DNA of 64,000 nt, taken from positions 558,001-622,000 of the forward strand of contig NZ_MBSS01000001.1 in the NCBI RefSeq assembly GCF_001695855.1. Direction: 5' to 3'. Within the stretch, counting starts at the first letter, position 1; every line of letters starts with the position of its first letter. Made by a program: the position numbers and the translations under genes. This DNA is from Ensifer sp. LC163. GTDB taxonomy: Bacteria; Pseudomonadota; Alphaproteobacteria; Rhizobiales; Rhizobiaceae. The notes beneath the pieces were generated by a model. That model saw nothing but the letters and a program-made list of their open reading frames with translations. It searched no databases and was not told where the DNA came from. Below are positions 1 through 64,000 of the stretch, piece after piece.

Positions 1-89
1 GTTTCTGCCGAAGCGGTGGAGGCGGCACCGACGAGGCCGGTCAAACCGATGACGACGGCGGCGGCAGCGTTGATGAGGATATTCTTCAT
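1..89 (-). CDS. secreted protein, N-terminus only (cut by window edge)
   Basis: Reading leftwards from an ATG at 89, the 29 visible residues form a textbook Sec signal peptide: MKN start, a hydrophobic core rich in Ala, Val and Leu, and an ASA signal-peptidase I site near residue 28. A GGAGA ribosome site lies about 7 bases upstream. An in-frame ATG two codons earlier almost touches that site, so the ATG at 89 is preferred. The mature part lies outside the window, so the function cannot be stated. Confidence 0.7.
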   Translation of the reverse strand, partial: MKNILINAAAAVVIGLTGLVGAASTASAE

Positions 90-528
90 GGTCATTCTCC
101 GAGGGCTTGAAGGGGTCAATGTGCAATCACCGTCCCAAGCGATTGATCGGACAATAGCGGCGCGAAACTGAACGCTAGCGGAACTGCACATTCATGCAGG
201 GTTCAGGTTGCGGGCACCTGACGAAAACGGGCGCGAGGCAAAAGATTCGTTCGACTTTTGAGAGAGGCGCAGCGGCGCGCGGCCGGCAAGCGCAATGCTG
301 ACATTCGACAGCAATATCAGTGAACTAGAGCATGTCGCGCAAAAGTGCGCAGCGGTTTTGCGACAACGACATGCGCAAAAACAAGAGCTTAAAGCGCAAC
401 AAGCGAATCCTTAGGATCGCGACGCGCTGTAGCGGATCGGATGGACCACAGGATTGCGGCTCTGAGCGCGACAAGCGGGGGCAGAACCAACACGATTCTT
501 TGGGGCGGCCTTGGTGCGTCGATGTCGC
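90..528. other. intergenic region with one repeat, no gene seen
   Basis: About 440 bases separate the secreted-protein start from the NTF2-like gene stop. The only structure I see is the A-type palindromic repeat at 326-428. Short open frames here coincide with the repeat and have no ribosome site. Confidence 0.6.
326..428 (+). repeat. A-type dispersed palindromic repeat, copy 1
   Basis: It begins with tagagcatgtcgcgcaaaag and ends near gcgacgcgct. The first half is a hairpin with GCATGTCG/CGACATGC outer arms and GCAAAA/TTTTGC inner arms. A near-identical copy lies at 36044-36148, and inverted copies at 47597-47697 and 53635-53696. Confidence 0.85.
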
Positions 529-933
529 TCAGCCGGAAAGTTCGGCTTCGAAGGCGCGCATGTTGCGATAGTGGCTGATGCGGGTGATCGACTGATCCTC
601 GATCTCGATCACGAAGACGCTCGGGATCGAATAGCTCTGGCCGGAGGCAGCGGGGAACCCTTCCAGCGTCTCGCGGTAAGTGCCGCGCGCCGTCAGGTCG
701 GCAGCGATCCGCTGGCCGAAATTGTCGCGCATCAGCACGACATCCCCGTAGGTTTCGTCGAAATGCCGGAGATAGGTCATGACGCTTGCCCGCAACGGCC
801 CGACGCCGACGGTGCGCTGGCCGGTCACCGAATCAAGCGCCACATCCTCATCGACCAGCCGCGCCAGTGCGTCGAAATCGCGGTCGTTCAATGCGTCGAT
901 AAAGCGGCTGGCAATGGTCTGCGCGTCGGTCAT
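529..933 (-). CDS. NTF2-like / SnoaL-fold protein
   Basis: This 134-residue protein has the layout of the nuclear transport factor 2-like superfamily: an N-terminal helix (TIASRFIDALNDRDFDAL), a short VDEDVAL strand, and a C-terminal strand pair ending in a FVIEIEDQSITRISHYRN motif that is typical of SnoaL-like and ketosteroid-isomerase-like proteins. It covers a whole single domain with no signal peptide, so it is cytoplasmic. The start is ATG at 933 with GAGG six bases upstream. The gene appears monocistronic. Members bind or isomerise many small molecules, so no substrate can be assigned. Confidence 0.8.
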   Translation of the reverse strand: MTDAQTIASRFIDALNDRDFDALARLVDEDVALDSVTGQRTVGVGPLRASVMTYLRHFDETYGDVVLMRDNFGQRIAADLTARGTYRETLEGFPAASGQSYSIPSVFVIEIEDQSITRISHYRNMRAFEAELSG

Positions 934-1082
934 ATCTGCCTCAGATGCTGATTGCGGGTTCGGCCATGCCTTTCGGACGACGCGCGGGCAAATTCACTTC
1001 CGCGCCCCCTCCCCTAACGAATATGGAAGGCAGACCGCGCCCTTCAAGGCGCGGCCGCGATCAAGAGCACAATCGGTGGATG

Positions 1083-1505
1083 TCAGGGGCCAAGGTGCAG
1101 CACGATCTCGCGGCGGTGCGGCCGGTCGCGATGTTCGAAGAGATAGAGCCCTTGCCAGGTGCCGAGCGCCATTCGCCCCGCATTGACCGGGATGCCGATC
1201 GATACCTGCGTCAGCGCCGCCTTGATATGGGCCGGCATGTCGTCCGGTCCCTCCTGCGTGTGAACCACCCAGCGCATCGACGGGTCGGAGGATGGCGGCA
1301 CCAGCCGGCCGAAGAATTCGCTGAGGTCACGCTTCACGTCGGGGTCGGCGTTCTCCTGGATTATCAGCGAGCAGGAGGTATGGCGCACAAACACGGTCAA
1401 AAGCCCCTCGCCCGTGCCGTTGGCGCGGACGAACTCGGCTGCCTCGTCGGTGAACTCGTAGAGCCCCTGTCCGCGGGTGGAAATGACGATCGTGGTCTGC
1501 GGCAT
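1083..1505 (-). CDS. YjbQ/UPF0047 family protein
   Basis: The 140-residue product matches the YjbQ (UPF0047) family across its length. Visible signatures are the HTSCSLIIQENAD segment, the DMPAHIKAAL segment and the near-terminal GTWQGLYLFEHRD motif, which carry the conserved His and acidic residues of the family pocket. Family members have been reported to show weak thiamine-phosphate synthase activity, but the physiological role is unsettled. The start is ATG at 1505 because GAGGAG lies just upstream; the frame stays open 25 codons further but without a ribosome site. Confidence 0.85.
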   Translation of the reverse strand: MPQTTIVISTRGQGLYEFTDEAAEFVRANGTGEGLLTVFVRHTSCSLIIQENADPDVKRDLSEFFGRLVPPSSDPSMRWVVHTQEGPDDMPAHIKAALTQVSIGIPVNAGRMALGTWQGLYLFEHRDRPHRREIVLHLGP

Positions 1506-1612
1506 CGGCGTCGCGTCTCCTCGGCTGGCGGCGGCAAAACGCGCACCTCCTCCCCAACGGGTCGGCAAAAGCCGCCCCAAGTCAAGCCCAAGCGCTCTGC
1601 CAGGTTCTACGG

Positions 1613-1966
1613 CTATTTCTCAAGAAAGGCCTCGAAGCCGCCATAGATCATGCGCTTGCCGTCGAACACATTCTTCCAGGCATCGCCCTGCAGCCGCGGA
1701 TCCGCCATCACCTTGGCGACGATCGCGTCGCGGTCGGCGCGCGACTTGTAGGTGATCCAGGAAAAGACCACGGTCTCGTCTTCCTTGGCCTGCACAGCGC
1801 GGGGAAAGGACGTCACCTCGCCATAGGGCACGTCGTCGCCGAGGCATTCCGCATAGGAGAGCGCACCATGCTCCATCCACACGTCGCCCGCCTCCCTCGC
1901 CATGTTCTTGTAGGCCTCGATGTTGGCCTTGGGCACGGCAACGATGAAACCATCCACGTAACTCAT
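1613..1966 (-). CDS. DUF1428 family protein
   Basis: A 117-residue protein beginning MSYVDGFIVAVP, characteristic of the DUF1428 family of ferredoxin-like (dimeric alpha-beta barrel) proteins. The WITYKSRADRDAI and MIYGGFEAF segments are family landmarks. A strong AGGAGG ribosome site 8 bases before ATG 1966 fixes the start. The gene is divergent from the VOC-family gene at 2208, with about 240 bases between them. DUF1428 genes often sit beside VOC/PhnB genes, so a shared stress or detoxification role is possible but unproven. Confidence 0.85.
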   Translation of the reverse strand: MSYVDGFIVAVPKANIEAYKNMAREAGDVWMEHGALSYAECLGDDVPYGEVTSFPRAVQAKEDETVVFSWITYKSRADRDAIVAKVMADPRLQGDAWKNVFDGKRMIYGGFEAFLEK

Positions 1967-2207
1967 GTCGATATCCTCCTCGGTTGCTTCAACCACCAAA
2001 GGACGAACGGGATGGAAAGGTTCCGACAGTGCCTGCGAATTTTCCGGATGATGCGTGTTGTGGTGCCCTCGCCGCCGTTCCCGGACGGCCCGTCGCGGCA
2101 AAAGAGCGCCCCATCGCACGGCTTTGCGAAAAAATCCTGACCGCCTGTCGGCAAGCCCGCCCTCCGTTCGTCCTTGGGACTGACCATCACCCAAAGGAGA
2201 AACCGTC

Positions 2208-2660
2208 ATGCAGAAGATCACGCCCTTTCTCTGGTTCGACAACCAGCTCGAAGACGCCATCCACTTCTACACTTCCATCTTCCGCAATGCCCGCGTCACC
2301 GACATCAAGAAGGGGCCGGACGGCAAAGCCTTCACCGCCTCGTTCGAACTCGAGGGACAGGCGTTCATGGGGCTCAATGGCGGGCCGCATTTCAAATTTT
2401 CCGAAGCCGTCTCGTTCTTCGTGCGCTGCGCCGATCAGGCGGAGGTCGATTATTACTGGGAACGGCTGCTCGACGGCGGCACGCCGCAGCATTGCGGCTG
2501 GCTGAAGGACCGTTTCGGCCTTGCCTGGCAGATCATCCCCGATGCGCTGATGCGTCACCTGAGCGATCCCGATCCGGCGCGCGCCGGCCGCGCCCAGCAG
2601 GCGATGATGGGTATGGTCAAGATCGACGTCGCCGGGCTTGAAAAGGCAGCTGCCGGCTGA
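2208..2660 (+). CDS. VOC superfamily protein (PhnB/3-demethylubiquinone methyltransferase-like)
   Basis: A 150-residue protein of the vicinal oxygen chelate fold. It opens with ITPFLWFDNQLEDAIHFYTSIF, the usual first beta-alpha-beta unit of PhnB-like proteins. It also has FMGLNGGPHFKFSEAVSFFV and a C-terminal GWLKDRFGLAWQIIP motif. The family was once called 3-demethylubiquinone-9 3-methyltransferase, but that activity is not supported for these short proteins. The start is set by AAAGGAGA about 7 bases before the ATG. It is transcribed divergently from the DUF1428 gene. Confidence 0.85.
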   Translation: MQKITPFLWFDNQLEDAIHFYTSIFRNARVTDIKKGPDGKAFTASFELEGQAFMGLNGGPHFKFSEAVSFFVRCADQAEVDYYWERLLDGGTPQHCGWLKDRFGLAWQIIPDALMRHLSDPDPARAGRAQQAMMGMVKIDVAGLEKAAAG

Positions 2661-2688
2661 GCCCATGCCAACCTGCGCTGATGTTACA

Positions 2689-3258
2689 TCAGCTGCCGCA
2701 GCCGTTGAGCTGGCGGCTGTAGAGCGATGCCATGCCGGCGGCGCGCTTGGCGCCGTTCTTGGCCGTGTCGCTCCAATTGCCGCGGGCATAGCCGGCATGG
2801 CCGTGATAGTAGGCGATGTAGAGCCGATAGGTGTCGTTGAGGGCGATACCGTTTCGCTGGCCGCTTTCGCGGTGATACCAGGCGATGAAGCGGATGGCGT
2901 CGGCGAAATCGGAGCGCCGCGCCGTCCAGCGGCCGGTTTCGCTCTGGTAGCGCGCCCAGGTGCCGTCGAGCGCCTGCGAATAGCCGTAGGCCGACGACAC
3001 CCGCGTCCAGGGAATGAAGCCGAACAGCTTGGTCCGCGGCGGCTTGGCATTATGGCGGAAGCCGGATTCCGTATAGATCGTCGCCATCAGCACCGGAACG
3101 GGCACGCCATATTCGCGCTCCGCCTGATAGGCGGCGCGGCGCCAATTGTTGAAAAGGCCATCTCGCTGCTCGAAAACCGCGCATGCGTTCCGGGTGTCTC
3201 TCGGCACCGTTGCGCAACCGGCCAGCAACAGGAGGACGACGACAAAAACGCAACGCAT
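2689..3258 (-). CDS. lytic-transglycosylase-like lipoprotein
   Basis: The 189-residue product starts with a short lipoprotein signal peptide (MRCVFVVVLLLLAGC) whose lipobox LAGC predicts lipidation at Cys15. The mature part has an SLT-type pattern: ATIYTESGFRHNA, containing the expected catalytic Glu, then an AYGYSQALDGTWARYQ stretch and a Tyr-rich IAYYHGHAGYARG segment. It should act at the outer membrane or in the periplasm on peptidoglycan. Closely similar short SLT lipoproteins are common in Rhizobiales. It converges on the VOC gene, with 28 bases between stops. Confidence 0.8.
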   Translation of the reverse strand: MRCVFVVVLLLLAGCATVPRDTRNACAVFEQRDGLFNNWRRAAYQAEREYGVPVPVLMATIYTESGFRHNAKPPRTKLFGFIPWTRVSSAYGYSQALDGTWARYQSETGRWTARRSDFADAIRFIAWYHRESGQRNGIALNDTYRLYIAYYHGHAGYARGNWSDTAKNGAKRAAGMASLYSRQLNGCGS

Positions 3259-3504
3259 CTTCGAACCTCTCGTTTCCGAGAGATTGATAAAACGTAAACG
3301 TTAAGGATCGGTTTTGAATCGAATGCGAGTGATCGCGGGCGTGGCGTGTATCTCTCAAGATTCTGCTATCTGAAGTTTCAGGATTGACCTATTCTCGGCG
3401 CGCTGGGGCACGGCAGCCGCGCCGGTATTCCGCAGGTTTTCGAAGGTCACGCGGGAACGCGGGAATGCCGACGGCGGCACGCGCGAAACGAGGAGAGCGA
3501 AGAG

Positions 3505-3918
3505 ATGCGATTTCCTGCTTTGACGTTTGCAACCTTTGTCGGGTTGACCGGCTTGGCGCCGGCCGCATGGGCCGACGATTGTGCCAATGCCAGCGACCAG
3601 GCAACGATGAACGAATGCGCCGACAAAGCGCTCAAGGCCTCCGACACCGAGCTCAACACCCTTTACAAGCAGATCGAGGCACGCCTGAAGGACGACCAGG
3701 ACAAGACCAAGCTGCTGGTTGCGGCACAAAAGGCATGGATCGCCTTCCGCGATGCGGAGTGCAGTTTTTCCGGTTCCGGTGTGGCGGACGGCTCTGCCTA
3801 TCCGATGATCGTCGCTCAATGCCGGGATGGCTTGACGCAGAACCGTGTCAAGGACTTCAAGACCTATCTGAGCTGCGAGGAAGGCGACCTCAGTTGCCCC
3901 GTGCCGTCAGCCGACTGA
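3505..3918 (+). CDS. LprI-like (DUF1311) periplasmic protein
   Basis: This 137-residue protein has a Sec signal peptide ending at AWA-DD (near residue 23), then the DUF1311/LprI domain. The domain shows Cys-containing DDCANASDQATMNECA, the repeated LNTLYKQIEARLK helix and the AQKAWIAFRDAEC motif that defines the family. Mycobacterial LprI inhibits lysozyme; other members are uncharacterised, so a lysozyme-inhibitor role is only suggested. The C-terminus adds two more cysteines. The start is ATG 3505 with GAGGAGAG upstream. Confidence 0.8.
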   Translation: MRFPALTFATFVGLTGLAPAAWADDCANASDQATMNECADKALKASDTELNTLYKQIEARLKDDQDKTKLLVAAQKAWIAFRDAECSFSGSGVADGSAYPMIVAQCRDGLTQNRVKDFKTYLSCEEGDLSCPVPSAD

Positions 3919-4040
3919 AGCCCGCCAGAAGCAAAATGGCGAGGGCATGCGTCTTCGCCATCGCGCTTGCCGGCGCCTTTCGCGACGCCATGCGCGGTGC
4001 GGCCCGCATCCTCTCCGGAAACGGGGCGCCGTAAACGGCA

Positions 4041-4070
4041 GCCGCCTGTCGCGTCATCGTGACAGGCGGC
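4041..4070. terminator. perfect 10-bp hairpin between two convergent genes
   Basis: GCCGCCTGTC and GACAGGCGGC pair exactly around a 10-base loop. It lies between the LprI-like gene and the GYD gene, which converge. No T-run follows on either strand, so it may protect 3' ends or terminate weakly. Confidence 0.4.
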
Positions 4071-4121
4071 ATGTCGAGCCCGCGCAATAGCGCAGCCCTG
4101 GGACCATCGCTTCGGCTTGGC

Positions 4122-4415
4122 CTACCCGAGCGAGGCGATCAGTTCACGATAGGCCGCTTCGGGAAATGCCTTGAGCGTTTTCGTGCGCACATTGCCGGCC
4201 ATACCGAGCGTCAACGCGAAACGCGCAGCAACCGCATCATCGGGCGCCTCGCAGATGGCCACCATGTCGTATTCGCCCATGGTCAAAAAGAAATGCTTGA
4301 AGGAGCCGCCCATGTCGGAAAGCACCTGCTTTGCCGCGTCGAGCCTCTTTGGAGACTCGCGCACATTCTTCACGCCCTGCTCTGTCCAATTGAGGAGCAC
4401 GACATAAGTGGTCAT
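4122..4415 (-). CDS. GYD domain protein
   Basis: A 97-residue single-domain protein. It has the family pattern of TTYVVLLNWTEQGVKNVRES at the start and FFLTMGEYDMVAICEAPDD with the Gly-Glu-Tyr-Asp variant of the name-giving motif. It ends in TLKAFPEAAYRELI. GYD proteins have a ferredoxin-like fold and no known reaction. The start is ATG 4415, with GGAGG seven bases upstream, not the slightly longer frame. It lies downstream of and in the same direction as rpoD, but the rpoD terminator at 4560 separates them. Confidence 0.85.
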   Translation of the reverse strand: MTTYVVLLNWTEQGVKNVRESPKRLDAAKQVLSDMGGSFKHFFLTMGEYDMVAICEAPDDAVAARFALTLGMAGNVRTKTLKAFPEAAYRELIASLG

Positions 4416-4559
4416 CTCACACCTCCAACGAGGCACGCTTCACGCCCGCGGTGCGACTGCTCCCGCGTCCTAGACGGGGTGCCCCAATTGCTCCAAAGGC
4501 GCGAGTATAGTCCCGGGTCGAGGGCCTCACAAGAAATCACAAAGGCGTAGGCACAAACG

Positions 4560-4583
4560 AAAAAGCCGGGCAATCTGCCCGGC
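4560..4583 (-). terminator. rpoD intrinsic terminator
   Basis: On the minus strand GCCGGGCA and TGCCCGGC form an 8-bp stem with a 3-base loop, followed at once by TTTTT. It lies 25 bases beyond the rpoD stop codon. Confidence 0.85.
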
Positions 4584-4607
4584 CATTTATTCTGCAAGGC
4601 TGCCGCC

Positions 4608-6665
<2,058 letters not shown>

Positions 6666-7124
6666 TTAGTTCGTCGCTTTCCTTGTCGCAACCGGCGTGA
6701 GCCCGGTGCAAATGCCGCTCGAAGGTCCGGGTGCGCCGCGCACCCGCCACCGAATCATTTCCCCTGACGTAACGGGATGATGTTTAATTCCTGATTAACC
6801 ACGATAGCGATCGTGGCAAAGCGGGCAAGCTTCGACAGTCCTGCCACTGAAGCACTACTGGCATGATATCCTAACCGCCGTGTCATTTCGCCATTTCTTG
6901 CTTGGAAATGGTGATTCCCAGAATTTTCGATCCCGTCAAGCATTTCCGCTGAAAAACCGCCCGATTCGACAAAAATCGCCTCAGTTCACGGTTTTTGGTG
7001 TTTATCAGCTTCCGCTGAACATGTAGGCGCTGCCCGTAGAAAGACAAGGGTCGATGCTGTTTATCGGCAAGGCCAAATTGCGCCCTCGCGGATCGCGCAA
7101 CCATAGCTATACCCTCTACGCCAG
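6666..7124. other. rpoD upstream region, no gene seen
   Basis: About 460 bases, more AT-rich than the flanks, lie between rpoD and the GFA-type gene, both on the minus strand. It presumably holds rpoD promoters. A 7-bp palindrome, CCACGAT-AGCG-ATCGTGG, sits at 6799-6816, but I cannot assign a promoter with confidence. The open frame spanning 6883-7263 has atypical composition and no ribosome site. Confidence 0.5.
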
Positions 7125-7469
7125 TTACACCGATAGCCCGTCGTATTTGACGATCTTCACCGCCTCGATGTCGAACTCCGGCAGGCAGCGCAGGTTGACG
7201 GCCGCCATCGGCCCGTTGGGGCCGTCCCCCTCGCCGAAAGGCGCGATGCCGCAATGGGCGCAAAAATGATGCTTGATGACATGCCTGTTGAATTCATAGG
7301 TCGAAAGATCGGCCCTCGGTGTCTTCAGGCTCAGGCTGTCGCGCGCAACGAAGGCCAGCAATCCGCCGCGCCGGCGGCACATCGAACAATTGCAATCGAT
7401 CGCCTCGGCGAAGTCTCCCTCGACCTCGAAAGCAATCTTCCCACAATGGCAACTTCCCTCGTAACGCAT
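7125..7469 (-). CDS. GFA family protein (glutathione-dependent formaldehyde-activating enzyme-like)
   Basis: This 114-residue protein shows the two zinc sites of the GFA fold: C7-x-C9 in GSCHCGK, C26-x-C28-x2-C31 in DCNCSMC, and a C-x2-C pair in HHFCAHCG near residue 78. The founding member (Gfa of Paracoccus) was proposed to join formaldehyde and glutathione, but most homologues have no proven reaction. The start is ATG 7469, preceded by GGAAC; a longer frame adds 14 atypical residues. It is divergent from the GyrI-like gene at 7697. Confidence 0.85.
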   Translation of the reverse strand: MRYEGSCHCGKIAFEVEGDFAEAIDCNCSMCRRRGGLLAFVARDSLSLKTPRADLSTYEFNRHVIKHHFCAHCGIAPFGEGDGPNGPMAAVNLRCLPEFDIEAVKIVKYDGLSV

Positions 7470-7696
7470 GCACTGGTTCCTTTGGCCGTCACAACCGTTG
7501 ATCGCAATCACCCGCGACTGTCGGCAAAGATAGTGCGCAGAAGTCGGCGAACAAGCCGGAGCGGACGCCGGCTGCCAAGACGCAAAACAATTCCTGAAAT
7601 GCCGGACTTCGCCTGTGAGTTCGCAACATTATTCCGGGTTTTCGCTTGCCTGCGACCCGATCTCGAATGACTTTTTGTCCACGAACGGAGGCCCGG

Positions 7697-8155
7697 ATGA
7701 ACATCAAGGAAACAGACGCGATGCGCGTCATCGGCGTGACGCGCAGGATCACCCTTGCCGACGTCAGGCATGCGGCCGCCGAGTTGGCGCCGAAGATCGA
7801 CGCGGAAATCGAACGGGCGGGGCTCAAACCCGCTGGGCCGTGGATCTTTATTGCACAGAACCTGCCCAACAATGCCAACACCCTGTTCGACTGGCGCATC
7901 TGCCGCCCGGTGGAAGGCGACGGCGGCTATCGTGGGGCACTGGATATGATCGAGCTCGAGCCGATCATGGTGGCGTCCACCCTGCATCAGGGGCCGATGC
8001 GCAGCTTGTTCACCCAGGGCTATGCGCCGCTGGTGGCAAAGATCGAGATGAGCAGGCACAATTTCTCCGGCGAGAGCCGCGAGATCTATCACCGCTGGGC
8101 AGGCCCGGGAGCCCGCTACCACGAGATCGAGATCCAGTTCGGCCTTGCCAACTGA
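7697..8155 (+). CDS. GyrI-like effector-binding domain protein
   Basis: A 152-residue protein with the duplicated beta-alpha-beta-beta pattern of GyrI-like (SOUL/BacM-type) small-molecule-binding domains. Typical segments are MIELEPIMVASTLHQGPM, an L-x2-GY-x2-L turn, and a C-terminal EIYHRWAGPG...YHEIEIQFGL ending with the conserved acidic residue. It has no DNA-binding domain, so it could bind a ligand or hydrolyse small adducts rather than regulate transcription. The start ATG 7697 has GGAGG upstream; a longer frame from 7646 lacks a ribosome site. Assignment rests on pattern only. Confidence 0.65.
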   Translation: MNIKETDAMRVIGVTRRITLADVRHAAAELAPKIDAEIERAGLKPAGPWIFIAQNLPNNANTLFDWRICRPVEGDGGYRGALDMIELEPIMVASTLHQGPMRSLFTQGYAPLVAKIEMSRHNFSGESREIYHRWAGPGARYHEIEIQFGLAN

Positions 8156-8158
8156 CGA

Positions 8159-8192
8159 AAAAGCCGCGCATCCATGGAACGCGCGGCCTTTT
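8159..8192. terminator. bidirectional terminator between GyrI-like gene and tdh
   Basis: GCCGCGC (8163-8169) pairs with GCGCGGC (8181-8187). Four Ts follow on the plus strand and five on the minus strand, so the hairpin can stop transcripts of both convergent units. Confidence 0.8.
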
Positions 8193-8223
8193 GGGTTGCG
8201 ACACCGCGCCGAAGCGCCCGGTC

Positions 8224-9258
8224 TTACCAGTCCATCACCACCTTGCCGGAGTTGCCGGAGCGCATGGCCTCGAAGCCGTCGCGGAACTCGTCGATGCCGA
8301 TGCGATGGGTGATGACGGGCGAAAGATCAAGCCCGCCCTGGACGAAGGCGATCATCTTGTACCAGGTTTCGAACATCTCGCGACCGTAGATGCCTTTCAG
8401 GTTGAGCATCTTGAAGATGACCTTGTTCCAGTCGATCTCGAAACCGGCAGGCGCAATGCCGAGAATGGCGATCTTGCCGCCATTGTTCATCTTGTCGATC
8501 ATGTCGCGGAAAGCCGGTGCCGCACCCGACATCTCAAGCCCGACGTCGAAACCCTCGGTCATGCCGATCGATTTCATCACGTCGGCGAGGTTTTCCTTGG
8601 AGGCATCGACCACATAGTCGATGCCGACGCTTTTGGCGAGCGCCAGCCGCGTCGGATTGATGTCGGTGATGACCACCTTGCGCGCACCCGAGCGCTTGGC
8701 AACGAGCGCGCCCATGATGCCGATCGGTCCGGCGCCGGTCACCAGCACATCCTCGCCGACGAGGTCGAAGGAGAGTGCGGTGTGCACGGCATTGCCGAAG
8801 GGATCGAAGATCGCGGCGATCTCGTCCGGCACATCGTCGGGGATCGGCACGACATTGTATTCCGGCAGGCAGACGAATTCGCCGAACGAGCCCGGCCGGT
8901 TGACGCCGACGCCGAGCGTGTTGCGGCAAAGGTGGCCGCGGCCGGCGCGACAATTGCGGCATTTGCCGCAAACGATGTGGCCTTCGCCCGAGACGCGCTC
9001 GCCGACGTGATACTTGGTGACGGCCGAGCCAACCTCGGCGATCTCGCCCATGAATTCATGGCCGACGACCATCGGCACCGGAATGGTTTTTTGGGCCCAT
9101 TGGTCCCAGTTCCAGATGTGCACGTCGGTGCCGCAGATGGCCGATTTCTTCACCTTGATCAGAACGTCGTTCGGTCCGACCTCCGGCACCGGCACCCGCT
9201 CCATCCAAAGCCCGACCTCGGGCTTCGTCTTGACCAGCGCCTTCATCATGTTCGTCAT
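8224..9258 (-). CDS. tdh: L-threonine 3-dehydrogenase
   Basis: The 344-residue enzyme oxidises L-threonine to 2-amino-3-oxobutanoate with NAD+. It is a zinc alcohol-dehydrogenase-fold protein. The catalytic zinc ligands are C42 in ICGTDVH and the H67-E68 pair in GHEF. The structural zinc cysteines are C97, C100, C103 and C111. A Rossmann GAGPIGIMG motif lies near 175. Length matches bacterial Tdh (about 341-345). A GGAGGGG site precedes ATG 9258, and kbl ends 11 bases upstream, so the two genes form the two-step threonine-to-glycine operon. Confidence 0.97.
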
Positions 9259-9269
9259 GGACCCCTCCC

Positions 9270-10457
9270 TCAGATAACACCGAGGTCGCGGCCGACCTCT
9301 TCGAATGCGGCGATCGCGCGGCGCACGTCCTCATCGCTGTGGGCGGCCGACATCTGCGTGCGGATGCGCGCCTGCCCCTTCGGCACCACCGGGAAGGAGA
9401 AGCCGATGACGTAGACGCCCTTCTTGAGCATGCGTGCGGCCATCTCCTGCGCCAGCGCCGCATCGCCCAGCATCACCGGGATGATCGGATGGCCTTCGCC
9501 GGCAAGCGTGAAGCCGAGCTTCGACATCTCCGTGCGAAACAGCGTCGCATTGGCCGACAGTCGCGCCCGCAGCGCATCGCCGTTCTCGATCAGGTCGAAC
9601 ACCTTGAGCGAGGCAGCCGCGATCACCGGCGCCAGCGTGTTGGAGAACAGGTAGGGCCGCGAGCGCTGGCGCAGCCAGTCGACGACCTCGGCCTTGCCAG
9701 AGGTGTAACCGCCCGAGGCGCCGCCGAGCGCCTTGCCGAGCGTGCCGGTGATGATGTCGACGCGGCCTTCGACACGGCAATGTTCGGCCGAGCCACGGCC
9801 GTTTTTGCCGACGAAACCAACCGCGTGGCTGTCATCGACCATGACCATGGCGCCGTACTTCTCGGCGAGGTCGCACACGCCCTGCAGATTGGCGATGATG
9901 CCGTCCATCGAGAAGACACCGTCGGTGGCGATCAGCTTGAAGCGGCTGCCTTCGGCCTTCTTCAGCTCTTGCTCGAGCGCTGCCATGTCGTTGTTGGCAT
10001 AGCGGAAGCGCTTGGCCTTGGAGAGGCGAACGCCGTCGATGATCGAGGCATGGTTCAGCGCGTCGGAGATGATCGCATCCTCTTCGCCGAGCAGCGCCTC
10101 GAACAGGCCGCCATTGGCATCGAAACAGGAGGAATAGAGGATCGTGTCTTCCATGCCGAGGAAGGAGGAGATGCGCGCCTCGAGTTGCTTGTGCTCTTCC
10201 TGCGTGCCGCAGATGAAGCGCACCGACGCCATGCCGTAGCCATAACGGTCGAGCGCCTTTTTGCCGGCCTCGGCCAGTTCTTCGTTGTCGGCAAGGCCGA
10301 GGTAGTTGTTGGCGCAGAAGTTCAGCACCCGCTCGCCAGAGGCAACCTCGATCTCGCCCGCCTGCTTCGACACGATCACCCGCTCCGACTTGTAGAGCCC
10401 TGATGACTTCAGGCCGTCGAGTTCGGAACGAAGGTGGGACAAGAAGGCTGAGGTCAT
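9270..10457 (-). CDS. kbl: 2-amino-3-ketobutyrate CoA ligase (glycine C-acetyltransferase)
   Basis: The 395-residue PLP enzyme cleaves 2-amino-3-oxobutanoate with CoA to glycine and acetyl-CoA, completing the Tdh pathway. It belongs to the alpha-oxoamine synthases. Visible features are [10 protein letters not shown] near 46-55, [11 protein letters not shown] with PLP-binding Asp208 and His211, and [14 protein letters not shown] with the Schiff-base Lys242. The usual length is 395-400. The start [14 protein letters not shown] at 10457 aligns with known family N-termini; the frame remains open upstream but with unrelated residues. It is the first gene of the kbl-tdh operon. Confidence 0.97.
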
Positions 10458-10793
10458 GGCGGGCCGCTTTCGCTGTGAAAAGGACGTTTCGTGCCAGACG
10501 AGTACCACGACAGCTTTCCCGTTGCAGCAAATTCCAGCGGACCGAGGGGCCTCGGCCGCGATCACAAGGGAAAACGACAGGGCATTGCATGGCGAGCCGG
10601 CTTTACGGACATTTTCTGTCGCGCGCTCAGCGGTGCGAGACAGATTGCTTCGGCCACTCCAGCTTTTGAGTGGTCGAAGATCGAAGCTCCCATCAAGCAC
10701 CATCTATCGCGCCGCGTCGGCGGCGCGAGTGACTCAACTTCTTCCGAGAAAGAGCACGCATGACAGCGCAGCGTCTCGGTCAGACGTGCAGAC
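10458..10793. other. intergenic region kbl-recQ, nothing identified
   Basis: About 336 bases upstream of kbl and downstream of recQ. It should contain the kbl-tdh promoter, but I see no convincing -35/-10 pair, no hairpin terminator for recQ and no supported small gene. Confidence 0.5.
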
Positions 10794-12671
10794 TCACCCC
10801 TCCAGATACCCGTCGATCACGGCCAGAAACGCCTCGCCGTAGCGCTCGCGTTTGCTTTCGCCGATGCCCGGAATGTCGAGCAGTTCGTCGAAGCCGCGCG
10901 GGCGCTCCTTGGCAAGCGCGATCAGCGTTGCGTCCGGGAAGACGACATAGGGCGGCACGTTCAGGTCCTTGGCGATGGTGAAGCGCTCGGCGCGCAGCAG
11001 TTCGAACAGTTCGAGATCGGAGCCGGCAAGGTCGGCGCGCTCGCGTTGGCTGCCGGATTTTGCCTGCCGCGCCGCCTTGCCCGTCTGCGGGCGATCCTTG
11101 CGAAACAGCACCTGGCGCTCGCGCTTGAACACGGCGCGCGCCTCCGGCTCGAGTTTGATTGCGCCGAAGGCCGTATGATCGACGCTGACAAGACCGGCCG
11201 CCAGCAATTGCCGAAACACCGACTGCCAGGTGCGGGCCGGCAGATCCTTGCCGGCGCCGAAGACCGGCATGTCGACATGGCCGAAACGCTCGGTCTTTTC
11301 GTTGACGGTCCCCATCAGCACATCGACGACATGGCCGGTGCCGAAGCGCTCACCGGTGCGGTAGACGGCGGCAAGCGCCTTGATCGCGGCCTCGGTCCCG
11401 TCCCAGGTTTCCACGGGCTTCAGGCAGGTATCACAATGGCCGCAACGGCCGGGATGCGCCTCGCCGAAATGCGCGAGAATCGCCTGGCGGCGGCAGCCGG
11501 CCGTCTCGCAGATCGCCAAAAGCGCGTTGAGCTTGCCGCGCTCGATGCGCTTGATGTCATCCGCCGCTCCGCCCTCGTCGATCATCCGGCGGCGCTGCAG
11601 CACGTCGGCCATGCCATAGGCCATCCAGACTTCGGACGGCTGGCCATCGCGGCCGGCGCGGCCGGTCTCCTGATAGTAGGCCTCGACCGATCCCGGCAGA
11701 TCGAGATGGGCGACATAGCGCACATCCGGCTTGTCGATGCCCATGCCGAAGGCGACGGTTGCGACTAGGCAAAGGCTCTCCTCTTTCAGGAACGCGTCCT
11801 GATGGGCGTCGCGCAACGTCCGGTCCATGCCGGCGTGATAGGGTAGCGCGCGAATGCCCTGCCCGTTCAGCCATTCCGCCGTGTCCTCAACCTTGGCGCG
11901 CGACAGGCAGTAGACGATGCCGGACGAACCGCGAAAACGGGACAGGAACCGCAGCAACTGCTGGCGCGGCTGGTCGCGCTCGACGATTTCATAGGCGATG
12001 TTCGGCCGGTCGAAGCTGGTGGTGAAGACTTGGGCACTCTGCAGCGACAGCCGCTCGATGATATCCTCACGGGTATGCGGGTCGGCCGTTGCCGTCAGCG
12101 CGATGCGTGGCACGCCGGGATAGCGCTCGGCGAGCAGGCCAAGCGTGCGATACTCCGGCCGGAAATCATGGCCCCACTGCGAGACGCAATGGGCCTCATC
12201 GATGGCGAAAAGCGCAATGCGGGCCTTGCCGATCAGGTCGGCGAAGCCATCGGTGACGATGCGCTCGGGCGTGACGTAGAGCAGATCAAGCGTGCCGTCA
12301 GAAATCTGCCGGCGCACGGCAACCGCCTCTTCACGCGTCAGCGACGAATTGAGAGCCGCCGCATTGACGCCGAGCTGCTTCAACGCCTCCACTTGATCGC
12401 GCATCAACGCGATCAGCGGCGAAACCACGATGCCAAGGCCGGTGCGGCAGAGTGCGGGGATCTGAAAGCAGAGCGACTTGCCGGCACCGGTTGGAAAGAG
12501 AACGACGGCGTCACCGCCGGCGGCCACATGCTCGACCACTTCCTGCTGACGGCCCCGAAAGGCGGAATAGCCGTAGACGCGCTTGAGAACATCGAGCGGC
12601 GCTCGGCCGGCGTCGTCGAAGAGCTGGCTGGCAGCGCTTCTGTCGGGCTGCGCCCTTTCGACGAACTCCAT
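10794..12671 (-). CDS. recQ: ATP-dependent DNA helicase RecQ
   Basis: A 625-residue superfamily 2 helicase that unwinds DNA 3' to 5' in recombination and fork repair. Motif 0 ([13 protein letters not shown]) is followed by Walker A PTGAGKS (60-67), the DEAH box (158-161) with the aromatic-rich loop [14 protein letters not shown], and motif [13 protein letters not shown] RecQ zinc-binding domain ([20 protein letters not shown]), a winged helix, and a C-terminal HRDC domain (about 540-620, [19 protein letters not shown]) complete the protein. Full length. GGAGAT precedes ATG 12671. Confidence 0.97.
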
Positions 12672-12871
12672 TACATCTCCTTCGGGGAATCACACATTGC
12701 CATCATCGCCAGATACCGCGGCAATGCCATAGCCGTCAGCCTAATTGAAGAGACTGGGTGGACTATCCGGGAGGATCGCCAGCCGTTTTCGCTCGGGGGT
12801 TGGTCTTTTCCATAGCCTGGCCTTATTGATATATCGGCAATTCAGAGAATAGACATAACCGGAAGGTCATC

Positions 12872-13711
12872 ATGGCGAACATTCTGGCAGCGAGCGGCGG
12901 CGTCAAGCAGGTGGTCTGCATCAACTGGGGTACGAAGTACGGCGCTCCGTTTATCAACCGGCTCTATGCCATGGTGGCGCGTAACATCACTCCACCCTTC
13001 ACCTTCACCTGCTTTACCGACAATCGCGACGGGCTGCGCAACGAAATTCTCTGCGAGGATCTGCCGCCGCTCGACATTGTGAATATGCCCACGAACACGC
13101 CAGGCATCTGGCAGAAATCGCGACTCTGGGGACCGAAGCTCGGCAATCTCAAGGGACCGGTTCTGTTTCTTGATCTGGACATCGTCATTGTCGGATCGCT
13201 CGATTGCTTCTTCGAGGTGGAAGGGCCTGACGATGTGGTCCTGGCCAGAAACCAGACGACGCCTTTCGAACGCCTCGGCCAGACCTCGGTTTTCCGCTTC
13301 CCCGTGGGCAAGCTCGTATCACTGCAGGAAAAGTTCAGGGGCAACCCGCAGGCAATCGCGGACGAATATCGTTTCGAGCAACGCTTCGTAACACGCAATG
13401 CACCGGGTGGCGTGAAGCTCTTTCCGAGACGCTGGGTCCTGCACTTTCGACAGGACTGTCGCCACATCTTTCCTCTGAACTACTTCCTTGCGCCCCGCCT
13501 GCCGGCCGATGCGCGCGTGGTGCTCTTCCCCCGCAGCCTTTTGCCGCAACATGCGATCGACGGGCAATATGGCTATCGCGGCCGGATGGACACGCCGCTT
13601 GGGCACATTCGCCGGCTGTTTACCGGCGACCATCGTGAAAAGAACCCGATCAGCCACCTGCGCCATTACATCCACCCCGCTCCATGGGTGGCCGAACATT
13701 GGCGCGAATAG
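12872..13711 (+). CDS. glycosyltransferase-like protein of GT-A type
   Basis: A 279-residue protein with no signal peptide. It has an N-terminal VVCINWGTKYGAPFINRLYAMV strand-helix and CFTDNRDGL. The sequence VLFLDLDIVIVGSLD around residue 100 contains a DxD-type motif expected to bind a nucleotide sugar through a metal ion. The layout resembles GT8-like or capsular-type glycosyltransferases seen in Rhizobiales. Donor and acceptor are unknown, and it has no polysaccharide genes nearby. The start is ATG 12872 with a modest AAGG site. It runs convergent to dnaG. Confidence 0.7.
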   Translation: MANILAASGGVKQVVCINWGTKYGAPFINRLYAMVARNITPPFTFTCFTDNRDGLRNEILCEDLPPLDIVNMPTNTPGIWQKSRLWGPKLGNLKGPVLFLDLDIVIVGSLDCFFEVEGPDDVVLARNQTTPFERLGQTSVFRFPVGKLVSLQEKFRGNPQAIADEYRFEQRFVTRNAPGGVKLFPRRWVLHFRQDCRHIFPLNYFLAPRLPADARVVLFPRSLLPQHAIDGQYGYRGRMDTPLGHIRRLFTGDHREKNPISHLRHYIHPAPWVAEHWRE

Positions 13712-13768
13712 TCGGAATCCAGCCAAGATCGGACCGGATTTCGGCGTGGCTGAGCGGCTTTTCGGCGG

Positions 13769-15757
13769 TTACCGGGCCGCCGGTCCCTTCACCCGGCCCG
13801 AAAGCACGCCGAAGCCCTCGATGATCGCCTCCTGGTTTTCAAGCCGCGTCACTTCGAGCTGAACCTCCTGCAGCGTGCGCAGGAGCTGCGGCACGGCTTC
13901 AAGGTCGCCCTCCTCGGTCGCATGCGCCAGTTCCCGCTCCAGCTCGCGCCGCTGCCAATGCAGCGCCTTGGAGCGCTGGTGCAGCGCCAGCGCCTGCAGA
14001 TATCCCTCGCGGGCATCCTCGGGCGCGGCAGCGGCCGTCGCCGTCCACAGCCGGGCATAGCGGATCTGCTGGTCGATGGCCGCGATCAGTTGAGCAAAAC
14101 CTTCGGCGTCGAGCTGTTCCACCAGCCCTTCGCGCGTCAGGCGCGGGCCGTTGGCGGCAGCGGCATTGAGGACAGCCGCCCAGCAGCGCTGCAGATCGCG
14201 ATGGTCGAACTCGATGGTCGAGATCTCGTCATATTCGTCGAACAGCAACTGCGGATGATTGACGATCGTGAGCGCCAGCACGCTCTCGCGCAGCGACGGC
14301 ACCGCCTGCTGGCCACTGACCAGCGACGAGCGCGCCAGCCGGTCCGAGATCGCCGTCGGACCGGAGGTGTTCTGTTGGCGTGCCCCGGGCCCGCCGCGTT
14401 GCCCGCCGCCCTGGCGGCCGCTGCGCTCGAATTGCCGCCGCTCGCCGCCGCGACCGGGGCTGGAGGCTTGCAGAAACGCGTGCAGCCGATCGCGCATGTC
14501 CTGGCCATAGTGGCGCCGCACGCTTTCGTCGGCGATGACGGCGGTGACCTGCTTCAACCTGGCTTCAAGCTCGGCGCGTTTTTCCGGCGTGTCGAACGAG
14601 CCGCCCTGGATTTCGCGCTGCCAGACCATCTCGGCCAGCGAGCGGGCATTGGCAAGCACCCGGTCGAAGGGCGCCCGCCCCTCCTGACGCACGAGATCAT
14701 CGGGGTCCTTGCCATCGGGCAGCATGGCAAACCGCACCGAGCGGCCGGGCTTCAGATGCGGCAGCGCCAGATCGACGCCACGGTTGGCGGCGCGAATGCC
14801 GGCGCCATCGCCGTCGAAGCAGAGCACCGGCTGCGATGTCATCTTCCAGAGCAGGTCGAGCTGGTTTTCGGTAAGCGCGGTTCCAAGCGGCGCGACCGCG
14901 TTCTCGACGCCCGCCTGGTGCAGGGCGATCACGTCCATATAGCCTTCGACCGCGATGATCGTCGCGGCGGCATCGACCCCCGCCATCGCCCGTCGCGCCC
15001 GGGCAAAATTGTAGAGCACGTTGCCCTTGTGGAAGAGCTCGGTCTCGTTGGAGTTGAGATATTTGGCCGGCGCGTCCGGCGACATGGCGCGGCCGCCAAA
15101 CGCGATCACCTTTTCGCGCGACGACAGGATCGGAAACATGATGCGGTCGCGGAAGCGATCGTAGGAAACCGGCACATCGGGGCCATGCACCACGAGGCCG
15201 CAGGCCTCGATCTGCTCCTTGCCGATGCCCTTGCCGGCCAAAAATTCCTTGAGCGCATTGCGGCTGTCGGGCGCAAAGCCCAGGCGGAAGGTTTCGATCG
15301 TGCGGCCCGTCAGCCCGCGCTCGCGCAGATAGGCGCGCGCCTTGGCGCCATTGGCGGTCTGCAGCTGGTCCTCGAAGAACTGGGTCGCCAGTTCCATCAC
15401 GTCGAGCAGGCTGGTGCGTTCCTTCTCACGCCGCTCGGCCTGCGGATCCGGTTGCGGCATGGCCACACCCGCCATGTCGGCGATCTGCTGCACCGCCTCG
15501 GGGAAGCTCAGGCCTTCCAGGTCGGTGAGAAAGCGGAAGTGGTCGCCAGTAACGCCGCACCCGAAGCAATGGTAGCGGCCCTTGCGGTCCTCGCAATGAA
15601 AGCTCGGGGATTTCTCGCCGTGGAACGGGCAGCAGGCCCAATAGTCGCCGCGCGAGACATTGGTCTTGCGCCGATCCCAGGTGACGCGTTTGGCGATCAC
15701 GTCCGAAATCGGCACGCGGTCGCGTATCTCGTCAAGAAAGGACTGTGAAAAGCGCAT
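13769..15757 (-). CDS. dnaG: DNA primase
   Basis: The 662-residue primase makes RNA primers at the replication fork. The N-terminal zinc-binding domain uses C43, H46, C64 and C67 (CPFHGEKSPSFHC ... HCFGCG). A TOPRIM domain follows, with AVEGYMDVIAL near 270 and CFDGDGAG. A Gly/Arg/Gln-rich linker (about 425-470) precedes the C-terminal helicase-binding domain that contacts DnaB. The start is ATG 15757 with GAGGT upstream; the frame stays open much further but with unrelated residues. It is not adjacent to rpoD, unlike the classical dnaG-rpoD arrangement. Confidence 0.97.
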   Translation of the reverse strand: MRFSQSFLDEIRDRVPISDVIAKRVTWDRRKTNVSRGDYWACCPFHGEKSPSFHCEDRKGRYHCFGCGVTGDHFRFLTDLEGLSFPEAVQQIADMAGVAMPQPDPQAERREKERTSLLDVMELATQFFEDQLQTANGAKARAYLRERGLTGRTIETFRLGFAPDSRNALKEFLAGKGIGKEQIEACGLVVHGPDVPVSYDRFRDRIMFPILSSREKVIAFGGRAMSPDAPAKYLNSNETELFHKGNVLYNFARARRAMAGVDAAATIIAVEGYMDVIALHQAGVENAVAPLGTALTENQLDLLWKMTSQPVLCFDGDGAGIRAANRGVDLALPHLKPGRSVRFAMLPDGKDPDDLVRQEGRAPFDRVLANARSLAEMVWQREIQGGSFDTPEKRAELEARLKQVTAVIADESVRRHYGQDMRDRLHAFLQASSPGRGGERRQFERSGRQGGGQRGGPGARQQNTSGPTAISDRLARSSLVSGQQAVPSLRESVLALTIVNHPQLLFDEYDEISTIEFDHRDLQRCWAAVLNAAAANGPRLTREGLVEQLDAEGFAQLIAAIDQQIRYARLWTATAAAAPEDAREGYLQALALHQRSKALHWQRRELERELAHATEEGDLEAVPQLLRTLQEVQLEVTRLENQEAIIEGFGVLSGRVKGPAAR

Positions 15758-15883
15758 GGATACCTCTGGTCGATCCTCCATATAGGCGGCGAAACCGCCG
15801 GACGCCACAGCGCTGACCGGCCGTGCCCGCAATTCACAGGCTATCACGAAGCAATCGCGAACCCGGCTTGCTGGAGGCGCCCC

Positions 15884-16150
15884 ATCAATACACGCCTGAC
15901 GCGAATATATTTCGACACGCAAGCGGTGCTCAGCAAGGCGACGGAGTTTGGGAGCATGGGATGGAATGGCCCGCCGGGCCGCGACGGCCTCTGGCTGTCG
16001 CAGGGTTTCATCCGGGAGTATTGGGATTATCAGGCGGAGAAATTCGCACCGATCAATCGGGCCCACGAAAGGCTCGCCGGCACATTCAGTGCCGCAACGG
16101 CGCCCGCTGCAGATGAGCGGGCGCAGTCGGTTACTTCAGCAGGTCCTTGA
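15884..16150 (+). pseudogene. orphan reading frame with GGAGG but ATC in place of a start codon
   Basis: From 15884 a frame of 88 codons reads INTRLTRIYFDTQAVLSKATEFG and continues through MGWNGPPGRDGLWLSQGFIREYWDYQAEKF to a stop at 16148-16150. The composition looks like real protein, and GGAGG lies at 15873-15877, five to seven bases before the ATC. The first possible standard start, GTG 15926, has no ribosome site. It may be a small gene that lost its ATG, a gene using a rare ATC start, or a remnant. It overlaps the 3' end of the YqeY-like gene by about 20 bases. I recognise no family. Confidence 0.35.
16100..16124. terminator. hairpin downstream of the GatB/YqeY gene
   Basis: GCGCCCGC and GCGGGCGC form a perfect 8-bp stem with a 9-base loop just beyond the minus-strand stop codon at 16131. 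No T-run follows, so termination efficiency is uncertain. Confidence 0.45.
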
Positions 16151-16580
16151 CCAGGCCCGAAGCCTTGGCGAAGTCCATCTGGCCAGGATAACGCTCCTTG
16201 AGCGCATTCATGCACTTGCCCATGTCGCGCAGCCCCTGCGCGCCGGTTTCCTGGATCACCGATGCACAGAGTTCCCTAACCTTGTCTTCCGACAGCTGGA
16301 CCGGCAGGAACTGGTTGATGATGACGATTTCCTGCCGCTCCTGCTCTGCAAGCTCCGGCCGGCCGCCCTGGTCATAGATTCGGGCCGATTCCTCGCGCTG
16401 CTTGATCATCTTGGCGAGGATCTGCAGGATCTCGTCGTCGCCGACCGGATCCTTGCCCAGGCCACGGTTGGCGATATCACGATCCTTGATCGCAGCCTGA
16501 ATCAGCCGCACGGTCGAGGTGCGCCGCGTGTCCTTGGCCTTCAGGGCTTCTTTCAGTACCTCAGCGAACTGGTCGCGCAT
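16131..16580 (-). CDS. GatB/YqeY domain protein
   Basis: A 149-residue protein of the YqeY family, which resembles the C-terminal tRNA-binding domain of the GatB amidotransferase subunit. It shows LKEALKAKDTRRTSTVRLIQAAIKDRDI and the conserved C-terminal half with INQFLPVQLSEDKV and MGKCMNALKERYPGQMDFAKASGLVKDLL. Its role is unknown; YqeY is often found near dnaG and rpoD, as here. Two ATGs compete: the one at 16580 has GGAG seven bases upstream, whereas the earlier one overlaps that site, so 16580 is chosen. Confidence 0.9.
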   Translation of the reverse strand: MRDQFAEVLKEALKAKDTRRTSTVRLIQAAIKDRDIANRGLGKDPVGDDEILQILAKMIKQREESARIYDQGGRPELAEQERQEIVIINQFLPVQLSEDKVRELCASVIQETGAQGLRDMGKCMNALKERYPGQMDFAKASGLVKDLLK

Positions 16581-16906
16581 GTCTTTCTCCATGTCGAAGC
16601 CGGCCCGCGGTGCTCTTGCCCGGAACCGGTTCGCTGCGTCAATGTTGCCGTCGTCTTAAACCAGTGTGGCAGGTGCAATCAAACGGATTGCACAACCGCT
16701 TGAATTAAAAGGAATTTTATTTCCAGACAATTCACAGCGGCTGGTTGACCGGGCTTTGCGCTTTGGCTATTTTCCCGCACCTGCACGACATCGGCATGTG
16801 AGCACTTTTCGCGGGGATTCCGCGCGTCCATGCCTGAGCACATGAAATGGCGATCAGCCGCCGGGCTTTCAAGCCCCGCGCTCCACGCCGCAACGGGATA
16901 GGAACG
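16581..16906. other. divergent promoter region yqeY-like / carA
   Basis: About 326 bases between divergent genes. A promoter candidate for carA lies at 16745-16772 (listed separately). An AT-rich stretch occurs at 16690-16725. No small gene or riboswitch-like structure is evident. Confidence 0.5.
16745..16772 (+). promoter_or_regulatory. candidate carA promoter
   Basis: TTGACC (16745-16750), a 16-base spacer and CTATTT (16767-16772) approximate the rhizobial sigma-70 pattern CTTGAC-N17-CTATAT. It lies 134 bases before the carA ATG. Confidence 0.4.
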
Positions 16907-18112
16907 ATGACCGCGACACCCGCATGGACCACTGAAAAACCCACCGCTTTGCTCGTTCTTGCCGACGGCACCGTAATCGAAGGCAAGGGCATCGGCGCAA
17001 CCGGCAAGGTGCAGGCGGAAGTCTGCTTCAACACCGCATTGACCGGCTACCAGGAAATCCTGACGGACCCTTCCTATCTCAGCCAGATCGTCACCTTCAC
17101 CTTCCCCCACATCGGCAATATCGGCGCCAATGACGAAGACATCGAAGACCTGACGCCGGCAGCCCGCCACGGCGCGGTCGGCGTGATCTTCAAGGCCGAC
17201 ATCACCGAACCGTCGAACTATCGGACTGTCAAGCACCTCGACGCCTGGCTGAAGGCACGCGGCATCATCGGCCTTTGCGGCATCGACACCCGGGCGCTCA
17301 CCGCCTGGATCCGCGAAAACGGCATGCCCAACGCCGTCATCGCTCACGACCCCTCCGGCGTCTTCGATATCGAGACGCTGAAGAAGGAAGCCAAGGCCTG
17401 GAGCGGGCTTGAAGGCCTCGACCTTGCCAAGGTTGCCACCTCCGGCCAGTCGTCGCAGTGGACCGAGAAGCCCTGGGTCTGGGACGAAGGCCATTCGACG
17501 CTCGGCGATGCCGAGGCCGACTATCACGTCGTCGCCCTCGACTACGGCGTCAAGCGCAACATCCTGCGCCTCTTCACCGGCCTCAACGCCCGCGTCACCG
17601 TGATGCCGGCAACGACAAGCGCCGACGAAGTGCTTGCGCAGAAGCCGGACGGCATCTTCCTCTCCAACGGCCCGGGCGACCCGGCGGCAACCGGCGAATA
17701 CGCCGTGCCGGTGATCCAGGACCTCTTGAAGAGCGATATCCCGGTGTTCGGCATCTGCCTCGGTCACCAGATGCTGGCGCTGGCGCTCGGCGGCAAGACC
17801 GAGAAGATGCACCAGGGTCACCATGGCGCCAACCATCCGGTCAAGGACCACACCACAGGCAAGGTCGAGATCGTCTCGATGAACCACGGCTTCGCGGTCG
17901 ATTCGAAGTCGCTGCCGGAAGGCGTTGAAGAGACTCACATTTCGCTGTTCGACGGCACCAATTGCGGCCTGCGGGTCGCCGGCAAGCCGGTCTTCTCGGT
18001 GCAGCATCACCCGGAAGCCTCGCCGGGTCCGCAGGACAGCCACTACCTCTTCCGCCGGTTCATGAACCTCGTGCGCGAGAAGAAGGGCGAACCGGCGCTT
18101 GCCGAGCGCTAG
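16907..18112 (+). CDS. carA: carbamoyl-phosphate synthase small (glutaminase) subunit
   Basis: The 401-residue subunit hydrolyses glutamine and passes ammonia to CarB to make carbamoyl phosphate for arginine and pyrimidine synthesis. The N-terminal CPSase small-chain domain (about 14-150) contains the CFNTALTGYQEILTDPSY signature. The class I glutamine amidotransferase domain (about 200-385) has the nucleophile Cys284 in GICLGHQ and the catalytic His and Glu in FSVQHHPEASPGP. ATG 16907 gives the usual length; the frame extends 20 codons upstream without family similarity. carB is not adjacent. Confidence 0.97.
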   Translation: MTATPAWTTEKPTALLVLADGTVIEGKGIGATGKVQAEVCFNTALTGYQEILTDPSYLSQIVTFTFPHIGNIGANDEDIEDLTPAARHGAVGVIFKADITEPSNYRTVKHLDAWLKARGIIGLCGIDTRALTAWIRENGMPNAVIAHDPSGVFDIETLKKEAKAWSGLEGLDLAKVATSGQSSQWTEKPWVWDEGHSTLGDAEADYHVVALDYGVKRNILRLFTGLNARVTVMPATTSADEVLAQKPDGIFLSNGPGDPAATGEYAVPVIQDLLKSDIPVFGICLGHQMLALALGGKTEKMHQGHHGANHPVKDHTTGKVEIVSMNHGFAVDSKSLPEGVEETHISLFDGTNCGLRVAGKPVFSVQHHPEASPGPQDSHYLFRRFMNLVREKKGEPALAER

Positions 18113-18130
18113 GAGCGACCACGAACAGAG

Positions 18131-18158
18131 ATAGACCTCCAGAAAAATGGAGGTCTAT
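18131..18158. terminator. perfect 11-bp hairpin downstream of carA
   Basis: ATAGACCTCCA and TGGAGGTCTAT pair exactly around the loop gaaaaa, 18 bases after the carA stop. No T-run follows on the plus strand, so it may be an atypical terminator or a 3'-end-protecting hairpin. Confidence 0.5.
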
Positions 18159-18292
18159 GATCCTGCGTTCGAACGACCTGACGTGGTTCCTGCAGAAATG
18201 GCACCGATGCGACCGGTGCGCTTCGCTTTCGCCCAATTGGGCTTTCGCACCGGCTTTGGCTGCGATGTCGTGACATTTCGGCCCGATGCAGA

Positions 18293-18532
18293 TCATGCTT
18301 CCCGGGAGTTTGATCCATTTTCCAGCAAGCTGGAGATCAGATCGGAGTATTCGCACGCAAGGTCGAAGGCGGTGTTGACCGGAACATTCTGGACGACCAA
18401 CATGCCCGCAAACAGGACCACAGCATCGCTGTCGCTGATGGGCTCATCAAGCTTCGCGACGGCGACGTTGTACTTCACCTGATCCATCGCCCGTTTCAGT
18501 TGCTCTCCGTATGGCCCTGAAAAAAGTCCCAC
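18293..18532 (-). CDS. hypothetical 79-residue protein
   Basis: An unrecognised small protein starting at GTG 18532, chosen because AAAGGAGA lies seven bases upstream; a longer frame to 18580 lacks a site. It begins VGLFSGPYGEQLKRAMDQVKYNVAVAKL and has an Ala/Val-rich centre (SDAVVLFAGMLVVQNVPVNTAF) that could be a buried helix or a weak membrane segment. It ends in acidic and polar residues. The strong ribosome site and normal codon use argue that it is real. It is the only gene between carA and the repeat at 18562. Confidence 0.6.
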   Translation of the reverse strand: MGLFSGPYGEQLKRAMDQVKYNVAVAKLDEPISDSDAVVLFAGMLVVQNVPVNTAFDLACEYSDLISSLLENGSNSREA

Positions 18533-18561
18533 GTCCGCTCTCCTTTGGGTTCTTCCACATG

Positions 18562-18669
18562 CTACAGCGCAGCGCGTCAAATATGACGCGCAAAGGACGC
18601 TGTAACGCTTTAAACTTGCTGCATAATTTCGTCCTTAAATCGATTCCGATTTAAGGAATTATGCGGTAG
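18562..18669 (-). repeat. B-type two-palindrome (RIME-like) repeat, copy 1
   Basis: One end carries the palindrome CAGCGCGTCA-AATATG-ACGCGC with GCGTC flanks, and the other carries tgcataatt...aaatcgattccgattt...aattatgc. Similar elements occur at 31061-31159, 33576-33646, 47703-47806, 52239-52346 and 62700-62802. The two-palindrome design and ~105-bp size match RIME elements described in rhizobia. Confidence 0.85.
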
Positions 18670-18737
18670 GCCGTTGATCTTTCCTGTAAGATCGACCACT
18701 CGCTTTTGGGCCGCACAAGCAGCCCTCGCCCCACCGC

Positions 18738-19628
18738 TCACGCGCCGGGCAGATGCTCGGCGATGAAGCCGACCACCGCACGCACCGATGGCAATTGCCC
18801 GCGTCGATGCGGCATCAGCAAGGTCGTGGTGACGCTGCCGGCCTCCCATTCGGGCAGGACACGAACGAGGCTGCCCTCGTCGATCTCCGCCCGGCAGAGC
18901 TTGCGCGGCAGCGCCGTGATGCCGAGGCCGGACAGTGCGGCCGCGCGAAGCACATGGGATTCGTCGGCGAGGAAACGCGGCTCGGGACGGACCCGGACGA
19001 CCACGCCTGCGTCGTTGCGCATCATCCATCCCTCTGCCGTCAAGGATACCAGAAGACCGTCATGACGCGAAAGGTCGCTCGGCTCGATCGGCGCCCCGCG
19101 ACTTTCCAGATAGGCGGGTGCAGCGACGAGCCAGATGACCTCCGCGCCGACATGCCGTTGCACGAGCCCCGAATCCGGCAGCGGCGCGAAGTGGTCGCGC
19201 ACCGCAATGTCGAAGCCCTCCTGGACGACATCGACGAAACGATCGGTCGCATGCAGCATCACCCGCATCTTGGGATAGGCAAGCGCCAGTGGCGGCAGGA
19301 GGCCAGCCAGCATCATCTGGGCCGTCGGCACCGAGGCGGTAATCCGCACCGTGCCGCTTGGCTCGGCGAGCCGGCCCTTGACTATGGCTTCCGCCGCTTC
19401 CGCCTCGATCAGCATCGCCGCGGCGTGCCGATAGAAATCCTCGCCGACCTCGGTGACGGTGAAGCGGCGCGACGTGCGATTGATCAACCGCACGCCAAGC
19501 GTCTTTTCCAGTTCGGCCACGCGTTTGCTCAGCGTCGATTTCGGCACGTTGAGCGCCCGCGCCGCCGGCGCAAACCCCTTGTGATCGACCACATGGGCAA
19601 AGACGATGAAGTCGTTGAGATTGCGCAT
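18738..19628 (-). CDS. LysR family transcriptional regulator
   Basis: A 296-residue LysR-type regulator. The N-terminal winged helix-turn-helix (about 1-60) contains [37 protein letters not shown]. The rest is the periplasmic-binding-protein-like effector domain. ATG 19628 is used; a TTG lies four codons upstream. It is transcribed divergently from the SDR and imine-reductase-like genes, the usual LysR layout, and a perfect 16-bp palindrome sits between them at 19642-19657. It therefore probably controls those two genes and itself. The effector is unknown. Confidence 0.93.
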
Positions 19629-19641
19629 CGCAAATTCCAAT

Positions 19642-19657
19642 GTCTACATATGTAGAC
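19642..19657. promoter_or_regulatory. probable LysR operator palindrome
   Basis: GTCTACATATGTAGAC is a perfect 16-bp palindrome. It is 13 bases upstream of the LysR ATG and 86 bases upstream of the SDR ATG. Its position fits autoregulation plus divergent control. Confidence 0.6.
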
Positions 19658-19743
19658 GATACATCCACAACTGCCAGACTTTCGCAATGTCGTCCATGAT
19701 TTTATCTCTTCTCCATCGAAACCGAACATCGAAGGAAGAGAAC

Positions 19744-20505
19744 ATGGGTAGCTATCAGGACAAGAAAGCCGTCGTCATCGGCGGCACGCATGGTATGGGC
19801 CTGGCGACCGTCGAACGGCTCGTCGACGGTGGCGCCGAGGTACTGCTGACCGGCAACAACGCGGCGAACCTCGCCAGGATCCAGGAGCGCTTCGGACCGC
19901 GCGTTCATGCGGTAAAGTCCGACATCTCCGACCTCGGCGAGATCGCCGTGCTCGGGGCGACGGTCGGGCAGAAGCTGGGGTCGATCGACCTCTTGCACGT
20001 CAACGCCGGCACGTCGCTGCTCGAGCCCTTCGACCAGGTGACGGAGGCCAGTTACGATCGCCAGTTCACGATCAACACCAAGGGCGCCTTCTTCACCGTC
20101 CAGCGCCTCGCGCCGCTGATCCGCGACGGCGGCTCGATCGTCTTCACCTCGTCGGTTGCCGATGTCGGCGGCCATGCGGGCATGGCTGTCTATAGCGGCA
20201 GCAAGGCGGCGCTGATCTCGTTTGCCTCCGTCTTTGCCGCCGAGCTCTTGCCACGCGGCATCCGGGTGAATTCGGTCAGCCCCGGCTTCATCGATACGCC
20301 GACCAAGGGCGTTGCCGGCATCACCGATGCGGAACGTGCCGAGTTCAAGGCGCTGGGCGATGCGATCACGCCGATGGGCCGCAACGGCACCGCCGACGAA
20401 GTGGCCCGCGCCGTGCTGTTCCTCGCCTTCGACGCGACCTTCACCACCGGCGCAAGACTGACGGTCGACGGCGGTCTCGGCCAGCAATTGTCGCCTGCGG
20501 CCTGA
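19744..20505 (+). CDS. short-chain dehydrogenase/reductase (SDR)
   Basis: A 253-residue classical SDR. The NAD(P)-binding GGTHGMG motif is at 13-19, the NAG motif at 87-89, the catalytic Ser at 136-137, and Y150-x3-K154 in YSGSK. The C-terminus ([12 protein letters not shown]) is the usual SDR end. The GN residues after the second strand (LLTGNN) suggest NADP(H). GGAAGAG precedes ATG 19744. It is the first gene of a two-gene unit with the imine-reductase-like gene 24 bases downstream, facing the LysR regulator. The substrate is unknown. Confidence 0.92.
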
Positions 20506-20529
20506 AACGAACGGGAACGGAGAAACCAG

Positions 20530-21396
20530 ATGTCCAATACAATCTCGGTCATCGGCCTCGGCGCGATGGGCACGGCACTCGCCAACGCCCTCATCGACGC
20601 GGGCAACGTAACAACCGTCTGGAACCGCACATCGGCGCGGGCTGACGCTCTCGTTGCCCGCGGTGCCCGCCGGGCCGAAACGGTCACCGAAGCCATCGCA
20701 GCGAGCGATCTGATCGTGCTGTGCCTCACCGACTACGCTGCCGTCGAAGCCACGTTTCATCACGTCGGTCCCGGCCTGTCCGGCAAGACCGTCGTTAACC
20801 TGACCAATGGTCGTCCGAATCAAGTCCGGGCGATCGCCGACCGCCTTGGCGGATATGGCGCGCTCTATCTCGACGGTGGCATCATGGCGACGCCACCGAT
20901 GATCGGCTCGCAGCACGCCTTCATTCTCTATAGCGGCAGCGCCGATGCCTTCGCATCGGCCAAAGATCGCCTCGTGGCCTTCGGCCGGAGCCAATATCTC
21001 GGCGAAGATCCGATCCTCGCCGCGGTCAACGACCTCGCCTTGCTTTCGGCGATGTACGGTCTCTTCGGCGGCTATCTGCACGCAACAGCACTTGCCGGCA
21101 GCGTCGGCGTCTCGGCGACGGCGTTCCTGTCCCTGGTCGAGCCCTGGCTTGCGGCAATGATGACAGCCCTGCCCGACTATGCCGAACGGATCGACAGCGG
21201 CGATCACGCCCGCGACGTGATGTCGAACCTTGCCATGCAAGCGGTGGCGATCACCAATATCGTCGCTGCAAGCCGCAGCCAGGGCATCGATCCGGCTTTC
21301 ATGGAGCCGATGGAGAGGTTGGCGCAACAGCGCCTCGCCGGCGGCTTCGGCACGGACGAGATTTCCGGCATCATAGAGGCGATGCGAGCAAAATAG
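20530..21396 (+). CDS. NAD(P)-dependent oxidoreductase, 6-phosphogluconate/HIBADH-like (imine-reductase-like)
   Basis: A 288-residue protein with an N-terminal Rossmann domain (GLGAMG at 9-14, VWNRTSARADAL for NADP phosphate contacts). An all-helical C-terminal dimerisation domain follows, rich in Ala, Gly and Met (DLALLSAMYGLFGGYLHATAL). The strand LYLDGGIMATPPMIGS replaces the usual DAPVSGG motif of hydroxyisobutyrate dehydrogenases. This substitution and the lack of an obvious catalytic Lys are typical of imine reductases and their relatives. It probably reduces a C=N or C=O bond. It is cotranscribed with the SDR. Confidence 0.75.
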   Translation: MSNTISVIGLGAMGTALANALIDAGNVTTVWNRTSARADALVARGARRAETVTEAIAASDLIVLCLTDYAAVEATFHHVGPGLSGKTVVNLTNGRPNQVRAIADRLGGYGALYLDGGIMATPPMIGSQHAFILYSGSADAFASAKDRLVAFGRSQYLGEDPILAAVNDLALLSAMYGLFGGYLHATALAGSVGVSATAFLSLVEPWLAAMMTALPDYAERIDSGDHARDVMSNLAMQAVAITNIVAASRSQGIDPAFMEPMERLAQQRLAGGFGTDEISGIIEAMRAK

Positions 21397-21475
21397 GGTT
21401 CCTTCTGCAGCGGGTGGCAGATACCGGCGAGGACCAATCCAGCCCTTTGCTGAAGCATCGTCCAACGCTCCCGAC

Positions 21476-21520
21476 GCAAGCAACGCCCCGCGGTCGAAAG
21501 GTCGCGGGGGCGTTGCTTGC
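21476..21520. terminator. long GC-rich hairpin after the oxidoreductase operon
   Basis: GCAAGCAACGCCCCGCG (21476-21492) pairs with CGCGGGGGCGTTGCTTGC (21503-21520) with one bulged G. It lies 80 bases after the operon stop. There is no T-run on the plus strand, so it is a probable but atypical terminator. Confidence 0.55.
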
Positions 21521-21571
21521 GGTTGACCCGTCGCTAGGCTTCACGCATCCTCTCTGCAACTGGAGGTGATG

Positions 21572-21877
21572 ATGATTACAGGTTCACAGTGCCGCGCCGC
21601 CCGGGCGCTGATCGAAATTTCACGCGAGATGCTGGCGAGCTTTTCGGGCGTCGACGAAGAAACGATCCTCAAGTTCGAGCACAAGCTGGAGACGCCCGGC
21701 GACGAAATCATCCTGTCGCTGAGGAACGCGCTTGAAAATGCCGGCGCCGTGTTTCTGCCGGAGGGCGAGCGCGGCATCGGCGTTCGCCTGAAGTTCACCC
21801 GCTCCGAGGCACGCCGCCTCTCCATCCTCGAAAGCGAGGGTGGCGTCGTCGGCGACGACGAGGTTCCAGGCGCTTGA
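21572..21877 (+). CDS. small HTH (XRE-like) transcriptional regulator
   Basis: A 101-residue protein. The N-terminal half (QCRAARALIEISREMLASFSGVDEETILKFE) reads as a Cro/XRE helix-turn-helix, followed by LRNALENAGAVFLPEGERGIGVRLKFTRSEA, the common ending of rhizobial XRE-type regulators of this size. Start codons GTG 21566, ATG 21569 and ATG 21572 overlap. GGAGG at 21562-21566 leaves the best spacing to ATG 21572. It stands alone between the oxidoreductase operon and aatA. Confidence 0.8.
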   Translation: MITGSQCRAARALIEISREMLASFSGVDEETILKFEHKLETPGDEIILSLRNALENAGAVFLPEGERGIGVRLKFTRSEARRLSILESEGGVVGDDEVPGA

Positions 21878-21884
21878 AGTTCGA

Positions 21885-21937
21885 ATCTGATTTCAACGCG
21901 TTAGCCGGCCCGCTTGAATCAGATTGACCGCTTCTTG
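21885..21937. repeat. short inverted repeat AATCTGATT/AATCAGATT
   Basis: AATCTGATT near 21885 and AATCAGATT near 21917 face each other around a GC-rich centre containing the palindrome-like GCCGGCC. It resembles a fragment of a dispersed intergenic element. Confidence 0.4.
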
Positions 21938-21953
21938 AATCGTTTTGCCAACA

Positions 21954-21981
21954 AAAAGCCCGCCGTTACCAGCGGGCTTTT
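21954..21981. terminator. bidirectional terminator between the XRE-like gene and aatA
   Basis: AAAAGCCCGC and GCGGGCTTTT are exactly complementary around an 8-base loop, giving T-runs on both strands. It serves aatA and probably the small regulator gene as well. Confidence 0.85.
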
Positions 21982-22003
21982 CCATTGGGTGTAATACCTG
22001 AAC

Positions 22004-23685
<1,682 letters not shown>

Positions 23686-26031
23686 ATGTTTCTCGACGAC
23701 GAAATCGCTGAATCACGGACACGTCAGAACGAAGCGCGATGGGGCATGGTTCTGGCGCTCGCAGCGCTCGCCGCCTGCATCGTCATGATCCTCGGGCTGA
23801 TGACCCAGGCCGCGGCCCAGACGGCAAACCCCAGGCCGGAGCAGATGGCCGGCTATGTCAGGCCCAACGACATGGGCACCGGCGCCCTGCTCTTCCCCTC
23901 CAAGGAGCCCGGCTATTTCGTCGAGGCGCCGCGACTGGCGACCGACGTCCAGATCGACGTCAACGGACCGATCATGCGGACCCGCGTGACGCAGCGGTTC
24001 CAGAACCCGAGCAAGGGATGGGTCGAAGGCACCTATGTCTTCCCGCTTCCCGATGATTCCGCCGTCGATACCCTGAAGATGCAGATCGGCGACCGCTTCA
24101 TCGAAGGTCAGATCAAGCCGCGCCAGGCAGCCAAGGAAATCTACGAGCAGGCAAAGGCCGAGGGCAAGAAGGCGGCGCTGCTTGAGCAGCAGCGCCCCAA
24201 CCTCTTCACCAATCAGGTCGCCAATATCGGCCCCGGCGAAACGGTGGTCGTGCAGATCGAATATCAAAGCGGCGTGCGCCAGTCGAACGACGCCTTCACC
24301 TTCCGTTTCCCGATGGTGGTGGCGCCTCGCTACAATCCGCAGCCGGTCGTCCAGACCGTCGATCTCGACAGCCGCACCGGCTATGCCGTCAGCGACCCGG
24401 TTCCCAATCGCGAAAAGATCGATCCGCCGGTGCTCGACCCGCGCGAAAACGCCAGGATCAACCCGGTGACACTGACGATCAACCTGAAGGCGGGCTTCCC
24501 GATCGGCGAGGTGACGTCGGCCTATCACGAGATCGAAACGTCCACGCTCGACCAGTTGACCCGCCGGATCACGCTGAAGGTCGGAAGCGTTCCTGCCGAC
24601 AAGGATTTCGAACTCAGCTGGAAGGCGATCGAAGGAAAGAGCCCCTATGCCGGCCTCTTTCGCGAGACCGTCGGCGATAAGACCTACCTCCTGTCCTTCG
24701 TCACCCCGCCGGTGACGGCAACGGAGACCGACAAGCCGCTCAGGCGCGAGGTCGTTTTCGTCATCGACAATTCCGGCTCGATGGCCGGCCCATCCATGGA
24801 ACAGGCAAAGGAAAGCCTGGCGCTGGCGATCTCGCGGCTGAAGCCGGAAGACCGGTTCAACGTCATCCGCTTCGACGACACGATGACCGTGCACTTTCCT
24901 GATCTCGTCGAGGCGACGCCTGATAAACGCGAGGATGCGATCGCTTTCGTGCGCGACCTGACCGCCGATGGCGGCACGGAAATGCTGCCGGCGCTGGAAG
25001 CGGCCCTGCGCACGCAGGGGCCGGTTGCATCAGGTGCCCTTCGCCAGGTGGTCTTCCTTACCGACGGCGCCATCGGCAATGAAGGCCAGCTTTTCCAGGA
25101 GATCCAGAACAACCGTGGCGACGCCCGCGTCTTCACCGTCGGCATCGGTTCGGCGCCCAACAGCCACTTCATGACCAAGGCCGCCGAATACGGTCGCGGC
25201 ACCTTCACGCTGATCGGTTCCGAAAGCCAGGTGGCCGCCCGCATGGGCGAGCTCTTCACCAAGCTGGAGAGCCCGGCCATGACGGACATTTCAGCAACCT
25301 TCGAAGGCGCCGCCTCCGGCGACATCACCCCTAACCCGATGCCCGATCTCTACCGCGGCGAGCCGGTCGTGCTGACGGTCGAACTCGACGGCGCCACACC
25401 GGAAGGAAAGCTTCGCATCGTCGGCAAGGCCGGCGACCAGCCCTGGCGCGTCGAGATGGACATCGCCAAGTCTGCAACCGGTGAAGGCATCGCCAAGCTC
25501 TGGGCCCGTCGCAAGATCGACGATCTCGAAGCAAGCGCGTCAGCGATCGCCGACCCCGCAACGCTCGACAGGCAGATCGAAACCGTCGCGCTGACCCATC
25601 ACCTCGTCTCGCGCGTCACCAGCCTTGTCGCCGTCGATGCGACGCCGTCACGCCCGGCCGGCGAGAACCTGACGGAAACCAATGTGCCGCTCAACCTGCC
25701 GGCCGGCTGGGACTTCGGCAAGGTCTTCGGCGAGAAGCCCGAAACAACAGGTGCGGTCGATGAGCGCGAGGCTTCGGCCGAAAGCCAGACGAAGCTGGCC
25801 ATGGTCACGGCCGACCGCATGCTGGCGGCACCGACGGCGCGTGCAGCGGGCCTCATTGCCGAAGCCAACAACGAGGTAAACCTGCCGCAGACGGCGACCG
25901 AGGCGGACAAGCAGATCCTCATCGGGCTGATGCTGCTCGCCTTTGCCCTTGTTGCCGGCAGCACTTTCATCTTCTGGCGCGGCCAGATCGCCGCTCTCGT
26001 CACCTCAGGGGTTCGACGCCATGGCCGCTGA
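23686..26031 (+). CDS. VIT/VWA surface protein with LPQTA sorting signal (sortase substrate)
   Basis: This 781-residue protein has an N-terminal membrane signal segment (about 20-45). A VIT domain follows (about 65-195; RVTQRFQNPSKGWVEGTYVFPLP and EQQRPNLFTNQVANIGPGE). The VWA domain (about 355-530) contains the metal-site DNSGS at 361-365. The C-terminus is a complete sorting signal: LPQTA at 733-737, a hydrophobic helix (743-763), and a basic RRHGR end. This architecture is the one known as the marine proteobacterial sortase target family. Its stop overlaps the sortase gene by 11 bases, so the enzyme and substrate are co-translated. The predicted position is periplasmic or surface, with an adhesive or matrix-binding VWA domain; the ligand is unknown. 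Confidence 0.92.
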   Translation: MFLDDEIAESRTRQNEARWGMVLALAALAACIVMILGLMTQAAAQTANPRPEQMAGYVRPNDMGTGALLFPSKEPGYFVEAPRLATDVQIDVNGPIMRTRVTQRFQNPSKGWVEGTYVFPLPDDSAVDTLKMQIGDRFIEGQIKPRQAAKEIYEQAKAEGKKAALLEQQRPNLFTNQVANIGPGETVVVQIEYQSGVRQSNDAFTFRFPMVVAPRYNPQPVVQTVDLDSRTGYAVSDPVPNREKIDPPVLDPRENARINPVTLTINLKAGFPIGEVTSAYHEIETSTLDQLTRRITLKVGSVPADKDFELSWKAIEGKSPYAGLFRETVGDKTYLLSFVTPPVTATETDKPLRREVVFVIDNSGSMAGPSMEQAKESLALAISRLKPEDRFNVIRFDDTMTVHFPDLVEATPDKREDAIAFVRDLTADGGTEMLPALEAALRTQGPVASGALRQVVFLTDGAIGNEGQLFQEIQNNRGDARVFTVGIGSAPNSHFMTKAAEYGRGTFTLIGSESQVAARMGELFTKLESPAMTDISATFEGAASGDITPNPMPDLYRGEPVVLTVELDGATPEGKLRIVGKAGDQPWRVEMDIAKSATGEGIAKLWARRKIDDLEASASAIADPATLDRQIETVALTHHLVSRVTSLVAVDATPSRPAGENLTETNVPLNLPAGWDFGKVFGEKPETTGAVDEREASAESQTKLAMVTADRMLAAPTARAAGLIAEANNEVNLPQTATEADKQILIGLMLLAFALVAGSTFIFWRGQIAALVTSGVRRHGR

Positions 26032-26689
26032 CGAAGACCTGCCCGGGCCACGCCCGGGCTTCCTCGCCCGTCTCTCGGCGATCGAGACCATCGTGGTCGC
26101 GATCATTGCCCTGATCGCCCTTGCCGGCCTGATGCTGGTCGGCAAGGGATTTTACATGAAGGCCAAGGCGGAGGTCTCTCAGGTGCTCTTGAAGAAGAGC
26201 TTCGAGGCGCAATTGCACGGCGAGGCGGGCGGCAAACCCTGGCCCTGGGCCGACTTCGAAACCACCGCGGAAATCATCGCGCCGCGCATCAATCGCTCGG
26301 CGATCGTGCTTCAGGGCGCAAGCGGCCAGGCGCTCGCCTTCGGGCCTGCCTGGCTCACCAACACCCCTCTTCCCGGCGACGAAGGCACCTCCGTCATCGC
26401 CGCCCACCGCGACACACATTTCCGCTGGCTGAAGGACGTTTCCTCGGGCGATCTGCTGGTGCTGACCCGCAAGGACGGGCGGCGCTTTCTTTTTCGGGCC
26501 GGCGAGGGCCGCGTCGCGCGCTGGGACGAAAGCGGCATCAACGCCGCAGCCAGTGGCCACAAGCTGGCGCTCGCCACCTGCTGGCCCTTCGATGCGATCG
26601 AGCCCGGACCGATGCGCTACATCGTGACGGCCGAACTGGTCGGCGAGCAGCATCCGGTGCCGCTGACGACAGGCTCCGTTTCGAAATAA
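26021..26689 (+). CDS. class GN sortase
   Basis: A 222-residue membrane-anchored transpeptidase with one N-terminal transmembrane helix (about 19-40). The sortase triad is complete: His129 in IAAHRDTHF, Cys187 in LATCWPF, and Arg199 in GPMRYIV. This matches the Gram-negative class GN sortases (marine sortase family). It should cleave the LPQTA signal of the preceding gene product between Thr and Ala. The acceptor nucleophile in Gram-negatives is not established. The start ATG 26021 lies inside the last codons of the substrate gene with AGGGG upstream; only one substrate is encoded nearby. Confidence 0.93.
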   Translation: MAADEDLPGPRPGFLARLSAIETIVVAIIALIALAGLMLVGKGFYMKAKAEVSQVLLKKSFEAQLHGEAGGKPWPWADFETTAEIIAPRINRSAIVLQGASGQALAFGPAWLTNTPLPGDEGTSVIAAHRDTHFRWLKDVSSGDLLVLTRKDGRRFLFRAGEGRVARWDESGINAAASGHKLALATCWPFDAIEPGPMRYIVTAELVGEQHPVPLTTGSVSK

Positions 26690-26775
26690 AGCCTTTTTGA
26701 TCCGATTTGACTTGAACGAACCGGACGACCGCTCCAGCTTGCCAGGAGACGGCATCAACGGATCGGAGATATCGA

Positions 26776-27963
26776 ATGCGGCAGGCGCAGGCATCAAGGC
26801 TGGAAACCACCCGGAGGGCGCGGACAGTTCGCGCGATACCCCTCTTTGCCGGTCTGACATTGTTTGCTGCCCCTTTTGCTGCCCATGCGCAGGAAACGCG
26901 CGAGTTCCCCTCTCAACACGGCGACGTGCTGGTCGAGACGCTGGCGAGCGGGCTCGAACACCCCTGGTCCGTCGAGGTTCTGCCGGACGGCAGCTACATC
27001 GTCAGCGAGCGCGCCGGCCGGCTGCGCATCATTCGCGACGGCAAGGCCTCGGCGCCGCTCTCCGGCGTGCCTGAGGTGGTCGAACAGGGCCAGGGTGGCC
27101 TGCTCGACATTGCGCTTACCCCCGACTTTGCCACCAGCCGCACGCTCTACCTGACGCTCGCTGCCAATGGCGGCGGCGGCTTCGGAACCGTGCTGGTGCG
27201 GGCGACATTGTCGGCCGACAACAACGGCCTGAGCGATGTCAAGGAACTGTTCCGCATGAACAAGCTGACCCGCAAGGGCCAGCATTTCGGCTCGCGCATC
27301 GCCATCGCAACGGACGGCAGCCTGTTCTTCGGCATCGGCGACCGCGGCGAGCCCGAGCGCGCCCAGGATCTGCACGACCATGCCGGTGCCATCCTGCATA
27401 TCAACGCCGACGGCAGCATTCCCGCCACCAACCCCTATCGTGGCGGCACGGAGGGCTTGCCGGAAATCTGGTCGAAGGGGCACCGCAACCCGCAGGGCAT
27501 TGTCATCGATCCGAAGGATGGCACGCTTCTGACCGTTGAGCACGGCGCGCGCGGCGGCGACGAGGTCAACAACCCGCAGCCGGGCCACAACTACGGCTGG
27601 CCGGTGATCACCTATGGCAAGGATTATTCGGGCGCGGAGATCGGCGAAGGCACGGCAAAGGATGGCCTCGACCAGCCGCTCTACTACTGGGATCCCTCGA
27701 TTGCGCCCGGAGCGCTCGCCGTCTATCGCGGCAAGATGTTTCCGGAGTGGGACGGCAACCTGCTGGTGGCGGCGCTGAAATATCAGCTCCTCGCCCGGCT
27801 GGAGCGGGACGACACCGGCGCGATCACCTCCGAAGAGCGGCTGTTCGAAGGTGAGTTCGGCCGCATCCGCGATGTCGTGGAGGCGCCGGACGGCGCACTG
27901 CTGATGGTGACGGACGAAGAGGATGGCGCGCTGCTGAGAGTCTCCAAGGCTCCGGCGCAATAG
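26776..27963 (+). CDS. PQQ-dependent sugar dehydrogenase (YliI/aldose dehydrogenase-like)
   Basis: A 395-residue periplasmic beta-propeller protein. A Sec signal ends at AHAQ (about residue 38). Conserved segments of the soluble quinoprotein sugar dehydrogenase family follow: GLEHPWSVEVLPDGSYIVSER, GQGGLLDIALTPDF, GQHFGSRIAIATDGSLFFGIGDRG, HRNPQGI and VEHGARGGDEVNNPQPGHNYGWP. These contain the catalytic His and the PQQ contacts of the family. It should oxidise aldoses in the periplasm using PQQ. It follows the sortase gene by 87 bases and may be co-transcribed, but a functional link is not obvious. Confidence 0.9.
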   Translation: MRQAQASRLETTRRARTVRAIPLFAGLTLFAAPFAAHAQETREFPSQHGDVLVETLASGLEHPWSVEVLPDGSYIVSERAGRLRIIRDGKASAPLSGVPEVVEQGQGGLLDIALTPDFATSRTLYLTLAANGGGGFGTVLVRATLSADNNGLSDVKELFRMNKLTRKGQHFGSRIAIATDGSLFFGIGDRGEPERAQDLHDHAGAILHINADGSIPATNPYRGGTEGLPEIWSKGHRNPQGIVIDPKDGTLLTVEHGARGGDEVNNPQPGHNYGWPVITYGKDYSGAEIGEGTAKDGLDQPLYYWDPSIAPGALAVYRGKMFPEWDGNLLVAALKYQLLARLERDDTGAITSEERLFEGEFGRIRDVVEAPDGALLMVTDEEDGALLRVSKAPAQ

Positions 27964-28003
27964 GTCGATATCAGCGCAGGTTGGTATAAATCCTCAATCG
28001 GGA

Positions 28004-28432
28004 TCAGAGGCCGGCGCGAACGTCCTTCCGGAACATGAACTTCAATCCGGACCAGACCGCATCGACGGCGCAGACCTTGGTGTCGACGACACCAAGCGGC
28101 AGGAAGATTTCGCGCAGTGCGTCTTCCGTCAGCGTGGTTGCAACCTTCGATGCGCGCTTGGGCCATGAGATCCACATCATGCCGTCGGCCTTCAGGCTTG
28201 CCGCAAGCCGCGGCGCCAACACCTCAAGCTCTGCCCTCGCAATCGCGAAGACGTGGATGTAATCGTGCCGGCGTGACGCCGGGCCGTCGGCGGAGGTTTC
28301 GCAACTGGCGAACCCGGGAAAGCCGGTGATGTCGGTCAGATCGCCGGGAACACCAAGCAGCAGCGCTGACTGGCCGTCCCTCAAGCCAAGCTTGCGGACA
28401 AGCGGCGTTCCGGAATAACCGCTCTCGCCCAT
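28004..28432 (-). CDS. DUF3052 family protein
   Basis: A 142-residue protein beginning GESGYSGTPLVRKLGLRDGQSALLLGVP, the typical DUF3052 N-terminus, with a central DYIHVFAIARAELEVLAPRLAASLKADGMMWISWPKRAS and a C-terminal VCAVDAVWSGLKFMFRK. The fold resembles part of a methyltransferase-like domain, but no activity is known. GGGGAGG sits five bases before ATG 28432; an in-frame GTG two codons earlier overlaps that site. It converges on the sugar dehydrogenase gene and is divergent from the DMT transporter gene. Confidence 0.85.
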   Translation of the reverse strand: MGESGYSGTPLVRKLGLRDGQSALLLGVPGDLTDITGFPGFASCETSADGPASRRHDYIHVFAIARAELEVLAPRLAASLKADGMMWISWPKRASKVATTLTEDALREIFLPLGVVDTKVCAVDAVWSGLKFMFRKDVRAGL

Positions 28433-28561
28433 CTCCACCTCCCCATCACCACCATGGCAACCGTCACCGGTACGTCAGGCGGACTGCGTCTGCGGCCGAC
28501 GATGAGCCTTGCCCGCGAAAATCGCAACTGATAGACGGCGATGCATCTGAGGAGAGCAATG

Positions 28562-29458
28562 ATGACCCGCGTCCAGGCCAATCTATTCCTGCTGTTTTCC
28601 GGCGCCATCTGGGGTGCTGGCTTCGTCGCCCAGTCGACGGCAATGCAGGCGATCGGCCCGCTCTGGTTCATCACGCTTCGTTTTGCCATCGCAACGCTGG
28701 TCGCGCTGCCGCTCGCCGTCGTCGAAACCAGGCGGGCGCCGCAGCCTTTGACCGGCAAGACCATTCGCAATTTCGTGTTTGTCGGGCTTGCGCTTTTTGC
28801 CGGCGCCGTCACGCAGCAATACGGGTTGCTGACCACTAGCGTCACCAATTCCGGTTTCCTCACCGGACTTTACGTCGTTTTCGTCCCGGTGCTGACGGTC
28901 GTTTTCCTCCGGCGCAAGCCGCACTGGATCATCTGGCCCGGTGCGCTGATGGCACTGCTCGGCATCTTCCTCTTGAGCGGCGGCGCGCTGTCGAGCCTGA
29001 CCGGTGGTGATTATCTGACTGTTGTCTGCGCCCTGTTCTGGGCGCTGCAGTTGATGCTCGTCGGCATCTTCGCACCGAGCAGTGGGCGGCCGATGCTGCT
29101 GTCGATGACGCAGTTTGCCGTTTGCGCCGTGCTCGGCTGCCTCGTTGCTTCGGCTCTCGAACCATTGAGCATGGCGGCGGTGAAGGGCGCGCTGCCTGAA
29201 ATCCTTTATGCCGGCATCTTCTCCAGCGGCGTGGCCTTCATCTGCCAGGTCGTCGGGCAGCGCTACACCAGGGCGCCGCAGGCGGCGATCTTCCTGTCGA
29301 GCGAGGCGTTGTTTGCCGCGCTCTTCGGCGTTCTGCTACTAGGGGAGATCATCACGCCCATCGGCTATATCGGCTGCGCCATCATCTTTGCGGCCATGCT
29401 CGTCGTCGAGATTGTGCCCGAAATCACGAAAGGCGCCCGGAAGGAAGCCGCAGCCTGA
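28562..29458 (+). CDS. EamA/DMT-family membrane transporter
   Basis: A 298-residue inner-membrane protein with ten predicted transmembrane helices arranged as two EamA repeats (roughly 5-140 and 150-290). The first repeat starts LFLLFSGAIWGAGFVAQSTAMQAIGPLWFITLRF and the second has the family sequence FICQVVGQRYTRAPQAAIFLSSEALFAALFGVLLLGE near the C-terminus. Members export metabolites, amino acids or drugs; the substrate is unknown. ATG 28559 and 28562 are adjacent; the GGAG at 28551 favours the second. Confidence 0.9.
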   Translation: MTRVQANLFLLFSGAIWGAGFVAQSTAMQAIGPLWFITLRFAIATLVALPLAVVETRRAPQPLTGKTIRNFVFVGLALFAGAVTQQYGLLTTSVTNSGFLTGLYVVFVPVLTVVFLRRKPHWIIWPGALMALLGIFLLSGGALSSLTGGDYLTVVCALFWALQLMLVGIFAPSSGRPMLLSMTQFAVCAVLGCLVASALEPLSMAAVKGALPEILYAGIFSSGVAFICQVVGQRYTRAPQAAIFLSSEALFAALFGVLLLGEIITPIGYIGCAIIFAAMLVVEIVPEITKGARKEAAA

Positions 29459-30163
29459 GGCGGAATCGGCGTGCCTGAGAGGGCCGGCAGAACTATAACC
29501 CTTGATTTCGGCGGGTACTGAACTGCTGCGTTACTTGTTACTACGCCGACCCGCAAAGCTATTGCTTCACTTTAAAACGCCTCGATGCAACCTGGCCGCT
29601 TTCGGTTATTACTTGCAGGATTTCTGCAAGGCGGGTTGACGCAGCGCCCCACGCCATTGCCTTGGAGAGAAGCTTCAAACATATCAGTCGCTTGCCAAAT
29701 GAATGGACCTCCTTGGTCGCCATGACGACCTCACCGATTGCGGCGAAAAATGGCGCAAAGCACTCAACTTATCGGTACATTCGTTCAAAAACCTGTGATT
29801 TCAACAGCTTGCGATGCATCTTCAATATCACCCGAATATTCCGCAACTGGGCGAATTTTGAGCAATGGCAAGACGCAATACAACTTCTAAAAAGTTTTGC
29901 TTGCCAATTCAAAATAAACCCATCAATCTTACTCTGTTCGGGCAATCTACGAGCACGGGAAGATCTTGAAATAAAAGCGGGCCGGAGACGCAAAAACTCC
30001 GGGTGGCCAGACTGGGGGGACGCTTGTTTGCAACCTTTCCGATGGCTGGCTGCGGTAACAGGAACCTTTCCTCAAATATCGAGAACTGCCTGCCCAACGC
30101 CCAACCGGGCAAACTGCAATGCTACCCGTCCGTCAAACGGGTGGAGAGAAAAGGACCTGACGC
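29459..30163. other. long AT-rich region upstream of the cold-shock gene
   Basis: About 700 bases without a supported gene, visibly more AT-rich than the rest of the window between about 29490 and 29990. A small hairpin (ACCCGT at 30124, ACGGGT at 30137) stands just before the cold-shock ribosome site, suggesting a structured 5' leader. A 188-codon frame from 29662 runs into the cold-shock gene in another frame and looks spurious. Confidence 0.5.
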
Positions 30164-30379
30164 ATGGCCGAAACTGGCACTGTAAAATTCTTCAACACCG
30201 ACAAGGGCTTTGGTTTCATCAAGCCTGACAACGGTGGTGCGGATATCTTCGTACACATTTCCGCTGTCCAGGCTTCCGGCCTGAACGGCCTGTCGGAAAA
30301 TCAGAAGGTAAGCTTCGACACCGAACCGGATCGCCGCGGCAAAGGCCCGAAGGCGGTCAACCTGCAGATCTCCGGCTAA
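30164..30379 (+). CDS. cold-shock domain protein (CspA family)
   Basis: A 71-residue single cold-shock domain. It has the two RNA-binding motifs RNP1 (KGFGFI, 14-19) and RNP2 (IFVHISA, 28-34). It probably acts as an RNA chaperone that loosens secondary structure; individual Csp paralogues may respond to cold or growth phase. AAAGGA precedes the ATG. The long AT-rich leader upstream suggests post-transcriptional control, as for other csp genes. An intrinsic terminator follows at 30411. Confidence 0.95.
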   Translation: MAETGTVKFFNTDKGFGFIKPDNGGADIFVHISAVQASGLNGLSENQKVSFDTEPDRRGKGPKAVNLQISG

Positions 30380-30410
30380 CACCGGTTCTGCTGAAAGATT
30401 CAAGTTGAAG

Positions 30411-30435
30411 CCCGGCAGTGATGCCGGGTTTTTTT
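30411..30435 (+). terminator. cold-shock gene terminator
   Basis: CCCGGC-agtgat-GCCGGG followed by seven Ts, 31 bases after the stop codon. Confidence 0.9.
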
Positions 30436-30523
30436 GTTCAGGCTCCGTTCAGTTTGGCACGGTTAACCTTCTTTCATCATGAAGGCCGGAACCGGATCCG
30501 GGCCATGCATAGGATTGAAGCCA

Positions 30524-30955
30524 ATGAACAAGTTCATCAAAGCGGCGGTTCTCTCGATCATCGCAGCCACCTCGGTTCTCCCGACCCTCAGCACCGCTGA
30601 GGCCGGTGACTGGGACCGCCGGAATGATCACAGCGACGCATGGGCGGCAGGCGCAGCAGGCCTGGTCGCGGGCACGCTCATCGGCGGCGCGATCGCCTCG
30701 CAGCCGCGTTACAGCGAGCGCGTCTATATCGATCCGGAACCTGATTATTACGAGCCGCGCCCGGTCTACCGTCCGCGCCCCGTCTATCGCCCGCGCCCGG
30801 TTGTCATTGACAACTATGGCGGCGGCTACGGTTCGCTCGAGCCCTGGACCCCGTCCTGGTACCGTTATTGCTCGCAGCGTTACCGCTCGTTCAACCCGGA
30901 CAACGGCACGTTCCGCGGCTACGACGGCCGCAGCTACTTCTGCGACGCAGGCTGA
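30524..30955 (+). CDS. BA14K family secreted protein
   Basis: A 143-residue exported protein. The signal peptide ends at AEA-GD near residue 27. An Ala/Gly-rich hydrophobic helix (WAAGAAGLVAGTLIGGAIAS) follows, then a proline-rich repeat in which PVYRPR occurs in tandem (about 78-92). The C-terminal BA14K motif is WYRYCSQRYRSFNPDNGTFRGYDGRSYFC. The Brucella BA14K protein is an immunoreactive lectin-like envelope protein. The start at ATG 30524 has AGGA upstream. A strong terminator follows. Confidence 0.88.
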   Translation: MNKFIKAAVLSIIAATSVLPTLSTAEAGDWDRRNDHSDAWAAGAAGLVAGTLIGGAIASQPRYSERVYIDPEPDYYEPRPVYRPRPVYRPRPVVIDNYGGGYGSLEPWTPSWYRYCSQRYRSFNPDNGTFRGYDGRSYFCDAG

Positions 30956-30976
30956 TACAAACCCCGTCACGCGGGC

Positions 30977-31014
30977 AAAAAAAGCGCATGCCTCCCCGGG
31001 GGCATGCGTTTTTT
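30977..31014. terminator. BA14K gene terminator, bidirectional
   Basis: CGCATGCC pairs with GGCATGCG; As precede the stem and TTTTTT follows it, 22 bases after the BA14K stop. Confidence 0.85.
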
Positions 31015-31060
31015 CATTGCTGTCGACCGATATCCTGCAAGCAGAATGCCGGACGTGACT

Positions 31061-31159
31061 GCGCCGCGCGCCTGTTCAGGCGCGCAAAGGTCGCTGTAAA
31101 ACTTTGATTTTCTGCATAATTTTGTCCCCAAATCGATTCCGATTTAAGGAATTATGCAG
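31061..31159 (-). repeat. B-type (RIME-like) repeat, copy 2
   Basis: Contains CGCGCCTG-ttcag-GCGCGC, then gtcgctgtaaaac and tgcataatttt...aaatcgattccgatttaaggaattatgca, in the same order and orientation as the copy at 18562-18669. Confidence 0.8.
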
Positions 31160-31165
31160 GAGGGG

Positions 31166-31807
31166 TCAGAGACCCCGCAAATAGGGATTGGTGCGCCGCT
31201 CCTCGCCGATCTGACCGCCAGGACCGTGCCCGCAGATGAAACCGACCTGATCACCAAGCGGCAGGATCTTGTCGCGTATGGAATCGAGCAGTTGCTGGTG
31301 GTTGCCGCCGGGAAGATCGGTTCGGCCAATCGAGCCGTGAAACAGCACGTCGCCGACATGGGCGAAATTCTGCGCCCGGTTGAAATAGACCACATGGCCA
31401 GGCGCATGGCCGGGGCAATGCAGGACTTCGAACACATGGTTGCCGAAGGCGACGGTATCGCCGTCTTCCAGCCACTGGTCGGGCACGACGTTTTCGACCT
31501 TCATCGCCAGCCCGAATTTCTCTGCCTGCTCTTCGAGCCGCGACAGCAGCGGCAGATCGTCCTTGTGCGGACCGATGATCGAAAGCCCGAGCGCTTCCTT
31601 CAGTTCCTTGGCGCCGCCGGCATGGTCGATGTGGCCGTGCGTCAGCCAGATCGCCTTCAGCGTGATGCCGTTCTCCTGGATGGTCTGCAGGATCACGTCA
31701 ACGTCGCCGCCGGGATCGACAATCACGCCTTCCTTGGTTTCAGCGTCGAAGAGAACCGTGCAGTTCTGCTGGAAATGAGTAACCGGGATAATGCCCGCCT
31801 GTAGCAT
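31166..31807 (-). CDS. metallo-beta-lactamase fold hydrolase (glyoxalase II-like)
   Basis: A 213-residue MBL-fold protein similar to YcbL-type type II glyoxalases. The metal motif THGHIDH places H57, H59, D61 and H62, and further ligands are His in HCPGHAPGH, Asp in VGDVLFHGS and His in ICGHGPGG. It probably hydrolyses S-lactoylglutathione or a related thioester. It lacks the C-terminal substrate domain of full GloB, as usual for YcbL. The stop codon comes within ten bases of a repeat element. The start ATG 31807 gives family length, although no strong ribosome site is visible. Confidence 0.9.
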   Translation of the reverse strand: MLQAGIIPVTHFQQNCTVLFDAETKEGVIVDPGGDVDVILQTIQENGITLKAIWLTHGHIDHAGGAKELKEALGLSIIGPHKDDLPLLSRLEEQAEKFGLAMKVENVVPDQWLEDGDTVAFGNHVFEVLHCPGHAPGHVVYFNRAQNFAHVGDVLFHGSIGRTDLPGGNHQQLLDSIRDKILPLGDQVGFICGHGPGGQIGEERRTNPYLRGL

Positions 31808-31876
31808 GCCGTCTGTGCCTCACTCAGATGTCGTTGGCACACCTATAGCGCCAAACGGCATCAGACACAGCGCGAA

Positions 31877-32041
31877 TTAACGCAGGCTTGCAATTTCCGC
31901 AGAGGGGAGGTGGGGTGTCGGGAATTGTACAGTGGCGAGCAACAGGGCCGAGACAAGCAACTCGGCGGCAACGACGATGGCCACCACCGGGCGCAATGCG
32001 TTGACGGCGGGGTTTATCGGATTAACAGCTGAATTCGACAT
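31877..32041 (-). CDS. 54-residue single-pass membrane protein
   Basis: A very small protein starting at ATG 32041, chosen because GGGAGG stands six bases upstream. Residues 16-38 (ALRPVVAIVVAAELLVSALLL) form one transmembrane helix; the flanks are a polar N-terminus (MSNSAVNPINPAV) and a Pro-containing tail. I recognise no family. The strong ribosome site is the main evidence that it is expressed. It is divergent from the SH3/DUF1236 gene, with about 245 bases between starts. Confidence 0.55.
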   Translation of the reverse strand: MSNSAVNPINPAVNALRPVVAIVVAAELLVSALLLATVQFPTPHLPSAEIASLR

Positions 32042-32286
32042 TGAACCTCCCTCTCCTGCCTGCGCTCGCCTTCTTCGCGCGGGCATACCGCTGATCGTTT
32101 GCCGCAAGCGCCCTGCCCGACATAGACAGGAAGAGCACCTCGATCGCGAAACGGTTCCCTTAGGCTAACGCCGGGTTGAACCGCTGCAGTTTGAGTATGT
32201 CGCATCTTCACATTTCGTGACGTTACCGGGGGAACATCCCCACCATCGCCGCGTTTGCCCCTCAGCCATAAAGAAGGAGCATGATG

Positions 32287-32910
32287 ATGAAGAACCTTAC
32301 CAGCCCCCTGTTGCGAACTGCCGCGGCTGCAGGTTTCGTACTCGTAGCTGGCACTTCGGCAGCCTTCGCAGCCATGACCGCCACAACCGTCACTGACCTC
32401 AATGTCCGCGCCGGCCCGGGCCCGCAATATCCGACCGTTGGTTTGGCCACACGTGGCAGCATTGCGGTCCTTGATGGCTGCATCGAAGGCAGCAAGTGGT
32501 GCCGCATCGACGTCAACGGCCTTCGCGGCTGGGTCTATGCCCAATATCTGACAACCGATTTCGACGGCTCGGCCGTCGTCGTTCAGGATCGACGCTCCGA
32601 CCTTGCAGTCCCGGTCGTGACCTATGAGGCGCAAGCTGGCGATCCGCCACTGCCGGCACCGGGCGACGAGTTGCTTGGCCCTGTGGAAGACGTCGAGCCC
32701 ATCGTACCGCCGGACACCGTACGGACCTATATCACCACCAACCCTGGCAAAACCATCTATCTCGACGGCGAAGTCGTTGTCGGCGCCGAACTGCCGCAAG
32801 CGGTCGAAGTGCGCCGGGTGCCGGACTACGACTACGATTATGTCAGCATCAACGGCCAGCCTGTTCTGGTCGAGCCGGCAACGCGCCGTATCGTTTACGT
32901 CTATCGCTAA
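32287..32910 (+). CDS. secreted SH3b and DUF1236 domain protein
   Basis: A 207-residue exported protein. A signal peptide ends near AAFA (residue 27). A bacterial SH3 domain (about 30-90) follows, with TDLNVRAGPGPQYPTVG and a CRIDVNGLRGWVYAQYL ending. A linker leads to a C-terminal DUF1236 motif (VRRVPDYDYDYVSINGQPVLVEPATRRIVYV). SH3b domains usually bind cell-wall peptides, so it is probably a periplasmic envelope protein. Three ATGs overlap at 32281, 32284 and 32287; GGAG at 32276 best fits 32287. Confidence 0.85.
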   Translation: MKNLTSPLLRTAAAAGFVLVAGTSAAFAAMTATTVTDLNVRAGPGPQYPTVGLATRGSIAVLDGCIEGSKWCRIDVNGLRGWVYAQYLTTDFDGSAVVVQDRRSDLAVPVVTYEAQAGDPPLPAPGDELLGPVEDVEPIVPPDTVRTYITTNPGKTIYLDGEVVVGAELPQAVEVRRVPDYDYDYVSINGQPVLVEPATRRIVYVYR

Positions 32911-33246
32911 ACGCCGCGCCCAATCAGAGGCAAAACGCCCAACCAGCTCCAGCGGACCTTGGCCGCTGGAGTTCTCGTTTGCACTGCAGCGAATCAGTGG
33001 TTGCACACCCAGCTCGGCGAAAACAGTGTCCGAACGTTGTAGTAATTCTGTCGTCTTCTGCCTTTTAGAGCTCGATAATTGCCGTTTTCGGCATGAAACG
33101 GCAACATTTTAGCGAGCAAAGCCTTCCTGCGCCGCCGCCGTCACTTCGCCAAATTGACAAGAGTCCAGATTCGGTCTCAACCTATCCTTGCCGGATCATC
33201 GGCATTTGGCGGCTCGTCTTCGGCGGGCCTTGATACGGAGGGATCA

Positions 33247-33513
33247 ATGGAAGCATTAATGCCAATCATTACCCAATTGATCGCGGGGGCGGCCGGCGGA
33301 AACGCAGCCAGCGCAGTCTTGAAGCAAGGGGCATTCAGTGTCGTCGCACGCACGATCGTCGGCGCTATCGGCGGCCTCGGCGGAGGATTCCTGATCCAGA
33401 TGCTCGGCGGCGAAACAGCCGCGACTGGTCTTGCCATGCAGGCGCTTGGCGGGCTCGTCGGCGGCGGCGTGTTGAGCGGCATCGTCGGTCAGTTCCTCGG
33501 CAAGCAAGCCTGA
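33247..33513 (+). CDS. 88-residue glycine-rich membrane protein
   Basis: A small hydrophobic protein beginning MEALMPIITQLIAGAAGGNAASAVL, with two Gly-rich hydrophobic stretches (TIVGAIGGLGGGFLIQMLGG and ALGGLVGGGVLSGIVGQFLG). These repeated small-residue (glycine-zipper-like) spacings suggest packed membrane helices or oligomers. A strong GGAGG site five bases before ATG 33247 supports expression; the frame extends 31 codons upstream but without a site. Similar short proteins occur in other Rhizobiales genomes, with no assigned function. A terminator follows. Confidence 0.7.
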   Translation: MEALMPIITQLIAGAAGGNAASAVLKQGAFSVVARTIVGAIGGLGGGFLIQMLGGETAATGLAMQALGGLVGGGVLSGIVGQFLGKQA

Positions 33514-33542
33514 CGCCTTCCGGACGATATCCGTAGCAAGAC

Positions 33543-33567
33543 AAAAGGCGGCCCATGGCCGCCTTTT
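33543..33567. terminator. bidirectional terminator after the 88-residue membrane protein
   Basis: AAAAGGCGGCC-cat-GGCCGCCTTTT is a near-perfect palindrome with T-runs on both strands, 30 bases after the stop. Confidence 0.88.
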
Positions 33568-33575
33568 CTGCATTC

Positions 33576-33646
33576 TACTGCATAATTCCTTAAATCGGGA
33601 TCGATTTACAGCGCCGCGCGTCTATTTAGACGCGCGGCGCCGTAGC
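33576..33646 (+). repeat. B-type (RIME-like) repeat, copy 3, internally shortened
   Basis: Has tactgcataattccttaaatcg and the GCCGCGCGTC-tatttaGACGCGCGGC palindrome, but lacks the middle segment found in the copy at 52239-52346, giving about 70 bp instead of about 105. Confidence 0.75.
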
Positions 33647-33654
33647 GAGGCGGA

Positions 33655-34545
33655 TTATTCGGCCGCCGCAGCAACCGGATAGACTTCCTTCATATAGTCG
33701 TTCATCAGCGTTTCGCAGATGGTTGCCGGCGTGAAGCGATAGGGGCCGATCTCGGAAACCGGCGTGACCTCGGCGGCGGAACCGGTGAGGAAGCACTCGC
33801 TGAAATCAGACAGTTCTTCCGGCATGATCACCCGTTCGACCACCTGGTAGCCGCGGCGCTTGGCAAGCTCGATCACCGTGCGCCGTGTGATGCCGTCGAG
33901 GAAGCAGTCCGGAACCGGCGTGTGGATCACGCCGTCCTTGACGAAGAAGATGTTGGCGCCGGTTGCTTCCGCCACCTGACCGCGATAGTCGAGCATCATC
34001 GCGTCGGCATAGCCCTTGGCTTCCGCCGCATGCTTGGAAATGGTGCAGATCATGTAGAGGCCGGCAGCCTTCGACTTCGACGGCGCCGTCTTCGGATCCG
34101 GGCGGCGCCATTCGGCGATATCGAGACGAATGCCCTTGAGCTTTTCGGCCGGGTTGAAATAGCTGCCCCATTGCCAGATGGCGATCGCCACGTTGATGCG
34201 GTTGCTCTGGGCCGAAACACCCATCATCTCGCTGCCGCGCCAGGCGATCGGCCGGGCATAGGCTTCGGAAAAGCCCTGGCGCTTCAAAAGCTCGACGCTT
34301 GCCGCATCCAGTTCTTCGACCGTATAGGGAATCTTGAAGCCGAGGATTTCGGCGGAGTTGTGAAGGCGCTGGTTGTGCTCGGTGAGCTTGAAGATGCGCC
34401 CGCCATAGGCGCGTTCGCCTTCGAATACCGCACTTGCGTAGTGCAGACCGTGGGTCAGCACATGGATCTTGGCGTCTTTCCACGCGACGAACTCGCCATT
34501 GAACCAGATCTCGCCGTCCAACTGATCAAAAGGAACCGCTGCCAT
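33655..34545 (-). CDS. ilvE: branched-chain amino acid aminotransferase
   Basis: A 296-residue fold-type IV PLP enzyme catalysing the last step of Leu, Ile and Val synthesis. It shows DAKIHVLTHGLHYASAVFEGERAY near the N-terminus, GVSAQSNRINVAIAIWQWG in the centre and the PLP-phosphate-binding YRGQVAEATGANIFFVKDG. The catalytic Lys is in the KSKAAGLYM segment. Length and motifs fit IlvE rather than D-amino acid aminotransferase or aminodeoxychorismate lyase. It is divergent from a MarR regulator, with a large AT-rich palindrome between them. Confidence 0.93.
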   Translation of the reverse strand: MAAVPFDQLDGEIWFNGEFVAWKDAKIHVLTHGLHYASAVFEGERAYGGRIFKLTEHNQRLHNSAEILGFKIPYTVEELDAASVELLKRQGFSEAYARPIAWRGSEMMGVSAQSNRINVAIAIWQWGSYFNPAEKLKGIRLDIAEWRRPDPKTAPSKSKAAGLYMICTISKHAAEAKGYADAMMLDYRGQVAEATGANIFFVKDGVIHTPVPDCFLDGITRRTVIELAKRRGYQVVERVIMPEELSDFSECFLTGSAAEVTPVSEIGPYRFTPATICETLMNDYMKEVYPVAAAAE

Positions 34546-34740
34546 GATGTCGTCCTCCGGCGCTTGTGCGCCATTCTTGCTGTTGATTATCTTCCCGCTT
34601 TCAGTTTATCGGCAAACTGATTGTGGGAAAATTCAATTTCGAGATTTTGGATTTGCGATCAGTGCGGCGCGGCATATCCTCCCGAGGTGTTACCGCCGCC
34701 AAATGTCTCGCTTACCGAGCATGGACGCTACCAACGCGGT

Positions 34741-34771
34741 AAAAATATGTCAATAAAGCTGACATATTTTT
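34741..34771. promoter_or_regulatory. large AT-rich palindrome, probable operator of the MarR gene
   Basis: AAAAATATGTCA and TGACATATTTTT are exact complements around a 7-base centre. It lies 46 bases before the MarR GTG start and 196 bases before the ilvE start, a position that suits a MarR operator controlling its own gene and perhaps ilvE. Confidence 0.6.
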
Positions 34772-34816
34772 CCGATTGTTTCGTAAGTTGCAACTTGGCT
34801 GAAAGGAAATGACCGC

Positions 34817-35299
34817 GTGGCCGGCCAATCCAAAGAAGACAACCGATATGTGGCCGACACGGTCGCGCATGACGATGATACGATCGACTTCGAAATCATC
34901 GAGCTGCTTTTCTTCGCCTATCGCGACTTCACCTCCGATCCGGATGCGATCCTCGAAAAGAGCGGCTTCGGCCGCGCGCATCATCGCGTCGTGCATTTCG
35001 TCGACCGCGAGCCGGGCATGACCGTGGCAGACCTGCTCGACACGCTCAAGATCACCAAGCAGAGCCTTGCCCGCGTGCTCAAGCAACTGATCGATTCCGG
35101 TTATATCCGGCAAGTTACAGGGCCCGAGGACCGGCGCCAGCGCATGCTCTACACCACCGAGGAAGGTCAGGCGCTCGCACGCGCGCTTGCCGAGCCACAG
35201 TCCCGCCGCATAGCCGATGCATTGGCAAAGACGGGTCCCGGCGCACGCGACACCGTCAAGCGCTTCCTTGCCTGCATGAAGAACGGCGCCGGGGACTGA
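34817..35299 (+). CDS. MarR family transcriptional regulator
   Basis: A 160-residue winged-helix regulator. The DNA-binding core reads GMTVADLLDTLKITKQSLARVLKQLIDSGYIRQVTGPEDRRQRMLYTTEEG, including the recognition helix and the wing DRRQ, typical of MarR. The N-terminus (HDDDTIDFEIIELLFFAYRDF) is the dimerisation helix. It starts at GTG 34817 with AGGAA upstream; no ATG suits. It is followed after 45 bases by a response-regulator gene in the same direction, and the two may be co-transcribed. Effector unknown. Confidence 0.9.
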   Translation: MAGQSKEDNRYVADTVAHDDDTIDFEIIELLFFAYRDFTSDPDAILEKSGFGRAHHRVVHFVDREPGMTVADLLDTLKITKQSLARVLKQLIDSGYIRQVTGPEDRRQRMLYTTEEGQALARALAEPQSRRIADALAKTGPGARDTVKRFLACMKNGAGD

Positions 35300-35344
35300 A
35301 ATGTCGAAAGCCCGCGATCGGCGGGCGACGGGGGAAAGCTAGGC

Positions 35345-36046
35345 ATGACAACAAAAGCGACAGTCTCCGACGATGCCGCCCATCTTCTGGTCGTCGACGA
35401 CGACAGGCGCATCCGCGATCTGCTCAATCGCTATCTGGTCGAACAGGGTTTTCGCGTCACGACCGCCGCCGACGCCGATGAAGCGCGACGCAAGCTCGTC
35501 GGTCTCGATTTCGACCTCTTGATCGTCGATGTGATGATGCCCGGCGAAAGCGGCATTTCCCTGACGCAGAGCCTGCGCCAGATCAAGACAGTGCCGATCC
35601 TGATGCTGACGGCGCTGGCGGAATCGAATTCCCGCATCGAAGGCCTTGAAGCCGGCGCCGACGATTATCTCTCCAAGCCCTTCGAGCCACGCGAACTGGT
35701 GCTGCGCATCAGCAATATCCTGCGGCGCAACCAGCCCGCGCAGGCGCCCAAGGTTGACCAGGTGATCTTCGGTCCCTACACCTTCTCCGTGGTGCGCAAG
35801 GAGCTTCGCCGCGGCGCCGATCACATCCGCCTCACCGACCGTGAGCAGGAAATCATGACACTGTTCTCGCAACGCGCCGGCGAGACGATCCCCCGGCACG
35901 AACTGATCGGCGACGACGCCGAGGTCGGCGAGCGTACCATCGACGTCCAGATCAATCGCCTGAGGCGCAAGATCGAGGACGATCCTTCCAATCCCGTTTG
36001 GCTGCAGACGGTCCGCGGCATCGGCTACAGGCTGAGCGTGGACTAG
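35345..36046 (+). CDS. OmpR/PhoB-family response regulator
   Basis: A 233-residue two-component regulator. The receiver domain (about 12-125) has the acidic pair in VVDDDR, phospho-acceptor Asp62 in LLIVDVMMPGE and the conserved Lys in YLSKPFEP. The C-terminal winged helix (about 135-230) contains LTDREQEIMTLFSQRAGETIPRHELIG and the recognition region ERTIDVQINRLRRKIEDDP. It resembles the PetR-like regulators of Rhizobiales. The TAG stop lies at 36044-36046, where the repeat 36044-36148 begins. The sensor kinase gene follows 139 bases on. Confidence 0.93.
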   Translation: MTTKATVSDDAAHLLVVDDDRRIRDLLNRYLVEQGFRVTTAADADEARRKLVGLDFDLLIVDVMMPGESGISLTQSLRQIKTVPILMLTALAESNSRIEGLEAGADDYLSKPFEPRELVLRISNILRRNQPAQAPKVDQVIFGPYTFSVVRKELRRGADHIRLTDREQEIMTLFSQRAGETIPRHELIGDDAEVGERTIDVQINRLRRKIEDDPSNPVWLQTVRGIGYRLSVD

Positions 36047-36148
36047 AGCATGTCGCGCAAAAGTGCGCAGCGGTTTTGCGATAACGACATGCGCAGATAC
36101 AAGAAATTAAAGCGCAAGGAGCGAATCGAAGAGATCGCGACGCGCTTC
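36044..36148 (+). repeat. A-type dispersed repeat, copy 2, inside the two-component gene pair
   Basis: Almost the same as 326-428 for its first 50 bases. The first three bases of the repeat are also the stop codon of the response-regulator gene. Confidence 0.85.
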
Positions 36149-36185
36149 AGAGTGGCGATCCTTTCGATGAGCGCAGCGGAAACCG

Positions 36186-37568
36186 ATGGCAAGCTTTGAC
36201 AGCATCCGGCGCGAGGCGGCAAACGCGACCGACAACCCGTGGAAGCGCTTCACCCGCTGGCTGCGCCGGCGATTGCCGATGGGGCTTTATGCCCGCTCGC
36301 TGCTTATCGTCATCATCCCGATGGTGCTGCTGCAGTCGGTTGTCGCCTTCGTCTTCATGGAGCGACACTGGCAATTGGTGACGCAGCGCCTCTCGGCCGC
36401 CGTCACCGGCGACGTCGCTGCGATCGTCGATCTGATCGCCACCTTCCCCGCCGATCGCGATATCTCCGAAATCGTCCGCATCGCCCGCGACCAGCTCGAT
36501 CTCAGCATCTCGGTCGAACCGGGCGGCGAACTGCCGCCGCCGCGGCCAAAGCCGTTCTTCGAAATCCTCGATCAGATTCTGAGCGAGGAGATTTCCAGTC
36601 AGATCCGCCGCCCCTTCTGGATCGACACGGTCGGCAATTCCAACCTTGTCGAAATCCGCATCAAGCTCGACGACGGCCGCATGCTCCGGGTCTATGCCCG
36701 ACGCAACCAGGCCTACGCCTCCAACACGCATATCTTCATCGTCTGGATGGTCGGCACCTCGCTCGTGCTGCTGTCGATCGCCATCCTGTTCCTGCGCGGA
36801 CAGATCCGGCCGATCCTGGCTTTGACCAAAGCGGCAGAGAGTTTCGGCAAAGGCCAGAAGATCGACGACTTCGCGCCGCGCGGCGCCGATGAAATTCGCC
36901 GCGCCGGCCTCGCCTTCATCCAGATGCGCGAGCGCATCGAGCGCCAGATCGAGCAGCGCACGGCCATGCTCACCGGCGTCAGCCACGACCTTCGAACCAT
37001 CCTGACCCGCTTCAGGCTGCAACTGGCGCTGGCCGGCAACAACCCGGACCTCGAGAGCCTCAATCAGGATGTCGACGACATGCAGAACATGCTCGAAGGC
37101 TACCTCGCCTTCGCCCGTGGCGAGGCGGAGGAAGACGTCGGGCAATTGAAGCTCAGCGACCTGATGACGCGCCTTGCCGCCGAGGCCGAACTGCACGGCA
37201 AGACTCTGACCACCTCGATCGAGGGCGAGGATGAGGTCCGCGTCCGACCGAACGCCTTCACGCGCCTCGTCGCAAACCTCGCATCCAACGCCTACCGCTA
37301 CGCCAACCGGGTCAACATCGACGCACGCCACAGCGCCAAATGGGTGACGATCACCGTCGACGACGACGGCCCCGGCATCCCGGAGCGCTCGCGCGAGGAT
37401 GTGTTCAAGCCGTTCTTCCGCCTGGACGAGGCGCGCAACCTCGACAGTTCAGGAACCGGTCTCGGCCTGGCGATCGCCCGCGACATCGCCCGTAGCCACG
37501 GCGGCAACGTCACGCTCGGCGACAGCCCGCTTGGCGGTCTGCGGGCAACCGTGCGCGTGCCGGCGTGA
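36186..37568 (+). CDS. sensor histidine kinase (EnvZ-like)
   Basis: A 460-residue inner-membrane kinase. One transmembrane helix is at about 37-60 and a second at about 188-208, enclosing a periplasmic sensor of about 125 residues with a Pro-rich stretch (GGELPPPRPKPFF). A HAMP domain follows. The dimerisation domain has the phospho-acceptor His267 in GVSHDLRTILTRFRLQL. The ATPase domain has the N box (LVANLASNAYRYANR), DDDGPGIP and GTGLGLAIARDI. The presumed partner is the preceding response regulator. The ribosome site is weak, and the repeat separates the two genes, so coupling may be reduced. Confidence 0.93.
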   Translation: MASFDSIRREAANATDNPWKRFTRWLRRRLPMGLYARSLLIVIIPMVLLQSVVAFVFMERHWQLVTQRLSAAVTGDVAAIVDLIATFPADRDISEIVRIARDQLDLSISVEPGGELPPPRPKPFFEILDQILSEEISSQIRRPFWIDTVGNSNLVEIRIKLDDGRMLRVYARRNQAYASNTHIFIVWMVGTSLVLLSIAILFLRGQIRPILALTKAAESFGKGQKIDDFAPRGADEIRRAGLAFIQMRERIERQIEQRTAMLTGVSHDLRTILTRFRLQLALAGNNPDLESLNQDVDDMQNMLEGYLAFARGEAEEDVGQLKLSDLMTRLAAEAELHGKTLTTSIEGEDEVRVRPNAFTRLVANLASNAYRYANRVNIDARHSAKWVTITVDDDGPGIPERSREDVFKPFFRLDEARNLDSSGTGLGLAIARDIARSHGGNVTLGDSPLGGLRATVRVPA

Positions 37569-37611
37569 TCGTGGCAAGCCGGTCAATGCTGCAAATACGG
37601 AGGTGCCTGAT

Positions 37612-38115
37612 ATGTCCGACACGCTAGACTGGGACGATTGGGAACAGCGACTGGCTCTGCACTGGGCCGATTTCAGCCATATGGACGCGGGAGCGTTCGT
37701 CGAGCAACTGGAAGCGCTGGCGGCAGAGTTGCCGGACGGCGATCCGATCGGCCTTTTCGAACGGGCATCGGCTCAGGATTCCCTCGGCAATGAGGCAAAC
37801 GCCGCACCCTTGTACCGTCAGGCGCTTGCCGGCGGCCTGTCCGGAACGCGCCGCCGCCGCGCCACCATCCAGCTTGCGAGTACGCTTCGTAATCTCGGGC
37901 AGATCGGCGAGAGCATTGCCTTGCTCGAGGCCGAGCGCACGATGCCATCAGACGAACTGGATGACGCGGTCGCCGCCTTTCTGGCGCTCTCGCTCGTCGA
38001 TGCCGGAAGGGCACGGGAAGCGGCGGGCCTGGCGCTCGGCAGGCTGGCACGCCATCTGCCCCGCTACAACGGCTCGCTCAAGCGTTATGCCGACGCCCTG
38101 CTGCCCGATGCGTGA
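37612..38115 (+). CDS. TPR-like tetratricopeptide protein
   Basis: A 167-residue cytoplasmic protein. It starts with an acidic, Trp-rich segment (MSDTLDWDDWEQRLALHWADF) and continues with paired amphipathic helices such as IGLFERASAQDSLGNEANAAPLYRQAL and RRATIQLASTLRNLGQIGESIALLEAE. These follow the tetratricopeptide pattern, as in the TPR-5 family. It is likely a protein-protein interaction module; no partner is evident. A GGAGG site seven bases upstream fixes ATG 37612. It is 43 bases downstream of the kinase gene, so it may belong to the same transcript. Confidence 0.75.
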   Translation: MSDTLDWDDWEQRLALHWADFSHMDAGAFVEQLEALAAELPDGDPIGLFERASAQDSLGNEANAAPLYRQALAGGLSGTRRRRATIQLASTLRNLGQIGESIALLEAERTMPSDELDDAVAAFLALSLVDAGRAREAAGLALGRLARHLPRYNGSLKRYADALLPDA

Positions 38116-38134
38116 GCATACCGACACAGGTCGT

Positions 38135-38165
38135 TTCCCCGAAAGCGCTGCACACTTTCGGGGAA
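38135..38165. terminator. hairpin between convergent TPR-like and phosphatase genes
   Basis: TTCCCCGAAAG pairs exactly with CTTTCGGGGAA around a 9-base loop. It lies between two convergent stop codons; T-content after the stem is low. Confidence 0.6.
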
Positions 38166-38171
38166 CAGGCT

Positions 38172-38735
38172 TTAACGGGTGTAGATGGAAATCAGGCCGC
38201 GTCGCTCATTGAAGCGGTGCCAGGCATCGATGCGGCGCGGATGGCGGGCACGCATGGCGTCGAGCGGCGCCAGCAGCCGGCCTTCACGACCGAGCGACGC
38301 ATCGAGGATCTCGATGATCCGGCGGTTCGGCCAGGGCTTTCTGGTGATCGTCAGCAGCGCCCGGAAAGCCTCGTCCTCGCGGCCGGCACCGAGCTGGTGG
38401 GCGATCAGCCCATAGGCAAAGGCGGTCGATCGGCTGACGCCGGCGTGGCAATGCACCAGAATGCGGCTCGACGTTTCCTCGGCGGCGGGACGCATCGCTT
38501 CGAACACATCAAGCACAAGGTCCGGGAAGTGTTGCGTCGCGACGGCGTTTTCCTGGTCGCGCATGCGCACGACGCGGTGGCTCGCATCGGCGATCACGGG
38601 CACGTCGGTATCGGGCAGTTCCGGGTCGAGCAGCGAGAGAACGTGGCTGGCACGCCAGTCGCGCGCCGCATCGGCCGCGCGCCAAAGGCAGGAAACCTTC
38701 ACGCGCTCGGGTATCAGATCAACATGGATTGTCAT
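38172..38735 (-). CDS. tyrosine phosphatase-like protein
   Basis: A 187-residue protein with the cysteine-based phosphatase signature HCHAGVSRS: nucleophile C96, Arg102, and a plausible general-acid Asp in RVVRMRDQE near residue 60. This pattern covers dual-specificity and related phosphatases. It is a complete small domain with no signal peptide, so cytoplasmic. Its gene starts four bases after the csaA stop, so the two are translationally linked. The substrate is unknown; phosphotyrosine protein, lipid or inositol phosphate are possible. Confidence 0.85.
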   Translation of the reverse strand: MTIHVDLIPERVKVSCLWRAADAARDWRASHVLSLLDPELPDTDVPVIADASHRVVRMRDQENAVATQHFPDLVLDVFEAMRPAAEETSSRILVHCHAGVSRSTAFAYGLIAHQLGAGREDEAFRALLTITRKPWPNRRIIEILDASLGREGRLLAPLDAMRARHPRRIDAWHRFNERRGLISIYTR

Positions 38736-38739
38736 CGGG

Positions 38740-39081
38740 TCACATCAGCTTCCGGCCGTTGGGGATCGGCTTGTCGATAGCGGCCAACACGATCGCGCCG
38801 GCCTCGTCTTCAAAGCCCAGCGTCAGAACTTCGGAACGGACCGGACCGATCTGGCGTGGCGGGAAATTGACCACGGCCATGATCTGCCGCCCGACGAGAT
38901 CCTCAGGCTGGTAGTGAACCGTGACCTGCGCTGATGACTTTTTTATGCCGATCTCAGGGCCGAAATCGATCTTCAGCTTGTAGGCCGGTTTGCGTGCCTC
39001 GGGGAAAACCTCGGCTTCGATGATGGTACCGACACGAATATTGACGCGTTCGAAATCTGCGAAAGTAATCGTTTCCGACAT
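38740..39081 (-). CDS. csaA: tRNA-binding protein CsaA
   Basis: A 113-residue OB-fold protein of the CsaA family with the hallmarks FADFERVNIRVGTIIEAEVFPEARKPAYKLKIDFG near the N-terminus and VVNFPPRQIGPVRSEVLTLGFEDEAGAIVL near the C-terminus. It is the stand-alone equivalent of the EMAP/Trbp111 anticodon-binding-like domain, with tRNA-binding and proposed export-chaperone roles. It is full length. It lies between proC (upstream, 15 bases) and the phosphatase gene (downstream) on the same strand, in one probable transcript. Confidence 0.9.
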   Translation of the reverse strand: MSETITFADFERVNIRVGTIIEAEVFPEARKPAYKLKIDFGPEIGIKKSSAQVTVHYQPEDLVGRQIMAVVNFPPRQIGPVRSEVLTLGFEDEAGAIVLAAIDKPIPNGRKLM

Positions 39082-39096
39082 GACAATGCTCTTGAA

Positions 39097-39915
39097 TTAA
39101 CCGGCCAGTTCCTCGGCGCGCTGGCGGGCAGCGGCGATGGCCTTGTCGAAAAGTGGCTGCATCCCGTCATCGGCCATCAGCACCGCGAGCGCGGCGGCGG
39201 TCGTGCCGCCCGGCGACGTTACGTTCTGGCGCAGCCGCGAAGCGTCGTCGGGGGACTGATGAAGGAGTTCACCAGCCCCCGCGACGGTTTCCCGCGCGAG
39301 CCGCATGGCGAGGTCCGCCTTGAGACCGGCCTTGCGCCCGGCCTCCGCCATGCACTCGACGAGGTAGAAGACATAGGCCGGACCGCTGCCGGAAACGGCG
39401 GTGACGGCATCGATATCGGCTTCGGTCTCGACCCATTCGACCGGGCCGCTGACCTTCAGAAGATCATGCACCTGGCCGCGCTGCGCGTCGCTGACGCGGG
39501 CATTGGCAAAGGCACCGGTGACACCGCGCCCGATCATCGCCGGCGTGTTGGGCATGGCGCGCACGGTGGCGGCAGCGCCCAGATGGCTTTCGATGAAGGC
39601 AAGCGTCTTGCCGGCGGCAACCGAAACGATGACCGTGCCCGGACCGACAAGCGTCTTCAGCGGCGGCAGCACCGCCTCCATCACCTGCGGCTTGACGGCA
39701 ATGAAGACCACCGCAGCCTCAACACCGTCAGGAGCCGAAGTTGCGTGGCTGACGCCATTGTCGGCGATCAGCTTTGCCATGGTCGGCTGCGGACCGGGAT
39801 CGATCACGAGAATATCGGCGCCCTTGACGCCGCTCTTCAGCCAGCCGCTGAGCATGGCGCCGCCCATGTTGCCGGCGCCGACAAGAACGATGGGACCGGA
39901 AGCGACGGCAGCCAT
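39097..39915 (-). CDS. proC: pyrroline-5-carboxylate reductase
   Basis: The 272-residue enzyme catalyses the last step of proline synthesis, reducing pyrroline-5-carboxylate with NAD(P)H. It has a Rossmann GAGNMGGAM motif near residue 12, and the C-terminal conserved segment includes AVSGSGPAYVFYLVECMAEAG and QNVTSPGGTTAAAL. Start at ATG 39915, where GGGGAGGCC sits five bases upstream and the stop of the YbjN-like gene is one base away. It is the second gene of a tightly packed operon with YbjN, then csaA and the phosphatase. Confidence 0.95.
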   Translation of the reverse strand: MAAVASGPIVLVGAGNMGGAMLSGWLKSGVKGADILVIDPGPQPTMAKLIADNGVSHATSAPDGVEAAVVFIAVKPQVMEAVLPPLKTLVGPGTVIVSVAAGKTLAFIESHLGAAATVRAMPNTPAMIGRGVTGAFANARVSDAQRGQVHDLLKVSGPVEWVETEADIDAVTAVSGSGPAYVFYLVECMAEAGRKAGLKADLAMRLARETVAGAGELLHQSPDDASRLRQNVTSPGGTTAAALAVLMADDGMQPLFDKAIAAARQRAEELAG

Positions 39916-39916
39916 A

Positions 39917-40417
39917 TCAGGCCTCCCCGACCGTTTCGAACAGGACCGCGTCGACGGCGCGCTGCGCATCCATGCCCGACCAGACGACGAACTGGAACGC
40001 CTGGAAATAGGACTCGCAGGCGTCAAGCGCGCTCGAAAGCAGAACCTCGACCTGCTGGTTGGTGGGCTCGGCGCCGCCGGCGAGCAGCAGCGACTGGCGG
40101 AAGATCACCACCTCTTCCTGGCGCCAAAGATCGAAATGCCCCATGAGCACCTGACCGTTGATGTGCGACAGAAGACGGATGACTTCGTTGACGCGGCTAT
40201 CGGGAACCTTGATGTCGAAGGCGCAGGCAAGATGCAGCGCCTCGAACTCTTCCATCCACGAGAAGGAAACGTGGTAGTCCGCCCACTTGCCTTCGACGGT
40301 CATGGCGATCTCGTCCTCGCCCGACCGTTCGAATGACCAGTCATTGGTGGCGGCCACAAACTCGATCATATCGACCGGATTGGACTGACGCTCGATTTCC
40401 ATTTCCAAAAGGCTCAT
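39917..40417 (-). CDS. YbjN domain-containing protein
   Basis: A 166-residue cytoplasmic protein of the YbjN family, with MIEFVAATNDWSFERSGEDEIAMTVEGKWADYHVSFSWMEEFEALHLACAFDIKVP and GHFDLWRQEEVVIFRQSLLL. YbjN resembles a secretion-chaperone fold; in E. coli it affects motility and stress traits, but the mechanism is unknown. It starts at ATG 40417. The stop codon is one base from the proC start, so the two genes are translationally coupled, a pairing seen in many Rhizobiales. Confidence 0.85.
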   Translation of the reverse strand: MSLLEMEIERQSNPVDMIEFVAATNDWSFERSGEDEIAMTVEGKWADYHVSFSWMEEFEALHLACAFDIKVPDSRVNEVIRLLSHINGQVLMGHFDLWRQEEVVIFRQSLLLAGGAEPTNQQVEVLLSSALDACESYFQAFQFVVWSGMDAQRAVDAVLFETVGEA

Positions 40418-40864
40418 GCATCACCCTAGTAGGCGCGACACAGGCGCGCGTTATCACGTTCACAAGACGCAACTCTGCAAACCCGGCACTGAATAAGAAC
40501 ACACTATGATTGCTGAACTCACATCCATCCTGGCTGACTTACCCTGCCTGGAGCTTGCGTGGTCCGTTTCGAATCATCATTTAAAATCAGTGTATAATGG
40601 CGGAGTCAGGCTGCCAGCCCCCCGGCCGAAAAATAGCCGGGTACAACCGCCTCGGCGTTGCCATTTCCATTCAGCGCGGGTGGTTAAACGACTCTGGCAT
40701 AAGGGTTTTTTGCCAGTGTCCACAGGTGGAAAACTTTTCAGGTTTTATTAACCACCATATGCGGCGTTTCACACCGCCAAGGAATAGCGACAGCAAAACG
40801 CCCGCAGAATCGATCCGCGGGCGAAGTAGAAACGTTGAAAAGCCGTTATTTGGCAGGAATCGCG
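40418..40864. other. intergenic region YbjN-ubiK with RNA-like structure
   Basis: About 450 bases between minus-strand genes, so it holds the ybjN-proC promoter and any ubiK terminator. A TATAAT box on the plus strand and several hairpins suggest a small RNA at 40599-40720 (listed separately). Confidence 0.5.
40599..40720 (+). ncRNA. candidate small RNA, unassigned
   Basis: A perfect TATAAT lies at 40593-40598, but its -35 is weak. Downstream, AATGGC (40596-40601) could pair with GCCATT (40660-40665), enclosing CCGGC/GCCGG (40622-40626, 40636-40640). A third stem CTGGCA/TGCCAG (40694-40699, 40711-40716) has a T-rich loop. No open frame in it has a ribosome site. It does not show the SRP RNA motif. 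Confidence 0.3.
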
Positions 40865-41125
40865 TTACTTGCCGCTTTTGGCGAGGCGCGCTTCCAAAGC
40901 CTCGATGCGCGCCAGAAGCGCATCGTTTTCGTCGCGCGCCTTGATCGCCATTTCCCTCACGGCTTCGAACTCCTCGCGCTTGACGACATCAAGCGAATTC
41001 ATCGCGCGCTCGGCCTGGGCGCGAAAGGCGGTCTCGACCTCGCGACGCACGCCCTGGGCCGCCCCTGCAGCATCGGTCATCAGCTTGGCAAAATCGTCCA
41101 TGATGCGGTTGGCGCCTGTGCTCAT
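40865..41125 (-). CDS. ubiK: ubiquinone biosynthesis accessory factor UbiK (BMFP domain)
   Basis: An 86-residue coiled-coil protein of the UbiK/YqiC family. The helix (residues 1-50; RIMDDFAKLMTDAAGAAQGVRREVETAFRAQAERAMNSLDVVKREEFEAVREM) is followed by a C-terminal coiled coil (ENDALLARIEALEARLAK). UbiK homologues trimerise and help assemble the aerobic ubiquinone synthesis complex. Start ATG 41125, with AGGA upstream; the frame extends five codons to 41140. It lies divergent from lgt. Confidence 0.88.
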   Translation of the reverse strand: MSTGANRIMDDFAKLMTDAAGAAQGVRREVETAFRAQAERAMNSLDVVKREEFEAVREMAIKARDENDALLARIEALEARLAKSGK

Positions 41126-41316
41126 CGTCCTGATCTCCATGTTCAGCCGCCGCTTCGCATTGCGATGCGGTCCTGGTTTTCAGGTAGGGTCAGGCGCGAA
41201 CGGATGCAAGAAAAATCACCAAATTGTGGCCGGCCACCGGCGGCAAACGGCCTTGACCCCGCCGGATTCGATCGCCATGTTCCGGCAAAACAACCGGTCC
41301 GGAACGAGAAGACATT

Positions 41317-42162
41317 TTGGAAACCATTGCGACCCGCCTCGCCATTCTCCCCTTCCCTCAAATCGACCCCGTGATCTTCCAGATCGGTCCGCTTGCCGTC
41401 CATTGGTATGGCCTTGCCTATGTCGCCGGCATCCTCATTGGCTGGTACTACGCCCGTCGCCTCGTGCAGAATACGTCGCTCTGGCGCAACGGCGAGCCGG
41501 CCGCCACGCTGGCGCAGCTCGACGACTTCCTGCTCTGGGCAGCCGGCGGCATCGTGCTTGGCGGCCGCATCGGCTACATCCTCTTCTATGATCTCGGCTC
41601 CGTTCTCGAAAATCCGATCCGAGCGCTCGAAATCTGGAATGGCGGCATGTCGTTCCACGGCGGCTTCCTCGGCACGACGATCGCCATGATCATCTTTGCG
41701 CGCCGCAACGGCATCGCCATCTGGAGCATGTTCGACATCGTCGCAGCCGTAGTGCCGATCGGCCTGTTCTTCGGCCGCATCGCCAACTTCATCAATGGCG
41801 AACTCTGGGGCCGTCTGTCGTCCATGTCCTGGGCAATGGTGTTTCCGACCGGTGGCCCCTTTGCCCGCCACCCGAGCCAGCTCTACGAGGCAGCGCTCGA
41901 GGGCCTCGTGCTGCTTGCGGTCATCGCCTGGTTCATCTATCGCCGCCATGCGCTGAAATCGCCGGGCCTTGTCACCGGCATCTTCGTGCTCGGTTATGCC
42001 GCAAGCCGCATTTTCGTCGAATTCTTCCGCGAACCGGACGCGCAGATCGGCTATCTCGCCGGCGGTTGGCTGACGATGGGCATGCTGCTTTCGCTGCCGA
42101 TGGCGCTTGCCGGCATCTGGGCCATCGCCCGGGCACGCCGGGCCGCCGTCGCCGCCGCATAA
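41317..42162 (+). CDS. lgt: prolipoprotein diacylglyceryl transferase
   Basis: The 281-residue integral membrane enzyme transfers diacylglycerol from phosphatidylglycerol to the lipobox Cys of prolipoproteins. It has about seven hydrophobic segments. Landmarks include [16 protein letters not shown], the [12 protein letters not shown] region with its essential Arg, HGGFLG, the [14 protein letters not shown] signature and [10 protein letters not shown]. Translation begins at TTG 41317, which gives the known family N-terminus; there is no ATG nearby. It heads a long plus-strand run that continues to prs. Confidence 0.95.
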
Positions 42163-42174
42163 CTGGACGGACGC

Positions 42175-43278
42175 ATGACGACACCACTCGCGGACAAGAT
42201 AAAGACGCTGATCAGAACCAACGGACCGATCAGCGTCACCGACTATTTCTCGCTCTGCCTCGCGGATCCGGAATACGGATACTACCGCGTCCGCGAACCC
42301 TTCGGCAAAGCGGGCGACTTCACCACGGCCCCGGAAATCAGCCAGCTTTTCGGCGAGATGATCGGCATCTTCCTCGTTCATGCCTGGCAGCAGCATGGCA
42401 CGCCGAAGCAGACCATGATCGTCGAGATCGGTCCCGGCCGCGGTACGATGATGTCGGACGTCCTGCGGGTCGTCAGGCGCCTTTCCCCCGAACTTTATGC
42501 CGCCGCCAGCGTCCATCTCGTCGAAACGAGCGAGCGCCTGCGCAAGGTGCAGGCGGAAACGCTGGTTGCGCATGGCGAGAAGGTGGAATGGCACACCAGT
42601 TTCGAAACGCTGCCGGAAGGCTTCCTGCTCCTGGCGGCCAACGAGCTTTTCGATGCCATCCCGATCCGCCAGTTCGTCCGAACGCCGCAAGGGTTTCGCG
42701 AACGCATGGTCGGGCTTAACGCTGACGACGAGCTGACATTTGCCGCGGGGGTCGCCGGCATCGACCCGACGCTGCTGCCGACGCCTGCACAGGCGGTTCC
42801 CGAAGGCACGATCTTCGAGATCGCCCCTGCCCGCGACGCCGTCATGGCCGCCCTTTGCGAACGGTTGAAGATCGGAGGCGGCACCGCGGTCATCATCGAC
42901 TATGGGCACCTGGCGACCAATTACGGCGATACGCTGCAGGCATTGCTCGGCCATCATTACGACCCGCCGCTTGCCAATCCCGGCCGCGCCGACCTGACCA
43001 GCCATGTCGACTTCGAGCAGCTCGCACGACGCGCAAAGAGCGATGGCCTGCAGATCAACGGGCTTGCCCACCAGGGCGACTTCCTGATCGGCCTTGGCCT
43101 TCTCGAACGCGCCGCAGCACTGGGCCGCGAGAAGGATGCAGCGACCCAGGAAGGCATCCGCGAGGATGTCGACAGGCTTGCCGGATCCGGCGAAGGCAAG
43201 ATGGGCGAACTCTTCAAGGTGCTCGCCGTCAGCAGCCCGCCGATCGCGCTTCCGCCGTTCCGCAAACCGAAGGCATAA
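42175..43278 (+). CDS. class I SAM-dependent methyltransferase (MidA/NDUFAF7 family)
   Basis: A 367-residue protein with the motif-I SAM site VEIGPGRGTMMSDVLR (about 84-100), the preceding GKAGDFTTAPEISQLFGEMIG and the later VANELFDAIPIRQFV segment that defines this MidA family. In mitochondria the homologue NDUFAF7 methylates an Arg of a complex I subunit; in bacteria the target is not generally known. The gene starts 12 bases after the lgt stop, and 254 bases separate it from pgeF. Confidence 0.9.
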   Translation: MTTPLADKIKTLIRTNGPISVTDYFSLCLADPEYGYYRVREPFGKAGDFTTAPEISQLFGEMIGIFLVHAWQQHGTPKQTMIVEIGPGRGTMMSDVLRVVRRLSPELYAAASVHLVETSERLRKVQAETLVAHGEKVEWHTSFETLPEGFLLLAANELFDAIPIRQFVRTPQGFRERMVGLNADDELTFAAGVAGIDPTLLPTPAQAVPEGTIFEIAPARDAVMAALCERLKIGGGTAVIIDYGHLATNYGDTLQALLGHHYDPPLANPGRADLTSHVDFEQLARRAKSDGLQINGLAHQGDFLIGLGLLERAAALGREKDAATQEGIREDVDRLAGSGEGKMGELFKVLAVSSPPIALPPFRKPKA

Positions 43279-43532
43279 TTGCTTCGACGGTAACGTCCCC
43301 AGGGTGAAAATCATGCGAGTGATTGAGGGTGCTGCAGCGCCCTTTGAACGTTGCCTTTGGTACCTCGCGCCATCGCTCGAGAGCCACCGCCGGACGGCCC
43401 CCTGTCGCTCGGCAATTGACAGCCCCGCCGTCGCGGGTCAACATCGCGCTGGCAAATCAGCCGCCAGCCACCGGGCCGCACGTGCCCCCAACCTCATTGA
43501 AACTCACGTCAAAGCAAAGGGCGAAAACACCG

Positions 43533-44327
43533 ATGCAGCACGATGCCGCGCTTTCCCCCGTGCAAAGCTCGCTCTTCAGCGACAAGGCCGGTCCGGCGAT
43601 TGCACATGGTTATTTCACCCGCCAGGGCGGCGTTTCCGAAGGCATCTATCGCGGGTTGAATGTCGGCCTTGGCTCGAACGACGACAAGCACCGGGTCGGC
43701 GAGAACCGCGCCCGTGTCAGCCGGTGGTTCGGTGCCGACCCGGAGCAGCTTGCCACCGTCCACCAGGTCCATTCTCCCGATGCGGTCGTCGTCGACGGCA
43801 GCTATGATGGCAACCGGCCAGATGCCGACGCGCTGGTGACGGCGACGCCGGGCATCGTGCTCGGCGTGCTTTCGGCCGATTGCGGGCCGATCCTGTTTGC
43901 CGACGCGGATGCCGGTGTCATCGGCGCTGCCCATGCCGGCTGGAAGGGCGCGCTTGGCGGCGTGCTCGAAAGCACCATCGAGGCCATGCTGACGCTCGGC
44001 GCCAGTCGCGAGCGCATCGTTGCCTGCCTCGGCCCGTCGATCAGCCGGCGCAATTACGAAGTCGGCGCCGAGTTCGTCGACCGGTTCCTCGCAACCGACG
44101 ACAGCTATGCGCAATTCTTCGACCCATCCGAACGCGACGGGCATGCCATGTTCGACCTGCCGGGCCTGACCATCGCGCGCCTCACCGCAGCCGGCATCAC
44201 TGCCGAGAACCTCGACATCTGCACCTATGCCGACGAGGACCGCTTCTTTTCCTACCGCCGCACCACGCATCGGCAGGAAGCGGACTACGGCCGGCAGATA
44301 TCCGCAATTTGCATACGGGAGACCTGA
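43533..44327 (+). CDS. pgeF: peptidoglycan editing factor PgeF (multicopper-like laccase-domain family)
   Basis: A 264-residue protein of the YlmD/YfiH (DUF152) family. Landmarks are VHQVHS, SADCGPILFAD and GAAHAGWKGALGGVLE, containing the zinc-binding His/Cys residues. Family members act as purine nucleoside phosphorylases or, in E. coli, correct mis-incorporated peptidoglycan precursors (PgeF). Earlier polyphenol-oxidase labels are doubtful. Start at ATG 43533 on family length; a longer frame from 43323 adds atypical residues. The ATG of the following M24 gene is one base beyond the stop. Confidence 0.9.
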   Translation: MQHDAALSPVQSSLFSDKAGPAIAHGYFTRQGGVSEGIYRGLNVGLGSNDDKHRVGENRARVSRWFGADPEQLATVHQVHSPDAVVVDGSYDGNRPDADALVTATPGIVLGVLSADCGPILFADADAGVIGAAHAGWKGALGGVLESTIEAMLTLGASRERIVACLGPSISRRNYEVGAEFVDRFLATDDSYAQFFDPSERDGHAMFDLPGLTIARLTAAGITAENLDICTYADEDRFFSYRRTTHRQEADYGRQISAICIRET

Positions 44328-44328
44328 C

Positions 44329-45480
44329 ATGGCGCTGCAATTTGCCCAGGAGGAATATGCCGCCCGCCTTGAGCGGCTGACCGCGAAGATGCGCGAAGAC
44401 AAGCTCGACGCGGTTCTGCTGTTTGCGCAGGAAAGCATGTACTGGCTGACGGGCTACGACACCTTCGGCTACTGCTTCTTCCAGACGCTGGTGGTCAAAA
44501 AGGACGGCTCAATGGTGCTGCTCACGCGCTCGGCCGACCTGCGCCAGGCCCGTCACACCTCCAACATCGAGCGCATCGAGATCTGGGTCGACCGCGTCAA
44601 CGCCGACCCGACGATGGATCTGAAGAACCTCTTGAGCGAAATGGACCTGCTCGGCAACCGCATCGGCGTCGAATACGACACCCATGGCATGACCGGCCGC
44701 ACAGCGCGGCTCGTCGACCACCAGCTTTCGACCTTCGGCGAGCTTGTCGATGCCTCGCTGCTCGTCAGCCGCCTGCGCCTGATCAAGAGCCCGGCGGAAA
44801 TCGCCCATGTGGAAAGGGCCGCGAGCCTTGCCGACGACGCGCTCGACGCAGCACTTCCGCTGATCGGCCCCGGCGCAAACGAAGCCGATATCCTTGCCGC
44901 GATGCAGGGCGCGATCCTAGCCGGCGGCGGCGACTACCCCGCCAACGAGTTCATCATCGGCTCCGGCGCCGACGCGCTGCTCTGCCGTTACAAGGCCGGC
45001 CGTCGGCTGCTCGACAGCCAGGATCAGCTGACGCTCGAATGGGCAGGCGTCAGCGCCCATTATCACGCCGCCATGATGCGCACCGTCGTTGTCGGCGAAC
45101 CGACCAACCGCCACCGCGAGCTTTACAGCGCCTGCCGCGAGACCATCCAGGCGATCGAGATGGTGCTGCGCCCGGGCAACACCTTCGGCACCGTCTTCGA
45201 CATGCATGCCAAGATCATGGACGAACGCGGCCTTGCCCGGCATCGGCTGAACGCCTGCGGCTATTCGCTCGGCGCACGCTTCTCGCCCTCCTGGATGGAG
45301 CACCAGATGTTCCACGCCGGCAACCCGCAGGAGATCGAGCCGGACATGTCGCTGTTCGTGCACATGATCATCATGGATTCCGACAGCGGCACCGCGATGA
45401 CGCTCGGCCAGACCTACATCACAACCACCGATACGCCGCGTGCTCTATCCCGTTATGGGCTGGACTTCATTTCTGCTTAG
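44329..45480 (+). CDS. M24 family metallopeptidase (Xaa-Pro aminopeptidase-like)
   Basis: A 383-residue protein with a creatinase N-terminal domain (RLERLTAKMREDKLDAVLLFAQESMYWLTGYDTFGY) and the pita-bread M24 catalytic domain. Several family positions are unusual, however: I see DQLTLEWAGVSAHYHAAMMRTVVVG where metal-binding Asp residues would normally be, and NACGYSLGARFSPSW near the end. It may be a Xaa-Pro peptidase-like or ectoine hydrolase/DoeA-like enzyme, or an inactive relative. GGGAGACC lies before ATG 44329, and coupling to pgeF is tight. Confidence 0.85.
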   Translation: MALQFAQEEYAARLERLTAKMREDKLDAVLLFAQESMYWLTGYDTFGYCFFQTLVVKKDGSMVLLTRSADLRQARHTSNIERIEIWVDRVNADPTMDLKNLLSEMDLLGNRIGVEYDTHGMTGRTARLVDHQLSTFGELVDASLLVSRLRLIKSPAEIAHVERAASLADDALDAALPLIGPGANEADILAAMQGAILAGGGDYPANEFIIGSGADALLCRYKAGRRLLDSQDQLTLEWAGVSAHYHAAMMRTVVVGEPTNRHRELYSACRETIQAIEMVLRPGNTFGTVFDMHAKIMDERGLARHRLNACGYSLGARFSPSWMEHQMFHAGNPQEIEPDMSLFVHMIIMDSDSGTAMTLGQTYITTTDTPRALSRYGLDFISA

Positions 45481-45569
45481 GGAAATCCGCCTACACTCAT
45501 GCGCAAATGGCAGACAACAGGAGCTGACTTCACAGAACTGCCGCGAAAGAGAGACGGACGGTTTGAACG

Positions 45570-46382
45570 ATGCGAAAGCTTATCACGCCCATTGCAAGCC
45601 TTGGTCTTGTTGCCGCGCTGGCAGGTTGCAACAGCACGGACGCGCTGATACCGCAGGTCGACGTCGGCGGCGGAACGTTCCGCTCGCCACCGGTGACGCA
45701 ATCGGATCTGGAGTCGATGTCGACGCAGACGGCCGTCGTTCCGGTGCAAAGCTCGCCGGTGCAACGGACCCAGGCCTTCGCCTCCCAGCCGGCCCCAGTC
45801 AGCATGCCGACGCAATATGCGACCGGCGACAGCACCTACACCGACCCCGCCGGCTCGCTTGAGGCGCAGGCAAGCCGGCTCGCTTCCGGTGCCGAACCGG
45901 TGCAAAACACCATAACGCTTGCCGAACCGGCGCCCGTTGAAACGTCTGAGGCGGCTACAGAAGCGGTTGAGGAGCAGCCGGCCGTCGCCTCCGTTCCTTC
46001 CGCAAGCACGGCAACAAGCGGGACGATCCGCTTCCTGCCGATCATCGGTGCGCCAGTGGCCGCCGTCGCACCGCTTTCCAAACAGCTCGGCGCCGAGGCG
46101 CGCAGCCATGGCCTGACGATCAAGGGTTCGGCCGATGCCAGCAGCGAGCACATCCTCAAGGGCTACTTCTCGGCATTGAAGGACAACGGCAAGACCACGA
46201 TCGTCTATGTCTGGGATGTACTCGACGGCAGCGGCAACCGACTGCACCGCATCCAGGGGCAGGACTCGGTTGCTGCAGTCGGCGCCGATCTCTGGGAGGG
46301 CGTTCCGGCCGAAACCATGCAGGCAATCGCCACCAAAACCATCAGTTCCTACCTCGAATGGCGGCAATCCAGGCCCGGTTGA
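45570..46382 (+). CDS. lipoprotein of unknown function
   Basis: A 270-residue product with a lipoprotein signal peptide (MRKLITPIASLGLVAALAGC; lipidated Cys20). A low-complexity Pro/Gln/Ser/Thr/Ala-rich linker of about 130 residues follows, rich in PVQSSPVQR and PAPVET elements. A conserved C-terminal domain (about 150-265) contains FLPIIGAPVAAVAPLSKQLGAEARSHGL and EGVPAETMQAIATKTISSYLEW. The C-terminal part resembles domains seen in other rhizobial lipoproteins, but no activity is known. Predicted location is the periplasmic face of a membrane. Confidence 0.8.
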   Translation: MRKLITPIASLGLVAALAGCNSTDALIPQVDVGGGTFRSPPVTQSDLESMSTQTAVVPVQSSPVQRTQAFASQPAPVSMPTQYATGDSTYTDPAGSLEAQASRLASGAEPVQNTITLAEPAPVETSEAATEAVEEQPAVASVPSASTATSGTIRFLPIIGAPVAAVAPLSKQLGAEARSHGLTIKGSADASSEHILKGYFSALKDNGKTTIVYVWDVLDGSGNRLHRIQGQDSVAAVGADLWEGVPAETMQAIATKTISSYLEWRQSRPG

Positions 46383-46588
46383 TGCAAAGTTTTTAGGATA
46401 ATGCGCTTCGCGGCGCAGCATTCCCCTTGCATTCAAGTTCAGTGTCGCTAAAAAGCGGCCGATCAGCTCTGAACGGCGGCCATCCGCAAAGAATGTCCGC
46501 GATTGGAATGGCTCTCGGAATCTGCGCGGAAAATGCCGCTCCCGGATGAACCCGGACGGTAGCCGCGCCAGCTCAAGGCGGTCCGTCA

Positions 46589-47521
<933 letters not shown>

Positions 47522-47596
47522 GATAGGCTCGGCCGCCCACAAAAGTACCCGTCTTCGTCAGGCGGGATTTGGCGTCCATTTTACGTCGTCCCTGAA

Positions 47597-47697
47597 GAGC
47601 GCGTTGCGTTCAAGCAGCCTTATGCAACGCGCTTCAACTGCTCGATTTCACGCATGTCGTCGTCGCAAAACGGCTGCGCACTTTTGTGCGACATGTC
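47597..47697 (-). repeat. A-type dispersed repeat, copy 4, inverted
   Basis: Carries the reverse complement of the core shared with 326-428 and 36044-36148, with GCATGTCGTCGTCGCAAAAC and cacttttgtgcgacatg. Confidence 0.75.
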
Positions 47698-47702
47698 TTC
47701 CG

Positions 47703-47806
47703 GCACAATTTCATCGTTAAATCGGAATCGATTTAACGATGAAATTGTGCAACAAATCAAAGTGCTACAGTGATCTTTGCGCGCCTGGTTAGACGGCGCG
47801 GCGCTT
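47703..47806 (+). repeat. B-type (RIME-like) repeat, copy 4, with a 22-bp perfect palindrome
   Basis: GCACAATTTCATCGTTAAATCG at 47703-47724 is matched exactly by its complement at 47729-47750 around gaat. This is longer and more perfect than in other copies. The GCGCGCCTG/GGCGCGGCGC segment follows. Confidence 0.8.
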
Positions 47807-48034
47807 TATTGCCCACCCCAAGAGTTGTCATCTTCCATCCGCGGGGGTAACATTTGCCCGCTGCAGCTGGCGTCTTCCTCTGCAGACTGCATTGTTCATC
47901 GATAAGGTACTTCTCGAACAGAAGACCTTTTGACACTTCGAAGCACATCTTCGGAACGTTACTTCCATGCAGTGCCACTTAGGTGGCGGCTCCACGATCT
48001 ATCCTGATCACGCACGGATAATTTGGAGGAAAAG

Positions 48035-48274
48035 ATGAATAACCGTACGCTAATCCTCATTTTTGTAGGCGGCCTCGCCTTGTCTGGCTGCCAATCTGCT
48101 ACGAGTTCCGGGACGAGCACCGGCGATTTCGGCTGCCTTGCCGGAACCGTCAGCGGCGCAATCCTTGGCGGGTTCGCCGGCTCGGCCATCGGCGCAGGCA
48201 GCGGTCAGCTCTGGGCTGTCGGCGGCGGCGCCACGCTTGGCGGTGCGGCAGGTAGTGCCTTGACTTGCCGCTGA
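48035..48274 (+). CDS. glycine-zipper lipoprotein
   Basis: A 79-residue lipoprotein. The signal peptide MNNRTLILIFVGGLALSGC ends in a lipobox LSGC (Cys19). The mature part is a run of glycine-zipper turns (AGTVSGAILGGFAGSAIGAGSGQLWAVGGGATLGGAAGSAL) of the kind found in outer-membrane SmpA/OmpA-associated lipoproteins and Rhizobiales glycine-zipper 2TM proteins. It may insert in the outer membrane. GGAGGAAAAG precedes ATG 48035. The EF-hand gene starts 17 bases after the stop. Confidence 0.85.
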   Translation: MNNRTLILIFVGGLALSGCQSATSSGTSTGDFGCLAGTVSGAILGGFAGSAIGAGSGQLWAVGGGATLGGAAGSALTCR

Positions 48275-48291
48275 TTGCGAAAGGCTACGAA

Positions 48292-48645
48292 ATGCGAAAA
48301 GTGGCTCTGGTTGTGGCATCCGTGCTTTGCCAGCTCGCTCCGGTCGCCGCACAGGATAAGCCTGCGGCGATGTATCAGGGGCAAATGGATCGGCTCGACC
48401 GCGACGGAGACGGCGCGATCAGCCGGTCCGAATATCAGGCATTCATGACAACGGCTTTCGCAAATCTGGACAAGAACAAGGACGGCACTCTGAGCTCCGA
48501 CGAGGTAGCGCCTGTCCTGAACGCGCAACAGTTTGCCGCCATCAACGTGAACCGCGACAGCAAGATCACCCAGAGCGAGTTCCTGAACAGTGTGATGGCC
48601 GATTTCAAGGCCGCCGACCGCGGCGGCGACGGTAGTCTGCAGTAG
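48292..48645 (+). CDS. secreted EF-hand protein
   Basis: A 117-residue exported protein. The signal peptide ends at VAAQ near residue 21. Two canonical EF-hand loops follow: DRDGDGAISRSE (about 36-47) and DKNKDGTLSSDE (about 61-72). A third, degenerate loop (NVNRDSKITQSE) and a partial fourth at the C-terminus (DRGGDGSL) have the expected spacing. It probably binds Ca2+ in the periplasm. It lies 17 bases after the glycine-zipper lipoprotein gene and may be translated from the same mRNA; AAAGG is upstream of ATG 48292. Confidence 0.85.
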   Translation: MRKVALVVASVLCQLAPVAAQDKPAAMYQGQMDRLDRDGDGAISRSEYQAFMTTAFANLDKNKDGTLSSDEVAPVLNAQQFAAINVNRDSKITQSEFLNSVMADFKAADRGGDGSLQ

Positions 48646-48730
48646 AACACGCGCGGATCGGACGAAAAGCGGTCGCGAATGCCGCGAGACAGAGGACACG
48701 GCCGTCAGGTCACGCTGACGGAAGGAGCGG

Positions 48731-49117
48731 TCATGCGCCGGCGCTTGTCGTTGTGGTCGCCAGCGGGCAGGCTTCCGCGCCGTCAAATAGGCGCGAGCGC
48801 GTTAGAAACCGTCTCTCGCGGCCATTGTCGAGCGAGAACATCCCACCCCTGCCCGGCACCACGTCGATGATCAGTTGCGTGTGCTTCCAGACTTCGAACT
48901 GGCTGGCGCTGATATAGACCGGAACGCCGCCGATCTCGCCGAGCTTCACATCATGGTCGCCGACGATGTAGTCGTCGGCGGGATAACACATCGGCGACGA
49001 GCCGTCGCAGCAGCCACCCGACTGGTGAAACAGGATGTCCGGATGGTCGCGCCGGATTTCGGCGATGAAATCTAGCGCCGCGTCGGTCGCCAGCACGCGC
49101 GGTTCGGTGGCGGCCAT
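48731..49117 (-). CDS. DUF779 family protein
   Basis: A 128-residue cytoplasmic protein of the DUF779 family, with HQSGGCCDGSSPMCYP and VWKHTQLIIDVVPGRGGMFSLDNGRERRFLTRSR, a Cys-containing compact domain. DUF779 genes are almost always next to an aldehyde dehydrogenase, as here (start of the aldehyde dehydrogenase gene to its left is 138 bases beyond its own stop). It may assist this enzyme, but the mechanism is unknown. AGGAGG stands six bases before ATG 49117. Confidence 0.88.
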   Translation of the reverse strand: MAATEPRVLATDAALDFIAEIRRDHPDILFHQSGGCCDGSSPMCYPADDYIVGDHDVKLGEIGGVPVYISASQFEVWKHTQLIIDVVPGRGGMFSLDNGRERRFLTRSRLFDGAEACPLATTTTSAGA

Positions 49118-49254
49118 GTCCAACCTCCTTGCGCAGGCCCTGCGCATTGCGGTTTCAAAGAGAGGGTGGACCGAGGGCGAGAGCTGGAAAAGAGCCCTCG
49201 GCCGCACCCGGGAGGCCCTCTCCGCCAAAAGCGAAGAGGGAAACGTGCAATGGC

Positions 49255-50763
<1,509 letters not shown>

Positions 50764-50862
50764 GCTCATTCCTCCCTGTAAACCAGCAACCAAAGCTGTG
50801 GGAGGAAGGTGATGGCGAACGTGCGTCTTCGAAAGTGAGGCGCGGTCGCCTGCGACGCGATC

Positions 50863-50880
50863 TGTTTCAGAATTGAGACA
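50863..50880. promoter_or_regulatory. candidate regulator-binding palindrome upstream of aldehyde dehydrogenase
   Basis: TGTTTCA-gaat-TGAGACA is a near-perfect inverted repeat (one mismatch). It lies 100 bases upstream of the aldehyde dehydrogenase start, between that gene and the GAF/Fis regulator. TGT...ACA half-sites like these resemble upstream activator sites of Fis-type regulators. Confidence 0.5.
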
Positions 50881-50944
50881 GCTGGGCCCAAGTCACCGTG
50901 CTGCAATGCAGCAAGGAGAGGAACGTGTGATCGTTTGTCCGGTA

Positions 50945-51100
50945 TCCGCCCCTCATCCGCCTGCCGGCACCTTCTCCCCGCAAGCAGGGAGAAGGCAGTC
51001 ACGGCACTATCCCGTTCCCATTTCAAGCTCCGACCCGTGGTCGCCGCCGCCGGGCACGTCCCCTCGCCCCGCCTGCGGGGAGAGGGTTAGAGTGAGGGGC
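50945..51100. repeat. GC-rich palindromic intergenic repeats
   Basis: CCTTCTCCC/GGGAGAAGG (50970-50978, 50987-50995) and CCCTCGCCCCGC/GCGGGGAGAGGG (51061-51072, 51075-51086, one mismatch) are two hairpin units in a row. This kind of Ctctcccc palindrome is a common dispersed intergenic element in rhizobial genomes. Confidence 0.6.
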
Positions 51101-51117
51101 ACTCTTTCAGCGTAGAA

Positions 51118-52074
51118 TCAGTTGACCAAAAGCCGTTTCATCTTGCGATAGAGCGTCGCGCGGCTGATGCCGAGAAGTTCGGCCGCCATCGATACATTGC
51201 CATTGGCGCGCGACAGGACCCGCCGAAGGGCTGCCCGCTCGGCATCGGGAAGCTCGCTTCCATCTCCGGAAGGATCCTCCTTGAGAAGATCGGATGCCGG
51301 AATGCCCGACGCGATGCGTTTGTCGTCAAGCCCCAGCCATTGGCGCGCCGCCCGCGTCGCGCCCTGCACGAGATCGTCGCGATCGACCGCCAAGAGCGCC
51401 GGCCCGGCCCGGTCGACCGGCACGAGCACGATCCGCGATCCGGCAAAGGCGCGGCGGAAAAGTCCCGCCTCGATGCGTGCGGCGGCATCGCGCACTGCCT
51501 GTGACAGCAGCGAGATGGTGATTTCCGACGCGTCGTCGCGGCAGGTGGAGATATCGATCGCGGCCGCCAGCCGGCCGCGATGATCGCGGATCGGTGCGGT
51601 GGTGCAGCTGAGCCCAATATTGCTGCTGAGAAAATGCTGGTCGCGCTGGATGATGACGGCGCGCTCGTCGGCGATCGCCGTGCCGATGCCGTTGGTGCCG
51701 ACACTCGCCTCGCTCCACACGGTTCCCGACCAGAGGCCGACGCCTCGGAAGTCCGCATCGTCACCGACAGCACCACGCCGCTCGAGCGCCACGCCCTTGT
51801 CGTCGGTCAGAAGCAGGCAGCAGCCAGCCTTGCCGACGGTCGCAAACAACCGGTCGAGTTCGCCGCCCGCTTCCGCGATCAACTCCGCCGATCTCTGACG
51901 GGCCAGTCGGAACTCGCTTTCGGAAAGTCTAAGCGGCGTGCGCCTGTCCTCAGGCGCTAGGCCATGGAGCGTCATGCAACGACGCCAGGAAGCAGCAACG
52001 GGCGAACTTGCAGCCGCCGACGACTGGTGCGCGACCTGATAAACATATTCCGTGTGATCCCTGACGGCAGGCAT
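51118..52074 (-). CDS. GAF-domain, Fis-type regulator without AAA+ domain (AcoR-like)
   Basis: A 318-residue regulator. The N-terminal GAF-like part reads like the sensor region of AcoR (HGLAPEDRRTPLRLSESEFRLARQRSAELIAEAGGELDRL, VGLWSGTVWSEASVGTNGIGTAI, QHFLSSNIGLSCTTAPIRDHRGRLAAAIDIS). The C-terminus is a Fis helix-turn-helix (RRVLSRANGNVSMAAELLGISRATLYRKMKRLL). The AAA+ sigma-54 activation domain found in true AcoR proteins is absent, so it should regulate a sigma-70 promoter. GGGAGG sits five bases before ATG 52074. Its gene lies just upstream of the aldehyde dehydrogenase gene, same direction, and probably activates it. Confidence 0.85.
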   Translation of the reverse strand: MPAVRDHTEYVYQVAHQSSAAASSPVAASWRRCMTLHGLAPEDRRTPLRLSESEFRLARQRSAELIAEAGGELDRLFATVGKAGCCLLLTDDKGVALERRGAVGDDADFRGVGLWSGTVWSEASVGTNGIGTAIADERAVIIQRDQHFLSSNIGLSCTTAPIRDHRGRLAAAIDISTCRDDASEITISLLSQAVRDAAARIEAGLFRRAFAGSRIVLVPVDRAGPALLAVDRDDLVQGATRAARQWLGLDDKRIASGIPASDLLKEDPSGDGSELPDAERAALRRVLSRANGNVSMAAELLGISRATLYRKMKRLLVN

Positions 52075-52425
52075 CGGTTTCCTCCCTGCAAGCGACGTCC
52101 GGCAACCGCAGGTCACGACCGCTCTCCCAAACGGCGGCCTGCTTTGGCCGCACTATAGGCATCGTTTACGGAAGAGGTCCAGTAAGACGAAGGTCCACGT
52201 TGAAGTGCGCATCAGCGCGTTTGATGCGTTCATCACGCTACTGCACAATTCCTTAAATCGGAATCGATTTAAGGAGAAAATTATGCAGCAAGTTTAAAGC
52301 CTTACAGCGTCCTTTGCGCGTCATATTTGACGCGCGGCGCTGTAGCGGTATCGACAGGCCGGCGGAATGTGATAGGCGAGTTCGAGCATCATCCGACGCG
52401 CATTCACAACAACCGGTTGCCAGCC
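52075..52425. other. intergenic region with a B-type repeat
   Basis: About 350 bases between the divergent regulator and BenE-type transporter genes, including the repeat 52239-52346. The rest presumably holds promoters; nothing else is distinct. Confidence 0.5.
52239..52346 (+). repeat. B-type (RIME-like) repeat, copy 5
   Basis: The most complete copy: ctactgcacaattccttaaatcg/gaatcgatttaaggagaaaattatgcagc palindrome half, then aagcctta and the GCGCGTCA-tatttGACGCGCGGCGC half. Confidence 0.85.
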
Positions 52426-53607
52426 ATGCTTCGTGACTTCTCGCTCCAGAGCCTGTTCATGGGCCTCTTGATCGCCTTTGTCGGCTTCGCCAGCTCCTTC
52501 GCCGTCGTCCTTCACGGCCTTGGCGGCGTCGGCGCGGCGGAAGCACAGGCTGCGTCCGGGCTAATGGCGCTGTCGATCTCGATGGGCGTCTGCGCCGTCA
52601 TCCTCAGCGCCGTCACGCGGCTGCCGGTCAGCATCGCCTGGTCGACGCCCGGCGCCGCCCTTCTCGCCAGCTCCGGTGTTGTCGAGGGCGGCTTCAACGC
52701 TGCCGTCGGCGCCTTCCTTGTCTGCGGCCTGCTCATCGTCGTTGCCGGCCTCTGGAAGCCGCTCGGCCGTATGGTCTCCTCCATTCCGGCCGCACTCGCA
52801 AATGCCATGCTGGCCGGCGTCCTGCTCAGTCTCTGCTTTGCCCCGGTCAAGGCGATCGGCTTCAATCCGCTCTTCGGCCTGCCGATCCTCTTGGCCTGGG
52901 CGATCGTCGGCAGCGTCAACAAGCTCTATGCCGTGCCGGCGGCCTTGCTCGCCTTCGTGCTCGTCATCGCCTTTGGCGTCGAAATGCCGGCCGATGCGTT
53001 TGCCGAACTGTCTTCGGCGCTGGTGCCGCGGCCGGAGTTCGTCATGCCGTCCTTCACGACCGCGGCGATGATCAGCATCGCGCTGCCGCTGTTCATCGTC
53101 ACCATGGCGTCGCAGAACATTCCCGGCATCGCCGTGATGAAGGTCAACGACTATAATCCCACCCCCGGCCCGCTGTTTGCGACGACCGGCCTGTTTTCGA
53201 TGCTGAGTGCCCCCTTCGGCGGCCATGCCGTCAATCTTGCGGCCATCACCGCCGCCATGGGGGCTGGTGCCGACAGTCACCCGGACCCAGCCAGGCGTTA
53301 TTGGTCGACGATCAATGCCGGTATCTTCTATGTCATCTTCGGCCTGCTTGCCGGCGCCGTCACCACCTTCGTCAATCTCGCGCCGTCGGTGCTGATCGAG
53401 GCGGTCGCCGGTCTCGCCCTCGTCGGTGCCTTCGCCGGTTCCGCCATGGCAGCCTTCACCGACGCCAGGACGCGCGAGGCGGCCGCAATCACCTTCCTGG
53501 TGACCGCCTCAGGCGTCAGTTTCGGCGGCGTCTCGGGTGCCTTCTGGGGCCTGATCGCCGGCGGCCTGATGCTGGCGCTTGCGCGCTTCACACGCAAAAA
53601 GGCCTGA
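52426..53607 (+). CDS. benzoate/H+ symporter BenE-family transporter
   Basis: A 393-residue inner-membrane protein of the BenE family (aromatic-acid/H+ symporters), with about 11-12 hydrophobic segments. Conserved features include GLLIAFVGFASSFAVVLHGL at the start, VSIAWSTPGAALLASSG with its transporter core, TMASQNIPGIAVMK and FSMLSAPFGGHAVNLAAITAAMGAG. The substrate cannot be read from sequence; no aromatic-degradation genes are visible nearby. The start ATG 52426 has no strong ribosome site; the frame is open for 33 further codons. Confidence 0.9.
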   Translation: MLRDFSLQSLFMGLLIAFVGFASSFAVVLHGLGGVGAAEAQAASGLMALSISMGVCAVILSAVTRLPVSIAWSTPGAALLASSGVVEGGFNAAVGAFLVCGLLIVVAGLWKPLGRMVSSIPAALANAMLAGVLLSLCFAPVKAIGFNPLFGLPILLAWAIVGSVNKLYAVPAALLAFVLVIAFGVEMPADAFAELSSALVPRPEFVMPSFTTAAMISIALPLFIVTMASQNIPGIAVMKVNDYNPTPGPLFATTGLFSMLSAPFGGHAVNLAAITAAMGAGADSHPDPARRYWSTINAGIFYVIFGLLAGAVTTFVNLAPSVLIEAVAGLALVGAFAGSAMAAFTDARTREAAAITFLVTASGVSFGGVSGAFWGLIAGGLMLALARFTRKKA

Positions 53608-53634
53608 GCGCGCCGCGCCCGCGACGCGGCATCG

Positions 53635-53696
53635 CTATTTGATTTCGCGCATGTCGTTATCGCAAAACCGCTGTGCACTTTTGCGCGACATGCTTT
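53635..53696 (-). repeat. A-type dispersed repeat, copy 3, partial and inverted
   Basis: Matches the reverse complement of the hairpin half of 326-428, with gcgcatgtcgttatcgcaaa and cacttttgcgcgacatgc. It lies just after the BenE-type gene. Confidence 0.75.
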
Positions 53697-53853
53697 AAAA
53701 CCGCGGCAAAGCTTGCATTTGCGGGTGATCTCGTCTATGCACCGCCCGTCCGCGTAGACACCCTTGGAGGCAACGCGGATGAAGCCCATGCGGCTTCGGT
53801 TTTTCCGCCATTGCGGATGAACTCTCCAGAATTAGACATAGAAAGGTCTACCC

Positions 53854-54462
53854 ATGAGCCACGCAACTTATGAGCTCAAGGCCGAGACGCGCGAACGGGT
53901 TGGTAAGGGGTCCTCCCGTGAACTTCGTCGCAACGGTCTTATCCCGGCTGTCATCTACGGTGACAAGCAGGCCCCCATCTCGATCGCGCTGTCCACCAAG
54001 GATGTGACGATGAAGATCCACGCCGGCGGTTTCATGACCACCGTCGCGGTCATCGAAGTCAACGGCGAAAAGATCCGCGTCCTGCCGAAGGACTACCAGC
54101 TGGATCCGGTCCGCGACTTCACCATGCACGTTGACTTCCTGCGCGTCTCCAAGGACAGCAAGGTCACCGTTCAGGTTCCGGTTCACTTCGTCAACGAAGA
54201 GAAGTCCCCAGGCCTCAAGGCTGGCGGCGTTCTCAACATCGTTCGCCACGACGTCGAACTGGCCGTTGCTGCCGACGACATTCCGGAATTCCTGACTGTT
54301 GACCTGTCCGGTCACAAGGTCGGCGACGCGATTCACATCTCCGACATCAAGCTGCCGAAGGGCGCGACCCCGGTTATCACCGACCGCGACTTCACGGTTG
54401 CGACGATCGCTGCTCCGGCTGGCGGTCTGAAGGAAGAAGCCGAAGGCGAAGCAGAAGCCTGA
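53854..54462 (+). CDS. rplY: 50S ribosomal protein L25/general stress protein Ctc
   Basis: A 202-residue member of the long L25 (Ctc) type. The N-terminal L25 domain binds 5S rRNA ([37 protein letters not shown]), and a second beta domain follows ([53 protein letters not shown]). The C-terminus is acidic. A typical rhizobial length. It is followed by a strong terminator, and pth and ychF lie 3.5-6 kb downstream in the order known from Sinorhizobium, with a GGDEF/EAL gene and a binding-protein gene in between. Confidence 0.97.
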
Positions 54463-54520
54463 TTCACCTCAAGGTGAAGCGGCAATCCGGCAGCTGCCGG
54501 ATACCCTGCAATACCCATTG

Positions 54521-54553
54521 AAAGGCCCGCCCCGTCAAACGGGCGGGCCTTTT
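54521..54553 (+). terminator. rplY terminator
   Basis: AAAGGCCCGCCC-cgtcaaac-GGGCGGGCCTTTT gives a 9-10 bp GC stem plus T-run, 58 bases after the rplY stop. Confidence 0.88.
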
Positions 54554-54730
54554 GCGTTGAACGCGCCCGTTGCCGTGCTGTCACTGCCGGATAATCGAGC
54601 CAGCCTCTCACCAATTGTCATGTAGCAATTTCAGCAACATTTAAGGTTTTGATGATGTTCTTGCAGCGGGGAAATTGTAGGCAAGCGTCTTAAGAGAATC
54701 CGAAATGACAAGAGTGGCAACGCCTGGGGG

Positions 54731-57112
54731 ATGCGTCCAATGATGCATTCCGTCGAGAACCGATTTATTGCGATTGTCTGCGGTGCAATGCTGGTTTTCG
54801 TTGCCCCTCTCTTCGTGCTCTTCCTCAGCATTTCCAGCGAACGCATCGCACGCGAGCGTCTGCACAACATCGAGCTTCTGATGGGTGCCAGCGCTGAAGC
54901 GCTGGGCAAGCCGATCTGGGATTTCGACAGCGACGGCATCAAGCGCATCGCCCGCTCGCTGATGAACGACACCGATATTCTCGCAGTCACGATCCGCGAC
55001 ACCTCCGGCTCGATCCTCGCGCAGATGCCCTCCGGCGGTCTCGGCATCGACAGCGACAGCCGTACGCTGAAAACGCCCATTTCCTTCGACTCGATCGACG
55101 GCCTCAAGGCAATCGGCAGCCTCGAAGTGCACGCGCCGACACCCGGCCTGCTGTCGCAGTTCAGCAAGGACGAGCTGGCGATCCTCGCCATCCTGCTGAT
55201 CGCCGTTGCCACCGTCTTTGCCGCCGCGCTCATCGGCAACCGCTTCACCGTCATCCGCCCGCTGATGCGCCTGACGGCCGCCATCGAGGCGACGCGGCGC
55301 TTAGGCTCGCGCCACCGGGTCGACTGGACAGCCGACGACGAAATGGGCGCGCTGGCCGCCAATTTCAACGAGATGCAGGACCGGCTCGAACGCGAGTCGA
55401 TGGAACTGAAGAGCGCGCATGAGCGCGCCACCGACATTTACAACCTGACCCCGGCGATGCTGTTTTCGCTCGATACCGACAACCGTCTCTGCGCCGTCAG
55501 CGACTATTGGCTGCTGGCAACCGGCTATGCCCGCGAACAGGTGATCGGCGAAGACTTCACCGACTTCATCGATCCGCACTGGCACGAGACCTATCGCAGC
55601 CACGCCAAGGCGATCGCCGTCGGCGACCACAACATCTGCGAGGTTACCGTCCCCTTCCGCAAGGCCGACGGCGAGTTCATGACCGTGCTGATCCTCGAGA
55701 CGGAAACGACGGGGGACGGCGACCTGTCGCTGTCCGTCATGACCGACGTCACTGCGTTGAAGCAGGCCGAAAGCCGCAACCACGCCCAGGCGATCACCGA
55801 TCACCTGACCGGCCTTCTCAACCGCCAGGGCTTTGAGGCGGCTCTCGACGAGGCGATCATTACCGCCGATGCCTGCGGCATCCAGGTGGGCTGCCTGTTC
55901 ATCGACCTCGACCGCTTCAAGTGGATCAACGACAATTTCGGCCATGCTGCCGGCGACGAGGTTCTGCGCCAAACCGTCGAGTTGATCCGCGCCACGCTGC
56001 GCCCTGACGACATTATGTCCCGCCTCGGCGGCGACGAGTTCGCGATCCTGGTTTCGGACATGGATGCCGCGACGCTTGCGTCCGAAATCGGCGAGCGCAT
56101 CGTCAATGCCCTGCGCGAGCCCATGCACATTGCCGGCAACGAGCTTTTCGTCAGCGCCAGCGTCGGCATCTCGGTTTATCCCGAGCACGCCGAAAACGCG
56201 TCTGACCTGCTGCTCAAGGCCGATATGGCGATGTATGCCCGCAAGCGCGACGGCAAGAACGGCCTGCAGGTGTTCGACGCCAGCATGCTCGACACCGCCC
56301 GCGAGCGCCACGAGATCGAACAATGCATCGAAGCGGCCCTCAAGGACGATCACTTCGAGGCCTGGCTGCAGCCGATCGTCAGCCTCAGTGACGGCCAGAT
56401 CGCCGGCTTCGAGGCGCTGATGCGCCTCAACCATCCGGAGAAGGGCGTCATGCCGCCCGGCAAGATCATCGGCATTGCCGAGGAAACGGGAACGATCGCC
56501 CGCATCGGCGACTGCATCCTCGAAAAGGCAATTCGGCATCTGGCTGATATCTCCGCCCTCGACGGCACGCAGAACACCTATCTCGCGGTGAATTTCTCGC
56601 CGCTGCAGTTCGAGCTGACGCTGCCGCACAAGCTCGCAGCACTTCTCCTCAAGCACCATATTTCGCCGAACCGGATCGTCATCGAAATCACCGAAGCGGT
56701 GCTGATGCTCGACAATCCCGAAGTGCATGCGGTGCTGAAGCAGCTCAACGAATTCGGCTGCCGGATCGCGCTCGACGATTTCGGAACGGGCTATTCGTCG
56801 CTGAGCTACCTCAACCGTTTCCCGGTCGATATCGTCAAGGTCGACCAGTCCTTCACCCGTTCGCTCAGCTCCGGCACCGCCGATATCCGCCGCAAGAGCC
56901 GGATGCTGATCAAGGGCATCCGTACGATCTCGCATCAGATGGGCTGCACCGTGGTCGCCGAGGGCATCGAGACGAAGGAGCAATGGCAACTCCTGCGCAA
57001 GCTTGGTGTGGATTGTGGGCAGGGTTATCTCTTCAGCCGCCCCATGCCGATCGGCAAGATGCTGGCCATGTTGGAGAGCGACTCCGAAGTCAAGGCAAAC
57101 ACTCAAGGATAG
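54731..57112 (+). CDS. membrane GGDEF/EAL cyclic-di-GMP signalling protein
   Basis: A 793-residue two-transmembrane protein: helix 1 at about 14-35 and helix 2 near 153-178, with an extracytoplasmic domain between. It then has HAMP, PAS-like (FSLDTDNRLCAVSDYWLLATGY...), GGDEF and EAL domains. The GGDEF motif is intact (433-437) with an I-site-like upstream region, and EAL is intact (561-563), with DDFGTGYSSLSYL downstream. It could both make and degrade c-di-GMP; which activity dominates cannot be read. Start codons ATG 54731 and 54740 are both possible. Confidence 0.93.
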   Translation: MRPMMHSVENRFIAIVCGAMLVFVAPLFVLFLSISSERIARERLHNIELLMGASAEALGKPIWDFDSDGIKRIARSLMNDTDILAVTIRDTSGSILAQMPSGGLGIDSDSRTLKTPISFDSIDGLKAIGSLEVHAPTPGLLSQFSKDELAILAILLIAVATVFAAALIGNRFTVIRPLMRLTAAIEATRRLGSRHRVDWTADDEMGALAANFNEMQDRLERESMELKSAHERATDIYNLTPAMLFSLDTDNRLCAVSDYWLLATGYAREQVIGEDFTDFIDPHWHETYRSHAKAIAVGDHNICEVTVPFRKADGEFMTVLILETETTGDGDLSLSVMTDVTALKQAESRNHAQAITDHLTGLLNRQGFEAALDEAIITADACGIQVGCLFIDLDRFKWINDNFGHAAGDEVLRQTVELIRATLRPDDIMSRLGGDEFAILVSDMDAATLASEIGERIVNALREPMHIAGNELFVSASVGISVYPEHAENASDLLLKADMAMYARKRDGKNGLQVFDASMLDTARERHEIEQCIEAALKDDHFEAWLQPIVSLSDGQIAGFEALMRLNHPEKGVMPPGKIIGIAEETGTIARIGDCILEKAIRHLADISALDGTQNTYLAVNFSPLQFELTLPHKLAALLLKHHISPNRIVIEITEAVLMLDNPEVHAVLKQLNEFGCRIALDDFGTGYSSLSYLNRFPVDIVKVDQSFTRSLSSGTADIRRKSRMLIKGIRTISHQMGCTVVAEGIETKEQWQLLRKLGVDCGQGYLFSRPMPIGKMLAMLESDSEVKANTQG

Positions 57113-57142
57113 CGGCCAGACACTGGCGCGAAGGAGCAAGGC

Positions 57143-57877
57143 GTGAAAGAGCTGATCCTGGCATTCTTCCTCGGCCTTTCCACCGCCGCCGAAGCCCAGA
57201 CGATCAAATTCGTCACCGAGGATTATCCGCCCTACAACTTCTCGACCCCGAGCGGTGCGAGCGGTTCCTCGGTCGAGCAGGTGAGCGCGATCATGGAGGG
57301 GCTGAAGCTTCCCTATACGATCGAGGTTCTGCCCTGGGCGCGGGCCTTCATGCTGGCCGAAACCGACGCGTCCTATTGCGTTTTCACCACCGGCCGCAAC
57401 GCCGAGCGCGACAAGCTGTTCCAATGGGTGCAGCCGCTACTTGTCGACCATATGATCATGGTCCGCCGCAAGGGATCGGACATCGCCCCGAGTACCATCG
57501 ATGCGGCAAAACGGTTCACGATCGGCACCCAACGGGAAGATTTTTCCGCCACCTACCTCATGGAACATGGCTTTCAGAAGATCGACTACGCGACCAACCT
57601 GGACTCGACCCTGAAGAAGCTGATCGCCGGCCGCATCGACCTGATGATGACGTCGGAGAAGACCTTCGAAAGCATGCGGGCCGAGGGCAAGCCCGTCGAG
57701 GCGGCGCTGATGCTGGAAGGAAAGTACTACGGCATCGCCTGCCACCGCGACATGGACAGGGAAACGGTCGAGAAGATGCAGCGCCAACTCGACCGCCTGA
57801 TCGGCAACGGCACCCAGGATGCAATCTTCGAACGCTACGGCGTCCGGCCGAGCGGAAGCGTGCAGGCAACGAAATAA
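57143..57877 (+). CDS. periplasmic amino-acid-type solute-binding protein
   Basis: A 244-residue exported protein of the SBP family 3 (polar amino acid binding) type. The signal peptide ends at AEA-QT (about residue 18), followed by IKFVTEDYPPYNF, GSSVEQVSAIMEGLKLPYTIEVLPWARAFMLAE and a C-terminal MDRETVEKMQRQLDRLIGNGTQDAIFERYG. No permease or ATPase gene is near, so it may be an orphan sensor or binding protein; the flanking GGDEF/EAL gene makes a signalling role conceivable. It starts at GTG 57143 with AAGGAG upstream. Confidence 0.85.
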   Translation: MKELILAFFLGLSTAAEAQTIKFVTEDYPPYNFSTPSGASGSSVEQVSAIMEGLKLPYTIEVLPWARAFMLAETDASYCVFTTGRNAERDKLFQWVQPLLVDHMIMVRRKGSDIAPSTIDAAKRFTIGTQREDFSATYLMEHGFQKIDYATNLDSTLKKLIAGRIDLMMTSEKTFESMRAEGKPVEAALMLEGKYYGIACHRDMDRETVEKMQRQLDRLIGNGTQDAIFERYGVRPSGSVQATK

Positions 57878-57939
57878 GGATTGACTCTGGTGGCGTTTCG
57901 CGCTCGTGAAGCGGGGAAAGCCCGACGGAGCGTAACGAC

Positions 57940-58659
57940 ATGCAGATCATCGCAGGACTTGGCAATCCAGGTTCGAAATATGCCTCAAACCGCCACAACA
58001 TCGGTTTCATGGCTGTCGACGTCATCCATCGCCGCCACGGCTTTTCCGCCTGGTCGAAGAAGTTCAAGTCCGAGATCGCCGAAGGCGAAATCGGCGGTGA
58101 GCGCGTTCTCCTGATGAAGCCGCAGACCTTCATGAACCTCTCAGGCGAGGCGGTCGGGGAGGCCATGCGCTTCTACAAGCTGCACCCGAAGGACATCACC
58201 GTCATCTATGACGAGCTGGACCTGCCGGCGGCAAAGGCGCGCATCAAGGTCGGCGGCGGCCACGGCGGGCACAACGGCATCAAATCGATCGACGCCCATT
58301 GCGGCAAGGAATATCGGCGCATGCGGCTCGGCATCGGCCATCCCGGCGTCAAGGATCTCGTCCACGCCCATGTGCTCGGCGATTTCGCCAAGGCGGACCA
58401 GGCCTGGCTGGTGCCGCTGCTCGACGCCATCGCCGACAATGCCGACATGCTGGTGCGTGGCGAGGATTCGCAGATCCTCAACAAGATCGCGCTTGCGACC
58501 GGCGGCAAGCCGGACGAGGACAAGCCCCAGGCGCCAAAAAAGCAGGGCGCTCAATCTCATATCCATCAGGCCCGCAATTCCGCACAGCCCAAGAAGCTGC
58601 CGACGAGCGGCCCGATGGCCGACATGCTGAAAAAACTGTTCGGCCCGAAAGGAGACTGA
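57940..58659 (+). CDS. pth: peptidyl-tRNA hydrolase
   Basis: The 239-residue enzyme releases peptidyl-tRNA that falls off the ribosome. The conserved residues are near Asn9 (GLGNPG), catalytic His19 (NRHNIGF), and Asp in [29 protein letters not shown]. An extra C-terminal tail of about 45 residues (rich in Lys, Gln and Pro) extends beyond the usual length of about 190, as often in rhizobia. The gene starts 62 bases after the binding-protein gene and ends four bases before the GNAT gene start. Confidence 0.96.
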
Positions 58660-58662
58660 GGC

Positions 58663-59115
58663 GTGTCACCCTCGCCCTTCGCCATTCGCGCCGCATCGGC
58701 AGGCGACCTGCCCGGACTTCTTGCGCTTTATGGCGAACTGAACCCGGACGACCCGGCGCTCGACGCCGCACTGGCCGCCGATCGTTTTTCGACGATCCTT
58801 GCTCAGCCCGGCATGACGATTTTCATTGGCCTTGCCGGCGACATCGCGGCCGCATCGGTCACATCAGTCGTCGTGCCGAACCTGACGCGGGGCGGCGCAC
58901 CCTATGCCCTCATCGAAAAGGTCGTGACGTCAGCCGCCTTTCGCCGACGGGGCTTTGCCAGCGCACTGATCAGCCACGCGATGGCCGAAGCCTGGGCCGC
59001 CGGCTGCTACAAGGTAATGTTGCTGACGGGATCGAAGGATCCCGCGACACTGCGCTTCTATGCGAATTGCGGCTTCCGGCAGGACAAAACAGGCTATCAG
59101 ATCCGGCGTCCCTGA
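58663..59115 (+). CDS. GNAT family N-acetyltransferase
   Basis: A 150-residue single-domain acetyltransferase. It has AIRAASAGDLPGLLALYGEL, VVTSAAFRRRGFASALISHAMAEAW, where RRRGFAS is the acetyl-CoA-binding Q/RxxGxG/A motif, and a C-terminal LRFYANCGFRQDKTGYQI. The acceptor is unknown. Translation starts at GTG 58663, three bases after the pth stop, so it is probably translationally coupled to pth; GGAG lies upstream. It converges on clpS, with three bases between the two stops. Confidence 0.9.
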   Translation: MSPSPFAIRAASAGDLPGLLALYGELNPDDPALDAALAADRFSTILAQPGMTIFIGLAGDIAAASVTSVVVPNLTRGGAPYALIEKVVTSAAFRRRGFASALISHAMAEAWAAGCYKVMLLTGSKDPATLRFYANCGFRQDKTGYQIRRP

Positions 59116-59118
59116 CCG

Positions 59119-59430
59119 TCACTCCTCCGGCTCGGTCATGAACATCAGGGGGAAGCCGGCGTCCTTGGCGAGATCGGTCGCCTCCTTGGCCTTGGTCTCG
59201 GCGATATCGCGCACGCAGACGACGACGACGGAAACCCCGAGCTTGTGCGCCGTCATCATCACCCGGTAGCCTGCCTCCTCGCTCATGTGGAACACCGCCT
59301 TCAGCACCGTGACGACGAAGTCGCGCGGCGTGTAGTCGTCGTTGACGAGAATGACCTTGTAGAGTTTCGGCCGTTCAAGCTTCGGTTTCGGCTTCAGCTT
59401 CGGTTTTGCGGCAAGATCGTCGTCACTCAT
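59119..59430 (-). CDS. clpS: ATP-dependent Clp protease adaptor ClpS (ClpS2-type)
   Basis: A 103-residue adaptor that delivers N-degron proteins to ClpAP. A basic Lys/Pro-rich extension (about 8-20) is followed by the ClpS core: LYKVILVNDDYTPRDFVVTVLKAVFHMSEEAGYRVMMTAHKLGVSVVVVCVRDIAETKAKEATDLAKDAGFPLMF. Rhizobiales commonly have two ClpS proteins, and this sequence matches the second, ClpS2-type paralogue from what I recall. The N-degron pocket differs between the two. clpA is not nearby. ATG 59430 with GGTGGA upstream; the frame extends upstream but is not needed. Confidence 0.93.
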   Translation of the reverse strand: MSDDDLAAKPKLKPKPKLERPKLYKVILVNDDYTPRDFVVTVLKAVFHMSEEAGYRVMMTAHKLGVSVVVVCVRDIAETKAKEATDLAKDAGFPLMFMTEPEE

Positions 59431-59610
59431 CGGAAATCCACCCGTTGATGACAGGAAAGCGATCACGGTCGCCAGCCGCCACACTATCCTATGCGGACGC
59501 GCTGCGATCAAGCAAAAGCCGGGCGCCGGGCATCGTACCCGCTCGGAAAGCCCATACGGCGCACTCCATTTGCCATGGCCGCATTTGCCATGGCCGCGCC
59601 GCGATGCGCA

Positions 59611-60147
59611 TTACCTGCCGCTTTGATAACCGACGAACATTTTCGCCGCCTCATCATAGCCGCGAGCCCGATCCAGTGCCGCCGCCGGCGTCTGCCGCCG
59701 CGCGAGAAGCGCGTGGAAGAAGCAGTGCACGAACAGCGGCGCGTCCGCGCCCTCGGGCGAACCGTCCGGAGCGACATAAAGAGCCGCTCGCCCACGCCCG
59801 ACGAACGCATCGCCGAAAACCCTGCCGCCGGTTTCGCACGCGGTGCTGAGGATCACCTTGCCGTCAAGCCGGGCGTGTTCGGCAATGACCGAAGGCGGCA
59901 TACTGTCTTCGACCAGCATCGACGTATCGATGCCCTCGCAATACTCACCGAAGACGAAGCCATTGTCGTCACCGTGGCCGCAGATAACGACGTATTGGTG
60001 CACGAGGTCGCCAGCGCCGATCAAGGTGAGAAAATCCCGCGGCGTGCCCGGCAAATGCAGGGTGACGACGGCACCGAGACTTTCCAATGTCGCGCGGATG
60101 AGCAAGGCCTCTAGCGCATCGCCGATATCGACGACGGCTACCGGCAC
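59611..60147 (-). CDS. caspase/CHAT-like hydrolase-fold protein
   Basis: A 178-residue protein of unknown function. It contains VVICGHGDDNGFVFGEY with His58 and VILSTACETGGRVFGDAFVGRGRAALYVAP with Cys104, 46 residues later. The arrangement, a hydrophobic strand then GHG, and a hydrophobic strand then ACETG, matches the catalytic His/Cys of CHAT and caspase-like domains. It lacks the repeats usually fused to CHAT and could be a stand-alone small protease. It starts at GTG 60147 with no clear ribosome site. It overlaps no gene and is convergent with clpS in the opposite order. Confidence 0.5.
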   Translation of the reverse strand: MPVAVVDIGDALEALLIRATLESLGAVVTLHLPGTPRDFLTLIGAGDLVHQYVVICGHGDDNGFVFGEYCEGIDTSMLVEDSMPPSVIAEHARLDGKVILSTACETGGRVFGDAFVGRGRAALYVAPDGSPEGADAPLFVHCFFHALLARRQTPAAALDRARGYDEAAKMFVGYQSGR

Positions 60148-60371
60148 CCGCGGGAAATGAATTTCTGATCGATCAATTCCGGCACCCCCTCAGGCATGTC
60201 CTCAGCGCCGCGGAAAAGTCAGCGGTCTTCGAAGCGGATATGCGGCTCGACGCTCGTGGGTTCAACGGCCAAGACCCCTTATTTACCGTGAACAGGGCGT
60301 GCGCCCTTGACCAACCAGCGCCCTTCCCGCATAGGCACGCCAACGGAATTCAAGGATACGGACGAGACCCC

Positions 60372-61475
60372 ATGGGCTTTAAATGCGGTATTGTCGGGCT
60401 GCCGAACGTCGGCAAGTCCACTCTCTTCAACGCGCTTACCAAGACGGCGGCGGCTCAGGCTGCCAACTATCCGTTCTGCACGATCGAGCCGAACACCGGC
60501 GAAGTCGCGGTTCCCGATCCGCGCATGCGCAAGCTGGCCGACATCGCCAAGTCGAAGGAAATCATCCCGACGCGCATCTCCTTCGTCGATATCGCCGGCC
60601 TGGTGCGCGGCGCGTCGAAGGGCGAAGGCCTCGGCAACCAGTTCCTCGCCAACATCCGCGAAGTGGATGCGGTGGTGCACGTGCTGCGCTGCTTCGAGGA
60701 TGACGACATCACCCACGTCGAAGGCCGCATCCACCCGGTCGCCGATGCCGAGACGATCGAGACCGAACTGATGCTCGCCGACCTCGACAGCCTCGAGCGC
60801 CGCACCGAACAGACGCGCAAGCGCGCCGGCGGCAAGGACAAGGACTCCATGGCGCAGTTGCCGATCATGGAAGCCTCGCTGAAGCTGCTGCAGGACGGCA
60901 AGCCGGTACGCACGCTGCTTGAAAAGCTCGATGCCGAAGAACTGCGCATTCTGCAGGGCCTCAACCTCCTGACCGCTCATCCCGTGCTCTATGTCTGCAA
61001 CGTCGCGGAAAGCGATGCCGGCGACGGCAACGAACACACCCGCGCGGTTGCCGAAATGGCTAAGGCGCAAGGCGCCGAAAGCGTCGTGATCTCGGCGGCG
61101 ATCGAATCCGAAGTGGCACAGCTGCCGGAAGAGGAAGCCAAGGAGTTCCTGAGCGCGCTCGGCCTGGAAGAAGCCGGTCTCGACCGCCTGATCCGCGCCG
61201 GCTACAAGCTGCTCGACCTCATCACCTATTTCACCGTCGGCCCGAAGGAAACGCGCGCCTGGACGATCCAGCGCGGCACCAAGGCACCGCAGGCCGCCGG
61301 CGTCATCCACACCGACTTCGAACGCGGCTTCATCCGCGCCAACACCATCGCCTTCGACGACTACATCGCGCTCGGCGGCGAAGTCGGTGCCAAGGAAGCT
61401 GGCAAGGCCCGCGACGAAGGCAAGGAATACGTCGTCCAGGACGGCGACGTCATCCACTTCCGCTTCAACACGTAA
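60372..61475 (+). CDS. ychF: redox-regulated ATPase YchF
   Basis: The 367-residue OBG-family ATPase of unassigned role (translation-linked, redox-sensitive in E. coli). It has the P-loop GLPNVGKST (9-17), the switch region DIAGLVRGASKGEGLGNQFLANIREVDAVVHVLRCF, the ATP-preferring NVAE motif in place of NKxD, a coiled-coil insertion and the C-terminal TGS domain (TYFTVGPKETRAW...YVVQDGDVIHFRF). Full length. ATG 60372 is chosen from family length; the frame extends 44 codons upstream. Confidence 0.96.
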   Translation: MGFKCGIVGLPNVGKSTLFNALTKTAAAQAANYPFCTIEPNTGEVAVPDPRMRKLADIAKSKEIIPTRISFVDIAGLVRGASKGEGLGNQFLANIREVDAVVHVLRCFEDDDITHVEGRIHPVADAETIETELMLADLDSLERRTEQTRKRAGGKDKDSMAQLPIMEASLKLLQDGKPVRTLLEKLDAEELRILQGLNLLTAHPVLYVCNVAESDAGDGNEHTRAVAEMAKAQGAESVVISAAIESEVAQLPEEEAKEFLSALGLEEAGLDRLIRAGYKLLDLITYFTVGPKETRAWTIQRGTKAPQAAGVIHTDFERGFIRANTIAFDDYIALGGEVGAKEAGKARDEGKEYVVQDGDVIHFRFNT

Positions 61476-61483
61476 GACATGAA

Positions 61484-61514
61484 ATCACGACGCGGCATGC
61501 AGCCGCGTCGTGAT
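61484..61514. terminator. 13-bp hairpin overlapping the end of the downstream gene
   Basis: ATCACGACGCGGC-atgca-GCCGCGTCGTGAT is a perfect palindrome that overlaps the last codons and stop of the minus-strand gene (TGA at 61485-61487) and lies nine bases after ychF. T-runs are absent. Confidence 0.55.
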
Positions 61515-62588
61515 CCCGGCCGGCAGAAGGTTCATCACCACGCGGCGCAGCCTCTGCCAGAAAATGCCGATGAACAGCACGGTAACGCCGACCACCGCGA
61601 AGGCGACGAAGACGTAGCTGTCCAGCGACGCGCCGCTCTTGCTCAACATCGTCCAGACCGCGCCGCCCAGCGACAACAGCCCTGAGGTGACGAAGGCGCG
61701 GCGGTCAATGACCAGCCCGGCCAGCATGAACAGGGCAACAATCAGAATGGCGGCCACCGCCTGACCGAAGCTGGCCTGCCCGTCCCACCATGTTCCGCCG
61801 CTGTTCGGCATGAAGACCAGCCCCATCATCGAGTAGAGCAGCGCCGGCGCCGCTGTGAGATGCAGCCAGAAAGCCGTGTCGGATCGCGACGTCACGCGCT
61901 GTGGATCGGAGACGTCGTAGCGCATGGCAACCGCGAACACCCCCAATGCTCCAATGAGCAGGATGGGCGGCAGGAGCGAGATATAGTCGTCGCTAGCAAC
62001 ATTGATGCCGAACCCGCTGTCGAGCGCGGATACGACAGACATCACCGCGATAGATGCGATCGACAGCACCAGGCCGGCCAGGGCCAGCGGAACGCGGTAG
62101 CGCCAGTAAAACAACGCCAGGGGTATCGGGAAAGCCGCGAGATACGTCAGTGCAAGGGTTTGAGGATGCCATTCATCCCGGTGTCCGCTCAACACGGCGT
62201 ACGTCGCCATCGCAACCCAATGCACGAGCGCCAGTGTCAGCGCCACGGAGGGCAGCGCCAGCCGCTGGCGCCGCACCAGGATTTCCGCAAGCACGACAAT
62301 CACCGGCAGCGTTGCGAACGGACCGCCCAGGCCCCAGAGGCCGATCAGGACCACCACGACGCCGATCGTGATCAGGATATCGTGAAATCCCCTGACGAAC
62401 CGCGGCTGCTCGCTGTCTTCGGCCGCACATGCATCGAGAGCAACATCGTCCCGGTCTACGGCATCCGCTGCCACCGGCCCGAAGCTGATGCCGCGGTCGG
62501 TGAGATAGGCCTCGAGATCGCTCACCTGATGCGCGGAGATAATCCCTTTTTCGGCCGCTCCTGCGAGCGCCCTGTTCAGTTCGGTCAC
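61485..62588 (-). CDS. polytopic membrane protein (DUF2157-like)
   Basis: A 367-residue protein with a soluble N-terminal part of about 70 residues (helical, charged) followed by about ten hydrophobic helices spread over 70-350, and a basic C-terminus. The architecture fits the DUF2157 group of predicted membrane proteins; no function is known. GAGG at 62597 leaves seven bases to GTG 62588, so this start is preferred over ATG 62594, which abuts the site. The gene converges on ychF, and their ends share a hairpin. Confidence 0.7.
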   Translation of the reverse strand: MTELNRALAGAAEKGIISAHQVSDLEAYLTDRGISFGPVAADAVDRDDVALDACAAEDSEQPRFVRGFHDILITIGVVVVLIGLWGLGGPFATLPVIVVLAEILVRRQRLALPSVALTLALVHWVAMATYAVLSGHRDEWHPQTLALTYLAAFPIPLALFYWRYRVPLALAGLVLSIASIAVMSVVSALDSGFGINVASDDYISLLPPILLIGALGVFAVAMRYDVSDPQRVTSRSDTAFWLHLTAAPALLYSMMGLVFMPNSGGTWWDGQASFGQAVAAILIVALFMLAGLVIDRRAFVTSGLLSLGGAVWTMLSKSGASLDSYVFVAFAVVGVTVLFIGIFWQRLRRVVMNLLPAGITTRLHAAS

Positions 62589-62699
62589 GAGCATTCCTCA
62601 ATCAAAAAGGGGTCGATACATCCGTAAAACAGGTGGTTGCATGAACGACCGGCATGCGCAACCTGGAAATTCCTCGATACGGTCGTATCAACTGATGCG

Positions 62700-62802
62700 A
62701 GAGCGCCACGCGTCAAACGTGACGCATGAGGGACGCTGTAACGCCTGAAAGCGACTGCTCAATTTCCCGCTCAAATCGATTCCGATTTGAGAAATTATGC
62801 AG
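62700..62802 (-). repeat. B-type (RIME-like) repeat, copy 6
   Basis: Carries cgcgtcaaacgtgacgcatg, tgtaacgc, and ctcaaatcgattccgatttgag plus aaattatgcagta. Located in the promoter region of the MaoC pair. Confidence 0.75.
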
Positions 62803-62840
62803 TACGTAAAGCGGCAGCAAATCAGACGGGACAACTCAGC

Positions 62841-63293
62841 ATGCTGTATTTCGAGGATTTTTCGCAAGGGCGGCGCTTCGACTACAAACCAGTCGAAATG
62901 AAGCCCGCGGACATGGTTGCCTTTGCCCGCGAATTCGACCCGCAGCCGATGCACCTCGACGAGGAAGCCGGCAAGCGCAGCATCCTCGGTGGGCTCTCGG
63001 CCTCGGGCTGGCACACCAGCGCCGTTGGCATGCGCATGATGCTCGACGCCTTCATGGGCCAGTCCTCGTCTCAAGGTTCGCCCGGCATCGACTTCATGGA
63101 CTGGAAGAAGCCGGTGATCGCGGGCGACGTTCTAACTGGCTTCAGCCAGGTGCTCGAAGCGCGCCGCTCGCAGTCCAAGCCGAGCCTCGGCATCGTCAGG
63201 TTTCGCAACGAAATCGTCAACCAGGCCGGTGAGCCGGTGGCGGTTTCGGAATGTTCCGTGCTCTTCCGTTGCCGCGACCAGGGTCAGAACTGA
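62841..63293 (+). CDS. MaoC-family (R)-hydratase-like protein, first of a pair
   Basis: A 150-residue hot-dog-fold protein of the MaoC family. The dehydratase motif DMVAFAREFDPQPMHLDEEAGKRS supplies the Asp and His expected in the active site, and the region GGLSASGWHTSAVGMRMMLDAF follows. It may hydrate an enoyl-CoA or act on a related thioester. ATG 62841 is chosen from family length; a longer frame begins inside the repeat. It ends overlapping the second MaoC gene by ATGA, so both are translationally coupled. Confidence 0.9.
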   Translation: MLYFEDFSQGRRFDYKPVEMKPADMVAFAREFDPQPMHLDEEAGKRSILGGLSASGWHTSAVGMRMMLDAFMGQSSSQGSPGIDFMDWKKPVIAGDVLTGFSQVLEARRSQSKPSLGIVRFRNEIVNQAGEPVAVSECSVLFRCRDQGQN

Positions 63294-63763
63294 TGATGAC
63301 GATGGAGGAGTTTTACGCCACCGGCCGCAGGACCATCATCGGCAGCCTGACATTTACCGCTGACGACATCGTCCGTTTCGCCCGCGACTTCGATCCGCAG
63401 CCCTTTCATCTCGACGCCGAAGAAGCCCGGCATTCGCTCTTTGGCGGCCTGTGCGCGTCCGGCTGGCATACCTCCGCTGGATGGATGCAGTGTTTCGTCC
63501 GGTTCTGGAAGGATGAGCAACGGCGGCTTGCCGCCGAAGGCCTGCAGGCACCAAGGCTTGGCCCTTCGCCCGGTTTCCGCGATCTGAGATGGCTGACGCC
63601 GGTCTATGCCGGCGACACCGTGACCTATGCCGTGACGTTCCTCGAAAGCCGCACGCTTGCGTCGCGGCCGGGCTGGCGGATCAACAGCATCCTGTGCGAA
63701 GGCGAAAACCAGCACGGCGAAGCGGTGATCCGTTTCGAAAGCAAGGTGATCGAGTTCGTATAG
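63293..63763 (+). CDS. MaoC-family (R)-hydratase-like protein, second of a pair
   Basis: A 156-residue paralogue of the preceding product: FTADDIVRFARDFDPQPFHLDAEEARHSLFGGLCASGWHTSAGWMQCFVRFW has the same Asp and His positions. The two genes overlap by the tetranucleotide ATGA, so the products may form a heteromer, as some hydratases of this fold do. ATG 63293 is the first of three close starts (63293, 63296, 63302). Substrate unknown. Confidence 0.88.
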   Translation: MMTMEEFYATGRRTIIGSLTFTADDIVRFARDFDPQPFHLDAEEARHSLFGGLCASGWHTSAGWMQCFVRFWKDEQRRLAAEGLQAPRLGPSPGFRDLRWLTPVYAGDTVTYAVTFLESRTLASRPGWRINSILCEGENQHGEAVIRFESKVIEFV

Positions 63764-63866
63764 AGCACTTCCCGGAAAAGGGCGAAGCGATTTTCCGTCC
63801 GGAAATGTGTAAAAACAAGGAGCTAGCGCGTTTCCGTGACGCTATCTAACGCGGAAACGCTCCAGA
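63763..63866. repeat. palindrome-rich intergenic repeat (C-type)
   Basis: GAAAATCGC-type half-sites and the palindrome CGCGTTTCCGTG...aacgcggaaacg lie just after the MaoC pair, in the style of rhizobial dispersed elements (agagcgtttccg family). Only this copy occurs in the window. Confidence 0.5.
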
Positions 63867-63908
63867 GCGTGAACGACCGTCGCCCATCCCAGAAGATGCG
63901 CGCTGCGG

Positions 63909-63939
63909 TTATTCCTTAAGTCGGGAACGATTTGGGCGT
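63909..63939. repeat. B-type repeat fragment
   Basis: attccttaagtcgggaacga is close to the tgcataattccttaaatcgg core of B-type repeats but degenerated and short. Confidence 0.4.
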
Positions 63940-63956
63940 AAAATCCGTTCGGACTT

Positions 63957-64000
63957 TCAAAGCTCCACGCCAGTGGCCGGCAGGCCAACGCGCAGGCGAG
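63957..64000 (-). CDS. possible C-terminal end of a gene continuing beyond the window
   Basis: Reading left from the edge, one minus-strand frame gives RLRVGLPATGVEL and a stop at 63957-63959. The composition is protein-like, but 13 residues are too few to name a family. Confidence 0.3.
   Translation of the reverse strand, partial: RLRVGLPATGVEL

Follow-up and report, generated by a model that had tools for sequence, protein, structure and literature searches.

A curated family model covers the class GN sortases, and the accessible part of one report calls their role in Gram-negative cells unknown (PMC10581121). The substrate of such a pair is already in print from Ensifer adhaerens as 'marine proteobacterial sortase target protein' (available text of PMC6637203), whereas its reported S. 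meliloti counterpart, SMc01580, is labelled hypothetical in studies of ChvI, acid (PMC2651895) and Clr. The class D enzyme of B. anthracis is SrtC (PMC7759979), whose acyl-enzyme accepts m-Dpm (PMC3297441), according to the accessible excerpts of both articles. Our literature search found no paper on a sortase with a VIT domain in Gram-negative bacteria, none under 'dedicated sortase system' and no experiment on cleavage or acceptor for this pair.

We analysed a 64,000-nucleotide stretch of Ensifer sp. LC163 DNA (the window), which contains such a pair on the forward strand. The substrate gene (23686–26031) encodes a 781-residue VIT/VWA protein that scores 861.6 bits against TIGR03788, the model for the marine proteobacterial sortase target, compared with a cut-off of 551.65. 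A putative N-terminal hydrophobic export signal (about residues 20–45, ending AAAQT; 23743–23820) is followed by a VIT domain at residues 86–193 (23941–24264; PF08487, E 2.6e-36) and a VWA domain at residues 355–507 (24748–25206; VWA_3, PF13768, E 3.3e-22). The residues that we take to form the VWA metal site (MIDAS), D361, S363, S365, T431 and D460, are kept in 51/51 aligned substrates. The best Foldseek match of the predicted model is ITIH heavy chain 1 (E 1.6e-37), and residues 666–739 (25681–25902) form a low-confidence, probably flexible linker (pLDDT below 50). The sortase gene runs from an ATG at 26021 to a stop at 26689 (222 residues) and shares 11 nt with the 3' end of the substrate gene, an overlap that suggests translational coupling of the two. 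Its product passes TIGR03784 (class GN sortase; 190.6 bits, cut-off 158.25), and the Pfam matches of both proteins (VIT and VWA; Sortase) are above cut-off. The sortase model (pLDDT 94.1) has a sortase fold with the catalytic His, Cys and Arg and one predicted N-terminal helix at residues 20–65. In an alignment of the window's sortase with 118 others, His129 (26405–26407) and Cys187 (26579–26581) are present in 119/119 sequences and Arg199 (26615–26617) in 118/119, with one gap; the earlier note's intact triad and residue numbering agree with this alignment, and its class GN assignment with the family model.

The substrate C-terminus, ...NEVNLPQTATEADKQILIGLMLLAFALVAGSTFIFWRGQIAALVTSGVRRHGR, carries the complete TIGR03788-type signal: the sorting motif L733-P-Q-T-A-T738 (25882–25899), a hydrophobic segment (25915–25977, within model helix 740–779) and the basic tail RRHGR (26014–26028). 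The translation of 23686–26031 confirms the full sorting signal that the earlier note had described. That note had also staked its reading on conservation of LPxTA among orthologues, which held: in the window's family sample plus 80 named rhizobial loci (L001–L100; 93 distinct pairs) the motif is LPQTAT in 89, LPKTAT in three and LPEAAT in one. The full set of 212 distinct pairs follows a looser form, [L/Y/M/F]-[P/A]-x-[T/G]-[A/S]-T, and outside rhizobia Gly is frequent at position 4 (22/212 pairs), which fits poorly with a strict T|A cleavage rule.

A single sortase is encoded in the genome, together with a single detectable substrate. A degenerate LPxTAT DNA pattern gave 52 matches genome-wide (73 for a reversed control pattern), of which the substrate's alone sits no more than 60 codons from the end of its open frame and has a hydrophobic helix after it. 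Rejected matches included an ABC-type ATPase ending in LPQTATL-stop, which has no hydrophobic helix, two motifs in multi-pass proteins with long tails behind them (182 and 317 residues), a match on a 26-residue frame with an 84-residue, Ala-rich tail, and another whose sequence contains a stop. A profile search of the same genome with 40 C-terminal signals recovered the substrate gene at E 3.0e-19 and nothing else convincing (next 0.11). The equivalog scores and the single qualifying LPxTAT match rule out a chance motif.

Judged by its sequences, the pair is a known one and no new system, because both proteins pass NCBI's equivalog models. The kind, hardly studied so far, is common in rhizobia and scattered through Pseudomonadota: in a phylum-wide sample of 398 genomes, 33 had a sortase above cut-off. 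Of 151 genomes sampled from the family, 18 exceed the TIGR03784 cut-off and exactly these 18 also exceed that of TIGR03788, with none discordant. Named rhizobial loci numbered 80 among the matches listed, with 107 confirmed. In all 80 the sorting signal adjoins the sortase, and 77 have the same two flanking neighbours, a divergent aspartate aminotransferase-like gene and a PQQ-type dehydrogenase-like gene. The rhizobial loci and the family and phylum samples rule out a marine-only or rare pair; these counts and the published Ensifer copy do not bear out the earlier note's view of a rhizobial occurrence as distinctive, while its statement that the attachment role in a Gram-negative cell is unsettled matches the accessible text of PMC10581121. 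The full VIT/VWA protein is present in 78 of the 80 loci; the other two have lost the whole VIT/VWA part and retain the sortase, the export signal and the sorting signal, a loss that counts against a one-substrate anchoring model.

We then compared sortase columns with each motif position in a tree-controlled covariation scan. L112 of the sortase (26354–26356), which precedes His129 in a loop and is putatively part of the S3 subsite, covaries with Pro/Ala at motif position 2 (MI 0.425; next column 0.228). In 1500 tree simulations this value was reached 0 times at that column and twice at any column (family-wise p 0.0020; 0.002 × 7 = 0.014 over seven motif tests). The tree was a quick LG+G4 one with 25/120 inner branches starred; locus L229, with an unreadable motif, was dropped beforehand and locus L258 was omitted by the tree program. 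L112 was the sole column with a family-wise p clearly below 0.05; positions 1, 3, 4, 5 and 6 gave no useful sortase column, the lowest other values being 0.0500 (position 3, N174) and 0.053 (position 1, G172), with 0.85 the best at position 4. An independent-pairs test on supported branches yielded just one or two pairs among those listed. At the L112 site, an Ala motif is mostly accompanied by Asn, Thr, Arg or Gln. No residue classes enter the test, and 'polar' is a label picked post hoc. L112 falls in the beta3/beta4 loop by the model's secondary structure and, by alignment, presumably corresponds to A104 of S. aureus SrtA, a known Pro/Ala selectivity site. The covariation and this correspondence indicate that the neighbouring genes are very probably enzyme and substrate. 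The Pro/Ala choice is set in the same loop by Tyr229 in SrtE1 and by A104H in SaSrtA, according to the accessible part of PMC5148588.

The dedicated histidine kinase of related systems, TIGR03785, reached at best 150.4 bits in this genome (cut-off 612.2; all 36 candidates scored) and, at E 1e-60 with the 12 best candidates per genome scored, was found in 0/38 genomes of the window's class compared with 38/42 others. At E 1e-35 the sortase-associated OmpA-like protein PdsO (TIGR03789) was matched neither in this genome nor in any of the 38 of its class, and in 16/42 genomes of other classes. The response regulator TIGR03787 was seen beside one pair from another class. For SMc01580, whose upstream region is one of three, out of 19, that bind ChvI (accessible text of PMC3687685), induction in acid is described (PMC10659215; PMC2651895), and the gene has served as a reporter in S. 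meliloti (PMC10659215). It goes down in S. meliloti symbiosis whereas the Ensifer counterpart goes up with roots (available text of PMC6637203), an opposition that counts against our preferred model. RL3273, a VWA protein from a Rhizobium attachment study (accessible part of PMC11406972), was left aside as a possible counterpart. Upstream of the substrate gene lies a conserved non-coding block of 23 bases (23352–23374, no strand assigned). Of 69 other intergenic regions, 32 contain it at −282 to −337 with 18 or more bases matching, and it is a candidate regulatory site for this gene or the divergent aminotransferase gene.

Among solved sortases, 2ln7, a class D enzyme of B. anthracis, is closest in sequence (E 4.7e-10, next 0.052; by profile comparison 6.6e-24, next 2.3e-13). 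The window's sortase scores below the cut-offs of the class D profile NF033746 (75.2 bits, cut-off 165) and the class E profile (36, cut-off 160). Structure comparison ties class A, C, E and F sortases with class D (Z 19.1–19.9), and Foldseek did not single class D out (E 1.6e-12 versus 2.3e-12).

The preferred reading, to which we give a probability of roughly 0.57, is a one-enzyme, one-substrate anchoring pair that joins the VIT/VWA protein to a peptidoglycan amine. We infer cleavage, acceptor, location, envelope role and ChvI control in this species as follows. The C-terminal helix of the exported VIT/VWA protein would keep it in the inner membrane, and the sortase, anchored there through its N-terminal helix, would have its catalytic domain in the periplasm. 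Cys187, assisted by His129 and Arg199, would cut LPQT|A, and the new Thr C-terminus would pass from the thioester to an amine, most likely the meso-diaminopimelic acid side chain of lipid II or a peptidoglycan stem, which we propose by precedent of B. anthracis SrtC with LPNTA. An ITIH-heavy-chain-like metal-site domain would thereby be tied to the wall through a long flexible linker, and sinorhizobia probably express the pair once ExoS/ChvI detects acid or envelope stress. We counted the 18/18 co-occurrence, the equivalog matches, the L112 covariation, the proximity to 2ln7 with the m-Dpm acceptor of SrtC, the ITIH-type fold, and the ChvI binding and acid rise of SMc01580 in its favor. The structural tie of the other sortase classes with class D, Gly at motif position 4 and the lack of a significant covarying column for that position count against it, as does the unmatched PdsO, which would have fitted a peptidoglycan link.

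It is doubtful that the acceptor is instead an amine on lipid, LPS or exopolysaccharide, through which the protein would reach the outer surface and cross-link the matrix. The substrate has an invariant metal site and the predicted fold of ITIH heavy chains, which offer a loose analogy in their transfer onto hyaluronan, but the ITIH bond is an ester formed without a sortase. Lipid anchoring of archaeosortase substrates is the topic of PMC7157517 in its accessible part, and SMc01580 was grouped with exopolysaccharide genes in ChvI (PMC10659215) and Clr studies; however, none of the genes adjoining the pair was recognised as one for glycosyl or lipid transfer. Release by water, which would set the VIT/VWA domain free in the periplasm, possibly for later export, is improbable: an acceptor is unreadable from sequence and PdsO-type wall partners are unmatched at E 1e-35 in 38/38 sortase genomes of the window's class, but hydrolysis is usually a slow side reaction of monoderm sortases. 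The enzyme is also nearest by sequence to class D, with its reported m-Dpm acceptor (accessible text of PMC3297441). A locus without an enzyme–substrate relation, in which the C-terminal helix serves as a plain membrane anchor while the sortase acts elsewhere, is very improbable given the unbroken co-occurrence in the 151 family genomes, the covariation at an S3-type site, the lack of any other substrate-like LPxTAT or profile match in the genome and the sorting signal kept beside the sortase at two loci without the VIT/VWA part.

Building on the anchoring model, a tentative joint reading is that rhizobial ExoS/ChvI took over a sortase pair that has its own kinase in other proteobacteria, so that acid or host peptides might place an ITIH-like, metal-dependent adhesion domain covalently on Gram-negative peptidoglycan, while specificity may have drifted between Pro and Ala through changes focused on a single S3-site residue, which would make the sortase-substrate pairs naturally orthogonal. 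New here are the L112 covariation, the single sortase with a single detectable substrate, the 0/38 result for kinase and PdsO in the window's class and the link to ChvI-bound, acid-induced SMc01580. The locus unites two descriptions of one gene, 'hypothetical' and 'sortase target' (available text of PMC6637203), and opens the question to tests in genetically tractable rhizobia, with one enzyme, one detectable substrate and an existing S. meliloti reporter gene. Through the Pro/Ala covariation, recognition can be probed by specific mutations, and ligases of changed specificity may follow.

Among known systems, the ITIH heavy chains (ITIH1, ITIH4) share the VIT and VWA fold (Foldseek, 618 alignment columns, TM 0.53 by query length; ITIH4 sequence match E 5.3e-25) but are animal plasma proteins without a sortase signal. 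The substrates of B. anthracis SrtC (class D; BasI/BasH) are, to our knowledge, unrelated to the VIT/VWA protein. Of the solved structures, that of SrtC (2ln7) is the nearest in sequence; the enzyme cleaves LPNTA at the T–A bond, where the motif here is LPQTA, and its operon comprises substrate, sortase and a two-component system (accessible text of PMC3297441); its host is a monoderm spore former, and the present sortase falls below the class D cut-off. In Streptomyces coelicolor SrtE1, a class E enzyme whose class cut-off the window's sortase misses, the P3 Pro/Ala choice is ascribed to the beta3/beta4 loop, the place of L112 here (accessible part of PMC5148588), with a bulky Tyr for Ala in contrast to the Asn, Thr, Arg or Gln mostly seen here. 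From the class GN TIGR03784/TIGR03788 pair the locus differs in its rhizobial rather than marine host and in a genome without an over-cut-off TIGR03785 kinase or PdsO at E 1e-35, and it resembles that pair in passing both curated cut-offs and in having the adjoining genes and C-terminal signal of the 212 pairs.

We located the substrate ORF at 23686-26031 and the sortase ORF at 26021-26689, with the residues that the earlier note had assigned to them. Its designation as a class GN sortase and target pair also held, as both NCBI equivalog models (TIGR03784 for the sortase and TIGR03788 for its target) matched well above cut-off. VIT, VWA and Sortase were the Pfam domains recognised in the pair, and the genome has one Sortase-domain match. 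An aspartate aminotransferase-like gene lies upstream and divergent and a PQQ-type dehydrogenase-like gene downstream, both named by best similarity below the curated cut-off. Between the aminotransferase and substrate genes, positions 23352-23374 form a conserved block of non-coding DNA whose core is nearly palindromic. Of 69 other such intergenic regions, 32 contain a match to at least 18 of its 23 bases, located -282 to -337 relative to the substrate start; the best match averages 16.2, versus at most 13.6 in 200 shuffles. The divergent aminotransferase gene may be the one that this block serves. Among 15 close relatives, a second stretch (about 23578-23603), some 100 bases before the substrate start, is also conserved.

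The strongest evidence that the neighbours are enzyme and substrate came from sequence covariation. The set comprised 124 pairs below 82% sortase identity, of which the tree includes 123. At motif position 2, where 13 rows lack proline, Leu-112 in the loop before the catalytic histidine stood out among 179 sortase columns (mutual information 0.425, next 0.228). This residue is Asn, Thr, Arg or Gln in 11/13 non-proline rows, the remaining two being Phe and Ala; it is polar in 9 of 109 ungapped proline rows, the rest having mostly Leu, Val or Met. In 1500 trait simulations on the tree, the p value of the association was 0.0007 for the column by itself and 0.0020 family-wise. The tree was built quickly, has many poorly supported branches and carries about ten changes; a test on independent pairs had no power. 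None of six further motif covariation tests fell clearly below 0.05. In the AlphaFold sortase model (mean pLDDT 94.1), Leu-112 begins the loop that connects a short bridge (110-111) to the strand (122-127) leading to His-129. The printed profile alignment sets this stretch opposite GTMKAD of Lactobacillus SrtA, with Leu-112 at the Met. We take that Met to correspond to Ala-104 of the S. aureus enzyme. According to the available parts of the sources, A104H goes together with a switch in specificity from LPETG to LAETG, and Tyr-229 of SrtE1, at the analogous site, is proposed to favour Ala (PMC5148588); the switch took 11 changes, A104Y alone being insufficient (PMC5148588; mutant list in PMC9126251). 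The pairing is supported because an unbiased scan hit a known selectivity site for exactly motif position 2.

The LPxTA motif, whose conservation the earlier note had proposed as a check, reads LPQTAT in 89, LPKTAT in 3 and LPEAAT in 1 of 93 distinct pairs from the family sample and the 80 named rhizobial loci. All fetched loci together gave 212 distinct pairs, headless pair types counted in. Motifs were picked by an iterated profile demanding a hydrophobic stretch behind the motif, a few picks being possibly wrong. Position 1 is L in 168, Y in 13, M in 11, F in 10 and others in 10; position 2 is P in 198, A in 13 (one from a certainly wrong pick, L229) and L in 1; position 4 is T in 185, G in 22, A in 2, S in 2 and P in 1; position 5 is A in 200, S in 10 and G in 2; and position 6 is T in 192, L in 10, S in 6, A in 3 and N in 1. 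A degenerate LPxTAT DNA pattern hit 52 places in the genome versus 73 for the reversed control; after translation, from 30 loci returned by the search and 22 fetched stretches, only the substrate gene had a near-end motif followed by a hydrophobic helix. A profile of 40 C-terminal signals, which alone covered LPxGAT-type substrates, scored the substrate gene at 3.0e-19 and the next at 0.11. An ABC-type ATPase ending in LPQTATL-stop (L294) has no hydrophobic helix and was rejected as coincidence.

Asp-361, Ser-363, Ser-365, Thr-431 and Asp-460 of the substrate fit a VWA metal site and are kept in 51/51 aligned proteins, selected from 133 that were long enough. The substrate model (mean pLDDT 79.6) best matched ITIH heavy chain 1 (Foldseek E 1.6e-37, 618 columns, rmsd 6.3), which makes its rigid part an ITIH-like head; the linker ahead of the motif (666-739, pLDDT below 50) looks flexible.

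TIGR03784 exceeded its cut-off in 18/151 genomes sampled from the family, 36/199 from the order, 20/240 from the class, 33/398 from the phylum and 39/321 from the class of genome G528, all samples that overlap one another. The family-sample genomes above cut-off for TIGR03784 and TIGR03788 were the identical 18, with 0 discordant; 3/14 control genomes gave TIGR03784 matches, 0 above cut-off. In named genome contigs at least 80 sortase loci were listed and 107 confirmed. The 80 carry titles of Ensifer, Sinorhizobium, Rhizobium, Pararhizobium, Agrobacterium or "Rhizobiales bacterium"; the aminotransferase gene is present in 80/80 and the dehydrogenase gene in 77/80, starting 35-274 bases past the sortase match. 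In these rhizobia the pair occupies a stable place on the chromosome and is no mobile oddity. Identity of the window's sortase to Ensifer adhaerens loci, up to 96% among the matches listed, places the strain close to Ensifer. The pair is real, belongs to a known kind and is widespread among rhizobia, and the earlier view of it as a distinctive feature of this genome is not upheld.

For seven sortase matches (L159, L160, L186, L260, L261, L262 and L269) the DNA read around them contains no substrate gene, and 7/7 are below the GN cut-off. Three of them (L260, L261 and L262) come from genomes of one family code, f250, where the kinase family occurs on other contigs in 2/2 genomes searched; L186 (G332:C1:577801-597800) is a second, weaker sortase with no VIT gene nearby in a genome that also has a normal pair. 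The weak sortase match at L158 was undetected by the sortase profile built here. L020 (G053:C24), which lies at the end of its contig, is an extra pair with the motif LPEAAT in a genome already having one pair, and a genome with one sortase match carries a second, sub-cut-off TIGR03788 relative (G065:C300:946-2889, 456.8 bits).

A complete VIT/VWA protein is encoded in 78/80 listed rhizobial loci. In Rhizobium vallis (L093, 7411-7866) and Rhizobium sp. Root1203 (L095, 7349-7870), the gene before the sortase retains the export and LPQTAT signals, but all that corresponds to the window's protein from about residues 84-96 up to 705-723 is missing. The deletion, about 1.9 kb versus relatives, is clean and in frame, its end points differ, and neither locus contains an N. 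Either anchor and sortase are able to outlive the head, or these are early decay or assembly errors.

PdsO (TIGR03789) adjoins the pair in four scanned loci, all outside the window's class, and the TIGR03787 regulator does so in the one locus scanned for it, also outside that class. The TIGR03785 kinase lies close to the pair in some genomes (G528), far from it in others (G462, G165). Among 80 sortase genomes, it was found at E 1e-60 in 38/42 of other classes, probably gammaproteobacteria, and in 0/38 of the window's class, identified as alphaproteobacteria from relatives' names, with the window's own genome among the 38; the best 12 candidates per genome were scored, and 21/80 genomes exceeded the curated cut-off. 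At E 1e-35, PdsO was found in 16/42 (12 above cut-off) and 0/38, respectively. Thus, the rhizobial pair is a stripped version of the system.

The regulator of the rhizobial pair may already be known from S. meliloti. Going by its number, SMc01581 is possibly the sortase gene there, SMc01580 being the reported counterpart of the substrate gene. In the portions available of the papers, the E. adhaerens OV14 copy is matched with SMc01580 at 80% (PMC6637203); SMc01580 is among three ChvI-bound upstream regions of 19 tested (PMC3687685, relaying an earlier study), its reporter becomes more active at pH 6, an effect curtailed by jspA and lppA deletions (PMC10659215), and it falls in an early acid-response cluster (PMC2651895); SMc01581 is called a direct target of the ChvI system, induced by nodule peptide NCR247 (PMC12486126, preprint). 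The term "sortase" is absent from those portions of PMC10659215, PMC3687685 and PMC12486126. SMc01580 is also listed in studies of mutants without phosphatidylcholine (PMC8343143) and of Clr (PMC5498481). By analogy across species, the window's gene may be ChvI-controlled. The pair gains interest from a substrate choice backed by covariation, reduced partners and a likely regulator known from a relative, which together make the acceptor question testable in ordinary laboratory rhizobia.

We place peptidoglycan m-DAP first as the acceptor, at a probability of roughly 0.57. Of the solved sortases, the B. anthracis class D enzyme is closest in sequence; in structure comparison class D ties with classes A, C, E and F, and these ties and the headless loci slightly reduce our confidence. 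Release of the substrate, with water as acceptor, and transfer to a lipid or polysaccharide both stand behind attachment to m-DAP, which is favoured because of the sequence resemblance to class D, the presence of m-DAP in the Gram-negative wall also, and precedents in other bacteria. In the parts of the sources available, the class D enzyme SrtC of B. anthracis cuts LPNTA between T and A with m-Dpm as the nucleophile (PMC3297441), and in Dickeya and Brucella other enzymes join proteins covalently to peptidoglycan (PMC12274547).
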